DNA of 64,000 nt from Spirochaetota bacterium (GTDB lineage Bacteria > Spirochaetota > UBA4802 > JAFGJZ01): the NCBI GenBank assembly GCA_029554345.1, contig JAKPJF010000009.1:1-64000 (forward strand), given 5' to 3'. The notes under the pieces were generated by a model. That model made no database searches. It was not told the DNA's origin and worked only from the letters and a program-made list of their open reading frames with translations. The translations under genes were made by a program, and so were the position numbers. Below, piece by piece: positions 1 through 64,000 of this stretch (positions are counted from its first letter, which is position 1; each line of letters begins with the position of its first letter).

Positions 1-195
1 TCTTTTGCGCATTTCAATAATTTCTTTTTCATCAGTTGTTACACTGCCACTCTGAACCTTATCCCGCCACTTGTATAAAGTAGTTGCGGAAATTCCTTCA
101 CGTTTTGACATCTCTCCAGCCGTTGTTATTCCGGAAGCAAGCTCAAGTCCAAGTTTTCTCTTGTATTCTTCGTTAAAATGGTTTCTTTTTATCAT
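1..195 (-). CDS. IS3-family transposase OrfA, N-terminal part
   Basis: Translating the minus strand from the ATG at 195 gives an open frame of 65 codons to the window edge. It begins MIKRNHFNEEYKRKLGLE and contains GEMSKREGISATTLYKWRDK, the helix-turn-helix of the HTH_Tnp_1 (IS3/IS911 OrfA) family that binds the element's terminal repeats. The family is normally about 90-110 aa and is joined to the catalytic OrfB by programmed frameshifting; neither the frameshift site nor OrfB is visible. The putative terminal repeat lies 46 nt upstream, the usual arrangement. Whether the element is intact is unknown. Confidence 0.75.
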   Translation of the reverse strand, partial: MIKRNHFNEEYKRKLGLELASGITTAGEMSKREGISATTLYKWRDKVQSGSVTTDEKEIIEMRKR

Positions 196-252
196 GTTAT
201 TATCCTATAAATCTGTGTTATTTTGTCACTCCAGTTTTATGGGGTCAGTCCA
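1..252 (-). mobile_element. IS3-type insertion sequence, partial (one end only)
   Basis: A transposase reading frame runs leftwards out of the window. Just upstream of its start lies a stretch that reads TGGACTGACCCC on the minus strand (252 to 241), followed by an AT-rich tail. This resembles the terminal inverted repeats of IS3-family elements, which often begin TG(G/A)ACTG.CCC. The element boundary is therefore placed near 252. The rest, including OrfB and the other terminus, lies before base 1, so completeness and target duplication cannot be judged. Confidence 0.65.
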
Positions 253-365
253 ATTTTTTGCTCTGCAAAAGAATACCGCTTCGATCGCTAACGCAAGATA
301 GTATTATTGATTTTTTTATGGATTCAAATAGACCTCAGTTTGATTTTGCTCTGATTCCGGCACGA

Positions 366-1004
366 CTATGACCCTTCTTTACTTATAATTTCTAACCATT
401 TGTCTGATATTTTATTATAATACTCCTTTATTTGCTTATTTGATAATAATCGTTTATTTTTTTTGACATAATCCATTATTATTTCGGATGAAATATATTC
501 AATGAATGCATCAGGATCCCAATATTTAGCAATATAATTGAATTCGTAAAGAATAGGTTCTTGAATTGGATTAATTCCATAAGAGTCCGGATTATCTCCA
601 TAATAATCCGGATTATTTCGCAAATCATAACTTTGATGACAAGTTAAAGTATGATTATAGTATATTTTTAAAAGAATTATAACCAATGAAACTTCCAATA
701 CTTGACTTTTATTTTTTCTTAATTCTCTTAAAGCTATCTTCGTCTCATCAGAAATTATTGGAAGACGCATCGCTTCTTCAGTATCAACTTTTAAATTTAA
801 GGCAAAATTATAAACTAATTCTTCTAATTCCTTTACGCTTTTTTTATTTCTTCTATTTTCAATTACTACAATCTCATCAAACAATTTATCAAGAATTGTA
901 TTGTGTTTAGATTTGATTATATCATCTAAGCTCTTTTCTGATGATCCGATACTGTTTCCAAACAGAACAAATAAAACTAAACAGAATGTTAATATTTTTT
1001 TCAT
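366..1004 (-). CDS. hypothetical exported protein
   Basis: I do not recognise this 212-aa protein. Residues 1-20 form a signal peptide (MKK, then a hydrophobic core), so it is likely periplasmic or surface exposed. The mature part is Lys/Glu-rich and mostly helical. A second hydrophobic stretch (about residues 104-113) could be a buried helix. Residues 128-146 contain a short Asn/Asp/Tyr-rich near-repeat (NPDYYGDNPDSYGINP). AAGGA upstream of the ATG supports the start. It lies 0.1 kb from the IS end and beside another unrecognised exported protein, so this end of the window looks like accessory DNA. Confidence 0.6.
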   Translation of the reverse strand: MKKILTFCLVLFVLFGNSIGSSEKSLDDIIKSKHNTILDKLFDEIVVIENRRNKKSVKELEELVYNFALNLKVDTEEAMRLPIISDETKIALRELRKNKSQVLEVSLVIILLKIYYNHTLTCHQSYDLRNNPDYYGDNPDSYGINPIQEPILYEFNYIAKYWDPDAFIEYISSEIIMDYVKKNKRLLSNKQIKEYYNKISDKWLEIISKEGS

Positions 1005-1124
1005 TACTTTTATTCCTTTGTATATGTTGATATTTTATAATATTTTTCCGTTTCATAAGACTTTTATAAATAACAATTTGAATTTGTTCAATTATATTAC
1101 AGGCGAATATTGTCACTATCCAAA

Positions 1125-1763
1125 TTACTTATCCATGAAACTATTAATGGGATTTTCCATATTAAAACCAGATATATTAACTTTTTCTATTTTACCATCT
1201 TTGAACAAGTTTTTTACAGTCATATTATTCGAATAAAATTCCGTATTAATAATTTTGCCATCTTCATATTCTTCAACATAGTATGACTGTGATCCTCTCA
1301 TATCAATCGAAAAAAATCTTTTTTCAATTTGATGTTTAATATCATCGATATAACATAATGAATATATTTTTACTTTATCTTCAAAACTTTTTTTCTTATT
1401 AGTAATACGAATTATATGTTCGATTGAATAACGCTTTATATTACCACTCTCATAGTATTCTATTTCTCTGACAATTTTATCATTCACTGTTTTCTTTAAA
1501 ACATCATTTTTTTTATAAATATAAACATATCTCTCTTCTCTTGTTGATAATATATCTTCCGTTGAAAGCTTTATTCCTTTTTTCCCCAGATTTTCAATAT
1601 AAATATCTTCTTGTATCTTAGATAAAATTTCATCAGGAATTCTATCTAATTTTACAAGCTTGTCTTTGCTTAAAAACAATTCAGCATCATGATGCGAATT
1701 ACTTGGAAATACCATTACATGGCTGAACAAGATAATAATCATCAATATTCTTTTTGCTTTCAT
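1125..1763 (-). CDS. hypothetical exported protein with a MORN-like motif
   Basis: Unrecognised 212-aa protein. I chose the ATG at 1763 rather than the one three codons upstream because GGAG lies 10 nt before it but only 1 nt before the upstream ATG. The N-terminus is a signal peptide ending near residue 22. Residues around 100-115 read EIEYYESGNIKRYSI, similar to the YYESGNIK repeats of MORN/YwqK-type proteins, but only one clear copy is present, so membership of that family is weak. The protein is Lys/Ile/Glu-rich. It lies on the same strand as, and about 120 nt upstream of, the other exported protein, and the two may be co-transcribed. Confidence 0.55.
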   Translation of the reverse strand: MKAKRILMIIILFSHVMVFPSNSHHDAELFLSKDKLVKLDRIPDEILSKIQEDIYIENLGKKGIKLSTEDILSTREERYVYIYKKNDVLKKTVNDKIVREIEYYESGNIKRYSIEHIIRITNKKKSFEDKVKIYSLCYIDDIKHQIEKRFFSIDMRGSQSYYVEEYEDGKIINTEFYSNNMTVKNLFKDGKIEKVNISGFNMENPINSFMDK

Positions 1764-2169
1764 AAGATTCATACTCCTTTATATTCTCACCTATAACCGA
1801 TAAATAGCTATGTGAATCATTTGCTATTTCTTTGTATGGATTTGCTTTTCCGTCAAGATTTAAATTAGTATTTAAACCATGCGCTAATAAAGCGTTTTTC
1901 TTCTCTCATTTAAAGTTCTTCGTAAACTTTAAAATGATTATCATAACGGATCAGGTTTTCGGAAACTATGTACAGAAATTTGGGGCAAACGTAGATGATA
2001 TCTGTCGTTCATGAATTACAGACTAAAACACTGTGTTTACTAAATCTTCGGTGAGTTCTGCGAAAAAAAGCCGCGTAGCGACTGAGCGACGTCTTTATCG
2101 CGCCGTTCTGACGCTCAGGATGATGAGCGGCCGATTTCTTTAGCAAAAGATAAATGATTTCAAAAACAC
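1764..2169. other. gene-free stretch, left part
   Basis: No convincing gene here. Short open frames on both strands lack ribosome binding sites and recognisable content. The one structured item is an imperfect inverted repeat at 1907-1936: an 11-nt arm CATTTAAAGTT against AACTTTAAAATG with one extra base. The minus strand at 2014-1943 has a 23-codon open frame (MNDRYHLRLPQ...) of unknown status. Confidence 0.5.
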
Positions 2170-2412
2170 CTAATCTATTCGGCAAAGCCGAATACAATAC
2201 AAGCGGAGCTTTCGCAATCCGCTGAAAGCGGTGCGAAAATCGAAGCGTAAAAAAAGCCAGGAGTGGGATCTCAAAGGGATGAGGAGCGGCGACTGAGCTC
2301 CTCGTCCCTTTGAATATTATTGCATGATCCATGCGAAAACCGGATCGCAAAGGCGAAGCCTTTGACGACAAGTCCGGTGGCCGGACAAACAGGATTATTA
2401 AGGCAAAGCCTT
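2170..2412. repeat. cluster of compact perfect hairpins (possible structured RNA or palindromic repeat)
   Basis: This stretch looks more GC-rich than its surroundings and contains at least six inverted repeats. They are: 2177-2193 (7-bp stem, AAA loop); 2210-2238 (7-bp outer stem, 2-nt bulge, 5-bp inner stem, GAA loop); 2271-2313 (17-nt arms with one mismatch); 2349-2363 (6-bp stem, GAA loop); 2372-2386 (6-bp stem, TGG loop); and 2400-2412 (5-bp stem, AAA loop), which touches the pyk stop codon. Four have purine triloops. A 10-bp direct repeat, GCGACTGAGC, occurs at 2078-2087 and 2289-2298. It could be a repeat family, a pyk 3' region with terminator function, or a structured RNA. Confidence 0.45.
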
Positions 2413-3865
2413 AAACTTCGTATACCTTGATCATATTTGTACTTCCGGCAATACCTACTGGTACCCCGGCCGTGATTACAAGCATGTCCTTTTTCTCAAC
2501 ATGCTCTTTAACTTTAAGCATTTCAACCGCGCCTTCAAGAAGCTCATTGACTGTTGAAACCATTCCCATTTCATACGCCCAGACTCCCCAAACAAGAGAA
2601 AGCGAACGGACGGTTGATTTTACCGGAGAGATCGCTACAATCGGAATCGGAGTTCTGTACTTGGAAATGGCTTTGGCTGTTCCGCCGCTGTGTGTAAAAC
2701 TCACTATATACTTCGCATGAACCTTATAAGCAAGTTCAACTGTTGCAAAACTTATAGCAGATGAAACATCTTCTTTCGCGCTTTCTTCGAGCTCTTCGTT
2801 TGTCAAAGGTCTGCTTGAAAGAACTCGTTCAAATATCTGGCTCTTCTCAACCTGACGTGCAATATCCGCCATCATGGAAACAGCTTCAACCGGATATTTA
2901 CCGGACGCAGTTTCACCCGAAAGCATTACGGCATCAGTTCCGTCAAGTATGGCATTCGCAACGTCGTTCGCTTCAGCTCTTGTCGGACGAGGATTCGTTA
3001 TCATGGATTCGAGCATCTGAGTTGCAGTAATTACAGGTTTGCCGGCAATATTGCATTTTCTGATGATGCTCTTCTGCATAATAGGAACTTCCTGCGGAGA
3101 AGTTTCAACTCCGAGATCACCGCGCGCAACCATTATAGCGTCAGATACTTCAATGATATCGTCTATATCATCAAAAGCTTCCGGTTTTTCAATTTTTGAT
3201 ATAATAGGAATTCTTTTCCCGTAATCTTTCAGCATAATTTCGACAAGTTCTCTGACGTCTTTAGCGTCGCGTACAAAAGAAAGAGCGACGTAATCGATAT
3301 CGTGTTCAAAAGCAAACGCAAGATCCTTTCTGTCCTTATCAGTTATCGCCGAAATGTTAAGTTTCACATGAGGAAAATTTACACCTTTTCTCGGCTTTAA
3401 TTTCCCGCCGTTTATTACCTTGGTATGAATATTTTTTCCGTCTATTTTTTCAACACGAAGCTCCATAAGTCCGTCATCAAGAAGAATACGGTTTCCGACC
3501 GATGCTTCTTTATGCAGATTCGAGTAATCGATCGATATTTTTTTCTTTCCATCGATTACGCCGCCGATTATATCATCGGTCGTAATTATAAGCTCTTCGT
3601 CATCTTCGATCTCTATGTATTCGCCGTCAAGTTTTCCAACCCTGATCTTAGGTCCCTGAAGATCCTGGAAAATTGCAACGGAATGTCCCAAGTCCTTAGC
3701 AGCCTTTCTTACCATATCAACAGACTGTTTATGATCATCGAATGTTCCGTGTGAAAAGTTAAGCCTGATAACATTAGCGCCGTTTTCTATTATTTCGCGT
3801 ATGCACTCGTAATTTCTCGAGCTTGGTCCTATAGTTGCTACTATTTTTGTAAATTTGCTTCTCAT
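2411..3865 (-). CDS. pyk: pyruvate kinase
   Basis: Converts phosphoenolpyruvate and ADP to pyruvate and ATP, the last step of glycolysis. The 484-aa length is normal. Visible signatures: VATIGPSSRN (residues 9-18), the NVIRLNFSHG substrate region (31-40), SKIEKPEA with the catalytic Lys near 224, the metal-binding MVARGDLGVE (245-254), PRPTRAE (292-298) and GETASGKYP (317-325). The C-terminal domain is present (to SVNMIKV-like end), with no extra phosphotransfer-like extension. GGAGGGG lies just upstream of the ATG. It is a single-gene unit, and its stop codon overlaps the last hairpin of the palindromic cluster, which may act as its terminator. Confidence 0.97.
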   Translation of the reverse strand: MRSKFTKIVATIGPSSRNYECIREIIENGANVIRLNFSHGTFDDHKQSVDMVRKAAKDLGHSVAIFQDLQGPKIRVGKLDGEYIEIEDDEELIITTDDIIGGVIDGKKKISIDYSNLHKEASVGNRILLDDGLMELRVEKIDGKNIHTKVINGGKLKPRKGVNFPHVKLNISAITDKDRKDLAFAFEHDIDYVALSFVRDAKDVRELVEIMLKDYGKRIPIISKIEKPEAFDDIDDIIEVSDAIMVARGDLGVETSPQEVPIMQKSIIRKCNIAGKPVITATQMLESMITNPRPTRAEANDVANAILDGTDAVMLSGETASGKYPVEAVSMMADIARQVEKSQIFERVLSSRPLTNEELEESAKEDVSSAISFATVELAYKVHAKYIVSFTHSGGTAKAISKYRTPIPIVAISPVKSTVRSLSLVWGVWAYEMGMVSTVNELLEGAVEMLKVKEHVEKKDMLVITAGVPVGIAGSTNMIKVYEV

Positions 3866-4002
3866 ATCCCCTCCAACAAAGCAAGACCACTATTTTTTCA
3901 TAGCGCCTTTAGTCAAGGTTATTTATGAAAGCATAATAAAAACACATCAAGTTTAACTTCAGCTTAAAGAATTTTAATATAAATTATTTAAGTTTTTGAC
4001 TA

Positions 4003-4812
4003 TTACTTTGGAAGTTCTTCATGACGGAAAATGCGCGGATCAAAATTGACTTTTTCATCAAGCGACAGAAAGTTAAGAATAGTCTGGCTTCCCTTGCGGA
4101 TATCCAGAACATCATACCTCACGGGAAACTTACGCCTTGAAAATTCCGCTCCCTGAACGATGGACATTGTCTTCATTATTACTTTGTCCCTGTCATGAAA
4201 ATCGATTCTAAGGGGATAATAATCCGATCTTCTTACAAAAAGCGTCAGTTTGCCGTACATACCCTCTTCTCGCTGAAATATGGGAAGCAGTGTGAGCTTA
4301 ATAGCCTGAATCCCTTTTACAAGGGCATTCCCGTCTATTTTTGCGGTATAATTACTCTGAAGATCATAATTAGAAATATCTATATATGACAAATTTGTTC
4401 CCATTACAGAATCAAACTTATCAATTCCGATTTTATGAAACATCTGAACCGAAAGAACGTTATAAACCCAGATATCTTCTCCGCCGAGATTATAAAGTAT
4501 CTTATACTGCTCACCGCGTTCAAAGGAATGTATATTAAAAAGAAAGTCTTCTTTTGTAATTTTACCTGTAATAGAAAAAGAGTAAGATTTACCGCCGGGC
4601 AGAAGGTGCATCACCTTCCCCTTCAGTTCTCCTTCGGGATAACGCATAATGTCATCTACACGGGAAAGTATTTCCTGTGCCTGAAGCTCGATTTCCCTTG
4701 TTTCCTGGGCATTAGACAGTGAAAAAGCGGTCAGCATTGCCGCCAATATGATTTTTTTAAACAAACCGTTTTCCTTTTTCGGAAATATTTTTTTTTTACA
4801 CAGCTGCGTCAA
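4003..4812 (-). CDS. outer-membrane lipoprotein-sorting (LolA-like) protein
   Basis: 269-aa exported protein. A basic N-terminus is followed by a hydrophobic segment (about residues 19-33) and an AQE-type cleavage site near residue 36. The mature part fits the LolA-like/TP0789 family of spirochaetes and other diderms: an initial helix (EIELQAQEILSRVDDIMRYPEGE), then alternating strands with GKVMHLLPGGKSYSFSITGKI, DIWVYNVLSVQMFHKI and a YYPLRIDFHDRDKVIMKTM region. Members have a half-barrel fold that can hold a lipid or lipoprotein acyl chain; the cargo here is unknown. It is monocistronic and divergent from the RsbW-like gene. The true start could be a later codon, since the first 15 residues are unusually polar for a signal peptide. 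Confidence 0.75.
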   Translation of the reverse strand: MTQLCKKKIFPKKENGLFKKIILAAMLTAFSLSNAQETREIELQAQEILSRVDDIMRYPEGELKGKVMHLLPGGKSYSFSITGKITKEDFLFNIHSFERGEQYKILYNLGGEDIWVYNVLSVQMFHKIGIDKFDSVMGTNLSYIDISNYDLQSNYTAKIDGNALVKGIQAIKLTLLPIFQREEGMYGKLTLFVRRSDYYPLRIDFHDRDKVIMKTMSIVQGAEFSRRKFPVRYDVLDIRKGSQTILNFLSLDEKVNFDPRIFRHEELPK

Positions 4813-4936
4813 GTCATATTGAATTAATTTTATTCAATTTCAGCAGGTTTTGCAAGCAATATTCAACTGCGTCAGGGTGTAAATTAATGCTATTTTAATA
4901 ATTGATTTTATTTCAGCATTATCATAACATATCCGC

Positions 4937-5548
4937 ATGGGATTAAGCGCTATGCCGAACTCTAACTTGCAGACTGGCGAGATCAATTTCATAGACAGCT
5001 TTTCAGCCGACACGTCGGTTGTCGGAAGGGTCATTGATTCACTCATAAGCGATCTCAAGAAAATGAAGTTTGTCGCCGAAGAAATCAGCGAGATTGTCAT
5101 AGCTATGGACGAAGCTGTCACTAATGCCGTTCAGGAAACACTATGCAATAACCGTATTTGTCTCGAACTTCGCCATGACGGTGCTATCAGGGACATCACA
5201 GTAAGATATAGAGTTACCGATTCTGAATTCGACGCCACAATTATAGACCACGGCAAGGGACTCGATATAAAAAAAATGACTGCTATTACCCCGGACTCTG
5301 CTTCTGAAGGCTACCATGAACAGATATTTGAATACATTGACAGCCGTACTGAAAAAAAACTTCATGTTACATTAAACGGAAAGGAAGTAATTCTTAATGG
5401 TATCGGAGCCGGTCTTAAAATAATACTTTCATTTATGGATCAGGTAAAAATTGATCTGATAGACAAGGAATCCGTTGTAAGCACTTCGGTATCCGATAAT
5501 ACCGACGGAACTATTTTCAATCTAAAACGCAGAAGGAGATATCTCTAA
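4937..5548 (+). CDS. RsbW/SpoIIAB-like histidine-kinase-type ATP-binding protein
   Basis: 203-aa cytoplasmic protein with a GHKL (HATPase_c) fold of the anti-sigma serine kinase type. The N box is MDEAVTNAV (residues 57-65) and the G1 box DHGKGLD (104-110). A glycine-containing GIGAGLKIILSFMDQV segment (about 155-170) occupies the G2/lid position. No phosphoacceptor His or sensor domain is present, which separates it from two-component kinases. In known systems such proteins bind a sigma factor or phosphorylate a STAS anti-anti-sigma factor; neither partner is nearby, so the target is unknown. The stop overlaps the ATG of the LOG gene by one base, so the two are translationally coupled. The start may instead be the ATG five codons downstream; neither has a strong ribosome site. 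Confidence 0.75.
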   Translation: MGLSAMPNSNLQTGEINFIDSFSADTSVVGRVIDSLISDLKKMKFVAEEISEIVIAMDEAVTNAVQETLCNNRICLELRHDGAIRDITVRYRVTDSEFDATIIDHGKGLDIKKMTAITPDSASEGYHEQIFEYIDSRTEKKLHVTLNGKEVILNGIGAGLKIILSFMDQVKIDLIDKESVVSTSVSDNTDGTIFNLKRRRRYL

Positions 5549-6303
5549 TGGACAAGAAAAAAGCCGACAGCCCGAGCATTCCTTTCAACAATCTTGATTT
5601 TCTTCATTCAAGAGAAGCACGTCCTATAAGAATTATCAGCGAATATATTGACCCGGAAGTTAAATTCAGCAAAAACGGTGTACATCATACAGTTGTTTTT
5701 TTCGGCTCAGCACGCATCAAAGAAGATAAATCCAGTGCAATGGGAAGATTTTACTGGGACGCAGAAGAGCTGGCTTTTAGAATTGCCTCATGGTCAAAAA
5801 AACTTAAAGAAGAAAGTAATAAAATTTTCGTCTGCACCGGCGGCGGTCCGGGAATAATGGAAGCAGCCAACAGAGGAGCAAACCGTGCCGGCGAAAAAAC
5901 AATAGGACTCAACATCCAGCTTCCTTTTGAACAACAGCCGAATCCGTATATTTCTCCTGAACTTAATATGGAATTCCATTATTTCTATATGAGAAAACTA
6001 TGGTTTCTTTATCAGTCAAAAGCGCTGATAGCGTTTCCCGGCGGATACGGAACTCTTGATGAACTTTTCGAATCATTAACTCTTATTCAGACTCAGAAAG
6101 TTGAAAAAGGAAATCTTCCGATAGTTCTATTCGGAACGGATTTCTGGAAAAAACTCGTAAATTTTGAACAGATGGCGGAACTCGGACTGATCTCACCTGA
6201 AGATTTGAATCTTTTCAAGTTCTGTGATACTGTAGATGAAGCTTATGATTATTTGATACCGAGAATTGAGAAGCTGACTAAAGAAGTTAATTCGATTCTG
6301 TAG
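5548..6303 (+). CDS. LOG-family (TIGR00730-type) nucleoside monophosphate phosphoribohydrolase
   Basis: 251-aa cytoplasmic protein of the Rossmann-like LOG family, once misnamed lysine decarboxylase. The nucleotide-binding CTGGGPGIMEAANRGA (residues 96-111) and PGGYGTLDE (164-172) motifs are intact, and the intervening YMRK (147-150) supplies the family's conserved Arg. Characterised members hydrolyse the N-glycosidic bond of purine or pyrimidine 5'-monophosphates, some releasing cytokinins. The substrate cannot be read from sequence. The first 45 residues (with IRIISEYIDPEVKF) match the longer bacterial subclass. It follows the RsbW-like gene with a one-base overlap, a pairing I cannot explain functionally. 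Confidence 0.85.
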   Translation: MDKKKADSPSIPFNNLDFLHSREARPIRIISEYIDPEVKFSKNGVHHTVVFFGSARIKEDKSSAMGRFYWDAEELAFRIASWSKKLKEESNKIFVCTGGGPGIMEAANRGANRAGEKTIGLNIQLPFEQQPNPYISPELNMEFHYFYMRKLWFLYQSKALIAFPGGYGTLDELFESLTLIQTQKVEKGNLPIVLFGTDFWKKLVNFEQMAELGLISPEDLNLFKFCDTVDEAYDYLIPRIEKLTKEVNSIL

Positions 6304-6311
6304 AAAATTAT

Positions 6312-6397
6312 TTGCCCAAGGCCGGAATTGAACCGGCACGACCGAGACGGTCAAGGGATTTTAAGTCCCTTGTGTCTACCAATTCCACCACTTGGGC
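6312..6397 (-). tRNA. tRNA-Leu (UAA)
   Basis: The minus strand reads GCCCAAG at the 5' end and CTTGGGC at the 3' end (perfect acceptor stem), with A as discriminator. The anticodon loop CTTAAAA sits in an AGGGA/TCCCT stem, giving anticodon UAA. It is a class II tRNA: a long variable arm (TGACCGTCTCGGTCG) precedes the GCCGG-TTCAATT-CCGGC T arm. CCA is not encoded. It lies 8 nt after tRNA-Cys on the same strand, so the two probably form one transcript. Confidence 0.95.
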
Positions 6398-6404
6398 ATC
6401 TAAT

Positions 6405-6476
<72 letters not shown>

Positions 6477-6487
6477 ATAACGGAACA

Positions 6488-6515
6488 AAAATATTTCCAA
6501 TACCGCTATTGTCAA
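6488..6515 (-). promoter_or_regulatory. sigma-70-type promoter of the tRNA-Cys/tRNA-Leu unit
   Basis: On the minus strand a perfect TTGACA (6515-6510) is followed after 16 nt by TATTTT (6493-6488). Transcription would begin near 6481, a few bases before the tRNA-Cys 5' end at 6476, as expected for a stable-RNA promoter. Confidence 0.6.
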
Positions 6516-6622
6516 GATTATTTTACTTATACGTATCAATCAGTGTGTTTTGTTCAAAAAATTATGTTTACAAATATAGCCATGGTCTAAACATTCAGTT
6601 ATATTCCCCTCAGGAGAAAATA

Positions 6623-8275
6623 ATGCTGAAACTTCAAAAAAATAAATTCACTAAAAGGAAGGGACCGGTTGTCCTTGTAATTATGGACGGTGTCGGACTG
6701 GGTCCGGATTATGACGGAAACGCATTCAATCACGCAAGAAAACCGATTCTTGCCGATCTCATGAAAAATTCAATGTTCACAAAGCTTAAAGCTCACGGAA
6801 CAGCAGTTGGTCTTCCTTCTGACGACGATATGGGAAATTCCGAAGTCGGACACAATGCTCTCGGTGCCGGAAGAATATTCGACCAGGGCGCTAAACTCGT
6901 ACAAAAAGCCATTGAGTCAGGCGATATTTACACAACTCACATCTGGAAGGAGCTTATTCAGAAACCTCTTTCAGACGGAACTGCTCTTCATTTCATAAGT
7001 CTTCTTTCAGACGGAAACGTTCACTCAAACATAAGTCATCTTCTAAAAATGCTTAACCGCGCTTCTGAAGAAGGTATCAAAAAAGTACGCGTTCACATCC
7101 TTCTTGACGGAAGAGATGTTCCGGAAACAAGCGCACTTGAATACGTTGAAACCCTCGAAAACACCCTATCACAGATAAACGCCAAAGGATACGACTATAG
7201 AGTAGCTTCAGGCGGCGGAAGAATGATTACAACCATGGACCGTTACGAAGCGGACTGGTCAATTGTTGAACGCGGATGGCAGGCTCATGTTCTCGGTGAA
7301 GCTAGAGGATTTAAATCAGCAAAAGAAGCTATTGAAACTTACAGAAAAGAAACACCGGGACTTACTGACCAGTATCTCCCTTCATTTACAATAGTCGACG
7401 ATTCAGGAAAACCTGTCGGCACCATAGAAGACGGCGATTCGGTTGTTCTTTCAAACTTCAGAGGAGACAGAGCAATTGAAATCTCTGTTGCATTTGAAAG
7501 CGACAATTTCACAAAATTCGACCGCAAGCGCAAACCCAAAGTATTGTTTGCCGGAATGATGGAATACGACGGAGATCTTCATATTCCTTCAAACTATCTT
7601 GTTATTCCGCCTTCAATCGAACGGCCAATAAGTGAATACCTTGCTGCAGAAGGCATAAGTCAGTATGCAATCAGCGAAACACAGAAATTCGGTCACGTAA
7701 CATATTTCTGGAATGGAAATAAAAGCGGAAAATTTGACGAAAAATCAGAAACTTATTTCGAAGTACCTTCAGATAAAATTACTTTTGATCAGCGTCCGTG
7801 GATGAAAGCCGCTGAAATAACTGACAATGTTATCGAAGCAGTTAAATCAGGAAAGTACCCTTTCATACGTCTCAACTACGCAAACGGCGACATGGTCGGT
7901 CACACAGGCGACATGGAAGCTGCAGTCATTGCGATGGAAACTGTTGACATCTGTCTGAAACGTCTTCTTCCGGTGATCAAGGCTGCGGGCGGAATTGCTC
8001 TTCTCACAGCAGATCATGGCAATCTCGATGAGATGTACGAATTCGACAAATCCGGAGCCGTTAAAATAGACAAAAAAACAGGTGAGATAGCAAGAAGAAC
8101 TGCTCACACGCTGAATCCTGTTCCGTTTATTATTTATGATCCTGAATTTAAAAACGAGTATTCGCTTTCTGATGTAAAAGAAGCGGGGCTTGCAAACGTC
8201 GCGGCGACTATACTTAATCTCTTGGGATATGATGCTCCAGAAGATTACAATAAATCGCTAATCAAGATTAATTGA
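6623..8275 (+). CDS. gpmI: 2,3-bisphosphoglycerate-independent phosphoglycerate mutase
   Basis: Interconverts 3- and 2-phosphoglycerate in glycolysis using two Mn ions and a phosphoserine intermediate. Start chosen at 6623 because AGGAG lies 6 nt upstream; the frame is open further back but only through tRNA-Cys. The 550-aa product has VIMDGVGLG (19-27, metal Asp22), DDMGNSEVGHNALGAGR with nucleophile Ser73, LLDGRDVPETSA, RLNYANGDMVGHTGDMEA and TADHGNLDE. These are the motifs of the alkaline-phosphatase-superfamily halves and the inserted phosphotransferase domain. The length is slightly above the 510-515 aa of many homologues. purF begins 10 nt downstream, suggesting an operon. Confidence 0.96.
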   Translation: MLKLQKNKFTKRKGPVVLVIMDGVGLGPDYDGNAFNHARKPILADLMKNSMFTKLKAHGTAVGLPSDDDMGNSEVGHNALGAGRIFDQGAKLVQKAIESGDIYTTHIWKELIQKPLSDGTALHFISLLSDGNVHSNISHLLKMLNRASEEGIKKVRVHILLDGRDVPETSALEYVETLENTLSQINAKGYDYRVASGGGRMITTMDRYEADWSIVERGWQAHVLGEARGFKSAKEAIETYRKETPGLTDQYLPSFTIVDDSGKPVGTIEDGDSVVLSNFRGDRAIEISVAFESDNFTKFDRKRKPKVLFAGMMEYDGDLHIPSNYLVIPPSIERPISEYLAAEGISQYAISETQKFGHVTYFWNGNKSGKFDEKSETYFEVPSDKITFDQRPWMKAAEITDNVIEAVKSGKYPFIRLNYANGDMVGHTGDMEAAVIAMETVDICLKRLLPVIKAAGGIALLTADHGNLDEMYEFDKSGAVKIDKKTGEIARRTAHTLNPVPFIIYDPEFKNEYSLSDVKEAGLANVAATILNLLGYDAPEDYNKSLIKIN

Positions 8276-8285
8276 CGGTAATTTT

Positions 8286-9731
8286 ATGAAAGACATGAGT
8301 TTTGAAAAAGACATCCGCCCTTATGACGAATGCGGAGTGTTCGGAATATTCAATCACCCTCAGGCGGCGAATCTGACGTATCTCGGACTCTACGCGCTTC
8401 AGCACAGGGGTCAGGAATCAGCAGGTATCGCGGCTTCTGACGGATGCAACATCGCAAGATACGCCGGAATGGGAAAGGTAGTTGATGTTTTTAACGAAAC
8501 TCACCTTTCAAGCCTTTGCGGCAATATGGCGATAGGTCATAACAGATATTCAACAACAGGCTCTTCTTATTTAAGAAATGCACAGCCTCTCAGAGCCGAA
8601 TCCCGCCTTGGTCCGATAGTAGTTGCTCATAACGGAAATCTGGTCAATACACCGGAACTTCACAGAGAATTCGTAAAAGAAGGCCGCATCTTCCAGACAT
8701 CAGTTGATTCAGAAGTCGTAATTCACTTGATGGCAAGATCGAAGGATGCAGAATTCAAGGACGCCCTTATAACGGCTCTCAAACAGATCAAGGGGGCTTA
8801 TGCGCTTCTTGTAATGAACAAGAATGCTTTATATGCTGTACGTGATCCTAACGGCTTCAGACCGCTTTCTCTTGCCAAACTCGGAGACACATACGTTGTA
8901 GCAAGCGAAACATGCGCATTTGATATAATTGATGCGGAATATATCAGAGATATACAGCCGGGAGAACTTATAGAAATAACTTCAGAAGGAATTAAATCAT
9001 TTTTCCCGTTTGAGAAACGCGATGAATCAATGTGCGTATTCGAGTACATTTATTTTGCGCGTCCGGACAGCTACATCTTCGGTCAGTCGGTTCACGGAAT
9101 GCGGATCGCCCTCGGCCGTGAACTTGCCAAACTTCACCCGGCAAATGCGGACATAGTCGTTCATATTCCTGATTCTAGTACTGCCGCAGCTTTGGGATTT
9201 TCTCTTGAATCCGGTATTCCTCACGAACAAGGAATGATTAGAAATCATTACATCGGAAGAACTTTCATCGAACCCTCACAGAAAATCAGGGATTTCGGAG
9301 CAAAAATTAAGTACAATGTAGTGCGAAATGCTGTTAAAGGGAAAAAAATTGTTGTTGTGGATGATTCAATCATGCGCGGAACAACAATGCGTAAAATAAT
9401 AGCAATGTTCAGAAATGCCGGAGCAAAAGAAATTCATGTTCGAATTTCAGCACCTCCGACAATGTTTCCTTGTTATTACGGAATTGATATTCCGACTACA
9501 AAGGAACTCATCGCGGCTAATAAACCTGTTAATGAAATAGCTGAATATCTCGGAGTTGATTCTTTAGGTTATCTCACAGTTGAATCTCTTCTCGAAGCTG
9601 TCAAATCAAGCAATCTGAAATACTGTACTGCATGTTTTAACGGGAAATATCCTTTAAAATTTGAGGATAAGGATAACACGGAGAATCTTAAATTCGGAAT
9701 AGAAACATCGTGCTCAGGCGCTTATTACTGA
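8286..9731 (+). CDS. purF: amidophosphoribosyltransferase
   Basis: First committed step of purine synthesis: PRPP plus glutamine to phosphoribosylamine. The N-terminal Ntn glutaminase domain follows a 15-residue leader ending in DE, with the catalytic Cys at 16 (ECGVFGIF), so propeptide removal is expected. RGQESAG, IGHNRYST and AHNGNL follow. The phosphoribosyltransferase domain carries the PRPP loop VVVDDSIMRGTTMR. C-terminal Cys residues (YCTACFNGKYP and SCSGAYY) match the oxygen-sensitive [4Fe-4S] type found in Bacillus. The 481-aa length is typical. Its 3' end overlaps the convergent phosphatase gene by 7 bp. No purine-biosynthesis neighbours are visible. Confidence 0.96.
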   Translation: MKDMSFEKDIRPYDECGVFGIFNHPQAANLTYLGLYALQHRGQESAGIAASDGCNIARYAGMGKVVDVFNETHLSSLCGNMAIGHNRYSTTGSSYLRNAQPLRAESRLGPIVVAHNGNLVNTPELHREFVKEGRIFQTSVDSEVVIHLMARSKDAEFKDALITALKQIKGAYALLVMNKNALYAVRDPNGFRPLSLAKLGDTYVVASETCAFDIIDAEYIRDIQPGELIEITSEGIKSFFPFEKRDESMCVFEYIYFARPDSYIFGQSVHGMRIALGRELAKLHPANADIVVHIPDSSTAAALGFSLESGIPHEQGMIRNHYIGRTFIEPSQKIRDFGAKIKYNVVRNAVKGKKIVVVDDSIMRGTTMRKIIAMFRNAGAKEIHVRISAPPTMFPCYYGIDIPTTKELIAANKPVNEIAEYLGVDSLGYLTVESLLEAVKSSNLKYCTACFNGKYPLKFEDKDNTENLKFGIETSCSGAYY

Positions 9732-11458
9732 TTTCTTCGAAGTATCACAATAGTGATATCATCATTGAAATCATCTGATTTAAACGCTTCCTTCATGCGG
9801 CGGCATAGTTTTTCGATGCCGCCGCTGAAATCAGCACCGGTTATAAACCCTTCCATAACATCCTTTAGCGAATCAGAATACATAATTAAATAATCTCCGT
9901 TATTTATCCTATACATCTTAGATAAATTTTTCATTGTTCGGCCCGACATTACAGGAAGCTTTTCACAATCATCACAAGTAAGTTTTCCGGTATTGAGAGC
10001 TCTTGCATTCACGTAATAACAGTCAGGGTACGAATAATTGATGTATTCGGCATAATCACCATTCAGTTTTATTACAGTTCCGCGAAGATAATTTAAACCG
10101 AATTTGTCAGAGATATTCTGCAGAAAAGATGAGAAAAGTGTTAGTTTTTCGTTATGATTATTAATGTAACGGGATATTTCCTGTTTAAAGTACATGGAAA
10201 TCATTGATTTATCTATTGAATGCCCTTCTATGTCAATAATGTAAGCTATAGCATAAGATCCGCAATCGATAAACGCTGCTATATCAGTTTTTAAAAACTT
10301 TGAATCAGAAATAATGGAGCATTCCCAACCTGCTGAAAAAAATCTTTCATCTGAATATTTTTTCTGAAGATCAATAACCGCATTTTCAGTCAAAAGACGT
10401 TCATCTGTAATTTTTTTATAATTTTCCGCTAAAAGCACATTTTCATTGCTTAATAATTTAATTTTTGAATCATAATCAACTGATTGATAAGTATTGATTT
10501 CATGAAAGACAATCAGTCTTAAGACAGAAACAAGAAATATGATTATATACGAAATAAAAACAGCACAGGCAGAAAGTAATGAAAATTCAATATTTGAATA
10601 ATATTGCAGAAATGGAATCAGAGAAAATGCAATTATTATCAATATCTTTTCAATATTCTTTTCATCCTTAACTATGAAAAAAACTGAAACAAATGGGATT
10701 AAACCCAAAGCAGGCAAATACTTATAAGGAACACTGAATCCGAAATATAACAGAGCTATTATAATTGAAAAAATGACTGCAGGAAATGATTTATAAATTT
10801 TCTTCTTTGAACATAAATAAAAAGACAGAACAAGCATGGATGCAAAAGAACTGTATGAAAAATATTTTGCGGCGTCATAAATCTGCTTATATGCTAAAAT
10901 CTGGGAAATCAGATATAAAGCAGCAAGTATAAATGAAAAACTTAATAATTTTTTCTTACCTGTTTTCATAAATAAAACAACGGCAAGAGATAATAATGAT
11001 AGTAATAAAATTGAAGTTAATATGTATTCCGGATCAATTATTTCCTTTGATAATTTTGAAGGTGATACGAATTTTGATTTAATTTTGAGCTTTTCAATCC
11101 GGTTGAAGATGATTTTAACGTAAACATAATCTTGTGCGCCTGAGACCGCGAAAAAATCCATGGACGGAATATCAGATATATAACCGGTTGAACTTCCTAT
11201 AAGTTCGTTATCAGAATAAATACTGCATTCCGTATAAACTCCGGAAATATAGAGCAATGAATCTGCGGACATTTTCGGAATTTTTATCCAGAGGCAGTTG
11301 TCTTTTGCCGAATAATCTTCTTTTACCAGACTTTCAGAATATGTATATTTTTTTGCGTCCGAAAGCGTATCAGCAGTATCACCTTTAGAATAGGCAGCTG
11401 CTGAATAAATATAATGAAACGGCAGAAATAAAAATGCTGATAAGATCATTTTTTTCAT
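9725..11458 (-). CDS. membrane-bound SpoIIE-type protein serine phosphatase with periplasmic sensor domain
   Basis: 577 aa. Signal-like N-terminus, a periplasmic beta-rich domain (about residues 22-125, the position of 7TM-DISM extracellular domains), then about seven to eight hydrophobic helices (about 127-320). A short coiled coil (about 330-372, NENVLLAENYKKITDERLL) leads to a C-terminal PP2C/SpoIIE domain. The metal-site motifs are degenerate: AAFIDCGSYAIAYIIDIEGHSID replaces the usual D.SGHG, but YSDSLKDVMEG and NDDITIVIL are recognisable. The family dephosphorylates STAS anti-anti-sigma proteins. Here the altered first metal motif leaves activity uncertain. Monocistronic, divergent from the Hfq-like gene. 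Confidence 0.75.
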   Translation of the reverse strand: MKKMILSAFLFLPFHYIYSAAAYSKGDTADTLSDAKKYTYSESLVKEDYSAKDNCLWIKIPKMSADSLLYISGVYTECSIYSDNELIGSSTGYISDIPSMDFFAVSGAQDYVYVKIIFNRIEKLKIKSKFVSPSKLSKEIIDPEYILTSILLLSLLSLAVVLFMKTGKKKLLSFSFILAALYLISQILAYKQIYDAAKYFSYSSFASMLVLSFYLCSKKKIYKSFPAVIFSIIIALLYFGFSVPYKYLPALGLIPFVSVFFIVKDEKNIEKILIIIAFSLIPFLQYYSNIEFSLLSACAVFISYIIIFLVSVLRLIVFHEINTYQSVDYDSKIKLLSNENVLLAENYKKITDERLLTENAVIDLQKKYSDERFFSAGWECSIISDSKFLKTDIAAFIDCGSYAIAYIIDIEGHSIDKSMISMYFKQEISRYINNHNEKLTLFSSFLQNISDKFGLNYLRGTVIKLNGDYAEYINYSYPDCYYVNARALNTGKLTCDDCEKLPVMSGRTMKNLSKMYRINNGDYLIMYSDSLKDVMEGFITGADFSGGIEKLCRRMKEAFKSDDFNDDITIVILRRNQ

Positions 11459-11609
11459 AGATTTAGAAATTACACTCTTTTGGATTCTTCAACAAAAAAA
11501 TGACTATTTTACCATTTTTCTATTAATTAATTTTAATACACCTGACGACACTTATAGTACAAGGCGACATAACGCAGCTAAAAAGAAACTACATACCACA
11601 AGGGGTTAT

Positions 11610-11831
11610 ATGAAAAAAAAAGGCGAAAAAAACAACTTCAAGACTATGCTTAAGCACTATCTAGCAATTAAAGGACTTGATATTATCGTCTACCTTAAGG
11701 ACGGAAAAACGATAGAACTGAATAAGAACAGAACCTTGGATAAAGACTGCATCCTGATAACAGACCGCCACAACAGAGAAATCAGAATCGCGATAAACGA
11801 AATAAAATCTATTGATCTTTACGCAGCGTAA
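11610..11831 (+). CDS. small protein, possible Hfq/Sm-like fold
   Basis: 73 aa, with AAGGGG 6 nt before the ATG. After a Lys-rich N-terminus and a short helix (FKTMLKHYLAIK), the pattern of five predicted strands matches an Sm core in order and length: DIIVYLKDG, KTIELNKNRTLDKD, CILITDRH, NREIRIAIN, EIKSIDLY. Hfq has the same helix then strand layout, with a (V/I)-x-(V/I)-x-L-x-(N/D)-G turn and a loop before the last strand. The signature YKHA of Hfq is absent (RIAI instead), so RNA binding is a guess. It sits alone between two minus-strand genes, 3 bp from the convergent TPR gene. Confidence 0.5.
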   Translation: MKKKGEKNNFKTMLKHYLAIKGLDIIVYLKDGKTIELNKNRTLDKDCILITDRHNREIRIAINEIKSIDLYAA

Positions 11832-11833
11832 TA

Positions 11834-13825
11834 TTACTCGATGCGTTCGGCGCGTTTGACGTTTAAAGGAAAAACATCAAGTCCCGTACGCATCTTATCT
11901 TTATCCGCCGGAGTCAAAGCTTCCGCCTTGCAAATATCCGTATCAGCTTCTTTTATCTTCAATAGAATCTTTTTACGAAGCTTATATTTGCCTTTTGCAA
12001 CTGTTTCAGTATCGTGATAGAAAAAAAGCATATCATCTTTTTTAAGTCCGTCAAATGAACCCAGGTTAACCACCGCACCATCTTCAGGAGAATCTAGTAT
12101 TTTGCCCTTGTAAGGAATAGACTCATATATTTTTTTTGCAGCACGGTATGAAATTTTTGAAAGATAATTTTTGCCGGAATCTGCAATTGAAAAATCAGCG
12201 ATAACTACCCCGGTTTTAATGTCCATAATTTTGAGATTCAGCTCTATACCGCCTAGAATATCACGGTATGAACCATAAACTATAAAATCTATTACTTCAT
12301 TGTTTTCAGCATCTCCGGACTTGCCGATGATGTAATCAACATATTCATCAATCATTGTAAAATTATATACATCTGAAGAATTAACAAATGTTCTTCTCCA
12401 TGAAATATTTCCGGCATCCATACGTCCGAACTGGGCAGCTGCAAAAGAAAGAGTATCCGATACGATGCCTCCACCGCCAGGATGACGTACAAAATCGCCT
12501 TCAGGAAACAGATTAAGAATTAAAACTTTTGGTACGTTACGCTCAGGAGCTTCAGATCCGTAACCGGCATTAAAATACATCGAATTTCTGCGTTTTATGA
12601 CGGCAAGATTCAGCTCTTCGCGGTATTTTGAATTGGGAAAAAGTTTCTGCAGTGATTTAATCTCTTCAATATAGAATCTATCATATCCCACAGCCTGATA
12701 ATAGTCCCTTAAATCTTCACGCGCTTCCCTGTTCATTGGATTCATCATAAGAGATTTTCTCAAAAAAAGTTCTCCAACCCCTGCAAGATTCTTCTTAAAA
12801 GATTCTTTTGATAAACCATAATACATTTTCGAGAGATCTGTCCTAACCGGATTACCTATTTCAAAATTATTGGCAACAAGCAGGCTCTCGAGAGCGTTTT
12901 GATTTATATCATCATCGCTGTTAACGGAATATGCCTTATTATAAAGATTAAATGCAGAATCTGTATTTCCTTCAAGCTCGCTCGAATAGGCTGACGAATA
13001 ATATATTGATGAGTCCGAAGGCGATAGTTGCGAAGCTTTCGAAAAAGCTTCAGCCGCAGCCGAATAGTTTTTTTGAGAAAGATAAAGATAACCAGAAAGA
13101 ATTAACCCCGGCAGATAATCAGTTTTAATCGACAATGCTTTTGATAATTCTTCTTCTGCATCTGCAAGATACGAATCTTTTCCGGTTTTGTTAAAAGTCT
13201 TCAGATAAAGCTTAGCGTAAGCCGTATAACCGGCTGGGTTTTCAGGATCGCTTTTTACAGCCTTCTTTATTAAATCTTCAGCTTCAGAAAGCCTCTTATC
13301 ATCACTTTTAATTTCTGAATGTAAAAGCAGTGCATTGTAATGAAATGGATTGAGTTTGTAAACCGTATCGAGTTTGCGAAGAGCCCATATCTTCTTATTC
13401 ATATTATAGTAAATATTAGCCATTCCGAAATGAGCATCGGTATTTTCAGGGTATTTATCAATTACCGCCTGAAACTTCTCCAGTGATCTGTCGTTTTTTC
13501 CAAGTCCGGAAAGTGCCTCAGCAACCCCGATCATCGCCTGTTCGTTATCACCTTCTCTCTGAAGGATTTTATCATACATTTCATAGGCTTCTTTAAAAGC
13601 TGAAAGCTTCAGACGGCATTTTGCAAGACCGAGTTTTGCATCAAGATATGAAGGATTTTTATTAAGTGCAATGATGAACTGAGCAGAAGCTTTAAGATAC
13701 TCATCTTTCTTCAGATAATCCCAACCCGCTTCATTATAAGAAACGGCATTTTTCTCCTGCGTCTGAAGATTAGAAAAAATAAAAATTGAACTAAATAGTA
13801 TCAAAAAATGAAACAGTCTTTTCAT
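11834..13825 (-). CDS. exported TPR protein with CsgG/FlgT-like C-terminal region
   Basis: 663 aa. A signal peptide (1-22) is followed by about ten TPR-type repeats to roughly residue 390 (for example AGWDYLKKDEYLKASAQFIIALNKNPSY written as NEAGWDYLKKDEYLKAS, and ALSGLGKNDRSLEKFQAV). Next comes an alpha/beta region (PKVLILNLFPEGDF, DFIVYGSYRDI, LNLKIMDIKTGVVIADF) like the CsgG/FlgO nucleotide-free fold. The C-terminal strand-rich domain (KILDSPEDGAVVNLGSFDGL) resembles FlgT-C. This combination suggests a periplasmic or outer-membrane scaffold; a flagellar role is possible but the locus gives no direct link. Monocistronic. Confidence 0.65.
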   Translation of the reverse strand: MKRLFHFLILFSSIFIFSNLQTQEKNAVSYNEAGWDYLKKDEYLKASAQFIIALNKNPSYLDAKLGLAKCRLKLSAFKEAYEMYDKILQREGDNEQAMIGVAEALSGLGKNDRSLEKFQAVIDKYPENTDAHFGMANIYYNMNKKIWALRKLDTVYKLNPFHYNALLLHSEIKSDDKRLSEAEDLIKKAVKSDPENPAGYTAYAKLYLKTFNKTGKDSYLADAEEELSKALSIKTDYLPGLILSGYLYLSQKNYSAAAEAFSKASQLSPSDSSIYYSSAYSSELEGNTDSAFNLYNKAYSVNSDDDINQNALESLLVANNFEIGNPVRTDLSKMYYGLSKESFKKNLAGVGELFLRKSLMMNPMNREAREDLRDYYQAVGYDRFYIEEIKSLQKLFPNSKYREELNLAVIKRRNSMYFNAGYGSEAPERNVPKVLILNLFPEGDFVRHPGGGGIVSDTLSFAAAQFGRMDAGNISWRRTFVNSSDVYNFTMIDEYVDYIIGKSGDAENNEVIDFIVYGSYRDILGGIELNLKIMDIKTGVVIADFSIADSGKNYLSKISYRAAKKIYESIPYKGKILDSPEDGAVVNLGSFDGLKKDDMLFFYHDTETVAKGKYKLRKKILLKIKEADTDICKAEALTPADKDKMRTGLDVFPLNVKRAERIE

Positions 13826-13935
13826 AAACCACCTTAATACGCATTATCACGGCTCACCGCGACATAATATGCCAGGCGATTATCTTTTCAATAATAAAAC
13901 ATATTGAGTACTATTTTTTTGCATGAATACTTACC

Positions 13936-13970
13936 AACAAAGCCGAAGTCATGTTGATTCCGGCTTTGTT
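13936..13970 (-). terminator. hairpin after the TonB receptor gene
   Basis: Perfect 10-bp arms (13936-13945 and 13961-13970, AACAAAGCCG/CGGCTTTGTT) with a 15-nt loop, about 35 nt beyond the receptor stop codon. The T tract is short on both strands, so termination may be partial. Confidence 0.55.
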
Positions 13971-14003
13971 TTCGTATGCTTTCAGGTATATGGCTTGGCT
14001 AAT

Positions 14004-15911
14004 TTAAAATCTGCCTTTTAAACCGCATCTGACATTAATGCCTCCAGCATCATATCCCTTAACTTCTTCATACTCTTTATTCATTATATTATCTATTCTG
14101 ACAAAAACCGAGGTGTTCTCTGTAGTGTTGATATTAACAACCGCATTTAAGGTCGAATAAGAATCAACTTTAACCGGCAAATAATTAAAAGTATCATAAC
14201 GTTTACCAGTATAGTCATATGTTAACGAAACATCAGTCTTTTGCATAATCAAAGCACTTATTCCCGCTGAATATTTATGGCGGGGTCTTCTAAGCATATC
14301 TTCGTCAGTTTTATCATCTTTTGAAATAGTATATGTATAATTTGCAAAAACTGAAAGAAATTCAACTGGGTTTACAGATACTGAAAGCTCAACACCTTTG
14401 GATGAACTTTTGTCTATATTTATACATTTGTACGGAGGTTCAGTATCCCATCCGATTCTTTTTTTAAACTTTGAATAAAAACAGCCTGCATCAATTTCAG
14501 CGATTTTTTGAATTTTCTGAGTTACTCCAAAATCATAATAAATGCTTCTTTCACTCTTTAGATCTTTATTTCCGGAATATAAATCATAAAGTTGATAAAG
14601 ATTGGGGTTTTTAAATCCTGTTCCGGCACTTGAACGGATACGTGTTCCGAAATCCTTTATATTTCCGTAAGCTGAAACGTGCCATACTCCGGCTTTTTCA
14701 TCTTCTGAAGTTTTTGTATAACGTACTCCAGCACTAATTCCGGCATATCCGTCATAATCGAAGCTGTTCATTACGTAAAATGCACTCTTGTGATTCTTAT
14801 AATCGTATACTTCTAATGAAGGAGTAGCTCCGCCAACAGAGGAACTATTTTCACATGACTCTGAAACGAACTCATATCCCCCTATAATCCGATAGTAATC
14901 ATATTGATACTCCGCGGAAACTTCAGCTTTCTTTCGGTCTCCGCTAAAACTTGAAGCTTTTGAGTCAGAAGGATAAAAGGGATTTTCTACATCCGAAGAA
15001 TCTGCATCATTTCTCATAAATTTATCCATATAAAAATATGAAAATCCGCTTTTCAGAGAAAGACCCTCAACCGGAGCAAACCTTAATCCGCTTCCAATCG
15101 TAAATGAACTATTCTTTTGAGTATAATTTTTATCATCATAATATGCATCTTCATCAATATCATATTCAGATCTGTTAAATGATGAATATAGTTCTACACC
15201 GATCATATCATTATAATCATATCCGCCTTTTGCATTAAATGCGATATTGCTGTATCCGTCATCCTCAAAACTTCCGCTTTTGGCTTTTGCTTTCGAAAAT
15301 CCGTCTGCTTTTTCGTACGATGCTCCCATGGAAAAATTTGTTTTATCTCCGGCATGACTCAGAGAAAGCGCGGCATTCCGATTATTATATCGTCCATAAC
15401 CCATACTAAAACTGGCTTCATCTCCTCTGGCTTTTTTGGTTACAATGTTTATAACTCCGCCTAAGGCATCAGAACCATTAACAACAGATTGCGCCCCTCT
15501 GATTATCTCAATACGTTCAATATTATTAAGAGGTAGATTAGCAAAATCAAAACCTCCATATAATGGATCATTGATTTTAATCCCGTCAATAAGTACAACT
15601 GTATGATCAGAATTCGCACCGCGCATAAAAACGGATGTATTTCCTCCAAATTGCGAACTATTAGAAACGCTAATTCCTTTTTGTGCCTTCAAAAGCTCAT
15701 AAACTTTTGAAGCACCGCTTTTCTCAATTTGTTTTGAATCAATCACGGTAACGGATAATCCGCTTTTTTCAGAAGTTGTAGAAAGTTTTGATGCGCTTAT
15801 AACAATCTCTTCGCCTTTTAAGGCAGTGTTCTTTTCCGCAGATTCCTCAGCGAAAATTCTTGCGGCTGTAAAAATACAAATTACCGCAGATAGAAAAAAT
15901 CTTTTTCTCAT
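14004..15911 (-). CDS. TonB-dependent outer-membrane receptor, probable cobalamin transporter (BtuB-like)
   Basis: 635 aa. Signal peptide (1-21), then a TonB-box-like EIVISAS (about 31-37). A plug domain follows with IEKSGASKVYELLKAQKGI, SVFMRGANSDHTVVLIDGI, IERIEIIRGAQSVVNGSDA and LGGVINIVTKK, then a 22-strand-type barrel ending in the outer-membrane signature Phe (CGLKGRF). TonB energises transport of scarce ligands through such barrels. The ligand is inferred from the cobalamin riboswitch in the leader, which in known cases controls B12 uptake or synthesis. No btuCDF or tonB/exbBD lies in the window. The ATG at 15911 has a GGGGGA ribosome site that is buried in a leader hairpin. Confidence 0.9.
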   Translation of the reverse strand: MRKRFFLSAVICIFTAARIFAEESAEKNTALKGEEIVISASKLSTTSEKSGLSVTVIDSKQIEKSGASKVYELLKAQKGISVSNSSQFGGNTSVFMRGANSDHTVVLIDGIKINDPLYGGFDFANLPLNNIERIEIIRGAQSVVNGSDALGGVINIVTKKARGDEASFSMGYGRYNNRNAALSLSHAGDKTNFSMGASYEKADGFSKAKAKSGSFEDDGYSNIAFNAKGGYDYNDMIGVELYSSFNRSEYDIDEDAYYDDKNYTQKNSSFTIGSGLRFAPVEGLSLKSGFSYFYMDKFMRNDADSSDVENPFYPSDSKASSFSGDRKKAEVSAEYQYDYYRIIGGYEFVSESCENSSSVGGATPSLEVYDYKNHKSAFYVMNSFDYDGYAGISAGVRYTKTSEDEKAGVWHVSAYGNIKDFGTRIRSSAGTGFKNPNLYQLYDLYSGNKDLKSERSIYYDFGVTQKIQKIAEIDAGCFYSKFKKRIGWDTEPPYKCINIDKSSSKGVELSVSVNPVEFLSVFANYTYTISKDDKTDEDMLRRPRHKYSAGISALIMQKTDVSLTYDYTGKRYDTFNYLPVKVDSYSTLNAVVNINTTENTSVFVRIDNIMNKEYEEVKGYDAGGINVRCGLKGRF

Positions 15912-15914
15912 AAA

Positions 15915-15935
15915 TCCCCCATTTTAAATATGGGG
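15915..15935 (-). promoter_or_regulatory. ribosome-site-sequestering hairpin in the receptor leader
   Basis: On the minus strand CCCCAT (15935-15930) can pair with ATGGGG (15922-15917). The second arm overlaps the Shine-Dalgarno GGGGGA that serves the ATG at 15911. It lies directly downstream of the cobalamin aptamer and is a plausible translational expression platform. Confidence 0.55.
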
Positions 15936-15949
15936 CCTAAACTTAAGAA

Positions 15950-16130
15950 ATGCATGCCTGCGAAGTGAAACACTTACGTCAGACCGTACCTTTGTTCCCG
16001 AGGTTTCGGCCCAGGGAAGATCCGGCTTATCGCTTTAAGCGAATCACGGTTGCGGACCAGCGCGGGATTCTAACCCGACTTCCTCCCGCCGTCAGAGCGA
16101 CGGCGGTAAAAGCATCATTTTCATGCCTGA
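15950..16130 (-). promoter_or_regulatory. cobalamin riboswitch (aptamer)
   Basis: The minus strand contains the conserved core in order: GGGAGGAAG-TCGGGTTAGAATCCCGC, GCTGGTCCGCAACCGTGA (the B12 box region), a short ATTCGCTTAAAGCGAT helix, and AAGCCGGATCTTCCC closing on the GGGAGGAAG side. This is the layout of the cobalamin aptamer (RF00174-type). It is followed by a GC-rich peripheral region and then the ribosome-site hairpin. Ends are approximate. It lies entirely between the divergent receptor and receptor-like genes and reads toward the receptor at 14004-15911. Ligand binding should lower receptor translation. Confidence 0.9.
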
Positions 16131-16135
16131 ACTGT

Positions 16136-16150
16136 CAAGCAAAATGCTTG
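16136..16150. repeat. small perfect inverted repeat upstream of the riboswitch
   Basis: CAAGCA-AAA-TGCTTG, a 6-bp palindrome between the divergent receptor-like gene and the riboswitch. On the minus strand it overlaps a TTGACA hexamer (16136-16131 region), so it could be an operator or only a hairpin. No protein partner can be named. Confidence 0.35.
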
Positions 16151-16200
16151 CCATAAAAAGCATAATAAAACGGTAATAGTAAAAAACTAACGGAATACTT

Positions 16201-17751
16201 ATGAAAAAATCTCTGCTTTTAATAATACTTTTTTCTCTTAATTTATATGCGGAAAAATTTAATCCGGACTATCTCTACGGCAAACATAAAACACCCATTA
16301 ATCTTTTCGGAGGTAAAACTTCAGAAGAATTAAACACTTCTATTGAAACAGTTTCACCCGAAGAGCTCAATCAGATACGGTACTATTCGGTATATGATAT
16401 ACTTAAACAGAGATTTACTGATTTGAAAGAGTATTCCGTCTTCATTAACGGAAATTTTATCGGAAATAATACAGATATTCTAAAAAACATGCCAAATTCG
16501 GTAATAGGAAGAATTGAAGTATCCGATAAAAACCACACAGCTTCGAACAGTATTCAAAAAAGAAAATCTATAAACATCATTACACAGGGTTCATGCGGAA
16601 ATAATTCAATTCACTCAGTATATTTCTCAAACGGAAAAAGTTTAACTTCTGCTAATGCAAATTATACTTCCGGACTACTTGAAGTTAACTTCAACGCTGC
16701 CGTTTCGGCTGATAAAGAAATGTCAAACACGAAAAATAGTTTTAACGGAACAAAGAAAAATTCTGCAGATGCAATTGTATCTTCAGCAAAATATATTCAC
16801 TCTGATAAAATTCAAAGCAGTTTTAATTTATCTTACTTTGATCAAAAGAATAACAGCAATATCACCATGAATTCATCATATTCTTTGCTTTTTGAACCAA
16901 ATCCTTTCATAGAAGCAAAAGGGATTTTATATATGTTAAATCAGACTGACGGGGATATAACTGACAAATCAAAATCATCAAAAGCTGTAATTATTTTCAA
17001 TTTAACCCCTGATTTTACGACTGAGATTTCAGCCGGATTCGGCAGGTCCGACTTCAGAGAAAATCATGAAACCGCAAAACTCAATTTTCATAATTCATTC
17101 GCAGGTATTTATTATACAAAAGAGCATTTTGAATTTAACTCATATTTTTCGGCAAAAGGATATACTTCTGAGAATGTTTTCTTTTCCGGCAATACTGACA
17201 TAGCTTTAAAATTATTGAACAAAAGTATAAAATTATTCACAGGCATATCCGGGGAGTCCAGTAATGGATTAAAAGAAATAATTTCCGATAAGGTTTTATT
17301 TGATAATCCTGTAACTGAAACAAGCATCTATACAGGTTTTCAAATTACATATTACGATTATTTCTATTTAAAAAATATCCTTACAAAAATCTATACCAAT
17401 GAAGAGCGGAATAAATTCGATGTAAAAGGCAAAAGTCATTACGAAATAACCAATAATGCTTCTTTAAACCTACGGCTTATATCACTTGGGATAAACCATA
17501 TTCAAAAAATTAATTCAGGTAAAAAAACCGGGGATTTCTTTGCAACAGTTTCCGGACCCGGAAAAATGCAGCCATACTTTTCTGCTTCCGTAAAACTTTC
17601 CGGAAAAACAACTGATGACTGCATCGCAGGTGCAGAAGTGTCAATACCAGTTTACGACCTCAGGATAGAGGCCGGAATCACTGATATTCTAAACAAGGAA
17701 GATGGTACTGGAAACAGAGAACTTTCAGCAGGTATCTGCTACTATTTTTGA
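16201..17751 (+). CDS. degenerate TonB-dependent-receptor-like outer-membrane barrel
   Basis: 516 aa. Signal peptide (1-17, ending LYAEKF). Residues 45-130 look like a shortened plug: SVYDILKQRF in place of the usual DLL..., YSVFINGNFIGNN in place of VLIDG..., MPNSVIGRIEVSD in place of LPLNNIERIEI..., and KSINIITQGS in place of GGVINIVTKK. The remainder alternates short strands and Asn/Ser-rich loops and ends GICYYF with a terminal Phe, as outer-membrane barrels do. The RGA and YGS.A.GG plug motifs are missing and the protein is about 100 aa short. It is divergent from the riboswitch-controlled receptor. It could be a receptor paralogue that lost TonB transport, a porin, or an adhesin. Confidence 0.6.
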   Translation: MKKSLLLIILFSLNLYAEKFNPDYLYGKHKTPINLFGGKTSEELNTSIETVSPEELNQIRYYSVYDILKQRFTDLKEYSVFINGNFIGNNTDILKNMPNSVIGRIEVSDKNHTASNSIQKRKSINIITQGSCGNNSIHSVYFSNGKSLTSANANYTSGLLEVNFNAAVSADKEMSNTKNSFNGTKKNSADAIVSSAKYIHSDKIQSSFNLSYFDQKNNSNITMNSSYSLLFEPNPFIEAKGILYMLNQTDGDITDKSKSSKAVIIFNLTPDFTTEISAGFGRSDFRENHETAKLNFHNSFAGIYYTKEHFEFNSYFSAKGYTSENVFFSGNTDIALKLLNKSIKLFTGISGESSNGLKEIISDKVLFDNPVTETSIYTGFQITYYDYFYLKNILTKIYTNEERNKFDVKGKSHYEITNNASLNLRLISLGINHIQKINSGKKTGDFFATVSGPGKMQPYFSASVKLSGKTTDDCIAGAEVSIPVYDLRIEAGITDILNKEDGTGNRELSAGICYYF

Positions 17752-18566
17752 ATCTTTTGTTTTCTGCCCTTAGAATCCTTGTCTGCACTCAAAGTATTTT
17801 TAATTTTCTGAGAAGCCATGTTGTTCTCAGGAAAACGGCCTGCATCGCGTTTTAACTTATTTATTATTTCCGGCCAGCTTCTTTTTGTAACCATCCATCT
17901 TGGAAGGTCAAAAAGATCATCATTCATATAAATAGGAACTTTCATATATCCGCGTCTAAGTGAAAACGAAGCGCGAAAACCGGCTTTTATAAGATGTTCT
18001 TTTGTTACAGGAGAAAAAACACCGAAAGGATAGGCATATATTCTAGTTTCTCTGCCGGAAACCTGATCCAACCATTTCTTTGAATGATATATCTCCCGGT
18101 TAAATGTCGCTCTATCATCATTATAAAGCTTTTCATTCACATACATATGATAATAACCGTGTCCGCCCAATGTTGCACCGCAATCCTGATAATATTTTAG
18201 ATCATCAGATTTCAACGCATACTTAACCTTTCCGATTATTGCAGGAGATATAAATAAAACCGGTTTAATATTTTTCTTCATCAAAATTGATTCGTAAATA
18301 TTTTTTACACTGTGATTTCCGTCATCAATTGTCAGGAGAATATTTTTTTTACCGTATACTCTGTTTAAATAAATATCTTCCATACTGACGAAACGATAAC
18401 CTATTGATTCAATTTCAGTAATATGCTTCTCGAATTCGGCCGGAGAAATATCAGTATCCACTTTTTTCTTGTCTAAAAAAGTGTGGTAACACAAAACAAA
18501 AACCTCGCCCTGCGAAAAAAGCAACACAGGAAATAACAAGAATAAAGAAATCAAAAACCTGAACAT
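17742..18566 (-). CDS. exported polysaccharide deacetylase (NodB-like, carbohydrate esterase 4)
   Basis: 274 aa with a signal peptide (1-19). The NodB fold motifs are present: ILLTIDDGNHS (variant of TFDDG, with the catalytic and metal-binding Asp pair), GGHGYYHMYVN (the H-x3-H metal motif) and YAYPFGVFS, plus a RASFSLRRGYMK region. The family removes N-acetyl groups from peptidoglycan, chitin-like or exopolysaccharide chains in the envelope; the substrate cannot be chosen. The tail (about 245-274) is basic and disordered. Its 3' end overlaps the convergent barrel gene by 10 bp. A TPR gene lies 11 nt upstream on the same strand, suggesting an operon. Confidence 0.85.
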   Translation of the reverse strand: MFRFLISLFLLFPVLLFSQGEVFVLCYHTFLDKKKVDTDISPAEFEKHITEIESIGYRFVSMEDIYLNRVYGKKNILLTIDDGNHSVKNIYESILMKKNIKPVLFISPAIIGKVKYALKSDDLKYYQDCGATLGGHGYYHMYVNEKLYNDDRATFNREIYHSKKWLDQVSGRETRIYAYPFGVFSPVTKEHLIKAGFRASFSLRRGYMKVPIYMNDDLFDLPRWMVTKRSWPEIINKLKRDAGRFPENNMASQKIKNTLSADKDSKGRKQKIQK

Positions 18567-18577
18567 ACTGCCTCAAA

Positions 18578-19039
18578 CTATTTTATTATATTCTGAACAT
18601 CAAGCTGCATTCTCGCATCTGATGCGGATTGAAACGCAGAATACTCACTGATGATGGTAGTGAATACTTTTTCAGCATCTGCTTTCATTCCCATCTTACG
18701 ATAGCATATACCTGCATTATAATAGGCCCGCACACCCTCTTCCGTATCACTGAATTCTTCAAAATGCGCAAGATAAATTTTAAGCGCTTTCCGGTAATCG
18801 TACCGCATAAAGTAAATTCCGGCGAGATAATCAAAAGCGGTTTCGCGGTGCGAACCGTCCTCATACACTTCAAGATATTCCTGAAGAAGAATTAAAGCTT
18901 TATCATACTGTTCGAGTCTAAAAAACTGATATGCATTATCAAAACGCATATCATCACTTGCTTTTTCAAAAGCCGAATCAGACCCGGCGTTAAGCCCTAA
19001 CGAAAAAAGCAATGACATAAATAGTATTATTTTTTTCAT
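18578..19039 (-). CDS. small exported TPR protein
   Basis: 153 aa. Signal peptide (1-18, ending LNAGS), then three to four TPR-type repeats (AYQFFRLEQYDKALILLQEYL, AGIYFMRYDYRKALKIYLAHF, AGICYRKMGMKADAEKVFTTI), a layout like the tail of CpoB/YbgF or BamD-like outer-membrane-lipoprotein adaptors. It lacks a lipobox Cys. It likely mediates a protein contact in the periplasm. It is 11 nt upstream of the deacetylase and may act with it. Confidence 0.65.
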   Translation of the reverse strand: MKKIILFMSLLFSLGLNAGSDSAFEKASDDMRFDNAYQFFRLEQYDKALILLQEYLEVYEDGSHRETAFDYLAGIYFMRYDYRKALKIYLAHFEEFSDTEEGVRAYYNAGICYRKMGMKADAEKVFTTIISEYSAFQSASDARMQLDVQNIIK

Positions 19040-19128
19040 TTTGCTCCAAAAAAGGATTTTTTATCCGTTAAGGATAATATATTATGTCACATAATAATTC
19101 TGCAATAACTTTTTAAACTATGTTAAAA

Positions 19129-19166
19129 TATTTACCGGAAAGCCGTAAACAGCATTCCGGTAAATA
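19129..19166 (-). terminator. hairpin after the lipoprotein operon
   Basis: 12-bp perfect arms (19129-19140 and 19155-19166, TATTTACCGGAA/TTCCGGTAAATA) with a 14-nt loop, then TTTTAAC on the minus strand. It lies 27 nt after the stop of the lipoprotein gene at 19193. Confidence 0.65.
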
Positions 19167-19192
19167 GAAATTTCATTTTAAAATAGTTAAAA

Positions 19193-19963
19193 TCACTGAA
19201 TTTCTACATCTTCATTCGGAACTTTTTCGGCATCTTGTTCAGTTTCTGCTTCAACATCAGCATTTTCTTCAGACTGGCCTTCTTCCTTCTTCTCGTTGAG
19301 AGCTTTTCTCTTTGCAATATTCGCAAGTAGTATATCGCGAGCCTCGGAAATATCAGTCTTTTTTGAAGTTGAAAATAGAAGAACTACATCACCTGTAAAA
19401 ACGCTCATAAACGGGAAATCGACATAAGAAATATCTCCGAATTTTTCAATAGAAACATCGGCACCTTTGGTATTATCTGCTGTTAATATTTTACATACAG
19501 CAGGTACCATTTTCTTTCCAAACATCATTCTGTATTTAACCGATGCCATCATCATATTCGCCATTTTATCGCTTTCAGTATTTCCGCCATCTTTTTCATT
19601 TTTAAAAATAAAAAGATACTGACCTGCTTTATCCTTATAAGGAATAAGACCAAACGGCATATCTTCTATACGCTTTTTGATAGCCGATTCCGGTGCCGAT
19701 ATATCTATAATCATATGCTGATCAAACTGTGTATTTACGGTCGATGTTTTAATTTTAAAACCAAGTTCTTTTAATTTCGGATTATTCTGAAATGAGTCTT
19801 TTTGCGGAAGAGAAGTTTCATTTTTCGCAAATTCTTTTGAAAAAGAAACTCTCATTTTTGAAGAAAAAACTCCTTTGTCGACTTCAAAATACTGAATGAT
19901 GTCAAAACAACCTGAACAAAATAACAAAACAAGAAAAATCAACGGAAGAGCTGTCTTTTTCAT
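19193..19963 (-). CDS. hypothetical lipoprotein
   Basis: 256 aa. Lipobox LLFCSGC (lipidated Cys at 19), so membrane anchored. The body is mostly beta-strand-like, with ISYVDFPFMSVFTGDVVLLFS, then a coiled stretch and a strongly acidic tail (about residues 225-256, Glu-rich). I do not recognise a family; the acidic tail may be a disordered linker. GAGG upstream. It is the last gene of a probable three-gene set of lipoproteins (20487-22007, 19975-20490, 19193-19963) with 4-bp overlap or short gaps between them. Confidence 0.6.
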   Translation of the reverse strand: MKKTALPLIFLVLLFCSGCFDIIQYFEVDKGVFSSKMRVSFSKEFAKNETSLPQKDSFQNNPKLKELGFKIKTSTVNTQFDQHMIIDISAPESAIKKRIEDMPFGLIPYKDKAGQYLFIFKNEKDGGNTESDKMANMMMASVKYRMMFGKKMVPAVCKILTADNTKGADVSIEKFGDISYVDFPFMSVFTGDVVLLFSTSKKTDISEARDILLANIAKRKALNEKKEEGQSEENADVEAETEQDAEKVPNEDVEIQ

Positions 19964-19974
19964 ATAATCACCTC

Positions 19975-20490
19975 TTATTTTTTTTCAAAGCTTAACGTAA
20001 ATTCACCGCTATTTCCCGAAGCCGACTTGTGATTTAATTCTATTATCAGAATTCTATCGTTTAACGAATCAAAATAAATAAAATCAGGCTTCGGCTGATC
20101 AATATTATTAACCTTCTCATAAGATCCTTTTTTTTCGTTAAGAACATATTTCTCAACCTTAATAAGATGTCTGTTATTCTCAAGTTTGAATTCTACATGC
20201 TTGTCCTGCGATTCAAGACCTATGGTACTTCTTCCGGCTTCAACCTTATTTAGAAACACTTTATAAAAACATCTTCTATCGTCATTTGGATTATTTACCG
20301 TGGAATCTTTAATAATAAGTTTAACATTATAATTATACGGAAGCTTAAACTCTGAGCCTGAAATCCCTGAAGGATTTGTATTTGATGCTGATCCGCTTAA
20401 AATAACCGGATCTTTTTTCATTACTGAACTTCCTCCCGAACAGGCAGCTGCAGCCGCCAGAAACCAAATAAATATCATTTTCATATTCAC
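19975..20490 (-). CDS. hypothetical lipoprotein
   Basis: 171 aa. The lipobox is degenerate, AAAAACSGGSS (Cys at 17), typical of relaxed spirochaete-like lipoboxes. The mature part is beta-strand-like (NVKLIIKDSTV, HVEFKLENNRHLIKVEKYVL, DRILIIELNHKS, GEFTLSFEKK). No family recognised. The start overlaps the end of the PPC lipoprotein by 4 bp (ATGA-type), so translation is coupled. Confidence 0.55.
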   Translation of the reverse strand: MNMKMIFIWFLAAAAACSGGSSVMKKDPVILSGSASNTNPSGISGSEFKLPYNYNVKLIIKDSTVNNPNDDRRCFYKVFLNKVEAGRSTIGLESQDKHVEFKLENNRHLIKVEKYVLNEKKGSYEKVNNIDQPKPDFIYFDSLNDRILIIELNHKSASGNSGEFTLSFEKK

Positions 20491-22007
20491 CTCTGTTTTA
20501 TCATATCAATGCTGTAATCTGAATCAGAAACACTTCCTGAAAATTCAACAATCAAATAAGCAGAAACATCTATAGTTTCTGAAAATTCTATTTCAGATGA
20601 TCCTTTTACAGATACGGTTTTTACCCTGTAACCAAGGGCATCCGTAACCGAAACAGTCATCTCGGTATCATCAATACCTCTTATTTTAAATTTTATTTTC
20701 TCTCTAGATCCCAGATTAATTTTGTAATAATCCTTATCGCCGCTGTAAGAATAATACCCTTTAACTGAATTTTCAACTGCTTCTGCTGATTTGATACTGT
20801 CATTAGGCTCAGTTTCAAATTCCTTTTCCGCCTCATATTCGGAAATGGAAACGGTATAATCCTGAGGTTCCGATGTATGTTTTGATGAAACTGATATATA
20901 ATAACCTCCGTCACAAAATATATTGGGGAAAATAATTGAGCCCGAAGCATTATCCGAAGAATATAATTTCCTGTATGATTTGTCAAATATGGAAGCCTTA
21001 ACAGACTTGCCGAGAACTGAAACGGAATAAAATCTTCCTGATTCACTTGATCTGAAAAAATAATCAATATCTTTCGAATCAGATACTGTACCTGATATTT
21101 TATCCTGAAGCGGATTGGCTTTTCCAAAATCATCATTGCTTTCAAGTTCTCTATCCGGAGAAAAATCACCTTTCTTCAGCGAAAAGAAATATTTTTCTTC
21201 GGAATTTTCGGTCATAGATTTCGAATATATCCGAATGAAATAATTTCCGCTCTTCATGAGCCCCAATCCGCTTACTGATTCAGCTTTACCCTCACCGGCA
21301 AAATCTGCCGTAAAAACAGAATTGCCGTCGGCATCACATATTTCTATAACGGAATTAATACCTTTTACAGCGCTCAAAGAAATATCAATGACTGCCGGAT
21401 TTTCTTCTGAAGCATCTACTGAAAAATAAAAAATATCCTCTTCTCTGTACCTTCCTTTACTATTCTGATTGAGTTTGTTAAAAGCAGGTGAGAAATATCC
21501 TGTAATTTCTGATCCATAATCAATTTTCTGTGCTGAATCAAAAAAATCATTAGGTTCAATTTCTGAGACTGAACTGTCTGATGGATAAACGGATAGAATA
21601 TACTCTGCCGAATCATCCCCCTTTTTTTCATCTCGCTCACCATGACTGACAGCTATATAATATTTACCTTTTGGAAGATTTAGATTCGCTATCTTTTCAG
21701 GCGAAGATTTACGCGCATCATCGACATATTTAATTACAGCTCCTTCTCCGCCGGAGGCTGAAAAAACACCGAAAGCATGATTGATTCCCTTTAGAGCAGA
21801 AACTTCGATTCTAACATTAACTTCAGAGTCCGTAGTAAATGTGAAATAATCTTTATCTGAAGCAGATGAAATCTTTCCTTTCACTTCAGATTTGATATTT
21901 ATCTCATTAGCTTCATTCAAATTATTGTTCGGTTCAACTTCAAATTGTATCTTGCGGGAACATTCAGCCGAAAAAACAATTATCAGCAATAGCAAAATGT
22001 ATTTCAT
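20487..22007 (-). CDS. lipoprotein with four PPC-type (prepeptidase C-terminal) domains
   Basis: 506 aa from the ATG at 22007. The longer frame upstream was rejected because GGAG lies 5 nt before this ATG. A hydrophobic leader ends at SAEC (Cys near 16; a relaxed lipobox). Four domains of roughly 110-140 aa follow, each opening with the PPC signature: EVEPNNNLNEANEI, EIEPNDFFDSAQKI, ELESNDDFGKANPL and ETEPNDSIKSAEAV. Each continues with a D.DYF/Y strand (SDKDYFTF, EEDIFYF, KDIDYFF, GDKDYYKI) and a GxYYIxVS-type strand. PPC domains are beta-sandwiches usually hanging off secreted peptidases, but no peptidase is present here. A binding or surface scaffold role is an inference. Confidence 0.8.
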   Translation of the reverse strand: MKYILLLLIIVFSAECSRKIQFEVEPNNNLNEANEINIKSEVKGKISSASDKDYFTFTTDSEVNVRIEVSALKGINHAFGVFSASGGEGAVIKYVDDARKSSPEKIANLNLPKGKYYIAVSHGERDEKKGDDSAEYILSVYPSDSSVSEIEPNDFFDSAQKIDYGSEITGYFSPAFNKLNQNSKGRYREEDIFYFSVDASEENPAVIDISLSAVKGINSVIEICDADGNSVFTADFAGEGKAESVSGLGLMKSGNYFIRIYSKSMTENSEEKYFFSLKKGDFSPDRELESNDDFGKANPLQDKISGTVSDSKDIDYFFRSSESGRFYSVSVLGKSVKASIFDKSYRKLYSSDNASGSIIFPNIFCDGGYYISVSSKHTSEPQDYTVSISEYEAEKEFETEPNDSIKSAEAVENSVKGYYSYSGDKDYYKINLGSREKIKFKIRGIDDTEMTVSVTDALGYRVKTVSVKGSSEIEFSETIDVSAYLIVEFSGSVSDSDYSIDMIKQR

Positions 22008-22227
22008 CTTCAACTCCATGAATTTCAGAATAACCAATACACAAAAGAAGCGCAAGTATTTTTAATTTAGACATAATGATATAATGGAAAACATTATATT
22101 TCATATTTATCGATTTAATAATAATCGTTTTTAATTCAAATAGTAAGTAATTTCGATTATATCAATATTTTTATAACTATTGATAAACTTTATTATTCTG
22201 TTTTTCAACAAATTGTTAGAAAAATAT

Positions 22228-22271
22228 TTGACAATAATCTCTATTTCTTTTTTATGGATATATAAGCAATT
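22228..22271 (+). promoter_or_regulatory. possible promoter of tRNA-Gly
   Basis: A perfect TTGACA (22228-22233) precedes tRNA-Gly by 38 nt. The best -10 candidate (TATGGA, 22253-22258) leaves a long 19-nt spacer and matches poorly, so the call is tentative. Confidence 0.35.
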
Positions 22272-22342
22272 GCGGGTGTAGTTCAATGGTAGAACTTCAG
22301 CCTTCCAAGCTGATTGCGTGGGTTCGATTCCCACTACCCGCT
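22272..22342 (+). tRNA. tRNA-Gly (UCC)
   Basis: Acceptor stem GCGGGTG/TACCCGC with one G-T pair and U discriminator at 22342; anticodon loop CTTCCAA in a TCAGC/GCTGA stem gives UCC; T arm GTGGG-TTCGATT-CCCAC. Short variable loop. CCA is not encoded. It stands alone and is followed at once by a strong terminator. Confidence 0.95.
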
Positions 22343-22345
22343 CAT

Positions 22346-22377
22346 AATACCCCGGTTAAACCGGGGTATTTTTTTAT
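22346..22377 (+). terminator. intrinsic terminator after tRNA-Gly
   Basis: AATACCCCGGTT pairs with AACCGGGGTATT around a single central A (22346-22370), followed directly by a run of T (22369-22375). It lies 4 nt beyond the tRNA. Confidence 0.85.
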
Positions 22378-22391
22378 TATTTTCAAATTAT

Positions 22392-22420
22392 AAAAAAGCC
22401 GCTTTGAAGAGCGGCTTTTA
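22392..22420 (-). terminator. intrinsic terminator after the epimerase gene
   Basis: Arms 22394-22403 and 22410-22419 (AAAAGCCGCT/AGCGGCTTTT) with a 6-nt loop, followed by a T run on the minus strand. It lies just beyond the stop of the minus-strand epimerase gene and may also act on plus-strand read-through. Confidence 0.8.
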
Positions 22421-22427
22421 AATTCAA

Positions 22428-23408
22428 TTATAAGTAAAAATTCTTATACCATTTAACAAAACGCGAAAGACCTTCCTCTATTGATGTTTTCGGCTTCCAT
22501 CCGGTTTTAGAGTTTAGCAGTGAAATATCTGCAAATGTTGCGTATACGTCACCCGGCTGCATCGGCATATATTTCTTTAACGCTTTTGTTCCGAGATTTT
22601 TTTCAAGAACCTCAATGAAATACTCAAGCTTAACGGGATTATTGTTTCCGATGTTATAAACTATATGTTTTGCACCGCTTTCAGCAGAATAACCCGGTTG
22701 AGGAATATGAGAAGCCACCGACATTATGCCGGAAACAATATCATCCACAAAAGTAAAATCTCTCAGCATATCACCGTTATTATAAACCTCTATTTCCTGA
22801 CCTTGAACAATTTTATCTGTAAATTTAAAATAAGCCATATCAGGCCTTCCGTATTCACCGTAAACTGTAAAAAACCTAAGCCCGCTTGCAGGAATATCGA
22901 AAAGATGAGAATAACAGTGAGCCATAAGCTCATTGCTTTTTTTCGTAGCTGCATATAACGATATGGGATTATCGACGTAATCGCTTTCCGAAAATGGAGT
23001 TTTTTTATTCGCTCCGTAAACCGATGAACTTGAGGCATAAACCAAATGCTTCACCGGATTATTTCTGCATCCTTCAAGGATAGACAAAAATCCGTCAATA
23101 TTACTTCCTATATAGGCTGAGGGATTATCGAGCGAATATCGAACACCTGCTTGAGCAGCAAGGTTTATTACAACGTCAAACTTTTCTTTACTGAAAAGCT
23201 TTAGGATGAAATCCCTATCAGAAATATCATTATGATGAAAACTGTAGTTCTTATTTTTAGAAAGAATTTCATTTCTTGCGGATTTTAGGCTTACCGGATA
23301 ATAAGAATTAAGATTATCGACTCCGACTATCTCATGACCATCTTTCAAAAGAAGCTTTGAAAGATGAAATCCGATGAATCCGGCTGAACCAGTTACCAAA
23401 TATTTCAT
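22428..23408 (-). CDS. NAD-dependent sugar-nucleotide epimerase, probably UDP-glucuronate 4-epimerase
   Basis: 326 aa, extended short-chain dehydrogenase fold. NAD-binding TGSAGFIGFHLSKLL (residues 6-20), NLAAQAGVRYSLDNP (82-96), ASSSSVYG (125-132) and catalytic Tyr152/Lys156 in LYAATKKS. The DNLNSYYPVSLKSARN segment (31-46) matches UDP-glucuronate 4-epimerases (CapI/WbnF type) better than UDP-glucose 4-epimerase GalE. Likely product: UDP-galacturonate for capsule, LPS-like or glycan synthesis. It is a single-gene unit between two hairpins, with no glycosyltransferases nearby. Confidence 0.85.
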   Translation of the reverse strand: MKYLVTGSAGFIGFHLSKLLLKDGHEIVGVDNLNSYYPVSLKSARNEILSKNKNYSFHHNDISDRDFILKLFSKEKFDVVINLAAQAGVRYSLDNPSAYIGSNIDGFLSILEGCRNNPVKHLVYASSSSVYGANKKTPFSESDYVDNPISLYAATKKSNELMAHCYSHLFDIPASGLRFFTVYGEYGRPDMAYFKFTDKIVQGQEIEVYNNGDMLRDFTFVDDIVSGIMSVASHIPQPGYSAESGAKHIVYNIGNNNPVKLEYFIEVLEKNLGTKALKKYMPMQPGDVYATFADISLLNSKTGWKPKTSIEEGLSRFVKWYKNFYL

Positions 23409-23427
23409 TATTTTGCCTCAAACGTAA

Positions 23428-23451
23428 AATAAGCGGCCTGAGCCGCTTATT
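23428..23451 (-). terminator. hairpin between the epimerase and an exported-protein gene
   Basis: AATAAGCGGC/GCCGCTTATT with a CTGA loop, 42 nt beyond the stop of the exported-protein gene at 23493. The minus-strand tail ATTTTACG is a weak T tract. It separates two minus-strand genes. Confidence 0.55.
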
Positions 23452-23492
23452 CATTCGCCTAAATCATTATAAACTGTCAATGAGATATTGAT

Positions 23493-24188
23493 TTAATAAT
23501 TTGTCGAATTTTTTAGAATATTCTGCATAATCGCATCACTGTCTTTTATTCCTTTCTGGTATGTTTCGCCGATGCTCAATATCAGCGAATAGAAATACTC
23601 GAGATGCGGAATATAAAAATCTCTTTTGATATTGTTTCTTATTGGAAATGCAGTTGTGTTTCGGATCTCGCCTAATGGTTTACTTCCAGTACGTATCTTA
23701 TCATTCACTGAATGGTTAAAAGTTACATCGTCAGTTCCTGCCGATAAAGGAGTTGGATCAACTATAGTTATAATATTAGTTGTAAACTTACTGTTTTCTT
23801 TCTCATATATTATTGATTCTATTTTAGATACGCTGTCTCCGGAAAGATAAAGTTTCATTTTCTTTTCTCTGCTTCCATTCAACTTACCAGAAACTTCATC
23901 CTTTAGAATAAAATAACGGGTAATAAGAATATAACCGTCTTTTGCCTCATAAGAAACCTGAAAAGGAAGAACAGGGATTTCTTTTGCAGATGCAAGATTA
24001 TATTTTTTAACCGTATCCGCAATTTTTTTTGAAAGATCAAGTATTTGATTATCAAGATCCTTTGCTTCATTCAATAGACTTTCAGATGTCAGAGATTTAT
24101 CAGTACCTTCTGATTTTTTTTCCTGTGATTTCAGTGCCGAAAAAGAAAAAACAATAACCGTAAACATTAAACAAAATAATAAACGCAT
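23493..24188 (-). CDS. hypothetical exported protein
   Basis: 231 aa. Signal peptide (1-21). A coiled-coil-prone helix (about 35-65, LLNEAKDLDNQILDLSKKI) precedes a beta-rich region (VSYEAKDGYILITRYFILKDE, REKKMKLYLSGDSVSKIESI). A moderately conserved-looking tail (about 175-231) has YIPHLEYFYSLILSIGETY. I do not recognise a family. The ATG is preceded by GGAG. Monocistronic, upstream of a hairpin. Confidence 0.55.
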   Translation of the reverse strand: MRLLFCLMFTVIVFSFSALKSQEKKSEGTDKSLTSESLLNEAKDLDNQILDLSKKIADTVKKYNLASAKEIPVLPFQVSYEAKDGYILITRYFILKDEVSGKLNGSREKKMKLYLSGDSVSKIESIIYEKENSKFTTNIITIVDPTPLSAGTDDVTFNHSVNDKIRTGSKPLGEIRNTTAFPIRNNIKRDFYIPHLEYFYSLILSIGETYQKGIKDSDAIMQNILKNSTNY

Positions 24189-24279
24189 TGAACTACCTCC
24201 GGTAACCTATCATAAACTTAAATCAATAAATATCAACTTTTTTCTATATCAGTCAACTGAAAACTGCAAGTCTTTTTCA

Positions 24280-25515
24280 TCAAAGTATATCTGCCCCCTT
24301 TCTTAAAGCATCAAGAACAAACATAGCTGAACGGATTCTTACAATCTCTCTGTCGCCTCCGAAATGCATTTTAACGGTTTTAATATCACCTTTATAATAA
24401 AAACCGAAACAAACAGTTCCAACAGGTTTTTCTACGCTTCCTCCTCCGGGTCCCGCAATTCCGGTTACTGCAAAAGATGCATCAACAGAAAATAACTGCG
24501 CGCATCCGGCACACATTTCAGCAGCACACTCTTCACTGACTGCTCCGTATTTTTCAATAGTTACTGGATTAACCCTAAGAATTCCGATTTTTACATCATT
24601 GGAATAAGCTATTATTCCGCCGGCGAAAACATCAGAAGAACCCGCTACAGATGTTATCATTGATGAAATCATTCCGCCTGTGCAGGATTCAGCAGATGCA
24701 AAAGTTATTTTTTTTTCATTTAGTTTGTCAATAAGTACACTTGCAAGAGAATCGGAATCTTTTCCGTAAATATATTCACCAAGACGATGACGAATTTCAG
24801 ACTCGACCGGTTTAATTAGAGCTAAAGCCTCTTCCTCAGAGGCAGCTTTAGCGCTGATTCTGAGTTCGCACTCACCTGTCTTTGCATACGGCGCAATAGT
24901 CGGATTAGAATAACCGGAAATAAGATCCTTTACAGAATCTTCCATTTTACTTTCACCTATTCCGAACATTTTAAGTGTCAGGGATTTTATTACTGAATCT
25001 GTATATCTTGACAGATATGGTTCAATCTCATTTTCAAACACATAACTCATCTCCCTCGGAGGCCCGGGAAGAACAATTATCACCTTTCCGTCTTTTTCAA
25101 CGATACAAGCGGGGGCGGTACCCCGGCCGTTTTTTACAATGACAGATCCTTCGGGGAAATATGCCTGACGCATATTGTTTTCAGTCATTGGTCTGCCGAG
25201 TTTCTCAAAAAACATTCTGAGTGCTTCAGCTGACTTCTCATCCAGAATCATTTTTAGGCCAAAATACTTAGCTACTGCTTCTTTAGTGAGATCATCTTCA
25301 GTCGGGCCTAGACCTCCGGTTGTGATAATCATATCGGCACGTGAAAAAGATTCAGAAATTGCCTCTACTACTCTTCCCAGATTATCTCCTACAACTGACT
25401 GACGATATAGATTCATTCCCATTGCGGCAAGACGGCGTGAAAGAAATGCTGCATTTGTATTAACAATATCACCGAGTAGAATCTCGGTTCCGATGGAAAG
25501 TATTTCAACGTTCAT
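24280..25515 (-). CDS. cinA: CinA-family protein (ADP-ribose pyrophosphatase / nicotinamide mononucleotide deamidase)
   Basis: 411 aa, the usual full-length two-domain CinA. N-terminal MoCF-type domain: MNVEILSIGTEILLGDIVNTN (as SIGTEILLGDIVNTN), VVGDNLGRV, TTGGLGPTEDDLTKEAVA and LPGPPREM. C-terminal deamidase domain: FASAESCTGGMISSMIT, GSSDVFAGGIIAYSN and GIAGPGGG. The pair recycles NAD breakdown products. Divergent from the flagellar fliK operon across a 100-nt gap that holds an 8-bp inverted repeat. Confidence 0.93.
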   Translation of the reverse strand: MNVEILSIGTEILLGDIVNTNAAFLSRRLAAMGMNLYRQSVVGDNLGRVVEAISESFSRADMIITTGGLGPTEDDLTKEAVAKYFGLKMILDEKSAEALRMFFEKLGRPMTENNMRQAYFPEGSVIVKNGRGTAPACIVEKDGKVIIVLPGPPREMSYVFENEIEPYLSRYTDSVIKSLTLKMFGIGESKMEDSVKDLISGYSNPTIAPYAKTGECELRISAKAASEEEALALIKPVESEIRHRLGEYIYGKDSDSLASVLIDKLNEKKITFASAESCTGGMISSMITSVAGSSDVFAGGIIAYSNDVKIGILRVNPVTIEKYGAVSEECAAEMCAGCAQLFSVDASFAVTGIAGPGGGSVEKPVGTVCFGFYYKGDIKTVKMHFGGDREIVRIRSAMFVLDALRKGADIL

Positions 25516-25536
25516 ATATACCTCGAGCCAAATGAA

Positions 25537-25557
25537 TGAAAAATGAATGATTTTTCA
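25537..25557. promoter_or_regulatory. inverted repeat in the cinA-fliK divergent promoter region
   Basis: TGAAAAAT (25537-25544) and ATTTTTCA (25550-25557) form an 8-bp inverted repeat with a 5-nt spacer, about 60 nt before fliK and 22 nt before cinA. Either a regulator site for flagellar genes or an RNA hairpin; which one cannot be decided. Confidence 0.35.
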
Positions 25558-25615
25558 AACATTTTTTGCTTCAGCATTTTAACAAATGATTCGATTATCT
25601 TTTAGGGAGACTATG

Positions 25616-27013
25616 ATGATAAATTTCAGCGAGATTTTAAAGAGCAGACGCTCAGAAGAGCTTCCAGAACCTAAAAATACCGAAAAAGGAAATGATGCAT
25701 TCGCATCACTTTTCGCCGAATCAGTAAAAAACGCATCCGACAATCTTAAAAACATTGCTGAAAAAGATCCCAAAGACACTTCAGGCGAAAATAATTTAAT
25801 TGAAGCGAAAAATGATAAACTTGAGATAAATGAAACTGACAAATACGATACATTAACAGAAGATAAGGTAATAAAGAATAAACACGATGAAATAGAAGCC
25901 TTGCCTGTTCAAAAAGAAGATAACGTTCTTTCATCGGATAATGCTGATCTGAAAAAAATAAAAATCATAAACAAAAAAGAAAATAAAACCGCTTCCAAAA
26001 CGGAAAAAGAAAATGGACCAGCTGATCCAATAGCTGAAACACTAAAAACGGCTAATAATGCTATTCTTTCAATATTAAACAAAAGCCAACTGCAAAAATC
26101 GCCGGACAGCAATATATCTCACTCCGAAAACATAAAAAGCGGAGCAAGAGCTTCAAACACACTTAGCAAGAATATTTTCAATAATCAAAACGGAATAATT
26201 TCAGGATTGCCGGACAAGAAAGCTAGTGACAAAAATGGAAATATCATATCAGATTTTTTAAAAGATAAAAAATTCATATCAAAAGAAAAAGTCAAGGATA
26301 CTGAAATAAAATCTTATCAAGCAAAAGATTTTACTTTAAATGAACTAGAATCAAAACATAAAAGCAGAATTAACAATAAGTCCGACCATGTAAAAACGGC
26401 AAAAGCTGCAGAAAATTCAGCTGCAGTTGAAGTGTCAAAAAAGAATGACATCAATCTTAATGTAAAGATCACCGAGGAATTAAATACCGTTACAAGTCTT
26501 TCTTCTTCAAATAAAAAAGAAACAAGCGACGGAAACTTTTTTTCATTCGATAAGAACAGTTCTAATATCAGAAACGACCGTGAATTTAAGGCTGAAATCA
26601 ATACTGCTTCAAAAACTCCGTTTTCTGATCAGTTAAAAGAAATACTTAATAATTCCCGCATAAATGTCCGTAATGATAAAAACGCAGATATAACTATTAA
26701 GATGAATCCGGAAAATCTTGGAGATATGCGTGTAAAAATGGAAATGGAAAACGGAATTATTAAAGCCAATTTCACTGTTGCCACAGAAGAGGCAAAAGAA
26801 CTTCTGCTATTGAATATTGAAGAATTAAAAAATTCATTATCATCCGGCGGAATTTCAATCGGCGAAATGAAAGTCAGCGTAAAAAATGAAAACAACGGTG
26901 AAAACAGACACTTTGTCCCTGAAAAAAACATCATGCCCGATATAAAAGAAACAACAGCAGTCTACTCTGCTGATTCTTTATATTATGACGGACATCTCAA
27001 TCTGGTAGTGTGA
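25616..27013 (+). CDS. fliK: flagellar hook-length control protein FliK
   Basis: 465 aa. The start follows AGGGAG: of two adjacent ATGs (25613, 25616) the second has the better 6-nt spacing. Residues 1-310 are a low-complexity Lys/Asn/Glu/Ser-rich ruler region. The C-terminal Flg_hook domain (about 345-430) has ITIKMNPENLGDMRVKMEMEN and an LLNIEELKNSLSSGGISI segment, the substrate-specificity-switch domain that contacts FlhB. FliK measures the hook and switches export from hook to filament protein. First of fliK-flgD-flgE (6-nt and 22-nt gaps). The ruler is diverged, so the name rests on the C-terminal domain and context. Confidence 0.85.
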   Translation: MINFSEILKSRRSEELPEPKNTEKGNDAFASLFAESVKNASDNLKNIAEKDPKDTSGENNLIEAKNDKLEINETDKYDTLTEDKVIKNKHDEIEALPVQKEDNVLSSDNADLKKIKIINKKENKTASKTEKENGPADPIAETLKTANNAILSILNKSQLQKSPDSNISHSENIKSGARASNTLSKNIFNNQNGIISGLPDKKASDKNGNIISDFLKDKKFISKEKVKDTEIKSYQAKDFTLNELESKHKSRINNKSDHVKTAKAAENSAAVEVSKKNDINLNVKITEELNTVTSLSSSNKKETSDGNFFSFDKNSSNIRNDREFKAEINTASKTPFSDQLKEILNNSRINVRNDKNADITIKMNPENLGDMRVKMEMENGIIKANFTVATEEAKELLLLNIEELKNSLSSGGISIGEMKVSVKNENNGENRHFVPEKNIMPDIKETTAVYSADSLYYDGHLNLVV

Positions 27014-27019
27014 GGGAAT

Positions 27020-27685
27020 ATGCCTAATCCAGTTACAAACGCGCCTAAAATAAGTACAAAACTTACGCCTGAACAGATGGCTGAAACGAACCGTGCAGCT
27101 AATGAAGTAAATCAGAAACATAAAAGTGAAGGAAAACATTACGGTGAAACTCTAGGCAAGGATTCCTTCCTGAAACTTCTCATTACCGAACTAAGTCATC
27201 AGGATCCGACTCAACCTATGGAAGATAAACAGTTTATAGCCCAGATGGCGCAGTTTTCTTCTCTTGAGCAGATGAACAATATAAATGTCGAGATGAAAAA
27301 GATGAATACAAAAGCAGGAATGAATGAAGCCTATTCCATGCTCGGCAAAAAAATTCAGGCATTTGACCAAGAAACGGGAAGAGTTACAGAAGGTGTTGTA
27401 ACACATATCAGACGCGATCAGGACAAGGTCTACCTGATGGTAGGAAATACTCCGGTATCACCGGATACCGTCAGTGCGGTGTTTCCAGCAGAAGAAACAA
27501 GGTCTTATCAGGCGGAAACACCTCAAAGAGTAATAAACCGTGATGATTATTCCAAAGCAGCAAATGCCTACGAAAACAGCAAAAAGGAATACGAATCCAC
27601 AAAAAGCGGAGAAAATAATCTCATTCAATTGAAGGATTATTACGATAATAAAACACGGACTGGTTCCGAAAGCATAACAAAATAA
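27020..27685 (+). CDS. flgD: flagellar hook-capping protein FlgD
   Basis: 221 aa. FlgD N-terminal motif DSFLKLLITELSHQDPTQPM, then the QFIAQMAQFSSLEQMNNI helix, a Tudor-like strand region (GKKIQAFDQETGRVTEGVV, KVYLMVGNTPVSPDTVSAV) and a charged tail. FlgD caps the growing hook so FlgE can polymerise. Its 6-nt gap to fliK and position before flgE are the standard order. The tail (about 160-221) is longer and more polar than the minimum and its Ig-like cap domain is not obvious. Confidence 0.93.
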   Translation: MPNPVTNAPKISTKLTPEQMAETNRAANEVNQKHKSEGKHYGETLGKDSFLKLLITELSHQDPTQPMEDKQFIAQMAQFSSLEQMNNINVEMKKMNTKAGMNEAYSMLGKKIQAFDQETGRVTEGVVTHIRRDQDKVYLMVGNTPVSPDTVSAVFPAEETRSYQAETPQRVINRDDYSKAANAYENSKKEYESTKSGENNLIQLKDYYDNKTRTGSESITK

Positions 27686-27707
27686 TTTCTAGCGGAGAGT
27701 ACCAACT

Positions 27708-29078
27708 ATGATGCGTTCCCTTTTTTCCGGCGTTTCCGGTCTAAAAAATCATCAGACCAGAATGGACGTTATTGGAAATAACATTTCCAACGTCAATACG
27801 TACGGATTCAAAACGAGCAGAGTGACATTTCAGGACATGCTCTCCCAAACACTTTCAGGAGCCGCAAAACCCGAAGAAAATGTCGGAGGAGTAAACCCTA
27901 AACAGGTTGGACTCGGAATGACAATCGCTTCTATTGACAGAATTTTCACTCAAGGAAGCATTCAGACAACAGGAAATCAAACCGATCTTGCCATATCAGG
28001 TGACGGATTTTTTATGGTTTCTAACGGCGACAAGAATTTCTTCACGCGCGCCGGAACTTTTTCACTCGACAGAGACGGAAATCTTGTAAATCCTGCAAAC
28101 GGACTCAAGGTTCAGGGTTGGATGGCTGAACGTAATGAGGAAGGAGAAATGATCCTTAACTCAAAAGGCACTCCTCAGGATGTAGTTGTTCCCATATACA
28201 GCAAGGTTGAAGCAAAAGAAACAACCGTAGTTAAGTATAAATGTAATCTTGATTCTAAGAAACCCGTTCTTCCTGAAAATGCAACTCCTAAAATGATAGC
28301 TTCTGCGGCAGTTACAACCAATATCGATGTTTATGATAACCTCGGAAATCCTCATAGAATGACATTAAACCTATGGCATACCGGAGTTAATGAATGGACA
28401 GCTTCAGCATCAATGAGTGATGCAAACGGCCCTGTAACTCTTGACATTCCCGGAATGGAAGGAGCAAATCAGGAAAATTCATCAAGTAAAATGATTCTTC
28501 GATTTTCACCGGACGGCAGACTTATCGCAGCCAATGACGAAGGAACAGCTGACGGTATTAACCAGGGTAATATTTTCGCAAATCTCAATTACAGAATTGA
28601 CGGAGATCCTAATGTTAGAAATATCCGTCTTGATCTCGGCAAATCAGGTCTAGTTGAAGGAATAACCCAGTTCTCATCACCTTCTACAACAAAGGCAGTA
28701 GAACAGGACGGTTATTCAATGGGTTACATGGAAGGATTTAACATAGATAATTCAGGTGTTATTACCGGAGTATATTCAAACGGTGTAAAACAGGCAATTG
28801 GACAGGTTGCAATGGCTGTTTTCACTAATCCAGGCGGTTTGACTGCAGTTGGTGAAAATCTTTTTGAAGTATCCAATAACTCCGGACTTGCTAATATCGG
28901 AGAAGCTAATCAGGGCGGACGCGGAAAGATCGTTGCAGGTGCTCTTGAAATGAGTAATGTCGACCTATCAGATCAGTTCACAGACATGATCATCACTCAG
29001 AGAGGTTTTCAGGCCAATTCAAGAACGATTACAACTTCCGATCAGATGCTTCAGGAATTGATAAATCTAAAAAGATAA
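27708..29078 (+). CDS. flgE: flagellar hook protein FlgE
   Basis: 456 aa. N-terminal rod/hook motif RSLFSGVSGLKNHQTRMDVI and NNISNVNTYGFK; conserved ISGDGFFMV and RAGTFSLDRDGNLVNPANGL; C-terminal VDLSDQFTDMIITQRGFQAN and SDQMLQELINLKR. These are the FlgE/FlgG-family ends forming the D0 coiled coil. Residues Lys166, Cys179 and Asn180 (165/178/179 if the second ATG is used) match the lysinoalanine-crosslink positions of spirochaete FlgE (YSKVEAK, YKCNLD). Start at 27708 because GGAGAG lies 10 nt upstream; ATG-ATG makes the choice soft. A strong bidirectional terminator follows. Confidence 0.95.
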   Translation: MMRSLFSGVSGLKNHQTRMDVIGNNISNVNTYGFKTSRVTFQDMLSQTLSGAAKPEENVGGVNPKQVGLGMTIASIDRIFTQGSIQTTGNQTDLAISGDGFFMVSNGDKNFFTRAGTFSLDRDGNLVNPANGLKVQGWMAERNEEGEMILNSKGTPQDVVVPIYSKVEAKETTVVKYKCNLDSKKPVLPENATPKMIASAAVTTNIDVYDNLGNPHRMTLNLWHTGVNEWTASASMSDANGPVTLDIPGMEGANQENSSSKMILRFSPDGRLIAANDEGTADGINQGNIFANLNYRIDGDPNVRNIRLDLGKSGLVEGITQFSSPSTTKAVEQDGYSMGYMEGFNIDNSGVITGVYSNGVKQAIGQVAMAVFTNPGGLTAVGENLFEVSNNSGLANIGEANQGGRGKIVAGALEMSNVDLSDQFTDMIITQRGFQANSRTITTSDQMLQELINLKR

Positions 29079-29097
29079 ATTAAGATGACTCAACAAT

Positions 29098-29125
29098 AAA
29101 AAAGGACGCATATGCGTCCTTTTTT
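29098..29125. terminator. bidirectional terminator between flgE and the chemoreceptor gene
   Basis: A perfect palindrome, AAAAAAGGACGCATATGCGTCC followed by T runs on both strands, lies between the convergent stops at 29078 and 29144. Confidence 0.85.
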
Positions 29126-29143
29126 ATTATCTACAGTTAAATT

Positions 29144-31144
29144 CTATACTTTAAAGAATGATACATCGTTCTCAAGTTCTTCAGCCATTTTGGAAAGTCC
29201 TTCAACGTTCCCAGCCAAATCATGCGCACTTGTAGCATTAACCTGAGTATTGTCGTTAATAGAAGATATCGAGCGGACAATTTCACCAATTGCATTTTTC
29301 TGTTCTTCTGTAGCAGTTTTAATTTGCTCTGAACGTGTCCGCATACGAAGTGCTTCAGAATTTACAGTTTCATTTACTTGCAGCTGGCTCTGCATAAATT
29401 TTCCAAGATCATTCATCATACCGCTTATTACACTTATATTTTCAATAACTTTCGAAATAGTCATATTAGCCGATTCGACACTTGACTGCCCTCTGCTGAT
29501 CTGTTCATTATTCTGCTGAATAAATCTGTCTATTTCTTTTATACTAGAAGCTGTCTGATCTGCAAGTTTTGAAATTTCATCAGCTACAACCGCAAATCCG
29601 CGTCCAGCCTCACCGGCTCTGGCCGCTTCAATAGCCGCATTTAGAGAAAGAAGATTAATCTGTTCTGAAATATTATTAATAATATCAACAATTCCGGTCA
29701 TTTCCTTGGAGCTTTCAAGAATACTTGTCATACTATCAGTCATCGCATGAAGAGAACTTTCACTTGATTTTGCAGTATGCGCTATTTCATCTGATATTGA
29801 AAGCGTTTGCTCAAGATTTAAACCCATTTCCTTCATGTTTTGATAGAGTTTTGATATTTTTTCTATAAATCCCCCGAGATCTTTAAACTGATCTACTGAT
29901 TCGACATTGATATTTTCAATACCCGCAGAAATCTGCTCAATAGTAGCCGTTATTTCTTCTGCAGCTGAAGCCTGACTTTGAGCGTTTTCGGAAAACTGAT
30001 CGGCTGAAACAGACATCGCATCAGCTCGATCAGAAAGATCTGAAGCATTATTGGAAATATTCTTTATGATTGAATGAAGATTCTCGATAAAATTATTAAA
30101 ATATCCCGCCATTCTTCCGATTTCATCACCGCTACGGGAAGTTATTCTGCATGTCAAATTTCCTTCTGAAAGATTTTTAATTACATCAACAGCATTCAGA
30201 ACAGGAGCAGTTATGGAACGTGCAAGAAAAAAGGCAAAGATTGTACCGATAAAAATAAAAACAATGGTAGCAATAACAATTCCTTGCCTCATATTATCTA
30301 TCGGTTTGAATACATTAATTTTGTCTGAACCGACAGCCACAGACCACCCTATTTTACCTATTGGAGAAAAACCGAAGAATCTCTCCTTCCCATCATAAAT
30401 AATTTCATCATAACCGTTTTCACCGGCAAGCATGCGTTTAAACATACTGGCGATATCAGCGTAATCAGGTTTAGTTTCAGCTTCCTTAATAAAATTACGT
30501 TTATCAGTAACAAACGAACGATCTCTATGACCAATAAAAGTACCATGATTATCTATAAGGTAAGAATAGCCATTTGTGCCATACATCATATTATCTATAA
30601 GTATTAAAAGCCATTGGGTATCTATTTGAGAAACAAGAACAGCTGAGGTTTTATTATCATCTCCCCTTACTGGTACAGCAATATACATAACAGTTTTTTG
30701 TTCAGGCATCAATATCTCAACAGTTGAAACAGCAGTAATGCCAGAAAAAGCAGTTTTGACAATTTCATTATCAGCTATACCATCAATTTCCGCGCCGTAA
30801 AAAATTGTTCTGCCTGATGGATATACGAAACCCATATTCATAAGCCGAAGACGAGCTGCTTCCTGTTTCAACACATCCTCTTGAAGCTTCCATTCCATTG
30901 ACCGGATCTCCGACCGCTTTGCGACACCTTCAAGAGCTGTTATATAAACATCGAGTTTGTTTGCAATTTGATTTGCTCCGAAACGGGCAACAATTGGAGC
31001 ATTTTCAGCTAATTGTTTTCTTGCAGCACTATGAGCCTGATAATATGCAAAAAAACCTATTCCGGTGGACACTGGAATAATTAGAATTATTATTAAAATT
31101 GTAAGTTTTCGCCGTATGGAAGCATTTCGAGATTTATTTTTCAT
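29144..31144 (-). CDS. methyl-accepting chemotaxis protein with periplasmic double-Cache-type sensor
   Basis: 666 aa from the ATG at 31144 (AGG at 7-nt spacing; the upstream ATG is too close to it). A basic N-terminus, TM1 (about 10-30), a roughly 250-aa periplasmic domain typical of dCache sensors ([33 protein letters not shown]), TM2 (about 280-303) and a HAMP segment ([28 protein letters not shown]) follow. The coiled-coil signalling domain has the hairpin tip [23 protein letters not shown]. It feeds CheA/CheW. No C-terminal pentapeptide tether for CheR/CheB is seen. Ligand unknown; the neighbouring sugar transporter is suggestive. It is separated from that operon by a terminator. Confidence 0.9.
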
Positions 31145-31191
31145 AACCATACCTAAACATCGCGGGTAAATTAAATAAGCAATTAAACAAA

Positions 31192-31233
31192 AAACCTTCC
31201 CTGAAAAAATAGTTATTTTTTCAGGGAAGGTTT
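31192..31233 (-). terminator. strong terminator after the sugar ABC permease gene
   Basis: A 16-bp perfect stem (arms 31195-31210 and 31215-31230) with an AGTT loop. Flanking AAA/TTT extends it to about 19 bp. Six T follow on the minus strand. It ends the transporter operon before the chemoreceptor gene. Confidence 0.85.
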
Positions 31234-31236
31234 ATT

Positions 31237-32439
31237 TTACTTTGACTTAGTATTTCTTTTTGAAAGTACATCAAAAACAACAGCAGCCAAAACAACAAGA
31301 CCTTTTACAGTCTTCTGCAAGTTTGCATCAAGTCCAAGATATGACATACCATTATTCAAAACACCCATAAACATTGCACCGACAACTGAACCGCCTACTG
31401 TACCAGTTCCTCCGTATGCAGAAGCACCGCCGATAAAACAAGCACCAATTGCATCCAACTCATAAAGTGTTCCTGCAGCAGGATTTGCTGAATTAAAACG
31501 GCCTGCAACAACGAGTCCTGCAACAGCAGCAAGAAATCCCATGTTTGTATAGGCAAAGAACATAATCTTCTTGGTATCAATACCCGACATTCTAGTTGCC
31601 TTGGCATTTCCGCCTAAGGCATAAAAATGTCTGCCTGGTACCATCTTATTCGTAAAATAACTGTATCCGAGAACAATCACACCCAAAATAACTAAAACAA
31701 TAGGAATACCCTTATGATTAGCAAGCAGCCATATTACATACATTACTCCGCCAGAAATCAGCATAAAACGTGAAATAGTAACTACCATTGAGTCTGTTTC
31801 ATAACCTTTCTTTGTTTTAGTAATTCGGTCTTTAATCAAATAAGCTAAAAACAAAAGACAGATGATAGCTCCTATTGTAATGGTAACAGTTTTAATAAAC
31901 ACGGCTTCTTCCGGCGTAATCAAGACATCTTTTGAGGCCGGAATAAAACTTGTAAACAAGTTAAGATAATTACTTGGAAAAGGTGAAATTGTTAATCCGT
32001 CCAATATCAAGAGTGCTACGCCTCTCCAATATAGGAATCCCGCCAATGTAACTATAAACGGAGGAATACCGACATATGCAATCCAAAATCCCTGCCATGC
32101 ACCTATAGCTATACCAAGGAACAGACAAAGAGCAATACTTACATAAATATTAACTCCCATATTTACAATCAGTGTTCCGGCAACTGCACCGATAACACAA
32201 ACAACGGCACCGACTGAAAGGTCGATATTACCGCCGGTTAATATACACAAAAGCATACCTGTAGCTAGAATAACTACATAAGAGTTCTGAACAATAATAT
32301 TAGAAATGTTCGCAGGTGTCAGCAAAACTCCTTTGCCTGTAGCAATCAGCAATACCTGAAAAAGAATAACAACGCCGATAAGAGCCATCAGCATACCATT
32401 TTTTTTCATCGCATCAATGATAGTTTGATAAAATTTCAT
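31237..32439 (-). CDS. mmsB: sugar ABC transporter permease (XylH/MmsB-type)
   Basis: 400 aa with about ten hydrophobic helices. Contains NGSNIDLSVGAV-type TGGNIDLSVGAVVCVIGA, LVVAGRFNSANPAAGTLYELDAIGACFIGG and GGTGTVGGSVVGAMFMGVLNNG. This is the BPD_transp_2 family that imports ribose, xylose, arabinose, glucose or galactose. The EAA-like coupling loop and the large central loop match the longer XylH/MmsB class. It ends the operon chvE-like, ATPase, permease. The spacing to the ATPase gene is 6 nt. Substrate not decidable. Confidence 0.9.
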   Translation of the reverse strand: MKFYQTIIDAMKKNGMLMALIGVVILFQVLLIATGKGVLLTPANISNIIVQNSYVVILATGMLLCILTGGNIDLSVGAVVCVIGAVAGTLIVNMGVNIYVSIALCLFLGIAIGAWQGFWIAYVGIPPFIVTLAGFLYWRGVALLILDGLTISPFPSNYLNLFTSFIPASKDVLITPEEAVFIKTVTITIGAIICLLFLAYLIKDRITKTKKGYETDSMVVTISRFMLISGGVMYVIWLLANHKGIPIVLVILGVIVLGYSYFTNKMVPGRHFYALGGNAKATRMSGIDTKKIMFFAYTNMGFLAAVAGLVVAGRFNSANPAAGTLYELDAIGACFIGGASAYGGTGTVGGSVVGAMFMGVLNNGMSYLGLDANLQKTVKGLVVLAAVVFDVLSKRNTKSK

Positions 32440-32445
32440 AACAGA

Positions 32446-33981
32446 TTAAACTCCTTTTGCAGAAGATAAGATCGCGGACATAATTGACTCCTGAGTAGCC
32501 TGTTCTTTGGTAAACTCAGCAACAATCCTGCCGTCATACATAACATAAACCCTGTCGCACATGCCTAATATTTCAGGCATTTCCGAGGATATCATCAAAA
32601 CACTTTTACCCTCAGCTACGAGCTGATTCATGATCGTATAGATTTCATATTTAGCACCCACATCAATGCCTCGCGTAGGTTCATCCAGCATTAAAACGTC
32701 CGGATCAGCAAACATCCATTTACTTAATAGAACTTTCTGCTGATTACCGCCGGATAGACTTCCAACATTCTGCATGACATTTGAGCATTTAGTGTTTAAC
32801 TTTTGTTTGTATTCATTTGAAACTTTGACTTCGAGATCAAGATCAAGAACATTGTATTTACTTACTTTGTCCATTTTAGCCAAAGTAGTGTTTATGTAAA
32901 TAGGATTATTCAACAGCAAACCTTCATCTTTTCGATCTTCAGTCACATAAGCTATCTTTTCTTTAATTGCTTCTTTTATGCTGTTCAATTGTATTTTCTT
33001 TCCATTGAGTATCAACTCACCGGAAATTTTCTGACCGTAACTTTTACCAAAGATACTCATCGCCAACTCTGTGCGCCCAGCGCCCATTAAACCGCTGATG
33101 CCGACAATTTCGCCCTTGCGTAATGTCAGATTAACGTTGTCACATACTTTTTTATCTTCATAAAGCGGATGATAAACATTCCAGTTTTTTACTTCTAAGC
33201 ATACTTCGCCGATAGACGTATTTCTTTTTGGGAAACGGTCTGTCAGTGTACGACCTACCATCGCGGTTATGATATCATCTTCTGTAAATGAATCAGTTTT
33301 TTTATCAAGATTTTTGATTACCGCGCCGTCGCGTATTACTGTTATTTTATCCGCAATGTATTCAACTTCATTAAGTTTATGGGAAATTAGAATTGAAGTT
33401 ACTCCCTTCTGTCTCAAATCAAGAAGAAGATCCAGAAGTTTTCTTGAATCCGATTCATTCAAAGAGGCTGTAGGCTCATCAAGAATAAGCAGTTTTACAT
33501 CTTTAGCCAAAGCTTTTGCAATTTCAACCAGCTGCTGTTTCCCTACACTAATATCTTTTACGAGAGTACGGGAAGATTCATTCAGACCTACAAGCTTAAG
33601 ATAGGAGTCAGCCTTTGCAAAAGTCTCGTCCCAATCGATATTAACATACTTACCTCTCTCGTTTCCGAGAAACATGTTCTCTCCGATAGAAAGTAAAGGA
33701 ACAAGCGCCAGTTCCTGATGTATAATTACAATTCCTACATGCTCACTATCTCTGATCGTATTGAACTTGCAGTGTTTTCCTTCATATTCAATATCACCAA
33801 CATATTCATTATGCGAAAATACACCGCTCAAAACATTCATCAATGTTGACTTACCGGCTCCATTCTCACCGACAATCGCGTGAATTTCACCTTTTTCAAC
33901 CTGTAAGCTAACATTATCCAGTGCTATTGCTCCGGGGAAAGTTTTGGTGATATTATTCATCTTTAAAAGTGTTTGCGCCAA
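32446..33981 (-). CDS. mmsA: sugar ABC transporter ATP-binding protein, two-domain (MmsA/XylG-type)
   Basis: 511 aa with two ABC cassettes. First: Walker A GENGAGKST (about 38-46), signature SVGKQQLVEIAKAL, Walker B LLILDEPTASL. Second: SGLMGAGRTELAMSIFG in place of a Walker A, signature LSGGNQQKVLLSKWM, Walker B VLMLDEPTRGIDVG. The second Walker A is degenerate, as in XylG/RbsA-type proteins. It powers the permease encoded next. A 245-nt structured gap separates it from the binding-protein gene upstream. Confidence 0.93.
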   Translation of the reverse strand: MAQTLLKMNNITKTFPGAIALDNVSLQVEKGEIHAIVGENGAGKSTLMNVLSGVFSHNEYVGDIEYEGKHCKFNTIRDSEHVGIVIIHQELALVPLLSIGENMFLGNERGKYVNIDWDETFAKADSYLKLVGLNESSRTLVKDISVGKQQLVEIAKALAKDVKLLILDEPTASLNESDSRKLLDLLLDLRQKGVTSILISHKLNEVEYIADKITVIRDGAVIKNLDKKTDSFTEDDIITAMVGRTLTDRFPKRNTSIGEVCLEVKNWNVYHPLYEDKKVCDNVNLTLRKGEIVGISGLMGAGRTELAMSIFGKSYGQKISGELILNGKKIQLNSIKEAIKEKIAYVTEDRKDEGLLLNNPIYINTTLAKMDKVSKYNVLDLDLEVKVSNEYKQKLNTKCSNVMQNVGSLSGGNQQKVLLSKWMFADPDVLMLDEPTRGIDVGAKYEIYTIMNQLVAEGKSVLMISSEMPEILGMCDRVYVMYDGRIVAEFTKEQATQESIMSAILSSAKGV

Positions 33982-34069
33982 TTTTCCCTCCGATTTCCAG
34001 TCAGGCAGTTAAATAATTATTCTTATTTGAACCGTTTATTATTTCTGACCGTATCATTGTAAATTGAAT

Positions 34070-34201
34070 AAAGTGCGATACCGTCCAGCCGGAAGTGTTT
34101 TTCGGTCCAAAACTGGCTAAAAACGCACTTTTCATATAACCATTATAAATCCATCATCAAGTTATTAATTCGGAGTCTGATTATAAAACCAGACTCCGAA
34201 T
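34070..34201. promoter_or_regulatory. structured gap between binding-protein and ATPase genes
   Basis: Between the chvE-like stop and the ATPase start. Arms AAAGTGCG (34070-34077) and CGCACTTT (34124-34131) enclose CCAG/CTGG pairing (34085-34088, 34113-34116). A second hairpin has 12-bp arms (34168-34179 and 34190-34201, ATTCGGAGTCTG/CAGACTCCGAAT) and no T tract. The latter could protect the binding-protein mRNA or attenuate the downstream genes, giving the usual excess of binding protein over membrane parts. Confidence 0.5.
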
Positions 34202-34226
34202 GTAACTTAATGATTATGAAAGCCTA

Positions 34227-35303
34227 TTACTTAACTTTCAAATCGTCTTCTTTGTAATATCCTGTATCAATCAAAAGCTTCTTGTAGTTGTCAACAGTTG
34301 CAAAAACCGGTTCGCAAAGGAATGAAGGAACAACCTTAACTCCGTTGTTATAAGTTTTTGTATCATTAACATCAACCTGTTCGCCTTTGATGATCTGGCT
34401 TGTCATTTTAACAACCTGCTCAGCAAGAGTACGAGTATCTTTGAAGATAGACATAGCCTGCTGACCTTTAAGCATATTGATTACAGATGTTTTATCGCAA
34501 TCCTGACCAGTGATAAGAGGGAAATTATCTTTAGTATAACCAGCACCTACAAGTGCGTTTGTAATACCCTGAGCAACGGAGTCATTTGAAGAATAAACTG
34601 CATGAAGTTTAGTTCCTTTAGGACCATAACCGTTCTGAGTTATAAGATTTTCCATACGTTTCTGAGCTTCTTCAGTTGACCAGTTCTGAGTCGCAACCTG
34701 AGCTTTTGAAATCTGACCTGATTTTACAACAAGAACTTTCTTGTCGATATAAGGTTTTAGAATGCTCATAGCTCCGCCGAAGAAGAAATTGATATTGTTG
34801 TCATCTGGAGAACCAGTGAACAATTCAATATTGAAAGGACCTTTTTCGCTGTCCAGCTTCAACGCATTTTTAAGGAATTCTCCCTGAATTGTACCGACTT
34901 TGAAATTGTCAAATGTTGCATAATAAGAAACAGCATCACTGTTCATTATTAAACGGTCATAAGCAATTACCGGTATATTTTTCTGTTTTGCAGTTTTAAG
35001 AACTTCAGTAAGAGAAGAACCGTCAACTGCTGCGATAACAATTACCTTACAGCCTGTTGCTATCATGTTTTCAATCTGAGCAACCTGAGTAGGGATGTCA
35101 TTATCACCCGCATACTGAAGATCAACATCGAAACCAGCTTTTTCAAACTGAGCTTTCATGTTAGATCCATCCTGGTTCCAACGCTGTAGAGACTGTGTTG
35201 GCATAGAGATACCAACCTTCTCTCCGGAACCGCCTTTTTTGCATCCCGCGAAAGCTGCAAAGAAAACAGCAAACACGGACAATGTAGCGAGAAACTTTTT
35301 CAT
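34227..35303 (-). CDS. sugar-binding lipoprotein (ChvE/XylF-like periplasmic-binding component)
   Basis: 358 aa, lipobox FAGC with Cys21 (FAAFAGCKKGG). The mature protein has the Peripla_BP_4 fold: VGISMPTQSLQRWNQDG, YAGDNDIPTQVAQIENMI, IVIAAVDGSSLTEVLKTA, IPVIAYDRLIMNSDAVSYY, FTGSPDDNN and AVYSSNDSVAQGITNALV, DCDKTSVINM. These match ChvE/xylose-type binding proteins for pentoses or hexoses. It is first in the operon, transcribed from the long upstream gap containing three perfect 17-bp repeats. The residue set that would define the sugar cannot be read with confidence. Confidence 0.9.
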   Translation of the reverse strand: MKKFLATLSVFAVFFAAFAGCKKGGSGEKVGISMPTQSLQRWNQDGSNMKAQFEKAGFDVDLQYAGDNDIPTQVAQIENMIATGCKVIVIAAVDGSSLTEVLKTAKQKNIPVIAYDRLIMNSDAVSYYATFDNFKVGTIQGEFLKNALKLDSEKGPFNIELFTGSPDDNNINFFFGGAMSILKPYIDKKVLVVKSGQISKAQVATQNWSTEEAQKRMENLITQNGYGPKGTKLHAVYSSNDSVAQGITNALVGAGYTKDNFPLITGQDCDKTSVINMLKGQQAMSIFKDTRTLAEQVVKMTSQIIKGEQVDVNDTKTYNNGVKVVPSFLCEPVFATVDNYKKLLIDTGYYKEDDLKVK

Positions 35304-35645
35304 GCTAATTCTCCTTTAATTTTTTTAATACAACATCACAGCATTCTTTATTCGAAACGTCTTATGACTAATTGTATCCTCAAATAATTTTGTACCGCAA
35401 ATAATTTTGTACCGCAAATAATTTTGTACCGCAACATCAAATAGAAACAAAATTAAAAATGTAACGAAAATGTAATAATATCTCTGAACCTATTTGTCAA
35501 TCTTTAAATAATTAATATCCGAAAAACAAATTCTGAAATTTTCATATCATCAATCGTGATGTTAGCAAATCAATAAAATGCTTGATATAATAAAGCTTAC
35601 AAAATAGAAATAGATGTTCTTTTTAAAATTAATGCCGAGGTGATC
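35304..35645. other. gene-free divergent promoter region
   Basis: 342 nt between divergent chvE-like and cyclase genes. It holds the triple repeat (35382-35432) and long AT-rich stretches. No gene or clear promoter consensus was found. Confidence 0.7.
35382..35432. repeat. three perfect tandem 17-bp repeats
   Basis: AAATAATTTTGTACCGC occurs at 35382-35398, 35399-35415 and 35416-35432 with no spacer and no mismatch. A degenerate fourth copy (TAATTGTATCCTC) may precede them. They lie about 80-130 nt upstream of the binding-protein start. Head-to-tail repeats of 1.6 helical turns could be regulator operators; a recent slippage duplication is the plain alternative. Confidence 0.8.
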
Positions 35646-37643
35646 ATGCTTAAATTCAGTAAGAATCATATAGCTTCACTGCTTATATCAATCGCAGTTT
35701 TTATTTCACTAGCGCTTATTTATGATAAAACAAATTTGCTTGAAGGCATTGAACTTTGGTCGCTTGACAAACGTTATTACCTTAGAGATCCGAACGAAGT
35801 CGGCAAAAAAATTCAGGAAGGAGTTAAACGCGAGAAGAAAAATCCCCGCGCAAACGATAACGTGATCATTGTAGGCATCGACAACGACACTCTTGTAGCA
35901 ATGGATGCCACAGAAGGTGAAAAAGGCAGATGGCCTTTTCACTGGGATATTCATTCAAAAGTCGCCAGCTACATTGCAAGCGGAAAACCGAATTCTATTA
36001 CATTTGATATAATGTTTCTTGAAAACAAAGACGGAGAAGACACGCTTGCGGACTCGATCAAAGAAGCCGGATGTGTTTTTTTAGATTATCCTTTTGAGCG
36101 TGAAGAGATGTCTCAGGTTCACGTAGACCGCATTGACCGAATGAAACTTTTTTCCGAAACTTCGCTGCCCTCGTCAAATATGATGCTCGGAACTGAAAAA
36201 TATAAAGACGTCACTCCGCCGACTGCAAAACTTATTAAATCAGCAAAAGGTACCGGCTTTGCAAATATTGAATCGGATATTGACCATGTAAACAGACGAA
36301 TGCCTCTTTATGCAAAATATAAAGGTGATTTCTATCCTTCAATTGATCTTTCTATTGTTGTGCATTATTTCGGAATAACCTTTAACGATATTGAAATAAA
36401 ACCAGGGGAATATGTACGGCTTAAAAACATCAATCCGGAAAAACTGGTTGATAAATCAAAGACTTATCTAGACATTCCGATTGACAATGAAGGCTACATG
36501 GACATTAATTTTGCCGGAGGACACGGCTCTTTCAGCAATTATTCATATTATTACTTCAACCGTGACGGATCAGAACCCGAAAATTCAAGCTTCAAAGACA
36601 AAATTGTATTCATTGCAGCATACGCTTCAACAGGTATCGCTACAGACGTACACAAATCACCATATGGAGATTTTTACGGCATTGAGCATCATGCTAATGC
36701 AGTTAATACAATTATCAACCAAACATTTATTCATAAAACGAAAATATGGCAGGATATTCTGATTTTATTTGCGGTATCACTAATACTCGGATTGCTGATA
36801 CCTCGGATGAGCATCATTACCGGTTCAATTTTCACCACACTTTTAGCCCTTATTTATGTAATTATAGCTTATGTTCTTTTTGACACAAAAAGTATTGTAT
36901 TTGCTATGAGTACACCTGTTTTTCAGATTTTCATAAACTTCCTTGCAGTATCAGTTTACAGATCGTTTACAGAGCAGAAGGAAAAACGCTACATACGCCA
37001 GACTTTTTCAAAATTTGTTTCGAAATCCGTAGTTGATGAGCTTCTAAAAAATCCTAAAATGGTTCGGCTCGGCGGAGAAAAAAATATACTTTCCGTACTT
37101 TTTTCTGACATACGCGGCTTCACCAGTATCTCTGAAAAAATGACGGCGGAACTTCTTGTAGAACATCTCAATGAATATCTTCAGGCAATGACGGATATAG
37201 TCATCGAATCTGATGGAACGCTTGATAAATATGTAGGAGACGAAATAATGGCTTTTTGGGGGGCCCCTATACCTCAGGATGATCATGCTTTGCGTACATG
37301 CCGTGCAGCAGTTAAAATGATTGAAGTACTAAATGATCTAAATATAAACTGGGCTGCCCTGGGTAAACCGAAACTGGATATCGGAATTGGAATAAACACA
37401 GGAGAAATGGTTGTCGGAAACATGGGATCCGCATCACGTATGAACTATACGCTCATGGGGGACAATGTAAATTTGGGCGCAAGACTTGAAGGAACAAATA
37501 AAGTTTACGGAACCAAGATAATAATAAGCGAATTCACTTATGAACATGTAAAGGATTACGTGATCGCACGGGAACTCGATTTAATTAGAGTAAAAGGTAA
37601 AGCCCTGCCTGTCAAAATATATGAACTAATCGATATGAAATAA
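35646..37643 (+). CDS. membrane class III adenylate cyclase with CHASE2 sensor
   Basis: 665 aa from the ATG at 35646, with GAGG 5 nt upstream (a GTG two codons earlier lacks a site). N-terminal TM (about 8-26), then an extracytoplasmic CHASE2 domain (about 27-370: VIIVGIDNDTLVAMD, RWPFHWDIHSKV, ITFDIMFLENK). Three TM helices (about 370-445) follow, then the cyclase domain (about 475-660). It has SVLFSDIRGFTSISE and DKYVGDEIMAFWGAP with both metal Asp, and GIGINTGEMVVGNMGS and YTLMGDNVNLGARLEG. These are of the bacterial adenylate cyclase type. Produces cAMP as a signal; no CRP-like regulator in the window. The 3' end overlaps the convergent AsmA-like gene by 18 bp. Confidence 0.92.
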   Translation: MLKFSKNHIASLLISIAVFISLALIYDKTNLLEGIELWSLDKRYYLRDPNEVGKKIQEGVKREKKNPRANDNVIIVGIDNDTLVAMDATEGEKGRWPFHWDIHSKVASYIASGKPNSITFDIMFLENKDGEDTLADSIKEAGCVFLDYPFEREEMSQVHVDRIDRMKLFSETSLPSSNMMLGTEKYKDVTPPTAKLIKSAKGTGFANIESDIDHVNRRMPLYAKYKGDFYPSIDLSIVVHYFGITFNDIEIKPGEYVRLKNINPEKLVDKSKTYLDIPIDNEGYMDINFAGGHGSFSNYSYYYFNRDGSEPENSSFKDKIVFIAAYASTGIATDVHKSPYGDFYGIEHHANAVNTIINQTFIHKTKIWQDILILFAVSLILGLLIPRMSIITGSIFTTLLALIYVIIAYVLFDTKSIVFAMSTPVFQIFINFLAVSVYRSFTEQKEKRYIRQTFSKFVSKSVVDELLKNPKMVRLGGEKNILSVLFSDIRGFTSISEKMTAELLVEHLNEYLQAMTDIVIESDGTLDKYVGDEIMAFWGAPIPQDDHALRTCRAAVKMIEVLNDLNINWAALGKPKLDIGIGINTGEMVVGNMGSASRMNYTLMGDNVNLGARLEGTNKVYGTKIIISEFTYEHVKDYVIARELDLIRVKGKALPVKIYELIDMK

Positions 37644-39887
37644 ATTTACTGGTCGGTCACGGCCGTTTGATTGAAAATTAATCATGAAAACGGTCGGACT
37701 TACAGGAGAAAGAAGACTCATTTTCCATTGACGGCTGATGTTGTCATCGTCAAAAAAACTGCAGGACACAGGATAAGATAATCCCTTATCAGAGAATGTT
37801 CCATAGCCGGAAGCAGATAAAAAGTCTGAATTCACAGCAAATGTTTTCAGGTAAATATTTCCGCCCGCAAAATCAACAGAATAATTAAATGTAAAATTAC
37901 TCAGCAAATCAATATTTGGTTTGAACCCATCTTTTTTTAAAACAGCGGTAAAAGCCGATTGAAACGGCGTTTGATTAAGAGACTCGGCTTTGATATCCGC
38001 TTCAAATGATATTTTGCTGTTGTCCGAAAAATGCAATGCACGATAAGCAGCAATTTCAAAAACTGATTTAATATTTAAATTACCTCCGGCAATACGTCCT
38101 TTTAAACCTGCATCTTTCCAAAAGGATGAAAGATCGAAATTATTAACGGCGATTTCAGCTTTAATCAAAGGCATATCCGCGTTCATATAGCCGACGGCAT
38201 CAAAAGAATATTTTGCAGAATAACCTTCTGCGGTTAACAGAGAAGATCTTAAAATACCGTTATCAAGTGAACTCTTAATAGCTATATTTTTCAATAAAGC
38301 ATTTCCTGAAAATTTTAGTGCCTTACAGTTTATTTCTGCATCAAACGAATTAGATAGAAGTATTTTACCGAAAAGCCTGTCACGGAAATATTCCTGATTA
38401 TAACCTATCTGCCTGTCATCATTTATTTCTTTCTTGATGTATTCTTTAAAAATTGTCAATACATCCGAGAACGCAGAATAATCTGTTTTATTATAATCGA
38501 GACGCATCGCTGAATTTGCTGAAAAAGGATAAACACGCTTTATATCCGAAAATGAACAAAAATCAAGAAAAGTCGAACCAGTATTATAATTTCCTTTTAA
38601 TTCGAAAGTATTTGATTCGGCTGAAAGTTTAAAATTCATCTCATCAACAATGCTTTTTCTCTCTCCTTCAAAAATATCCGAAGCAGTAAATTTTTCGGCG
38701 TAAACATTAATGTCAGAAATATCGGGCAAATCCGCTCCTGACCGGTAATAAATCAAACCGTTAAAGGAAACAAATCCTCCGTATTTTACAGGATTTTTTA
38801 TCGTGAGATATTTTGAAAGCTTGGTTAAGTCGATTTTGTCTGAATCAATAAGAGCGTAATAACGCCGTAATGATTCAGATCCGGTGGAAGCAAACTTTGT
38901 TTTAAAATTCAATCCTGAATTTGCCGTAAAATCCGCTTCCAATGATTTTCTAATACCGATTTCTCCGCGTAAATTTACAGTAAACGATTCATTTTCAAGC
39001 ATGTTTCGTATCTGAGAACCATTTTTTTCTGAAATAAAGAAATTGATAACTTTAATGTTTGTATCAATTTCACAAAGTCCGTTCATTACAGAAAACGAGT
39101 GCTCAACGGAAGCATTTCCGCGGAAATTGATCCGTTCAAGATTTAATATCGATTTATACGGCTGAAAATCTGTTAGATTAATATTATCTGCTTCTATTTT
39201 TGTTTTCTGAAATATAATATTATCGGAATCATCAAGCACAAAATGGGAATCAAGAGTAACTTCATTTTTCTCAGCATCCGGTGATGATTTCATTTTTCCG
39301 TTTACATCACAGTAAAGATCAGTTCCGCTTCGGCGTATATCTGCAGAAATATTCTCAAAAATAAATTCAATATTATCTTTTTCAAAATTTTCTGTATATT
39401 CTATAAAAGCATCTTCAATTGATATACGTTTAATAGAAATGATCTTTTTAAAAAATTCCTCAGTAATCTTATCACCGGCAATTACTTTAAAAGACTCATG
39501 ATATGATTTTCCGAATTTTTTTGTTATTTTAACATGAGGTTTTTTTAATACAAGTTTATCTGCAATTATCTCGCCTTTTAAAAGAGCTAACCCTGAAAGT
39601 TTGATTTCAACCCCGGAAACTTTCAAAAATGATTCGAAATCATTAAAATCATCGGATGCGGAAATTTTAATTTCATCAATTTCTATATTCTGAAAAAAAC
39701 CATATCTGACTGAAGAAATTTTTACAGAACGCCCTATATTATTTTCGAAGTAACTGATAATTTCTTTTTTAAGTTTTGCTTCAGGAAGAGCCAATGATAA
39801 AATAATATTCAAAGTAATGTTCGCTGCAAAACACATGAAAACTAAAAGTGATATTGCTATAGCGGTTCGTTTAACTATTTTTTTCAT
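37626..39887 (-). CDS. AsmA-like envelope protein
   Basis: 753 aa from the ATG at 39887; upstream codons lie inside malQ, so this start overlaps malQ by 17 bp and is probably coupled. N-terminal TM (about 5-25), then a long beta-repeat region (EIISYFENNIGRSVKISSV, GEIIADKLVLKKPHVKI, LERINFRGNASVEHS) typical of the AsmA/TamB/DUF748 superfamily. These form periplasmic bridges moving phospholipid between membranes. Its function is inferred from the family fold only; the AsmA C-terminal motif is weak. No strong ribosome site. Confidence 0.75.
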   Translation of the reverse strand: MKKIVKRTAIAISLLVFMCFAANITLNIILSLALPEAKLKKEIISYFENNIGRSVKISSVRYGFFQNIEIDEIKISASDDFNDFESFLKVSGVEIKLSGLALLKGEIIADKLVLKKPHVKITKKFGKSYHESFKVIAGDKITEEFFKKIISIKRISIEDAFIEYTENFEKDNIEFIFENISADIRRSGTDLYCDVNGKMKSSPDAEKNEVTLDSHFVLDDSDNIIFQKTKIEADNINLTDFQPYKSILNLERINFRGNASVEHSFSVMNGLCEIDTNIKVINFFISEKNGSQIRNMLENESFTVNLRGEIGIRKSLEADFTANSGLNFKTKFASTGSESLRRYYALIDSDKIDLTKLSKYLTIKNPVKYGGFVSFNGLIYYRSGADLPDISDINVYAEKFTASDIFEGERKSIVDEMNFKLSAESNTFELKGNYNTGSTFLDFCSFSDIKRVYPFSANSAMRLDYNKTDYSAFSDVLTIFKEYIKKEINDDRQIGYNQEYFRDRLFGKILLSNSFDAEINCKALKFSGNALLKNIAIKSSLDNGILRSSLLTAEGYSAKYSFDAVGYMNADMPLIKAEIAVNNFDLSSFWKDAGLKGRIAGGNLNIKSVFEIAAYRALHFSDNSKISFEADIKAESLNQTPFQSAFTAVLKKDGFKPNIDLLSNFTFNYSVDFAGGNIYLKTFAVNSDFLSASGYGTFSDKGLSYPVSCSFFDDDNISRQWKMSLLSPVSPTVFMINFQSNGRDRPVNLFHID

Positions 39888-41412
39888 TATCTGACATTCT
39901 GTTATATTTTTTAACTTTCCACAATAATTTTTCTTCAACATGAGAAGGCACGCTGTCTTTAGAAAGCTTCCATCTCCAGTTTGTACCGACTGTTCCGGGA
40001 ACATTCATCCTGAATTCTCGGCCGTAACCGAGAATATCCTGCATGGGGATTATTACAGTCTTTGCCACACTCATCATAGCATGGCGTATAAGTTTCCAAT
40101 GAAATTCCGAATCACTATCCAAACCGAGATAATCAAGAATGTATCGTCTTTGTTCATCGGAAATATCATCTCCGTAAAACCATCCGTTTGTGGTATTGTT
40201 ATCATGCGTTCCAGTATAACAAATACAGTTGAGCGTTGTATAATTTTGAGGCAGATGGGTATTTTTGCTGTCAAAATCGAACGCAAACTGAAGTACTTTC
40301 ATCCCATGCAGACCAAGATTATCACGGAGCTCATCAACCTCTTCTGTGATTATCCCCAAATCTTCAGCAAGCAGATTATTTCCGCATCCTTCGCTTTTGA
40401 GATAATCAAAAAAATCACGCCCGGGACCTTTAATCCATTTTCCCTTTACAGCGGTTTCTTCTTCTGCTGCAATTGACCAATATGATTCAAATGCTCTAAA
40501 GTGATCGATTCTAATCAAATCAACAAAATTTGAAAGATGAGAAATACGTCTTTTCCACCATCTTGCAGTTTGGGTATTAAGTGAACCGTTCTCATCAAAC
40601 CATCTGTAGAGCGGATTTCCCCATCTTTGACCGGTTTCGGAAAAATAATCAGGCGGCACTCCTGCAACATGAGTCGGTTTCAATGACAGATTATCGAGTT
40701 CAAATATCTCTGTATTTGTCCATGCATCGCAGCTTTCATAACTTGCATAAATCGGTATATCACCAATAATGGATATATTCTTATCACGGCAGTAATTTTT
40801 AAGATCGCGCCATTGCGTGAAAAATATAAACTGAAGCAATTTATGCATTTCAAAAGATTCACGGAGTTTATCTTTCCATTCATCCAATGCACCATTCTTG
40901 CGAAAAGCAAGATCTTCAGGCCAGTCTCGCCAGTAATATGTTTTGAACTCATCCGCGCATGCGGCAAAAAGAGCATAATCGTCAAGCCACGCATTTTCAG
41001 AGCAAAACAGTTTATAAGAATCATGCTCATGATAAGCCTGACGGATAAATATATTATAAAGTTCCAGATATTTCTTTTTGTAAAGAGTGGAAATGAAATC
41101 AAAATCAACAAAACTTGAATATTCATTAACGGGGATGTTATCGAAGAAATTTGAAGGAAGCCAGTTTTTCTCGGCAAGCTTCTCAAACGATATAAAATAA
41201 TGATTCCCCGCAAATGCAGAAAATGCGGCATATGGAGAAAAACCCATTCCTTCAGAAACAGGATTTATAGGTAGAATCTGCCAGTATTTCTGACCTGTCC
41301 TCTCAAGGAAATCAACAAAACGGTAAGCCTCGTTTCCGAGAGATCCTATTCCATATTTTCCGGGAAGTGAAGTTACGTGGAGCAAAACGCCGCTGGCTCT
41401 GTCTTTAATCAT
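39871..41412 (-). CDS. malQ: 4-alpha-glucanotransferase (amylomaltase)
   Basis: 513 aa GH77 enzyme that disproportionates maltodextrins. Conserved: RASGVLLHVTSLPGKYGIGS, YWQILPINPVS, FSPYAAFSAFAGN, GDIPIYASYESCDAW, AGVPPDYFSETGQRWGNP, LIRIDHFRAFESYW with the catalytic Asp nucleophile, LLAEDLGIITEEV and YTGTHDNNTTNGWFYG. Length and motifs are those of plain bacterial MalQ. Cytoplasmic. It precedes the AsmA-like gene with overlap. No other maltodextrin genes nearby. Confidence 0.96.
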   Translation of the reverse strand: MIKDRASGVLLHVTSLPGKYGIGSLGNEAYRFVDFLERTGQKYWQILPINPVSEGMGFSPYAAFSAFAGNHYFISFEKLAEKNWLPSNFFDNIPVNEYSSFVDFDFISTLYKKKYLELYNIFIRQAYHEHDSYKLFCSENAWLDDYALFAACADEFKTYYWRDWPEDLAFRKNGALDEWKDKLRESFEMHKLLQFIFFTQWRDLKNYCRDKNISIIGDIPIYASYESCDAWTNTEIFELDNLSLKPTHVAGVPPDYFSETGQRWGNPLYRWFDENGSLNTQTARWWKRRISHLSNFVDLIRIDHFRAFESYWSIAAEEETAVKGKWIKGPGRDFFDYLKSEGCGNNLLAEDLGIITEEVDELRDNLGLHGMKVLQFAFDFDSKNTHLPQNYTTLNCICYTGTHDNNTTNGWFYGDDISDEQRRYILDYLGLDSDSEFHWKLIRHAMMSVAKTVIIPMQDILGYGREFRMNVPGTVGTNWRWKLSKDSVPSHVEEKLLWKVKKYNRMSDNEKNS

Positions 41413-41457
41413 AAAACAATGAAATTATTAAGACAAAATTTTTACAAGTAAATTTCG

Positions 41458-42384
41458 CTAAAATCTGACCCTTGGGAAGTCTATTAAAACCGCAGTCATA
41501 TCATCAAGCTGATTGTCCGGCTTTCCCATGAATTCATATAAATCTTCAAAAATAATGTTTATTATCCCCTGAGGCGGAAGGTGCATACCGGCAAGAAGAC
41601 GGCTCTTAAGCCTGTCCGAACCGTATTCAGTCTTATCAACGCTTGAAAGAGCTTCGGTAATTCCGTCACTGAAAAAAAGTATGCAGTCACCTTCATACAG
41701 AACAAATTCACACTTCGGAAAATGAAAATATTTTTCTTCATTAATCTGATGTATGTCAGGACTCAAGAGATGTCCTTTCCATGGAATCCATCCTTTTTCA
41801 CTCTTATTCAAATCATAAAGATCGACTATATTATTCTCGTATTTTCTGACAACAAAAGGAAAAAACATTCCACGATTATAAAAGGTCAGAACATACTTAT
41901 CTTCATAATTCTTTATTATTGTAAAAATAACACTCGCAAAATCGTGTGAATTAGCAGATTCCATAACTACAGTAAATTTTTCGGCAATATCCCTTACGAA
42001 AGAATCATAATTGCACGGATTATCGCCGAATCTTTCATTGTAATCATGTATCGTAAGAGCTATTGAAGAGCGGAGTCTTATCAGTGAAGTATATGCCGGA
42101 AGTCCATGTCCGCTGATATCGGCAAACACAAACAGATATGCATTACCGGGAATCTTAAAAAGTTCAAAATAGTCACCGGACAATATAGATCCGAATGCAC
42201 GCTGAAATCCAATTCCAACTCCGAGTCTTTTATTATAAAAATTTCCAAAAAGTCCCTTAACGAGGATACGGTCATTTTCTCTTACTGCCTCTGCTTCAGC
42301 CTCAAGAATCGAATGCTGCCTCAAAAGCTCTTCTATATGCTTTTCGTTAAGATTTTTTAATCGGGATGATTTTGAGTTTATCAT
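41458..42384 (-). CDS. cytoplasmic SpoIIE-type protein serine phosphatase
   Basis: 308 aa. A short N-terminal helix region (about 1-45, NLNEKHIEELLRQHSILEAEAEAVRE) leads to a full PP2C/SpoIIE domain: VGIGFQRAFGSILSGDYFELF, FVFADISGHGLPAYTSLIRLR with an intact metal motif, CILFFSDGITEALSS and NQLDDMTAVLIDF. The family removes phosphate from STAS anti-anti-sigma proteins. Unlike the phosphatase at 9725-11458 its metal site is complete. Monocistronic; lies 46 nt upstream of malQ but reads in the same direction, so co-transcription is possible. Confidence 0.88.
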   Translation of the reverse strand: MINSKSSRLKNLNEKHIEELLRQHSILEAEAEAVRENDRILVKGLFGNFYNKRLGVGIGFQRAFGSILSGDYFELFKIPGNAYLFVFADISGHGLPAYTSLIRLRSSIALTIHDYNERFGDNPCNYDSFVRDIAEKFTVVMESANSHDFASVIFTIIKNYEDKYVLTFYNRGMFFPFVVRKYENNIVDLYDLNKSEKGWIPWKGHLLSPDIHQINEEKYFHFPKCEFVLYEGDCILFFSDGITEALSSVDKTEYGSDRLKSRLLAGMHLPPQGIINIIFEDLYEFMGKPDNQLDDMTAVLIDFPRVRF

Positions 42385-42462
42385 AATTAATTAAAATATT
42401 ATATATGCTTCCTCATAAATCAAAAAATTGTACCGGATTACTGTCAAGGTAATAATTATATA

Positions 42463-42493
42463 AATAAAAAAATACAGCGCCGCAGCGCTGTAT
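42463..42493 (-). terminator. intrinsic terminator after the glutaredoxin-CAP gene
   Basis: ATACAGCGC and GCGCTGTAT (42472-42480 and 42485-42493) with a CGCA loop, followed by seven T on the minus strand. Only 8 nt after the gene's stop codon. Confidence 0.85.
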
Positions 42494-42501
42494 CAAAATC
42501 T

Positions 42502-43716
42502 CTATTTTATCAAATCTCCGGTATCACCGCCCACCCAGCAATTATCAGCAAAAATCGGATAATAATAAGCTGCAAATTTTGAAAAATCTTTAGATGTGCT
42601 TATATCATGATTATCCCATCCTTCGGGCACTGCAGTGTTTCCCTTCCATTTACCTTTTACTCTAATAAGACCCGCGACATAAATACCGTTTCCTACTGAA
42701 TAGACTGCTCCCTTGGATTTCTTTGTATACACTGCAATATAAACACCGTCAGAACCCTTATAATTATTAGCTATCGGAAGAAGTTTCTTTGTAGATCCGC
42801 TGAAAAACTGACTTGAAACATTGTTTGATGAAACATAAATATTGATTTCAGTCGGAAGTTCGTTTTTTGGAGTTTCAGAAGGATTAATACTTCCTCCTCC
42901 GGCAGGCAATACGTTTTCTTTAAATTTACCGGAATAATTACCGGGAGAACTGTAATTGCAGACTACATATACACCGCCGTTTTTGGACTTAGCTTTACCG
43001 CAGCCAATCAGGGTAGAACCTTTCCATACAACCTGGGTAAAATGGCCGGTTGCCATTGAAAAACCAGGTTTATTGAAATTATATTGTTTTATTTCAGAAT
43101 ACCACGCATCAACAGCATCAATTCCATTTGAATCTCCGCCTGAAATCCAGTAAATATTCTCACCGTACTTGTTAGGCTGGCGGTGGTACATTCTATTTTC
43201 AGAAGCAAGTTTATCCGCCCATTGCTGAGCATATTTTTCAATTTCCGTACTCCACTGCAGATCAGGAGCAGAATGTTTTTTTCTGTAAAAATTATGCCTT
43301 GTTAAAATATTATTTTTGAAACTCTGATTAACGGTATTTCCTGTATCCGGCTTATCTTCATTTTTGATTACATCGGTTTTTCCGCCTTTTGACGCGGCAA
43401 GTATTGAAGCTTCAAAATCAGCCAGATTCGGGATATTATAATATAACTTTCCATTGAACTGAACAACCGGCATAGTCACGGAACCTCCGCTGAATCCGCT
43501 AGTCGGAGATTTTAATAATGACCACATTTTTGTTCTATTATCATTATTTGAAGTTGAGTATTCATTATACTTGATATTATTCTTTTTTAAATAATTCACT
43601 ACGTGCGTACATCTTGAACATCCAGGCATAGTGTAAACATCAACCGCAGGAGCAGATTGAGCCTGAATCATAATTGCCGAAAAAAATGAAAGAAATAAAA
43701 CAGCCGTTTTTTTCAT
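42502..43716 (-). CDS. exported glutaredoxin-CAP (SCP/PR-1) fusion protein
   Basis: 404 aa. Signal peptide (1-20). A glutaredoxin-like domain (about 24-108) has YTMPGCSRCTHVVNYLKK with a CxxC at 33-36 and the cis-Pro loop TMPVVQFNGK. A CAP domain (about 132-275) has the full-looking catalytic tetrad: His in MYHRQPNKYGENIYW with its Glu, Glu in AWYSEIKQYN, His in GHFTQVVWKGS, plus the CAP2 motif VYVVCNYSSPGNYSG. A C-terminal roughly 110-aa domain (Ser/Asn-rich then WKGNTAVPEGWD) is unrecognised. CAP proteins act on glycans, lipids or protein partners outside cells. The fusion of a redox domain to a CAP domain is unusual. Monocistronic. Confidence 0.85.
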   Translation of the reverse strand: MKKTAVLFLSFFSAIMIQAQSAPAVDVYTMPGCSRCTHVVNYLKKNNIKYNEYSTSNNDNRTKMWSLLKSPTSGFSGGSVTMPVVQFNGKLYYNIPNLADFEASILAASKGGKTDVIKNEDKPDTGNTVNQSFKNNILTRHNFYRKKHSAPDLQWSTEIEKYAQQWADKLASENRMYHRQPNKYGENIYWISGGDSNGIDAVDAWYSEIKQYNFNKPGFSMATGHFTQVVWKGSTLIGCGKAKSKNGGVYVVCNYSSPGNYSGKFKENVLPAGGGSINPSETPKNELPTEINIYVSSNNVSSQFFSGSTKKLLPIANNYKGSDGVYIAVYTKKSKGAVYSVGNGIYVAGLIRVKGKWKGNTAVPEGWDNHDISTSKDFSKFAAYYYPIFADNCWVGGDTGDLIK

Positions 43717-43980
43717 GAAACCCTCTCCTTTAACAAGAGTATCCTAATGATTAATTTCACATTGAATCTTACTGATGGATTTTAACAGCTTACAATGAAG
43801 AGTCAAGAAATTATTAAATGCATAACAAAGACTAAATCAGCATAATTTCAAAAATATAACTGTTCCTTTCAATACCAAGACAATATTCTTATTAATGTTT
43901 GACAAAGTTACAGCAAATAAGAAAATCAGACTGCTTTGAAAAACCAAATGCAAACAGACTTATCCGGGAAAGGAAAATAA

Positions 43981-45399
43981 ATGAAAGCAAGTCAGATCGG
44001 AAAAAACCATTCAGACAGTAATGAATTCACAGAACTTTTCAATAGTTCATTTTCAAGTATTAATGAGACATCATCAGGCCAGAAAGTTAAAGGTATTATA
44101 ACTTCAATATCATCAGATACCACTCTTGTAGATATCAACGGAAAAAGCGAAGCGTTTTTGATGACTGCGGAAATCAAAACTAAAGACGGATATCTCTATA
44201 AAACCGGTGATTCTGCTGATTTTTACATTGCCGAGACATCTTCAAAAGGAATATTTCTTACTCAAAAAATCGGAAAAGGCTACATGAGCCCTTCTCTCTT
44301 TTCAATTGCATTCAGAGAAGGAATACCTGTTTACGGAAGTGTTGATGCGGAAGTTAAAGGCGGTTATAGAATATCCGTCGGCTCACAAAGCGCATTCTGC
44401 CCCTTTTCACAAATCGACATAAAGAAAACCGATTCTTCATATACCGGAAAAAGTTTTTACTTTATAATAAATGAACTGACTTCTTCAAATATAATTGTAT
44501 CAAGAAGAAGTCTACTGGAAGCAAAACAATCACTAGCAATTGAAAAACTGAAAACTGAAATATCCGAAGGGAAAACAGTTTCGGGGAAAATTACGAGAAA
44601 GGCGGATTTCGGAATATTCGTCGATATCGGCGGAATAGAAGCGTTGATCCCCAAAAGTGAACTTTCATTTTCAAGGTTTACAGCCGTTGACTCATTCCAT
44701 GAAGGGGATTCAGTCTCTGCAAAAATATTATCAGTTGATTGGCAAAACCGTAAAATTTCCGCAAGCTTGAAACAGGCGCTTGATAACCCATGGAAAAAAA
44801 TATCCGATTTCAAAAAAGGCGGCGTCTATTCCGCAAGAATATCCAATATTATTAAACACGGCGCATTTGCTGAAATTTCCGAAGGCATAGAAGGGTTCAT
44901 TCATATTTCAAAACTCTCTTACACAAAAAAAGTAAACCGTGTTGAAGATATTCTTTCAATCGGAGACAAAGTAAATGTTTCAATAGAAGAAATTGACGAA
45001 ACTGCAAAAAAGATTTCGCTATCACTTGAAAACGGCGAATCGGATCCTTGGAAAGACTGTGACGTCGCATCCAAGACTGAAATTGCAGTAATAGAATCTG
45101 TTTCTTCTTCAGGACTTTCAGTCAGACTGTCAAGCGGTATGGAAGGCTTTGTACCGAAATCACAGCTTAGCAAAAAAGGCGATATTTTCAAGGATTACAT
45201 CAAAGATTCCGAAATTAAAATATTTATAACCGAAGCAGATAATTCAAAACGCAGATTTATCGGATCAGAAAAAGAACTCGAATTGATTGAGGAACGGCGC
45301 GAAGTTGAAAAATATATAACAGGAAAAGAAGAAGCTTCATCAAGCGCTTCTCTCGCTTCGCTTTTAGGTGATAAACTCAAGGATTTTGCAAAAAAATGA
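43981..45399 (+). CDS. multi-S1-domain RNA-binding protein (ribosomal protein S1-like)
   Basis: 472 aa with five S1 (OB-fold) domains: about 32-98 (KVKGIITSISSDTTLVDINGK), 112-180 (diverged), 195-264 (TVSGKITRKADFGIFVDIGG, best match), 280-350 (YSARISNIIKHGAFAEISEG, GFIHISKLSYTKKV) and 365-420 (diverged, ESVSSSGLSVRLSSGMEGFV). Full-length S1 has six domains; the order and domain 3-4 motifs match S1. It may be the ribosomal S1 itself or an extra mRNA-binding paralogue. AAGGAAA before the ATG. It overlaps the next gene by 4 bp. Confidence 0.8.
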   Translation: MKASQIGKNHSDSNEFTELFNSSFSSINETSSGQKVKGIITSISSDTTLVDINGKSEAFLMTAEIKTKDGYLYKTGDSADFYIAETSSKGIFLTQKIGKGYMSPSLFSIAFREGIPVYGSVDAEVKGGYRISVGSQSAFCPFSQIDIKKTDSSYTGKSFYFIINELTSSNIIVSRRSLLEAKQSLAIEKLKTEISEGKTVSGKITRKADFGIFVDIGGIEALIPKSELSFSRFTAVDSFHEGDSVSAKILSVDWQNRKISASLKQALDNPWKKISDFKKGGVYSARISNIIKHGAFAEISEGIEGFIHISKLSYTKKVNRVEDILSIGDKVNVSIEEIDETAKKISLSLENGESDPWKDCDVASKTEIAVIESVSSSGLSVRLSSGMEGFVPKSQLSKKGDIFKDYIKDSEIKIFITEADNSKRRFIGSEKELELIEERREVEKYITGKEEASSSASLASLLGDKLKDFAKK

Positions 45400-45740
45400 T
45401 AAGACTTAAAAGCGGAAAAATAGTTGAATACGATCAGGATTTCGACGTGTTTTTCCGCCGTATCGTTAAAGAAATTATCGATGAATCGGCAGCCGCAGCG
45501 AATCTCACGAAAACAAATGACCGCAAAGCAGAATTTGAAAAAGAGCTAATCAAGGAAATGATGGATAACAGTATATATGTTACACATCAGATCTTTGACT
45601 TGTACAAAGAAAATCCCAACATGGCAAAGTTCATGATGACAGGATTCATCTTCAACAGTGTTGTTCTAAATCTTCCCCAGTCAAACCCTGCGGAAAACGC
45701 ACAGGGTTTCGACACCGGTGGAAGTTCAACAATGCACTAA
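45396..45740 (+). CDS. small hypothetical protein coupled to the S1-domain gene
   Basis: 114 aa, unrecognised. ATG overlaps the S1-protein stop by 4 bp. A helical acidic body (VFFRRIVKEIIDESAAAANL, KELIKEMMDNSIYVTHQIFDLY) is followed by a polar tail. No signal peptide or TM (the FMMTGFIFNSVVL segment is only moderately hydrophobic). It may be a partner of the S1-domain protein. Convergent with glmM, 1 bp apart. Confidence 0.6.
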   Translation: MIRLKSGKIVEYDQDFDVFFRRIVKEIIDESAAAANLTKTNDRKAEFEKELIKEMMDNSIYVTHQIFDLYKENPNMAKFMMTGFIFNSVVLNLPQSNPAENAQGFDTGGSSTMH

Positions 45741-45741
45741 T

Positions 45742-47100
45742 CTATGCAATTGACGAAATAAGTTTTTCAAAATACTTCTGAATTTTTTCGGCTTGATACT
45801 TGTCGGTTCCTTCAGAAATTATTCTGAAAACAGGTTCTGTATTTGAACCGCGAAGATGAACCCATCCTCCGCGGAATTCCGTATGGTACTTGAAATCGAC
45901 TCTGATGCCGTCGAGAGTGCTGATCGTTTCCGCAGCAAATTCTTTTTTAACAGCAGAAACGATATCAGATACTTTGGCAGGATCATATTTAACTTTTGAT
46001 TTTTTCATCACATAAGAAGGAAGCGCCGTAAGCACGTTCGATAACTTATCTTCTTTTTTTGCAAGATAGTCGAGAACATAAGCGATACCGACAAGTGAAT
46101 CCCTTCCATAATGAGCTTCCGGAGAAATAACTCCGCCATTGCCCTCTCCGCCGAAAACAGCCTTCTGCTTTTTCATTTCTTCGACGACATTAATTTCTCC
46201 GACTTTAGATCTGAAAAATTTAGATCCGTGACGTGACGCAATATCCTGTACTCCGCGGCTTGTAGACATATTGACTACAACATTTCCTTTTTTACGTGAA
46301 AGAATATAATCAGCAGTAATGACAAGAGTCATTTCTTCACCGATTGCCCTGCCGGTTTCATCAACTATTGCTAAACGGTCTGCATCAGGATCCTGAGCAA
46401 ATCCGATATCTGCTTTATTTTTTTTAACTGATGCACAGAGAACTTTCAGATTTTCTGCAAGCGGTTCGGCTACGCGCGGAAAATTTCCGTCTATAGTACA
46501 AAAAACAGGAACTATTGTACAACCGAGTCTTTTTAAGAGTTCCTGCGTAATATAAGAACCTGCTCCGTTTACGGAATCAAGAGCAACCTTAAACTTTCTT
46601 TTTTTAATACGCGCAATATCAACTTTTGAAAGAACCATGTCAAGATGCGCCGCGAATGCAGTATCGTCATAATAAAGTTTCCCTATTTTTGAATGAACAG
46701 GATACTTCATGTCCTTATCAAGAAGTTCAAAAAACTCCCTAATCTGTTTCGGTGAGAAGAATTCTCCCTTATCATTTATAAGTTTAAAAGCATTCCATTC
46801 AATAGGATTATGTGATGCGGAAATGACAATTCCTGCTTTAGCCTTCAGTTTCTCAACCATAATCTGTACAGTCGGAGTCGGTACTATTCCTATATCGACA
46901 ACATCGCATCCGGATAGAACAAGAGTTGATTCTGCAAGACGCATTACTGCTTCACCTGTATGACGGGAGTCCCGGCCGATAACAACAGTTCCACCTTTTA
47001 GGTATTTTGCCAGACGCGATGAAACCTTTTCTATTAATTCCGGTGTAAATGTCTCGCCGACAATTCCTCTTATACCGGAAACACTCATCATTAAACTCAT
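45742..47100 (-). CDS. glmM: phosphoglucosamine mutase (phosphohexomutase family)
   Basis: 452 aa. Alpha-D-phosphohexomutase motifs: MSVSGIRGIVGETFTP, VIGRDSRHTGEAV, ISASHNPIEWNAFKLI with the phosphoserine Ser at about 101, AQDPDADRLAIVDE with the metal Asp triad, EGNGGVISPEAHYGRD and RGSNTEPVFRIISEG. The substrate loop and length fit GlmM (GlcN-6-P to GlcN-1-P, for peptidoglycan) but bacterial phosphomannomutases of this family look alike, so the specific name is an inference. Last of the run from rplU; its ATG overlaps the secA stop by one base. Confidence 0.85.
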   Translation of the reverse strand: MSLMMSVSGIRGIVGETFTPELIEKVSSRLAKYLKGGTVVIGRDSRHTGEAVMRLAESTLVLSGCDVVDIGIVPTPTVQIMVEKLKAKAGIVISASHNPIEWNAFKLINDKGEFFSPKQIREFFELLDKDMKYPVHSKIGKLYYDDTAFAAHLDMVLSKVDIARIKKRKFKVALDSVNGAGSYITQELLKRLGCTIVPVFCTIDGNFPRVAEPLAENLKVLCASVKKNKADIGFAQDPDADRLAIVDETGRAIGEEMTLVITADYILSRKKGNVVVNMSTSRGVQDIASRHGSKFFRSKVGEINVVEEMKKQKAVFGGEGNGGVISPEAHYGRDSLVGIAYVLDYLAKKEDKLSNVLTALPSYVMKKSKVKYDPAKVSDIVSAVKKEFAAETISTLDGIRVDFKYHTEFRGGWVHLRGSNTEPVFRIISEGTDKYQAEKIQKYFEKLISSIA

Positions 47101-49841
47101 TAATGTCTTCCTCTTCTTGTTTTCTTTCTTTTCACTCCGCCTTCAACAGGTTTAACTTCATGAACCCTGTGATGATGTAAAGGAGCTTCCTGCGGAGCAA
47201 GAGGAATACCTCCTTTCTGAAACTGTTCAACCTCAGCATGATGAGCGCGTCCTACGGCTCTGTATTGTGATGGTCTATTTTCAAAAGTCTGAGAAGTCTG
47301 AACATGAACCTTGCAGAGCATTTCAACAATATCCTGCTTCATTGCAGCTATCATATCATTGAAAATTCTGAATCCGCGGAGTTTATACTCTACTAGAGGA
47401 TTTCTTTCTCCATAACCCACAGTCCATATCCCGTCACGAAGTTCATCCATCGTGTATAGATGTTCTCTCCATTTAGAATCAACTACGCGCAGTCCTACCA
47501 TTCTTTCGAGAGTATTAAGATTATCTTCACCTATGATATCTGATTTTTTTCTATATTCCTTCTGAATGACCGGAATAAATTCCACCGCAAAATCTTCAGC
47601 TGTCATTTTTGAATGTTTATCCGCATCATAGACAAAATCAACTCCGAATTTCGATTTCATATACGTTCCGAGCGCATCGTAATCCCATTCACTCATGAAT
47701 TTCTTATCATCAGAAAACATTTCCGCTATAGAAAGAAGAGTATCTTTAATATAAGATTCTATTTCTGATGAAATATCATCGTTTTCAAGAATTTCATTTC
47801 TTCTTGAATAAACATACTCTCTTTGAGAATTCATAACATCATCATATTCGAGAAGGTGCTTTCTTATTTCAAAGTTTCTGCCTTCAACGCGTTTCTGAGA
47901 AGATTCTATCGCACGGCTAACCATTCTCGATTCAATATTTTCGCCTTCTTTCATTCCAATGCGCTCGAATATTCCGGATAGTCTTTCGGAACCGAATATG
48001 CGCATAAGATTATCTTCGAGTGAAAGATAAAAACGCGATTCACCCGGATCTCCCTGACGTCCTGAACGGCCTCTGAGCTGATTATCAATTCGGCGCGCCT
48101 CATGACGCTCTGTACCAAGTATGTAAAGACCGCCGGCAGCAACTACCTGATTATGATGAACCAGCCATTCCTTTGCTTTACGGACTATTTCCTTCGCATG
48201 AGCAGCATCCTTCCCTTCCATCTTCTCGGCACTTGCGGATGCAGCATCAAAGTTCTCTGAAAGTATCTGAGTCTTGAATTCCGACCAAAGTTTTTCATCA
48301 TGTACAGGAATGAATTCATCCATTTCCGCGATAAAAAGTTTTTTGCCGCCGAGAACAATGTCCGTACCGCGGCCCGCCATATTAGTAGCGATTGTTACCA
48401 TTCCCGGCCGGCCGGCTTCAGTAATAATCATCGCTTCACGCTCATGATATTTCGCGTTAAGAACATTATGAGAAATCCCGCGTGATTTCAAAGCGTCTGA
48501 AAGCATTTCAGATTTTTCAATAGATATCGTACCGACCAGACAAGGCTGACCTATCTTCTGGTGCTCGAGAATATCCTCGATAATAGCGTTAACCTTCTCT
48601 CTCTCAGTTTTATATATTTTATCCGGATGATCTTTTCTTGAAACCGGTTTGTTTGTCGGAATAACAACTACATCAAGTTTGTAAATATTACGGAATTCCA
48701 TAGCTTCCGTATCAGCAGTACCAGTCATACCTGCAAGCTTCTTGTACATTCTGAAAAAATTCTGAAATGTTACGCTTGCCAAAGTCTGGCTTTCACGGGC
48801 GATTTCAACGCCTTCCTTAGCCTCAAGTGCCTGATGAAGTCCGTCTGAATATCTTCTACCCTGCATCAAACGTCCGGTAAATTCGTCAATGATTAAGACC
48901 TGACCGTCCTGAACCATGTAATCAACATCTCTGCAGAAAAGATAATGCGCTTTCAAAGCCTGATTAACATGATGAACAAGTTCTATGTTGCTTGCGTCAT
49001 AAAGATTGTCAACCTTCAACAGCTGTTCGGCATGATGAACGCCTTTGTCAGTCAATGTAACAGCCTTATCTTTTTCATTAACTTCAAAATCTTCAACGTC
49101 TTTTAAGTGACGTACGATTTTATCAACTTCGTAGTATTTTTTAGTGGAATCATCAACAGAACCTGAAATGATAAGTGGAGTTCTCGCCTCGTCAATCAGA
49201 ATCGAGTCAACCTCATCGACAATCGCAAAATTCAGCTTGCGCTGAACCTTCAAAGACCGATGGTCAACCATGTTATCTCTTAGATAATCAAAACCATATT
49301 CATTGTTTGTTCCGTATGTAATATCACATGAATAAGCATGCTGTCTTTCCTCATGGTCCATATCATGCTGAATTATCCCGACAGTAAGACCGAGAAATTC
49401 ATAAATCGGCTTCATCCACTCCGCGTCACGGCGTGCAAGATAATCGTTTACAGTTACAACATGAACACCTTTCGCATCAAGGGCGTTTAAGTAAACTGCA
49501 AGTGTAGCAACAAGAGTTTTACCTTCACCGGTTTTCATCTCGGAAATTTTACCCTGATGAAGAACCATACCGCCCATCAGCTGAACATCAAAATGCCGCA
49601 TTCCCATAATTCTTCGGCTTGTCTCGCGCACAAGCGCAAATGCCTCAGGAAGTAATGAGTCAAGACTCTCTCCGCCCATAGCTCTTTCACGAAGTGAAGC
49701 TGAAAGAGCTTTCAATTCTTCGGATTTTTTCGACTGCATTGCAGGCTCTAACGAATTTATGCTTTTTACAATCGGAAGAAGCTTCTTGATATCCCTTTCA
49801 TGTTTTGTTCCGATCACGAATCCGATAATTTTATCAACCAT
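47100..49841 (-). CDS. secA: preprotein translocase ATPase SecA
   Basis: 913 aa. DEAD-type motor: MKTGEGKTLVATLAVYLNAL (Walker A about 105), VTVNDYLARRDAEWM, YGTNNEYGFDYLRDNM, DEVDSILIDEARTPLIISG, TATNMAGRGTDIVLGG and GRSGRQGDPGESRFYLS. The preprotein crosslinking domain and two-helix finger are in place. The C-terminus ends QEAPLHHHRVHEVKPVEGG-KRKKTRRGRH and lacks the zinc-binding CxCxSGKKYK motif. Drives post-translational secretion through SecYEG. Overlaps glmM by one base and follows proB by 2 nt. Confidence 0.97.
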   Translation of the reverse strand: MVDKIIGFVIGTKHERDIKKLLPIVKSINSLEPAMQSKKSEELKALSASLRERAMGGESLDSLLPEAFALVRETSRRIMGMRHFDVQLMGGMVLHQGKISEMKTGEGKTLVATLAVYLNALDAKGVHVVTVNDYLARRDAEWMKPIYEFLGLTVGIIQHDMDHEERQHAYSCDITYGTNNEYGFDYLRDNMVDHRSLKVQRKLNFAIVDEVDSILIDEARTPLIISGSVDDSTKKYYEVDKIVRHLKDVEDFEVNEKDKAVTLTDKGVHHAEQLLKVDNLYDASNIELVHHVNQALKAHYLFCRDVDYMVQDGQVLIIDEFTGRLMQGRRYSDGLHQALEAKEGVEIARESQTLASVTFQNFFRMYKKLAGMTGTADTEAMEFRNIYKLDVVVIPTNKPVSRKDHPDKIYKTEREKVNAIIEDILEHQKIGQPCLVGTISIEKSEMLSDALKSRGISHNVLNAKYHEREAMIITEAGRPGMVTIATNMAGRGTDIVLGGKKLFIAEMDEFIPVHDEKLWSEFKTQILSENFDAASASAEKMEGKDAAHAKEIVRKAKEWLVHHNQVVAAGGLYILGTERHEARRIDNQLRGRSGRQGDPGESRFYLSLEDNLMRIFGSERLSGIFERIGMKEGENIESRMVSRAIESSQKRVEGRNFEIRKHLLEYDDVMNSQREYVYSRRNEILENDDISSEIESYIKDTLLSIAEMFSDDKKFMSEWDYDALGTYMKSKFGVDFVYDADKHSKMTAEDFAVEFIPVIQKEYRKKSDIIGEDNLNTLERMVGLRVVDSKWREHLYTMDELRDGIWTVGYGERNPLVEYKLRGFRIFNDMIAAMKQDIVEMLCKVHVQTSQTFENRPSQYRAVGRAHHAEVEQFQKGGIPLAPQEAPLHHHRVHEVKPVEGGVKRKKTRRGRH

Positions 49842-49843
49842 AA

Positions 49844-50962
49844 CTACCCCTGATTTATTAGAATCATATTATCGCGGTGAACCAGCTCTTCATAGTATGA
49901 TTCGCCGAATGCTTTTTTTATCTCAACGCTTTTTTTGCCTTTTATGATTTCTATTTCTGCTGAAGAATAATTTGTAATTCCTTTCGCGAAAACTACTCCG
50001 TTTAAATCTGAAATTTCAATTCCGTCACCGGAAGAGAATTTGCCTGTACTGCCGACAACCCCGCCCGGAAGAAGTGATTTTTTGGCACTTACCAGCGCGC
50101 TTCTGGCTCCGTCATCTACGATGATTTTACCTTTTACCTGCATATTAAACGAAATCCAGCGTTTTTTTCCGTGAATAAATTTTTCAGATGGAAGAAAAAC
50201 TGTACCGATTTTTTCACCTGAAACAACTCTGCTAATTACAGATTTTTCGTCTGCCTTGGCTATTGAAAGAAGCTTGCCTGATTTAGTCACCATGTCAGCA
50301 GCTTTCAATTTCGTCTGCATTCCGCCTGTGCCGTGGACAGAACCGCTTCCCTTGGCCGCTGAAAAAACCCTGCTGTCAATTTTTTCTACAATATCCGCGC
50401 ATTTTTCATCGGAAAGATTGTAGTAAAATCCGTCAATGTCCGTCAGAAGAATTAATAGGTCTGCATCAATCGTGTTTGTAACATATGCTGAAAGGGTATC
50501 ATTATCCCCGACTTTTATTTCATTTACAGCGACTGTATCATTTTCATTTACTATAGGTACAACTCCGAGTTTGAGAAGTTCATTAACGGTATTTCGGATA
50601 TTAATATAGCGGACACGGCTTTTAAAATCTTCCTCGGTAAGAAGAATCTGTCCGACTGAAATGCTGAATTTCTCAAAAGCCTTTGAATATTCCTTCATCA
50701 AAACGGTCTGACCTACAGCCGCCATTCCCTGTTTCTGAGGGATTGACATTTTTTCTCGTTTGAGACCAAGCAGACCGGCACCCGCGCTGATAGCTCCGGA
50801 TGAAACTATAATTACTTCATATTTTTTCTTAACAAGAAATGAAATATCCGAGGCAAATAAAGAAATTTTTTTAGCAGACAAAACACCGTTTTCGGTAAGT
50901 GAGGATGAACCGATTTTTACAACAATACGCCTGACCTTTGAAAAATAGGGCTTCCGGAGCAT
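49844..50962 (-). CDS. proB: glutamate 5-kinase
   Basis: 372 aa. Amino-acid-kinase domain: VVKIGSSSLTENGV, VIIVSSGAISAGAGLLG, LTEEDFKSRVRYINIRNT, IVNENDTVAVNEIKVGDNDTL, LTDIDGFYYN, GSVHGTGGMQTKLKAA. C-terminal PUA domain (about 280-360). First step of proline synthesis. Neighbouring ProA is not visible. Shares its last/first base with obgE (overlap at 50962). In the rplU operon run. Confidence 0.95.
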   Translation of the reverse strand: MLRKPYFSKVRRIVVKIGSSSLTENGVLSAKKISLFASDISFLVKKKYEVIIVSSGAISAGAGLLGLKREKMSIPQKQGMAAVGQTVLMKEYSKAFEKFSISVGQILLTEEDFKSRVRYINIRNTVNELLKLGVVPIVNENDTVAVNEIKVGDNDTLSAYVTNTIDADLLILLTDIDGFYYNLSDEKCADIVEKIDSRVFSAAKGSGSVHGTGGMQTKLKAADMVTKSGKLLSIAKADEKSVISRVVSGEKIGTVFLPSEKFIHGKKRWISFNMQVKGKIIVDDGARSALVSAKKSLLPGGVVGSTGKFSSGDGIEISDLNGVVFAKGITNYSSAEIEIIKGKKSVEIKKAFGESYYEELVHRDNMILINQG

Positions 50963-51948
50963 CAGCTCTGCTCCAGAAGGGCTTCAATTTTATCGAGCAA
51001 AAGGTCAATATTTGATCCGTTTTCGCTTGAAATATCGATTATATTAACGCGTTTAAATTGTTTCTTAATTTCTTTTACATACTTATCATCATTTACGATG
51101 TCAGTTTTTGTAATAACAACAAGAGACGGCTTCTTTGGAAGATCCTTGCTGTATGACTCAAGTTCTTCCTTAAGAAGTTTGAAAGCGTACAAATGATCCG
51201 AACTCTGAATATCGATAAGATAAACGAGAATCTTAACGCGTTCGATATGCTGAAGAAACGAAAGTCCAAGACCCATACCTTTATGAGCACCTTCGATAAT
51301 TCCGGGAATATCCGCAATCTTGAACTCTTTCTTGCCGCGGCTTACAACTCCGAGGTTAGGAATAAGAGTGGTGAATGGATAATCCGCAATCTTCGGTTTG
51401 GCATTTGTTATCTTCGAAAGCAAAGTTGATTTGCCGGCATTCGGTAATCCTACCAGACCTACATCGGCAATAAGTTTCAAATTCAGACGCACTGAAATTT
51501 CTTCACCCGGCAGTCCCGGCTGGGCAAATCTCGGCGTCTGCATAGTAGAAGACTTGAAGAAAGCGTTCCCTCTGCCTCCGATTCCGCCGGTAGCAGCGCA
51601 AACAATTATGGAATCATCTACGAGATCCGCAATAAGCTCACCGGTTTCATCATTGATTAATTCTGTTCCTACAGGAACCTTGATAATCAGATCTTCACCC
51701 TCAGCTCCAGAACGATTGTCTCCTTCGCCGTGTCTGCCGTTTTTAGCGGAATAAACCCTGTCTTTGAACAAATAGCTCAAATTGGTATGACTTGAGCTGG
51801 CCTGAAAATAAACATCTCCGCCTTTTCCGCCGTCTCCGCCGTCAGGTCCGCCTTTCGGGATATACTTTTCTCGCCGAAACGCAACACTGCCGGGCCCGCC
51901 ATGCCCGGCTTTAATCTTTATAGTAATTGTATCTGTAAACTTAGGCAT
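50962..51948 (-). CDS. obgE: GTPase ObgE (CgtA)
   Basis: 328 aa. The Gly-rich Obg domain (residues 1-158: GGPDGGDGGKGGDVYF, GGIGGRGNAFF) precedes the GTPase domain with G1 GLPNAGKST (167-175), switch/G3 ADIPGIIEGAHKGMGLGL and G4 TKTD. Assists 50S assembly, in keeping with rplU and rpmA. The C-terminal OCT domain found in Bacillus Obg is absent. Overlaps proB by one base; 33 nt after rpmA. Confidence 0.96.
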   Translation of the reverse strand: MPKFTDTITIKIKAGHGGPGSVAFRREKYIPKGGPDGGDGGKGGDVYFQASSSHTNLSYLFKDRVYSAKNGRHGEGDNRSGAEGEDLIIKVPVGTELINDETGELIADLVDDSIIVCAATGGIGGRGNAFFKSSTMQTPRFAQPGLPGEEISVRLNLKLIADVGLVGLPNAGKSTLLSKITNAKPKIADYPFTTLIPNLGVVSRGKKEFKIADIPGIIEGAHKGMGLGLSFLQHIERVKILVYLIDIQSSDHLYAFKLLKEELESYSKDLPKKPSLVVITKTDIVNDDKYVKEIKKQFKRVNIIDISSENGSNIDLLLDKIEALLEQS

Positions 51949-51981
51949 AAAATCTCCCGTTTTTATGTAGAGGAGATAATT

Positions 51982-52239
51982 TTAAGCTTGAGGGTAAACT
52001 GACACCTTTTTTCTGTCTTTTCCAAATCTTTCGAAAGTTACAACTCCTGCAACTTTAGCAAAAATGGTATCATCAGAACCAATGCCCACGTTATTGCCAG
52101 GATGAACTTTAGTTCCTCTCTGACGAATGATAATGGATCCGCTTTTAACGATTTCGCCGCCGAAAGCTTTTACTCCAAGTCGCTGGGAATGTGAATCTCT
52201 TCCGTTTCTGGTGGAACCGCCGCCCTTTTTGTGTGCCAT
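51982..52239 (-). CDS. rpmA: 50S ribosomal protein L27
   Basis: 85 aa. Starts [20 protein letters not shown], the E. coli-type N-terminus that reaches into the peptidyl-transferase centre, and ends [23 protein letters not shown] lies just upstream of the ATG. There is no in-frame upstream start and no cleavable N-terminal extension, even though Prp is encoded 2 nt upstream. Confidence 0.97.
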
Positions 52240-52241
52240 CT

Positions 52242-52583
52242 TTATCTCCGTTCAATAATTATCTTACAATATTCCGGATAATTGTCCGCGACTCTTGAGA
52301 GCCCGACTAAAACCGTTTCTATAACAACCAAAGCTTTTTCCGGATCGGATTCATGCGGATTAAACCTGATGAAACTCTCCGAATCCGAAACCATTATCTC
52401 AATCCTGCATCCGGCTATTTTAACAAGTGCCGACTGAGCTGTAAAAAAAAGAGTGGAAACAGCCGCACATACGATGTCTCCTCCCTTTACCGAATATAAC
52501 GCATGTCCTTTTACCGAAAGCGTGAATTTTTCATTTAGTAAAAATCCCTGATCGGATAAACCGGATGCGCTTATTTCAAGCAC
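52242..52583 (-). CDS. prp: ribosomal-processing cysteine protease Prp (DUF464/YsxB)
   Basis: 113 aa. The Prp core is clear: [20 protein letters not shown] with His27 and Cys39 at the 12-residue spacing of the staphylococcal His22/Cys34 dyad. [30 protein letters not shown] follows (the C-terminal helix region). Between rplU (1-nt gap) and rpmA (2-nt gap), the usual place. In Firmicutes it removes an L27 N-terminal extension. That substrate form is absent here. Confidence 0.92.
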
Positions 52584-52584
52584 A

Positions 52585-52896
52585 TTACGCCGTCTTAAGA
52601 GCGCTGATCTTTATCTGAAGATAATCCTGACGGTGACCAAGAGTTCTTCTGTATTTCTTTCTTCTTCTGAACTTGAAACCTCTAACCTTTCTTCCTTTTA
52701 CTTTTCCAAGAACGGAAGCGGTAACGCTTGCTCCTGAAACATAAGGTTTTCCAACTGAAACAGCGGAACCGTCAGAGCAAAGAAGAACTTTATCCAGATT
52801 AAGCGTATCAGATTCACTTTTAACCTTATCTACAAGAAGAATCATATCTTTTTCAACACGGTACTGTTTACCGCCGAATTCTACAACAGCGTACAT
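52585..52896 (-). CDS. rplU: 50S ribosomal protein L21
   Basis: 103 aa. MYAVVEFGGKQYRVEKDM at the start, VKGRKVRGFKFRRRKKYRRT with YLQIKI near the end (standard L21). AGAGG ribosome site. First gene of the run rplU-prp-rpmA-obgE-proB-secA-glmM on the minus strand. tRNA(CAU) lies 24 nt upstream on the same strand. Confidence 0.97.
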   Translation of the reverse strand: MYAVVEFGGKQYRVEKDMILLVDKVKSESDTLNLDKVLLCSDGSAVSVGKPYVSGASVTASVLGKVKGRKVRGFKFRRRKKYRRTLGHRQDYLQIKISALKTA

Positions 52897-52919
52897 TTTG
52901 ACCTCTTTTAAATTTTCTT

Positions 52920-52993
52920 TGGGCCCAGCAGGACTTGAACCTGCGACCCACTGATTATGAGTCAGTTGCTCTAACCAACTGAGCTATGGGCCC
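52920..52993 (-). tRNA. tRNA with CAU anticodon, probably tRNA-Ile2
   Basis: Minus strand: acceptor GGGCCCA with A discriminator; anticodon loop CTCATAA in an ACTGA/TCAGT stem (CAU); T arm GCAGG-TTCAAGT-CCTGC. Acceptor pairs C4-G69, C5-G68 and C6-G67 match the determinants for lysidine modification by TilS in E. coli tRNA-Ile2, and GGGCC..TAGCTCAG resembles isoleucine tRNAs more than elongator Met. Initiator Met is excluded by the G1-C72-type pair. tilS is in this window. CCA is not encoded. Confidence 0.9.
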
Positions 52994-53005
52994 TAAGGCT
53001 GAACC

Positions 53006-53034
53006 AATATTTGCGTCAGGTAACCTATTGTCAA
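53006..53034 (-). promoter_or_regulatory. promoter of the tRNA(CAU)-rplU unit
   Basis: Minus strand TTGACA (53034-53029), 17-nt spacer, AATATT (53011-53006), starting about 8-12 nt before the tRNA. The -10 is a weak match. Confidence 0.45.
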
Positions 53035-53102
53035 CAAAATTAATAGTTTTTTGGAGACATAACACAAGCAACGCGAAGATCTTAATAATCCGCAATTTGA
53101 TG

Positions 53103-53132
53103 TTGACAAAGCCGCTACCCCAAACTTAATAA
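53103..53132 (+). promoter_or_regulatory. promoter of trxB
   Basis: TTGACA (53103-53108) followed at 17-18 nt by TTAATA/TAATAA (53126-53132). Transcription would begin about 35 nt before trxB. Confidence 0.5.
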
Positions 53133-53172
53133 AAGGCCTCTATTGGTCAACAGTAAAATTCTGGAGTAAAAC

Positions 53173-54081
53173 ATGAAAGATCTTGTCATTATAGGTTCAG
53201 GTCCCGGCGGAATGTCCGCAGCAATATACGCTGTTCGCTCAGGAATGGATTTTGTTATACTCGAAAAAGGCGCTTCAGGCGGACAAATACTCGGCACTTC
53301 CGATGTAGAAAACTATCCCGGGTTCATAGACCCCGTAGCAGGATATGAACTCGCTGACAAAATGCACGGACAATGTGTTCGCCTTGGAGCAGTATTTCAA
53401 AATACAGAAGCAATAGGCTTAAAAAAAGAAAACGGGATTTTTAAAATCGAGACTACCGACGGAATAATAGAATCTAAAACCGTAATCGCCGTGACCGGAT
53501 CAAGCAACAGGAAGCTTGCAGTGCCCGGAGAAGCCGAATTCACAGGAAGGGGCGTATCTTACTGCGCAACCTGCGATGGTGCTTTTTATAGAGGAAAAAC
53601 CGTAGCGGCTGTCGGCGGGGGCAATGCAGCTCTTGAAGAAGCAATTTTTCTGACCCGCTTCGCAGAAAAAGTTTATCTCATACATAGAAGAGACAAATTC
53701 CGCGCTGAGCATATCGTAATTGAAAGAATGAAAAGCAATTCTAAAATTGAAATTATTTATGACTCAATCATCGAAAAAATAAACGGTGCGGAAAAAGTAA
53801 CATCCGTATCAATACTGAACAAAAAAACCGAAACAAAATCAGAACTGAATCTTGACGGTGTATTTATATTCATCGGATATAACCCTAACAATGCAATTCT
53901 TCCGAAAGAAATATTAAACGAATGGGGTGAAGCCGAAGTCGATATGAACATGCAGACTGCAATCGAAGGACTTTATGCAGCAGGAGATATAAGAAGCGGG
54001 TCCAAGAAACAGATTCTGATGGCATGTGCAGACGGCGCAACTGCGGCAATGAGCGCGTACGAATATTTAAGCAGTCTGTAA
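53173..54081 (+). CDS. trxB: thioredoxin reductase
   Basis: 302 aa, class II pyridine-nucleotide oxidoreductase with FAD and NADPH domains. FAD site GSGPGGMSAAIYA (8-20), redox-active CATC (131-134) in GVSYCATCDGAF, NADPH site AVGGGNAALEEAIFL, FAD C-terminal ALAAGDIRSG-like YAAGDIRSGSKK. Reduces thioredoxin. GGAG 8 nt before ATG. Preceded by a plausible promoter; no thioredoxin gene nearby. Confidence 0.95.
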   Translation: MKDLVIIGSGPGGMSAAIYAVRSGMDFVILEKGASGGQILGTSDVENYPGFIDPVAGYELADKMHGQCVRLGAVFQNTEAIGLKKENGIFKIETTDGIIESKTVIAVTGSSNRKLAVPGEAEFTGRGVSYCATCDGAFYRGKTVAAVGGGNAALEEAIFLTRFAEKVYLIHRRDKFRAEHIVIERMKSNSKIEIIYDSIIEKINGAEKVTSVSILNKKTETKSELNLDGVFIFIGYNPNNAILPKEILNEWGEAEVDMNMQTAIEGLYAAGDIRSGSKKQILMACADGATAAMSAYEYLSSL

Positions 54082-54097
54082 ACAGAAACGCAGACTG

Positions 54098-54898
54098 CTA
54101 TATTATTCCAAAGCGGCGAGCGCCCTTCTCTATTGAATTCCAGAGCTTTTCATTAAGCTTTTTTAGACGTATCTGGTCGGCTTTCATATAGTCAGGATTA
54201 AAATGATTGTCATTTAAGTAAACCGAACTGCATATCTCGAGACTTATGAAAGGAATCCTGCTGGAATTGTTCAACGCTATTTCGCCGCGCATCTCTCTTT
54301 CTGAAATCTCAAAAGGGAACTCCGCAGCGCATGGTTCGTTTTTAAATGATTCGCGCAAACCGGACAAAATAAATTCACAGAGAATTTTAGGGGCGGTTTC
54401 ATAAATCTTTCCCCTGTTATTGGCGACATATTTCATCCTGACAAGGGGCATCGGAATACCGCTGTCAGAAGAATTCCGAAAACCTACGGCAGGGTTAACA
54501 CGGCACTCAACAATTAAGTTAATTTCTTCAGACATAATTGAACGCTTAACCGCATCGTGAAACGGGAAGTAATAACGTCGAAGGATGTTAGCTGACGCTA
54601 TAGAATCCGGCGACACACCATCTTCAAATATTTTTTTGCCGTTCGGTGTCTCAGTTTTGATCACACCCGAAGAATATGAAGGCGGAAGCTTTGAAAAATG
54701 CTCGTTGAGATCAACAAAAAGAGGAGAAATCAAGCTATCGACAACTCCTGCGGCTTTCTGAAAAGCGAACAACTGATTCGCAAGCGGATCTGAAAACATA
54801 AAAAGCTCAAAGTCAGAGACGATTGAATGCGGTGCGAGCTCTTCGGGAACGGTCGTTCCGCCGTTTGGAATTATTATAAGTATTTTTTCTTTTTTCAT
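54098..54898 (-). CDS. N-formylglutamate amidohydrolase-like (FGase) protein
   Basis: 266 aa cytoplasmic protein, no signal. IIIPNGGTTVPEEL, LFVDLNEHFSKLP and the INLIVECRVNPA strand match the FGase fold weakly; the catalytic metal pattern of HutG (HSG.. D.ND, and later H) is only partly seen: no clear HxG at the start (NGG instead). Could be an inactive or substrate-shifted member. Convergent with trxB (16-bp gap), monocistronic. Confidence 0.5.
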   Translation of the reverse strand: MKKEKILIIIPNGGTTVPEELAPHSIVSDFELFMFSDPLANQLFAFQKAAGVVDSLISPLFVDLNEHFSKLPPSYSSGVIKTETPNGKKIFEDGVSPDSIASANILRRYYFPFHDAVKRSIMSEEINLIVECRVNPAVGFRNSSDSGIPMPLVRMKYVANNRGKIYETAPKILCEFILSGLRESFKNEPCAAEFPFEISEREMRGEIALNNSSRIPFISLEICSSVYLNDNHFNPDYMKADQIRLKKLNEKLWNSIEKGARRFGII

Positions 54899-55103
54899 GC
54901 TTATGTTGAATTATTATGTCTCATAAAGAAATATAATAATCATGTCAAACAGTATTTATTGAGCACTGAAACGAATTTTAATTGATTTTAAGCCTGCTAA
55001 CTGCAAGATTGATTTTCCGGTTTAGGGAAAGCTGATCTGGAAACAATATCAGGACCAGACTTAAATCTAACAGCAGCATTAAGTTTATAAATATCGGGGA
55101 TTT

Positions 55104-55406
55104 ATGAAAAAATATTTTCTACTGTCTGTAATCATTCTTGTTCTGATTTCCGGGGGAATTGTCTTTTTCAAATATTTTCTTACATTTGAAAAAAAGAACA
55201 TGTTTCAAAGATCAATAGAAAATATTACCGGTCAGAATCTTACTGTCACTGTTTTCGATGTAAACGGCAAAGTTATCAAACGCTGGTATCATATTAAAAA
55301 AATAACTTCTCCCGAAGACAGCAAATCTTATACTTTTTTCTACACAAGCGAAAACAAGTATGTTCAGATTCCGAACTCCGTTTGGTATATAGCGGAAGAG
55401 GAATAA
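55104..55406 (+). CDS. small membrane-anchored protein upstream of recG
   Basis: 100 aa, unrecognised. N-terminal TM or uncleaved signal anchor (about 3-24, then FKYFLTF), followed by a roughly 65-aa mostly strand-forming extracytoplasmic domain (NLTVTVFDVNGKVIKRWYHI, KSYTFFYTSENKYVQIP). No lipobox Cys. Stop and recG ATG share one base, so the two are co-translated, though an exported peptide and a helicase are an odd pair. Confidence 0.6.
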   Translation: MKKYFLLSVIILVLISGGIVFFKYFLTFEKKNMFQRSIENITGQNLTVTVFDVNGKVIKRWYHIKKITSPEDSKSYTFFYTSENKYVQIPNSVWYIAEEE

Positions 55407-57502
55407 TGCTGTCTGATGACATTCAATTCTTAAAAGGTGTCGGTGCGAAAAAAGCTGAAGCCCTCCTAACCGAAACCGGCATCAAAACAGTCGAAGATCT
55501 TCTATATTACAAGCCAAAAAGATACATCGACAGAAGCAGTCTATTTGCGATAATTGATCTTGAACCGGATCAAAAAGCGACTCTGACTGTCACAATCGAA
55601 AAGAGCGAAATAGTCAGAGCAAAAAAAACATTTTTGCGCCTCATTGTTTCCGACGAAACTTCATCAATGAATCTTATTTTTTTTGCCGGAATAAGTTTCT
55701 TTTCAAAAATTTTCAAAAACGGCATGCTTCTTTCCGTCTCCGGAAAAGTTTTATATTCTTCAGGGAAATTTTCAATGGTGCATCCGGAGTACGACATCAT
55801 TTATGATGATGAAGACAAACAATCTCTCAATACAGCCCGAATTGTACCGGTATACCCTTTAACACAGACATTAAAAGAAAACGGAATTACGAGCCGTTCT
55901 TTACGCAGAATTATAAGCACTGCACTTGACTCTTATTTTGATAAAATTCATGAAACACTTCCTGTACATATAATACAAAAATTTTCATTTATGAGTCTTG
56001 CAGATTCTCTGAAGCAGATTCATTTCCCGGACAGTTTCGAGTATTTAGCCAAAGCCCGCGAAAGAATTGTATTCAACGAACTGCTTCTTTTTCAGATTTA
56101 TATTTTATTAAACAGAAAGATAAATGAAAAGGAAATTCTTTCTGAATCATTCACCAATACAGATATTTCACATTTTCTTGCAAATCTTCCATTTTCTCTG
56201 ACAGATGATCAGCTTTCTGCAATAAAAGATATTTCCAAGGGTTTGGAATCGTTTTCTCCGATGAACCGGCTTATTCAGGGAGACGTCGGATCAGGGAAAA
56301 CTGCGGTTGCGGCAGCAGCTGTTTATCTTGCGCACATCAACGGATACCAAAGCGCATTGATGGCGCCGACGGAAATTCTTGCAAAACAGCTTTATGAGAA
56401 CCTTAAAAAACTTACAAACGGCGAAATACCGCTTATTCTATCGACTTCCTCATGCGGCAAAAAAGAACGGAGTTCAATCGAAGAATCTCTTTCCAACAAT
56501 GAAGTTTCATGCGCAGTCGGCACGCATTCCCTTCTCGAAGATTACGTCAGATTCAAAAATCTGCGTCTAGTAATAATTGATGAACAACACCGCTTCGGAG
56601 TAAACCAGAGATCAAAACTGCGCTCAAAAGGCAAAATAATTCCTCACTTGATATCGATGGCGGCGACACCGATTCCGCGGTCACTGGCTCTCACATTATA
56701 TGGCGATTTCGACGTCTCTGTCATAAAATCAAAACCCGCAAACAGGGGAAAAATTAAAACTATTTCATTTCCGGAAACTAAAATTAATTCAGTTTATAAT
56801 TCAGTCAGAAAATACGCCGCTGAAGGCCGTCAGATTTATATTGTTCTTCCGCTCATTGAAGATAATGATAAAACCGAGCTGGCATCGGCAACAGGCATAT
56901 TTGAAGATTTAAAAACCCGTTTCAGTGAATTTAACGTGGCTATTCTTCACGGGAAAATGAAGTCTGTAGAAAAAAACGAAGTCATGGATAAATTCAAATC
57001 GGGAGAAACTCAAATACTCGTTTCTACAACCGTCATTGAGATCGGCGTTGATGTCGCCAATGCAAACGTAATGATAATCTATCATGCGGAAAGATTCGGT
57101 CTTGCCCAGCTTCACCAGCTTCGCGGAAGAATCGGAAGAGGTAAATTTGACTCATTCTGTGTTCTGATTCATCCGGAAAAAATCTCAGAAACAGCAAAAG
57201 AACGTATTTCAATCATGGAAAACTGCTCTGACGGATTCGAAATCAGCGAAATGGATTTAAAACTTAGAGGTCACGGCGAACTCATCGGCAATAAACAGAG
57301 CGGCTTTTTAAGCGGTTTTGAATTTTTTGATATTTCTAGCGATATAGATATTTTAAAGAACGCGAGAGAATTTGCTGAAGAAACAATTTCAGAAATAAAA
57401 GCGGAAAATAGTATTGATATAGAAAAGTTTTTCAGTAATGCAGGGAAGAAAGGAATGAGGATGAAAATAATTCAAAGAATCACATCAGACGTATACTCAT
57501 AA
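55406..57502 (+). CDS. recG: ATP-dependent DNA helicase RecG
   Basis: 698 aa from the ATG at 55406, preceded by GGAAGAGG; earlier in-frame codons lie within the upstream gene. Wedge/OB region with LKGVGAKKAEALL and YYKPKRYIDRS; helicase motifs Walker A RLIQGDVGSGKTAVAAAA, DEQHRFGVNQR (DEQH), SMAATPIPRSLALTLYGD, VSTTVIEIGVDVANA, HQLRGRIGRG. Regresses and restores stalled replication forks and branched recombination intermediates. TAT ending YS; full length. Confidence 0.96.
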   Translation: MLSDDIQFLKGVGAKKAEALLTETGIKTVEDLLYYKPKRYIDRSSLFAIIDLEPDQKATLTVTIEKSEIVRAKKTFLRLIVSDETSSMNLIFFAGISFFSKIFKNGMLLSVSGKVLYSSGKFSMVHPEYDIIYDDEDKQSLNTARIVPVYPLTQTLKENGITSRSLRRIISTALDSYFDKIHETLPVHIIQKFSFMSLADSLKQIHFPDSFEYLAKARERIVFNELLLFQIYILLNRKINEKEILSESFTNTDISHFLANLPFSLTDDQLSAIKDISKGLESFSPMNRLIQGDVGSGKTAVAAAAVYLAHINGYQSALMAPTEILAKQLYENLKKLTNGEIPLILSTSSCGKKERSSIEESLSNNEVSCAVGTHSLLEDYVRFKNLRLVIIDEQHRFGVNQRSKLRSKGKIIPHLISMAATPIPRSLALTLYGDFDVSVIKSKPANRGKIKTISFPETKINSVYNSVRKYAAEGRQIYIVLPLIEDNDKTELASATGIFEDLKTRFSEFNVAILHGKMKSVEKNEVMDKFKSGETQILVSTTVIEIGVDVANANVMIIYHAERFGLAQLHQLRGRIGRGKFDSFCVLIHPEKISETAKERISIMENCSDGFEISEMDLKLRGHGELIGNKQSGFLSGFEFFDISSDIDILKNAREFAEETISEIKAENSIDIEKFFSNAGKKGMRMKIIQRITSDVYS

Positions 57503-57504
57503 AT

Positions 57505-59196
57505 TTATTTCACAAATATGCTTTTATCAACAAACCGCTGATATACGGGAATATTCATTACACCGAAAAGATCCTTAGCCTTTGCATTCAGAAGCGCATA
57601 CTCCGAAATTTTATTTCCTGTTTTGAGATAATGCTGAGCTGCTGCGATTGAAACCTTTTGCAGATTAGATGTTTTTTCAGATTCATACTTATCAGTAATC
57701 TGTTTTTTTATCTCATTAAAATCCTGGATTCTGTCAAAAGGAAGATCAAAAATATTTATATTTGTTTCAAACCATTTTAAAATCGAAAGCTTTATAAATT
57801 CATCAGGGAAAAACCGCGAGACCTTATTATCGCCGAGATGCTTAAGACATAAACCGGTTTCTTCACTATCGAAAACAGCTTTCATTATTTTCCATACTGT
57901 AAGCGGTCCAATGTGATATATGAAGAGCTTATTATCATCCAAGCCGAAAAATGCTGCTACTTCCGCAAGAGTTGTTGTAACTTTTTTAAAAAGAAATTCT
58001 TCATATTTCTCGGCAACTGCATTATTTTTTTCTCTCTGATATTTAATCATCGCCCTTTTTATGGAACCCGAAAGATGAAGGAAGTCATCTTTCGATTCAA
58101 TGAAAAAAATAGTATTTGTGAGATCCTGTTTGTTTTTTTCAAGAATTGGGGCCGAAACTGAAACAACATACGGTTCTCTGGTATTCCATGCCAGCTTGCC
58201 TTTAAGGGTGAAATAATCAGATAGATTAAATTTCAGCAGTTCTTCTTCAATTTCTGTTATTATTGACGGAACTTTAATCTGATCTACCGAAAGACTTTTC
58301 ACTTCAATGCGGCCGATATTTTCTTTTTTAATTTCTTTTTTAATTTCTGTCGGTTCATTTTCGTCGATATCCAGCAGAGAATCAATTCGAGGAGATTCAT
58401 CTTTTGATTCTTTAGTTTCTTCAACAAACAGAGAATCATAAGTATAGTTCATTGTTTCGCGGAAATATATCTTCTGATAGATATCCTTTTCGAGAAGATC
58501 CCTGTCTTCTTCAGGTATTCCTATAACGACTGACAGATAGCTTGAAAAAATATCAGTCTTCTCGCATATTTCCAATGCTTCATGGGCAAATTGAACATAC
58601 TGCTGGTAATAAAGCGCTCCTTCTTTAACAATATTGAATACGCCGAATGCGGCTTTTATATCATTCCATTCTTTTTTTACTTTTGAATTGAATTCCCTCA
58701 ATCGTAAAAAGAGTTCTTTAAGAGAAAGAAATGCAATTCTCTGTGAAGTCTGCTCCTCAACGGTAAAAAATATATGAAAATCTGCTTTTGACTTTTTTGC
58801 AAGTGCCGTAGGATTCTGTTTTGTAACAAAATCATTATAATACATTTCTACATTCTGAACGATCTTCTGAAAAGTATAGCGGTGTTTCTTCATGATGTCT
58901 GAAACGAGAGGAGGTACGGCCATGTCATTCATGGCGTCCTTAATCTTTTGAGCTGTCAGCATGTGCCCGTTTAAGTATTCGGAATAACCGCACTGGAAGG
59001 CTCTCACAGCCTCCAGTGACTTATATTTCTTTATCTCGAAGATATAACCGGATTTTATTTCGGCAGTATCGCCGGTGTTCTTATCAGAACGCCTGGCGTT
59101 TTTTTCCTGCTGAATTTTTTCAGCATCTTTTACGTTTTTATAATCAAATGAATTATCGTCAATATTATTCAGTATTGAGTCAAGATCATCGATCAT
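57505..59196 (-). CDS. hypothetical cytoplasmic protein of 563 aa
   Basis: No family recognised. No signal or TM. An acidic N-terminus (DDLDSILNNIDDN) is followed by a helix-rich body (about 60-260). A charged linker (about 265-310, KESKDESPRIDSLLDIDENEP) and a C-terminal helix-rich half with WNTREPYVVSVSAPIL and HIGPLTVWKIMKAVF follow. Start overlaps the ftsH stop by 4 bp (ATGA), so it is translated as part of the tilS-ftsH unit. Convergent with recG (2-bp gap). Function unknown; a link to FtsH quality control is only a guess. Confidence 0.6.
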   Translation of the reverse strand: MIDDLDSILNNIDDNSFDYKNVKDAEKIQQEKNARRSDKNTGDTAEIKSGYIFEIKKYKSLEAVRAFQCGYSEYLNGHMLTAQKIKDAMNDMAVPPLVSDIMKKHRYTFQKIVQNVEMYYNDFVTKQNPTALAKKSKADFHIFFTVEEQTSQRIAFLSLKELFLRLREFNSKVKKEWNDIKAAFGVFNIVKEGALYYQQYVQFAHEALEICEKTDIFSSYLSVVIGIPEEDRDLLEKDIYQKIYFRETMNYTYDSLFVEETKESKDESPRIDSLLDIDENEPTEIKKEIKKENIGRIEVKSLSVDQIKVPSIITEIEEELLKFNLSDYFTLKGKLAWNTREPYVVSVSAPILEKNKQDLTNTIFFIESKDDFLHLSGSIKRAMIKYQREKNNAVAEKYEEFLFKKVTTTLAEVAAFFGLDDNKLFIYHIGPLTVWKIMKAVFDSEETGLCLKHLGDNKVSRFFPDEFIKLSILKWFETNINIFDLPFDRIQDFNEIKKQITDKYESEKTSNLQKVSIAAAQHYLKTGNKISEYALLNAKAKDLFGVMNIPVYQRFVDKSIFVK

Positions 59197-61064
59197 GCGT
59201 CCTCTGTTTCCTTATCTTCTGACGAACTGCTGACTTTTTCTTCTCCATTAATAGCCGGGAGATCCTCACCTTTCATTATTACGGCAAGATCATCAGCGTT
59301 CAAAGTTTCTCTTTCTATCAGATATTTTCCGATTTTCTCAAACTTGTCAAGATTTCCGCTGATAAGTTCAGTAGCACGCTTTTCACAACTGCTCAGAATT
59401 GCTTTTATTTCTTCATCAATAATCTGAGCAGTGTTTTCACTGTAATTTTTTTCATGTACCCAGTCACGGCCTATAAATACCTGATCATTTCTGCTTCCAA
59501 CCGACATGAGACCGAGCTTTTCACTCATGCCCCACTCGCAGACCATTCTCTTTGCAATCTGGGTGGCTCGTTCGATATCATTGCTCGAACCGGTTGAAGA
59601 ATCACCGAATTTCAATCTTTCAGCAATATGACCGCCGAAAAGAAGAGCAATCCTTTCAGTCCAGTATTTTTTTGTGTGAGTATACTTTTCTTCATGAGGA
59701 AGCTGGAGTGTAAGACCCAGTGCACGTCCTCTCGGAATTATAGTTACTTTATGAACATCTTCATTATCATCAGTAAGCAGACCAATCAAAGCATGACCTG
59801 CTTCATGATAGGCTGTTATTTCTTTTTCCTTTTCCGTAATTATCATCGACTTACGTTCAGGACCCATCATTATTTTGTCCTTTGCGCTGTCGATATCAGC
59901 CATATTAACTCTCGAACGGTTTCTTCGAGCCGCCATAATCGCGCTTTCATTTATAAGATTGGCTAGATCCGCTCCGGTAAAGCCGGGAGTTCCGCGTGCA
60001 ACTATCTTAAGATCAACATCCTTAGCAAGAGGAATCTTTTTTGAATGCACTGCAAGAATCTTTTCACGGCCTCTTACATCAGGTACATCAACGATAACCT
60101 GACGGTCAAATCTTCCGGGACGTAGTAAAGCCGGATCAAGAACATCCGGTCTGTTGGTCGCTGCTATTATTATAAGACCCTCGTTTGTTTCAAAACCGTC
60201 CATTTCAACAAGAAGCTGATTTAATGTCTGCTCTCTTTCGTCATGACCTCCGCCGAGACCAGCACCTCTGAGTCTTCCTATCGCATCGACCTCATCTATA
60301 AATATGATACATGGAGAATTTTTCTTTCCCTGATCAAACAAATCTCTTACTCTAGAAGCTCCAACCCCTACAAACATCTCCATAAAATCGGATCCGCTTA
60401 TAGAGAAAAACTTAACTCCCGCCTCGCCTGCTATCGCACGCGCAAGAAGAGTTTTACCAGTGCCCGGAGGCCCCACAAGAAGAACACCCTTCGGTATCTT
60501 CGCACCAAGTTTTATATATTTTTCGGGTTTCTTAAGAAAATCTACAATTTCTGAAAGTTCGCCCTTAGCTTCATCAATACCGGCAACATCATCAAACGTA
60601 ACTTTGTTATTTGAATCATGATGAAGTTTCGCTCTCGTCTTTCCGAAATTCATCGCCTTGCTTCCGGTAGACTGGAACTGGCGCATGAGAAAAAAGAAAA
60701 GAAGCACAAGCATTAAAAGCCATGGAAGCGGGCTCATGAGAAATTTGTAAAAAAGACCTTCTTCAGGCATCTTACCTTTCATTTTTACATTTTTTTCAAC
60801 AAGCTTCTGGACAAGCGCATTATCCTGGTACGGAATAATAGTCTTAAACTTAACCGGAGCATTATCTTTTAGAAAAGCGCCTTCAATTATGCGGTTCTCA
60901 TTAATGGTAAGCTCAACAATACGGTTATCATTTACATACTGAAGAAATTCATTATATCCCAGTTCTTCGGTTTTCTTATCTTTTCCCGTATCAAGAGTAA
61001 AAATCATCACCGCAAGCATAACAACAAGAAGAATAAGCGCTAACTGTTTAAAACCTTTATTCAT
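59193..61064 (-). CDS. ftsH: ATP-dependent membrane zinc metalloprotease FtsH
   Basis: 623 aa. Start chosen at 61064 (AGGAG 8 nt upstream); the in-frame ATG 16 codons earlier has no site and overlaps tilS. TM1 (about 7-26), periplasmic loop, TM2 (about 107-128). AAA domain: [16 protein letters not shown], Walker [20 protein letters not shown], Walker [13 protein letters not shown], second region of homology [20 protein letters not shown]. Protease: HEAGHALIG zinc motif and the EFG-like [10 protein letters not shown]. Degrades membrane and regulatory proteins. Acidic tail (EDKETEDA). In a unit with tilS upstream and the unknown 563-aa gene. Confidence 0.96.
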
Positions 61065-61092
61065 TAAATACTTCTCCTGATAAACCTTACTA

Positions 61093-62532
61093 TCACTGTA
61101 TTTTTCCTGCACTTCTTATAGCAAGTATTTTTTTGGTACCGCTTTTTACCATAAATACATCTGAAACCCTGTTTTTACCAAGATTATAGAAAGCAAACGG
61201 AAGAGCAGCGGTTACAGAATCTATTTTTATTACCGGAAATGTCGATTTCTGATAATTATTCATCTTTTTTTCAATGAAAAGTTCTTTTATCTTTTTCATT
61301 TTTCCGCCTGAAAGAAACTTGTCTCCGTCTTTTTTTTGCTCAAATGAAACACTTTTAGATGACGAAATATCAATATAAATGACCTCTGAATCATCTAGGT
61401 TAATATTATCAGAATATTCCAATAATTCAAAATAAAAAATATTACCCAATGCTTCCGTACGACGATGAGAAATATCATTAATAGCACATCTGAATTCATC
61501 AAAAGCGGCTTCAGCCGTTTTATAAACTCTTGAAAAACGGAATATTTTCTTATTATTCTCGAAAATACGCTCTAAACATATTTTTGCGGAAGAATATAAC
61601 ACTATATTTCTTTTAGCCGAATTGTTTTTTCTGATTATTTCATCTAATATTTCGCCAGTAATGTAAGTCTGAAAATCCGATCTGAAAATATCTGAAACAG
61701 ATTTTTTGAAAATATATGCCGGGGCTTCCTTCTTTTCAATAAATTCAACCGAATCATTATTTTTCTTAATATCAAAATAGTCAGAAATCAGCGATGAAAT
61801 AAAATCATCTGTTTCACGAGAGTGAGAGATTATCGAATCAAGTGCGTTCCGGTAATCAGGAAAGCGCTCACTTACAGCAGGAAATATTTTCTTTCTCATG
61901 TAGTTTCTTAGATATTTTTCATCATCATTACTCGAATCGTATCTGAAACTGAGTTTATTTCTTTCGATGTAATCATAAATTTCATCTATTCCGACTGAAA
62001 GAATCGGACGTATAAATTTGCCGCGCACGGGACTTATGCCGCGCATTCCGTAAATTGAAGTTCCGGAAAATAATCTCATGAGAATTGTTTCATGATTATC
62101 ATCCGCGTTGTGAGCCGTGGCGATTTTATTAAAATAATTCTCTTCGGCCGTTTTTTGAAGCAGTTCATATCTTTTATCACGCGCAGTTTCTTCAAACGAA
62201 GGAATAATACCGAACGAATGTTCAAACATGTAACAATCTATATTATTTTCGCGGCAGAGGTTTTCCACAAAGCGCGCATCATGATCGCTTTCGCCGTTTC
62301 GCGTTTTATGATTCAGATGAAAAACAGAAAATTGAATCTTTAACTGATCTTTTATTTTCATAAACACATCAAAAAGAAAAACAGAATCCTTGCCGGCAGA
62401 AATCGAAAGAAGAATTTTATCGCCTTCCTGAATCAGGTTATGCTTATTAATAAAATGTGTTACTTTCTCTAAAGTATTCAATATTATACCAACGTATGCG
62501 CTTAAATGAAGAAAAAACATCAAATATTTCAT
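61093..62532 (-). CDS. tilS: tRNA(Ile)-lysidine synthase
   Basis: About 479 aa from the ATG at 62532. The start is uncertain: no ATG has a good ribosome site, and homologues begin about where a TTG lies (62481, LNTLEKVTHFINKHN). PP-loop ISAGKDSVFLFD (SGGKDS is the usual form), FHLNHKTRNGESDHDARFVE, ETARDKRYELL, TAHNADDNHETILMRLFSGTSIYGMRGI, RPIL and RYDSSNDDEKYLRNYMR. These are TilS signatures. It modifies the C34 of tRNA-Ile2 to lysidine so it reads AUA; the probable substrate tRNA is at 52920. The C-terminal half (about 300-480) is diverged. Upstream of ftsH, a common pairing. Confidence 0.9.
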   Translation of the reverse strand: MKYLMFFLHLSAYVGIILNTLEKVTHFINKHNLIQEGDKILLSISAGKDSVFLFDVFMKIKDQLKIQFSVFHLNHKTRNGESDHDARFVENLCRENNIDCYMFEHSFGIIPSFEETARDKRYELLQKTAEENYFNKIATAHNADDNHETILMRLFSGTSIYGMRGISPVRGKFIRPILSVGIDEIYDYIERNKLSFRYDSSNDDEKYLRNYMRKKIFPAVSERFPDYRNALDSIISHSRETDDFISSLISDYFDIKKNNDSVEFIEKKEAPAYIFKKSVSDIFRSDFQTYITGEILDEIIRKNNSAKRNIVLYSSAKICLERIFENNKKIFRFSRVYKTAEAAFDEFRCAINDISHRRTEALGNIFYFELLEYSDNINLDDSEVIYIDISSSKSVSFEQKKDGDKFLSGGKMKKIKELFIEKKMNNYQKSTFPVIKIDSVTAALPFAFYNLGKNRVSDVFMVKSGTKKILAIRSAGKIQ

Positions 62533-62587
62533 TGACGAATAAGACAGCGCAAAAATTATGAATTTAGAATAATTTACAGAGGTAAAT

Positions 62588-64000
62588 ATGGAAAGCAAAA
62601 TTCTTGAGCTTGCAGAAAAATGGAGCAATGCCCCTTTTGATGACGAAACAAGAGATGAAATAAAAAAGCTTATCGACAGCAAAAACGAAAAAGAACTTGA
62701 AGACAGATTTTACAGATCACTTGAATTCGGTACAGGCGGACTGCGCGGCATCATCGGAGCCGGAACAAACAGAATGAATATTCACACAGTTGGAACCGCA
62801 ACTCAGGGACTTGCAAACTACATAATAGCGCAGGGAAAAGCTTCCATGGGCGTTGTGGTTTCTTATGACTCTCGCATAAAGTCCGACATTTTTTCAAAAG
62901 ACACCGCATCAATACTTGCAGCTAACGGAATCAAGGTTTATATTTTCGACGACATCATGCCTACTCCGCTCTGCTCTTTCGCGATCCGCGAACTGAAAGC
63001 AGTATCAGGAATAATGATTACAGCAAGCCACAATCCGCCTAAATATAACGGATACAAGGTTTACTGGAATGACGGATGCCAGATAACTCCTCCGCATGAC
63101 ACTGCAATAATAAAAGAAGCCGATAAGGTTGATGAAATCACAAAAGTCAAACGCGGAAATTACGACGAATTCATTAAATCAGGAATGATCGTTCAGATCG
63201 GAAAAGACATAACAGACAAATATATCGACAATTTGTCAAAAGTCGTTATGAATGACGACATAGATAAGAACATCAAAATAGTTTATACTCCTCTTCACGG
63301 AACAGGATACAAGATTCTGCCTGAAGTTATGAAGCATTTCGGATTCGGCAATATTCTTCTTGAACCGAAGCAGAGCATTCCTGACGGAAACTTTCCTACA
63401 GTCAAGTATCCTAATCCTGAAGAAAAGGAAGCGCTTGAACTCGCTGTTCAGTTAGCTGAAAAGGAAAACGGAGATATTATTCTAGCAACAGATCCGGATG
63501 CCGACCGTATGGGCGTCGGATTCAAGGACAAAAACGGAAAATACGTTCTCATCAACGGAAACCAGATCGGAACGATGATCGAATATTATCTACTAACGCG
63601 CCTCAAAGAGAAAAATGCTCTTCCTAAAAACGGTGCGGTAATCAAGACCATCGTTACAACCGAACTTCAGTCTGATATCGCGAAAGATTTCGGATGCGCT
63701 ATATTCGATGTTCTCACCGGCTTCAAATGGATCGGAACGCTTATGCGTAAATTCGACGAAACAGGCGAATACAAATTCATCTTCGGCGGAGAAGAAAGCT
63801 ACGGATATCTTCCTGTAGAATTTGTCCGCGACAAGGACGCAATCGGCGCATGTTATTTCTTCTGCGAAATGGCAGGATGGCTCAAAAAGAACGGCAGAAC
63901 TCTCGCTGATTTCCTTGAAGAGATTTATACAAAATACGGATATTATCTCGAGGATCTTGTATCCATGACTTTTGAAGGAAAGGAAGGAATGGAAAAGATT
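62588..64000 (+). CDS. phosphoglucomutase/phosphomannomutase (partial, 3' end cut off)
   Basis: The frame opens at ATG 62588 (AGAGG upstream) and stays open for 471 codons to the window edge. LEFGTGGLRGIIGAG, DSRIKSDIF, GIMITASHNPPKYNGYKVYW with the phosphoserine in the TASHNP loop, YTPLHGTGYKIL, ATDPDADRMGVGF, VTTELQ and IFGGEESYGYL are hexomutase motifs. The long form, with the N-terminal helix, is the PgcA/phospho-sugar mutase type (about 560-600 aa). Roughly 100-120 C-terminal residues, including the phosphate-binding loop, are missing. Interconverts Glc-6-P/Glc-1-P or Man-6-P/Man-1-P. Divergent from tilS. Confidence 0.93.
   Translation, partial: MESKILELAEKWSNAPFDDETRDEIKKLIDSKNEKELEDRFYRSLEFGTGGLRGIIGAGTNRMNIHTVGTATQGLANYIIAQGKASMGVVVSYDSRIKSDIFSKDTASILAANGIKVYIFDDIMPTPLCSFAIRELKAVSGIMITASHNPPKYNGYKVYWNDGCQITPPHDTAIIKEADKVDEITKVKRGNYDEFIKSGMIVQIGKDITDKYIDNLSKVVMNDDIDKNIKIVYTPLHGTGYKILPEVMKHFGFGNILLEPKQSIPDGNFPTVKYPNPEEKEALELAVQLAEKENGDIILATDPDADRMGVGFKDKNGKYVLINGNQIGTMIEYYLLTRLKEKNALPKNGAVIKTIVTTELQSDIAKDFGCAIFDVLTGFKWIGTLMRKFDETGEYKFIFGGEESYGYLPVEFVRDKDAIGACYFFCEMAGWLKKNGRTLADFLEEIYTKYGYYLEDLVSMTFEGKEGMEKI

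What the first reader, a model, noticed from the sequence alone, without database searches (positions are those of the whole stretch)
42502..43716. Exported glutaredoxin fused to a CAP (SCP/PR-1) domain
One secreted polypeptide joins a glutaredoxin fold with an intact CSRC pair and cis-Pro TMP loop to a CAP domain whose His/Glu tetrad and CAP2 motif look complete, plus an unrecognised C-terminal domain of about 110 aa. Glutaredoxins are normally cytosolic and glutathione dependent. An exported one needs a different reductant or works as an oxidase or isomerase. A fusion like this could control a disulfide in the CAP domain or its target, for example in envelope or host contact. The combination is uncommon as far as I know, but I cannot search.
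Basis: partly seen in the sequence, partly recalled or inferred. Interest (0 to 1): 0.65.

Follow-up and report, generated by a model that had tools for sequence, protein, structure and literature searches.

The report
Secreted glutaredoxin–CAP fusion, recurrent in spirochaetes
This spirochaete gene encodes a real secreted protein that joins a thiol-redox (glutaredoxin) domain to a PR-1-like CAP domain and a small unnamed domain, and because related spirochaetes have made glutaredoxin–CAP fusions at least three separate times, the two domains probably work together outside the cell.

Summary
Window 42502-43716 (-) is one intact 404-aa gene: signal peptide, glutaredoxin domain (CSRC, cis-Pro TMP), CAP domain with a full His/Glu tetrad, and a ~120-aa C-terminal (CT) domain. 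A second species of the genus keeps all three (88% identity). Purifying selection acts on every domain (dN/dS 0.05-0.10), so this is not a sequencing error.

The fusion is not a one-off. A distinct exported glutaredoxin subfamily occurs across Spirochaetota, and 10 of the 22 members found carry a CAP domain, using unrelated CAP subfamilies and both domain orders. A tree test rejects a single origin (p-AU 0.0004). Other members carry a ricin-type lectin or the CT domain alone; some are solo lipoproteins.

The CT domain folds confidently in prediction (pLDDT 93) but matches no known family or solved fold; it recurs in cyanobacteria and rhizobia.

Best reading: an exported, glutathione-independent thiol-disulfide oxidoreductase, positioned on an envelope ligand by CAP and other modules. 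The idea that the glutaredoxin controls the CAP disulfide is weak, because unfused CAP proteins keep that disulfide in a genome without an exported glutaredoxin. No paper found describes the fusion. Activity, substrate and reductant are untested.

The parts
42502..43716 (-). Gene: secreted Grx-CAP-CT fusion protein, 404 aa
   Evidence: orthologue with conserved synteny in a second species of the genus
43779..43806 (-). Promoter-like site TTGACT-16-TAAAAT with TG before the second hexamer (consensus match only)
43657..43716 (-). Signal peptide, residues 1-20, no lipobox
   Evidence: sequence; N-terminal helix 2-19 in the model
43381..43656 (-). Exported glutaredoxin domain, residues 21-112
   Evidence: Pfam Glutaredoxin E 1.6e-7; fold order; dN/dS 0.05
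43609..43620 (-). CSRC redox motif, residues 33-36
   Evidence: sequence; first Cys invariant across 21 exported Grx domains
43468..43476 (-). TMP loop, residues 81-83 (cis-Pro 83)
   Evidence: sequence; Pro invariant across 21 exported Grx domains
43327..43380 (-). Flexible linker, residues 113-130
   Evidence: pLDDT <50 over 113-126; dN/dS 0.38
42901..43326 (-). CAP (PR-1/GAPR-1/Pry1-like) domain, residues 131-272; tetrad H178 E186 E208 H225; predicted disulfide C239-C253
   Evidence: Pfam CAP E 3.4e-25; PDB matches GAPR-1 and Pry1; residues
42865..42900 (-). Flexible linker, residues 273-284
   Evidence: pLDDT <50 over 275-285; dN/dS 0.29
42505..42864 (-). Unnamed C-terminal (CT) domain, residues 285-404, mostly beta; single Cys393
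   Evidence: pLDDT 93.4; no Pfam or PDB sequence family; no fold match
42471..42494 (-). Intrinsic terminator directly after the stop codon
   Evidence: 10-pair stem plus T run; fold z-score -6.2

Best explanation
The protein is a secreted thiol-disulfide oxidoreductase whose catalytic part is an exported glutaredoxin of the glutathione-independent (YruB/NrdH-like) class. The CAP domain, aided by the CT domain, works as a docking module that binds an envelope or extracellular ligand, plausibly a lipid, and holds the redox domain on flexible linkers next to its substrate proteins. C33 of CSRC would attack a disulfide or mixed thiol on a target and C36 would resolve it. Shown here: architecture, intact active sites, conservation and selection, and repeated independent pairing of exported Grx with CAP and other secreted modules. 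Inferred: catalysis, its direction (reductase or isomerase is the more likely), docking by CAP, and electron supply from the DsbD/CcdA system.
For: Single intact ORF with all three domains under purifying selection and relaxed linkers. CxxC kept in 17 of 21 exported Grx domains, cis-Pro in all. At 60 bits or more, the exported Grx profile finds 22 proteins in 21 genomes, apart from ordinary cytosolic glutaredoxins at 59 bits or less. Ten of the 22 carry CAP: Grx-CAP-CT, Grx-CAP-MORN, Grx-Grx-CAP, CAP-Grx-barrel and CAP-CAP-Grx. CAP-fused Grx domains are not one clade (p-AU 0.0004). The window-type CAP shows no blastp similarity to the CAPs of the other fusion types, and the window-type and CAP-Grx-barrel CAPs have close solo relatives. 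Grx is the constant part and its partners vary: RicinB lectin, CT or CAP; solo forms carry lipobox-like signals. Linkers are disordered in the model. GshB absent in 7 of 7 fusion genomes; DsbD/CcdA-type membrane protein found in 6 of 7.
Against: No activity, localisation or substrate data. The window's own 96%-complete genome gave no DsbD or VKOR match, so its electron partner is unidentified. In the CAP-Grx clades the motif is CxxT rather than CxxC, so not all members can do dithiol chemistry. CAP binding to any ligand is inferred from eukaryotic relatives.
Confidence: 0.45

Rival explanations
1. Intramolecular redox switch: the Grx domain forms or breaks the CAP disulfide C239-C253 (or acts on the lone Cys393), turning CAP ligand binding on and off.
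For: C253 aligns with Pry1 C279, whose change to Ser abolishes sterol binding and export (PMC7340583; alignment). Redox state also controls GAPR-1 assembly (PMC6803662). Grx-CAP pairing recurs.
Against: The same Cys pair is nearly invariant in solo CAP homologues, including a 66%-identical one from G023, a genome with no exported Grx above threshold. The CAP domains of the other fusion types lack this pair. A Grx-CT protein without CAP exists.
Confidence: 0.15
2. Oxidase or isomerase: the exported Grx puts disulfides into secreted proteins, as exported E. coli Grx3 can.
For: Exported Grx3 (GrxC) can take part in disulfide formation in the E. coli periplasm (Eser et al. 2009, cited in PMC12453122). 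No VKOR oxidase found in G000, G003 or G377, so a substitute could be useful.
Against: The precedent depends on glutathione, whose synthetase (GshB type) was not found in these genomes. Other fusion genomes have VKOR as well.
Confidence: 0.2
3. The thioredoxin fold serves only for binding or structure, and the protein is a multi-module adhesin or lectin-like surface protein.
For: CAP-Grx clades have CxxT, and second Grx copies in some tandem proteins have lost the cysteines. Partners such as RicinB look like binding modules.
Against: CxxC and cis-Pro are intact in the window protein and most relatives, with dN/dS 0.05 in this domain.
Confidence: 0.15

Closest known systems
Pry1 / GAPR-1 type CAP proteins (PF00188)
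   Same: CAP fold with full His/Glu tetrad and CAP motifs; about 40% identity to GAPR-1 and Pry1; C239-C253 aligns with a Pry1 cysteine pair
   Different: Joined to an exported glutaredoxin and a CT domain; two CAP cysteines, where Pry1 has four; bacterial
YruB / Uxx-star / NrdH / mycoredoxin glutaredoxins (TIGR02196, NF041212, TIGR02194, TIGR02200)
   Same: Nearest Grx class by profile score; CxxC and cis-Pro
   Different: Exported, longer second helix region with an MW motif; the window domain scores far below every curated cut-off
Exported E. coli Grx3 (laboratory construct)
   Same: Glutaredoxin working outside the cytoplasm
   Different: Dependent on periplasmic glutathione; these proteins are naturally exported and no GshB was found in the genomes
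Stand-alone lipoprotein-like glutaredoxins of Spirochaetota (this study, e.g. G149, G194, G215)
   Same: Same exported Grx subfamily
   Different: No CAP or CT; lipobox-like signal

Membership tests
CAP superfamily (PF00188) | Profile match above curated cut-off | tested here: met
   89.6 bits against cut-off 21.1
CAP superfamily (PF00188) | CAP fold (alpha-beta-alpha sandwich) | tested here: met
   Foldseek TMt 0.9 to GAPR-1 and Pry1
CAP superfamily (PF00188) | His/Glu cavity tetrad | tested here: met
   H178, E186, E208, H225
CAP superfamily (PF00188) | Lipid or sterol binding (Pry1 function) | not testable with these tools
   needs purified protein
Glutaredoxin (PF00462) | Profile match above curated cut-off | tested here: met
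   31.9 bits against cut-off 22.9
Glutaredoxin (PF00462) | Thioredoxin fold with CxxC and cis-Pro | tested here: met
Glutaredoxin (PF00462) | Glutathione dependence | tested here: inconclusive
   no GshB in 7 genomes, nearest class is the glutathione-independent one; GshF-type synthesis or uptake not excluded
YruB-family glutaredoxin (TIGR02196) | Score above curated cut-off | tested here: not met
   29.3 bits (whole protein) or 31.8 bits (domain) against 88.55
Any Pfam family, for the CT domain | Profile match | tested here: not met
   no significant match for any of 8 members

The most novel reading that the evidence does not exclude
Exported glutaredoxin and CAP form a recurrent functional partnership, in which bacterial CAP proteins deliver thiol-disulfide chemistry to a lipid or protein target on the cell envelope. 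That would tie the long-unclear role of bacterial CAP domains to extracytoplasmic redox control without glutathione.
Probability: 0.3. Interest if true: 0.75.

Novelty: new variant of a known kind. Interest (0 to 1): 0.5.

Why it matters
The biochemical role of CAP domains in bacteria is poorly understood, and naturally exported glutaredoxins are hardly described. At least three independent fusions of the two in one phylum are good evidence of a shared pathway, and the proteins are small and soluble enough to test directly. The work also defines a compact, confidently predicted domain with no named family that is shared by spirochaetes, cyanobacteria and rhizobia.

Tried and rejected
Sequencing error or chance read-through: rejected by the second species and dN/dS.

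Cysteine loss in domains fused to Grx: fused CT domains have 1-2 cysteines against 6 in solo exported spirochaete CTs, and a fused CAP has 2 against 4 in its solo paralogues. But the cyanobacterial CT has 2 and the rhizobial one 1, and the RicinB module shows no loss, so the direction of change is unclear and I do not claim it.

CT domain limited to spirochaetes: suggested, overturned.

CAP gene beside solo exported Grx genes: none seen with a home-made CAP profile, which may miss distant CAPs.

Novosphingobium hit overlapping the Grx half: the annotated gene holds only the CAP part.

Phage origin: no phage match. A profile scan of viral contigs could not run, because the alignment is too divergent.

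Literature: no description of a Grx-CAP fusion in the open-licence papers searched; most subscription papers are not held.

Full report
What is there. The minus-strand ORF at 42502-43716 encodes 404 aa. Pfam places a glutaredoxin domain at 25-91 and a CAP domain at 138-255, both above curated cut-offs. The protein has five cysteines: C33 and C36 (CSRC), C239 and C253 in CAP, and C393 in the C-terminal (CT) domain. The CAP tetrad H178, E186, E208, H225 is complete. A promoter-like site and a strong terminator suggest the gene is transcribed alone.

Is it one real gene? A second species of the genus (Spirochaetes bacterium UR.bin167; its contig appears to be the one held as G003:C23) has the full-length protein at 88% identity with the same neighbours. 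dN/dS is 0.051 for Grx, 0.064 for CAP and 0.103 for CT, against 0.38 and 0.29 in the two linkers. A genome from another family of the same order, G167, has all three parts at 50% identity.

Structure. The full-length model has a thioredoxin-type order of elements in the first domain and a CAP fold close to GAPR-1 and Pry1. Overall pTM is 0.43, and the linkers fall below pLDDT 50, so the relative domain placement is not predicted. The CT domain alone is predicted at pLDDT 93.4 from eight relatives. It has no significant Pfam or PDB sequence match and no significant Foldseek match in PDB or BFVD. No library of predicted cellular structures was available.

A family of exported glutaredoxins. A profile of nine exported domains, later widened to 21, was run over 393 Spirochaetota genomes and over 46 genomes of another order. 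Scores split into an exported group at 64 bits and above and other glutaredoxins at 59 bits and below. At least one further tandem secreted protein (G026) scores 56 bits, so the count is a lower bound. The exported group has 22 proteins in 21 genomes. Some were in the profile, so for the most divergent ones I repeated the search with a profile that left them out: the CAP-Grx-barrel proteins score E about 1e-14 and the CAP-CAP-Grx proteins about 1e-7.

Architectures seen: Grx-CAP-CT (G000, G003, G167); Grx-CAP-MORN and a separate Grx-CT (both G187); Grx-RicinB (G181); Grx-Grx-CAP (G222; its N-terminus is cut by the contig end); CAP-Grx-barrel-like C-terminus (G377, G411, and G409 cut at the contig start; the barrel is my reading of the sequence, not a family match); CAP-CAP-Grx (G404, G420; only the first CAP is matched by Pfam, the second is my reading); unknown-Grx (G199); tandem Grx (G193, G179, G043); and solo, mostly with lipobox-like signals (G149, G194, G215, G169, G132, G161).

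Independent origins. Holding all CAP-fused Grx domains together is rejected (lnL difference 46, p-AU 0.0004). Support inside the tree is limited by the short domain (89 columns), and one row has a very long branch. The window CAP shows no blastp match to the CAPs of the other fusion types, while it is 66% identical to a solo CAP; the G377 CAP is 77% identical to a solo CAP encoded next to it. Domain order is reversed in two types. The conservative count is three origins: window type, G222 type, and the G377/G404 group, whose two architectures may share a history because G404 also has a G377-like solo CAP beside its fusion gene.

How it may work. The nearest named glutaredoxins are the YruB, Uxx-star, mycoredoxin and NrdH groups. 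No GshB glutathione synthetase was found in seven fusion-bearing genomes, whereas 9 of 14 control genomes gave a match; GshF-type enzymes would be missed. DsbD-type membrane proteins were found in six of seven and VKOR in four of seven, but neither in the window's own genome, so its electron partner is open. The constant Grx with changing partners, together with loose linkers, fits a catalytic head carried by docking modules. That is inference.

The CAP-disulfide idea. Pry1 C279 is needed for sterol binding (PMC7340583) and aligns with C253 here (numbering worked out from the alignment, assuming the 298-residue chain starts at residue 2). This makes redox control of CAP chemically sensible. 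However, the same pair is near-invariant in solo CAPs, including that of G023, where no exported Grx was found, and the other fusion types lack it. I therefore rank it below a docking role.

Beyond the phylum. The CT domain also occurs as small proteins on cyanobacterial plasmids and at the N-terminus of C1-family peptidases on rhizobial plasmids, in R. etli beside a lanthipeptide synthetase gene. No Grx-CAP fusion was seen on plasmids or phages. Bacterial chromosomes outside Spirochaetota were covered only by the one pattern-based scan, which finds close relatives only, so the fusion may exist elsewhere.

Verdict. A real, conserved and recurrent domain fusion with no description found in the papers that could be searched. 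Both core domains are known, so this is a new variant of a known kind. Interest 0.5.

Noticed in passing
L198 1399-2586 and L196 1486-1863 (plasmids NZ_CP020910.1, NC_019428.1): The unnamed CT domain forms the N-terminus of a papain-family (C1) peptidase beside a LanM lanthipeptide synthetase in Rhizobium etli, and a 125-aa stand-alone protein in Anabaena.
   Followed up: partly
L193 6811-8170; L195 1928-3270: In G167 (Grx-CAP-CT) and G181 (Grx-RicinB) the exported Grx gene lies near an NfeD-like gene followed by a stomatin/SPFH gene on the same strand, although the two fusions have different partners. The window lacks this neighbour.
   Followed up: partly
L188 3207-5353; L191 5112-7436: CAP genes cluster: a solo CAP gene sits directly beside the CAP-CAP-Grx gene (G404) and beside the CAP-Grx-barrel gene (G377).
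   Followed up: partly
L190 1330-2169: A secreted thioredoxin-like protein (Thioredoxin_7) is encoded about 30 bases after the CAP-Grx-barrel gene in G409, but not seen at that place in G411.
   Followed up: no
L195 4294-7434: The RicinB module fused to Grx in G181 resembles the one in the neighbouring secreted protein (RicinB plus a weak transglutaminase match), suggesting local module capture.
   Followed up: no
window 42538-42540 (residue Cys393): The window genus has a single, probably unpaired cysteine in the CT domain, where several relatives have a CxxxCW pair; both species of the genus share this odd count of five cysteines.
   Followed up: partly
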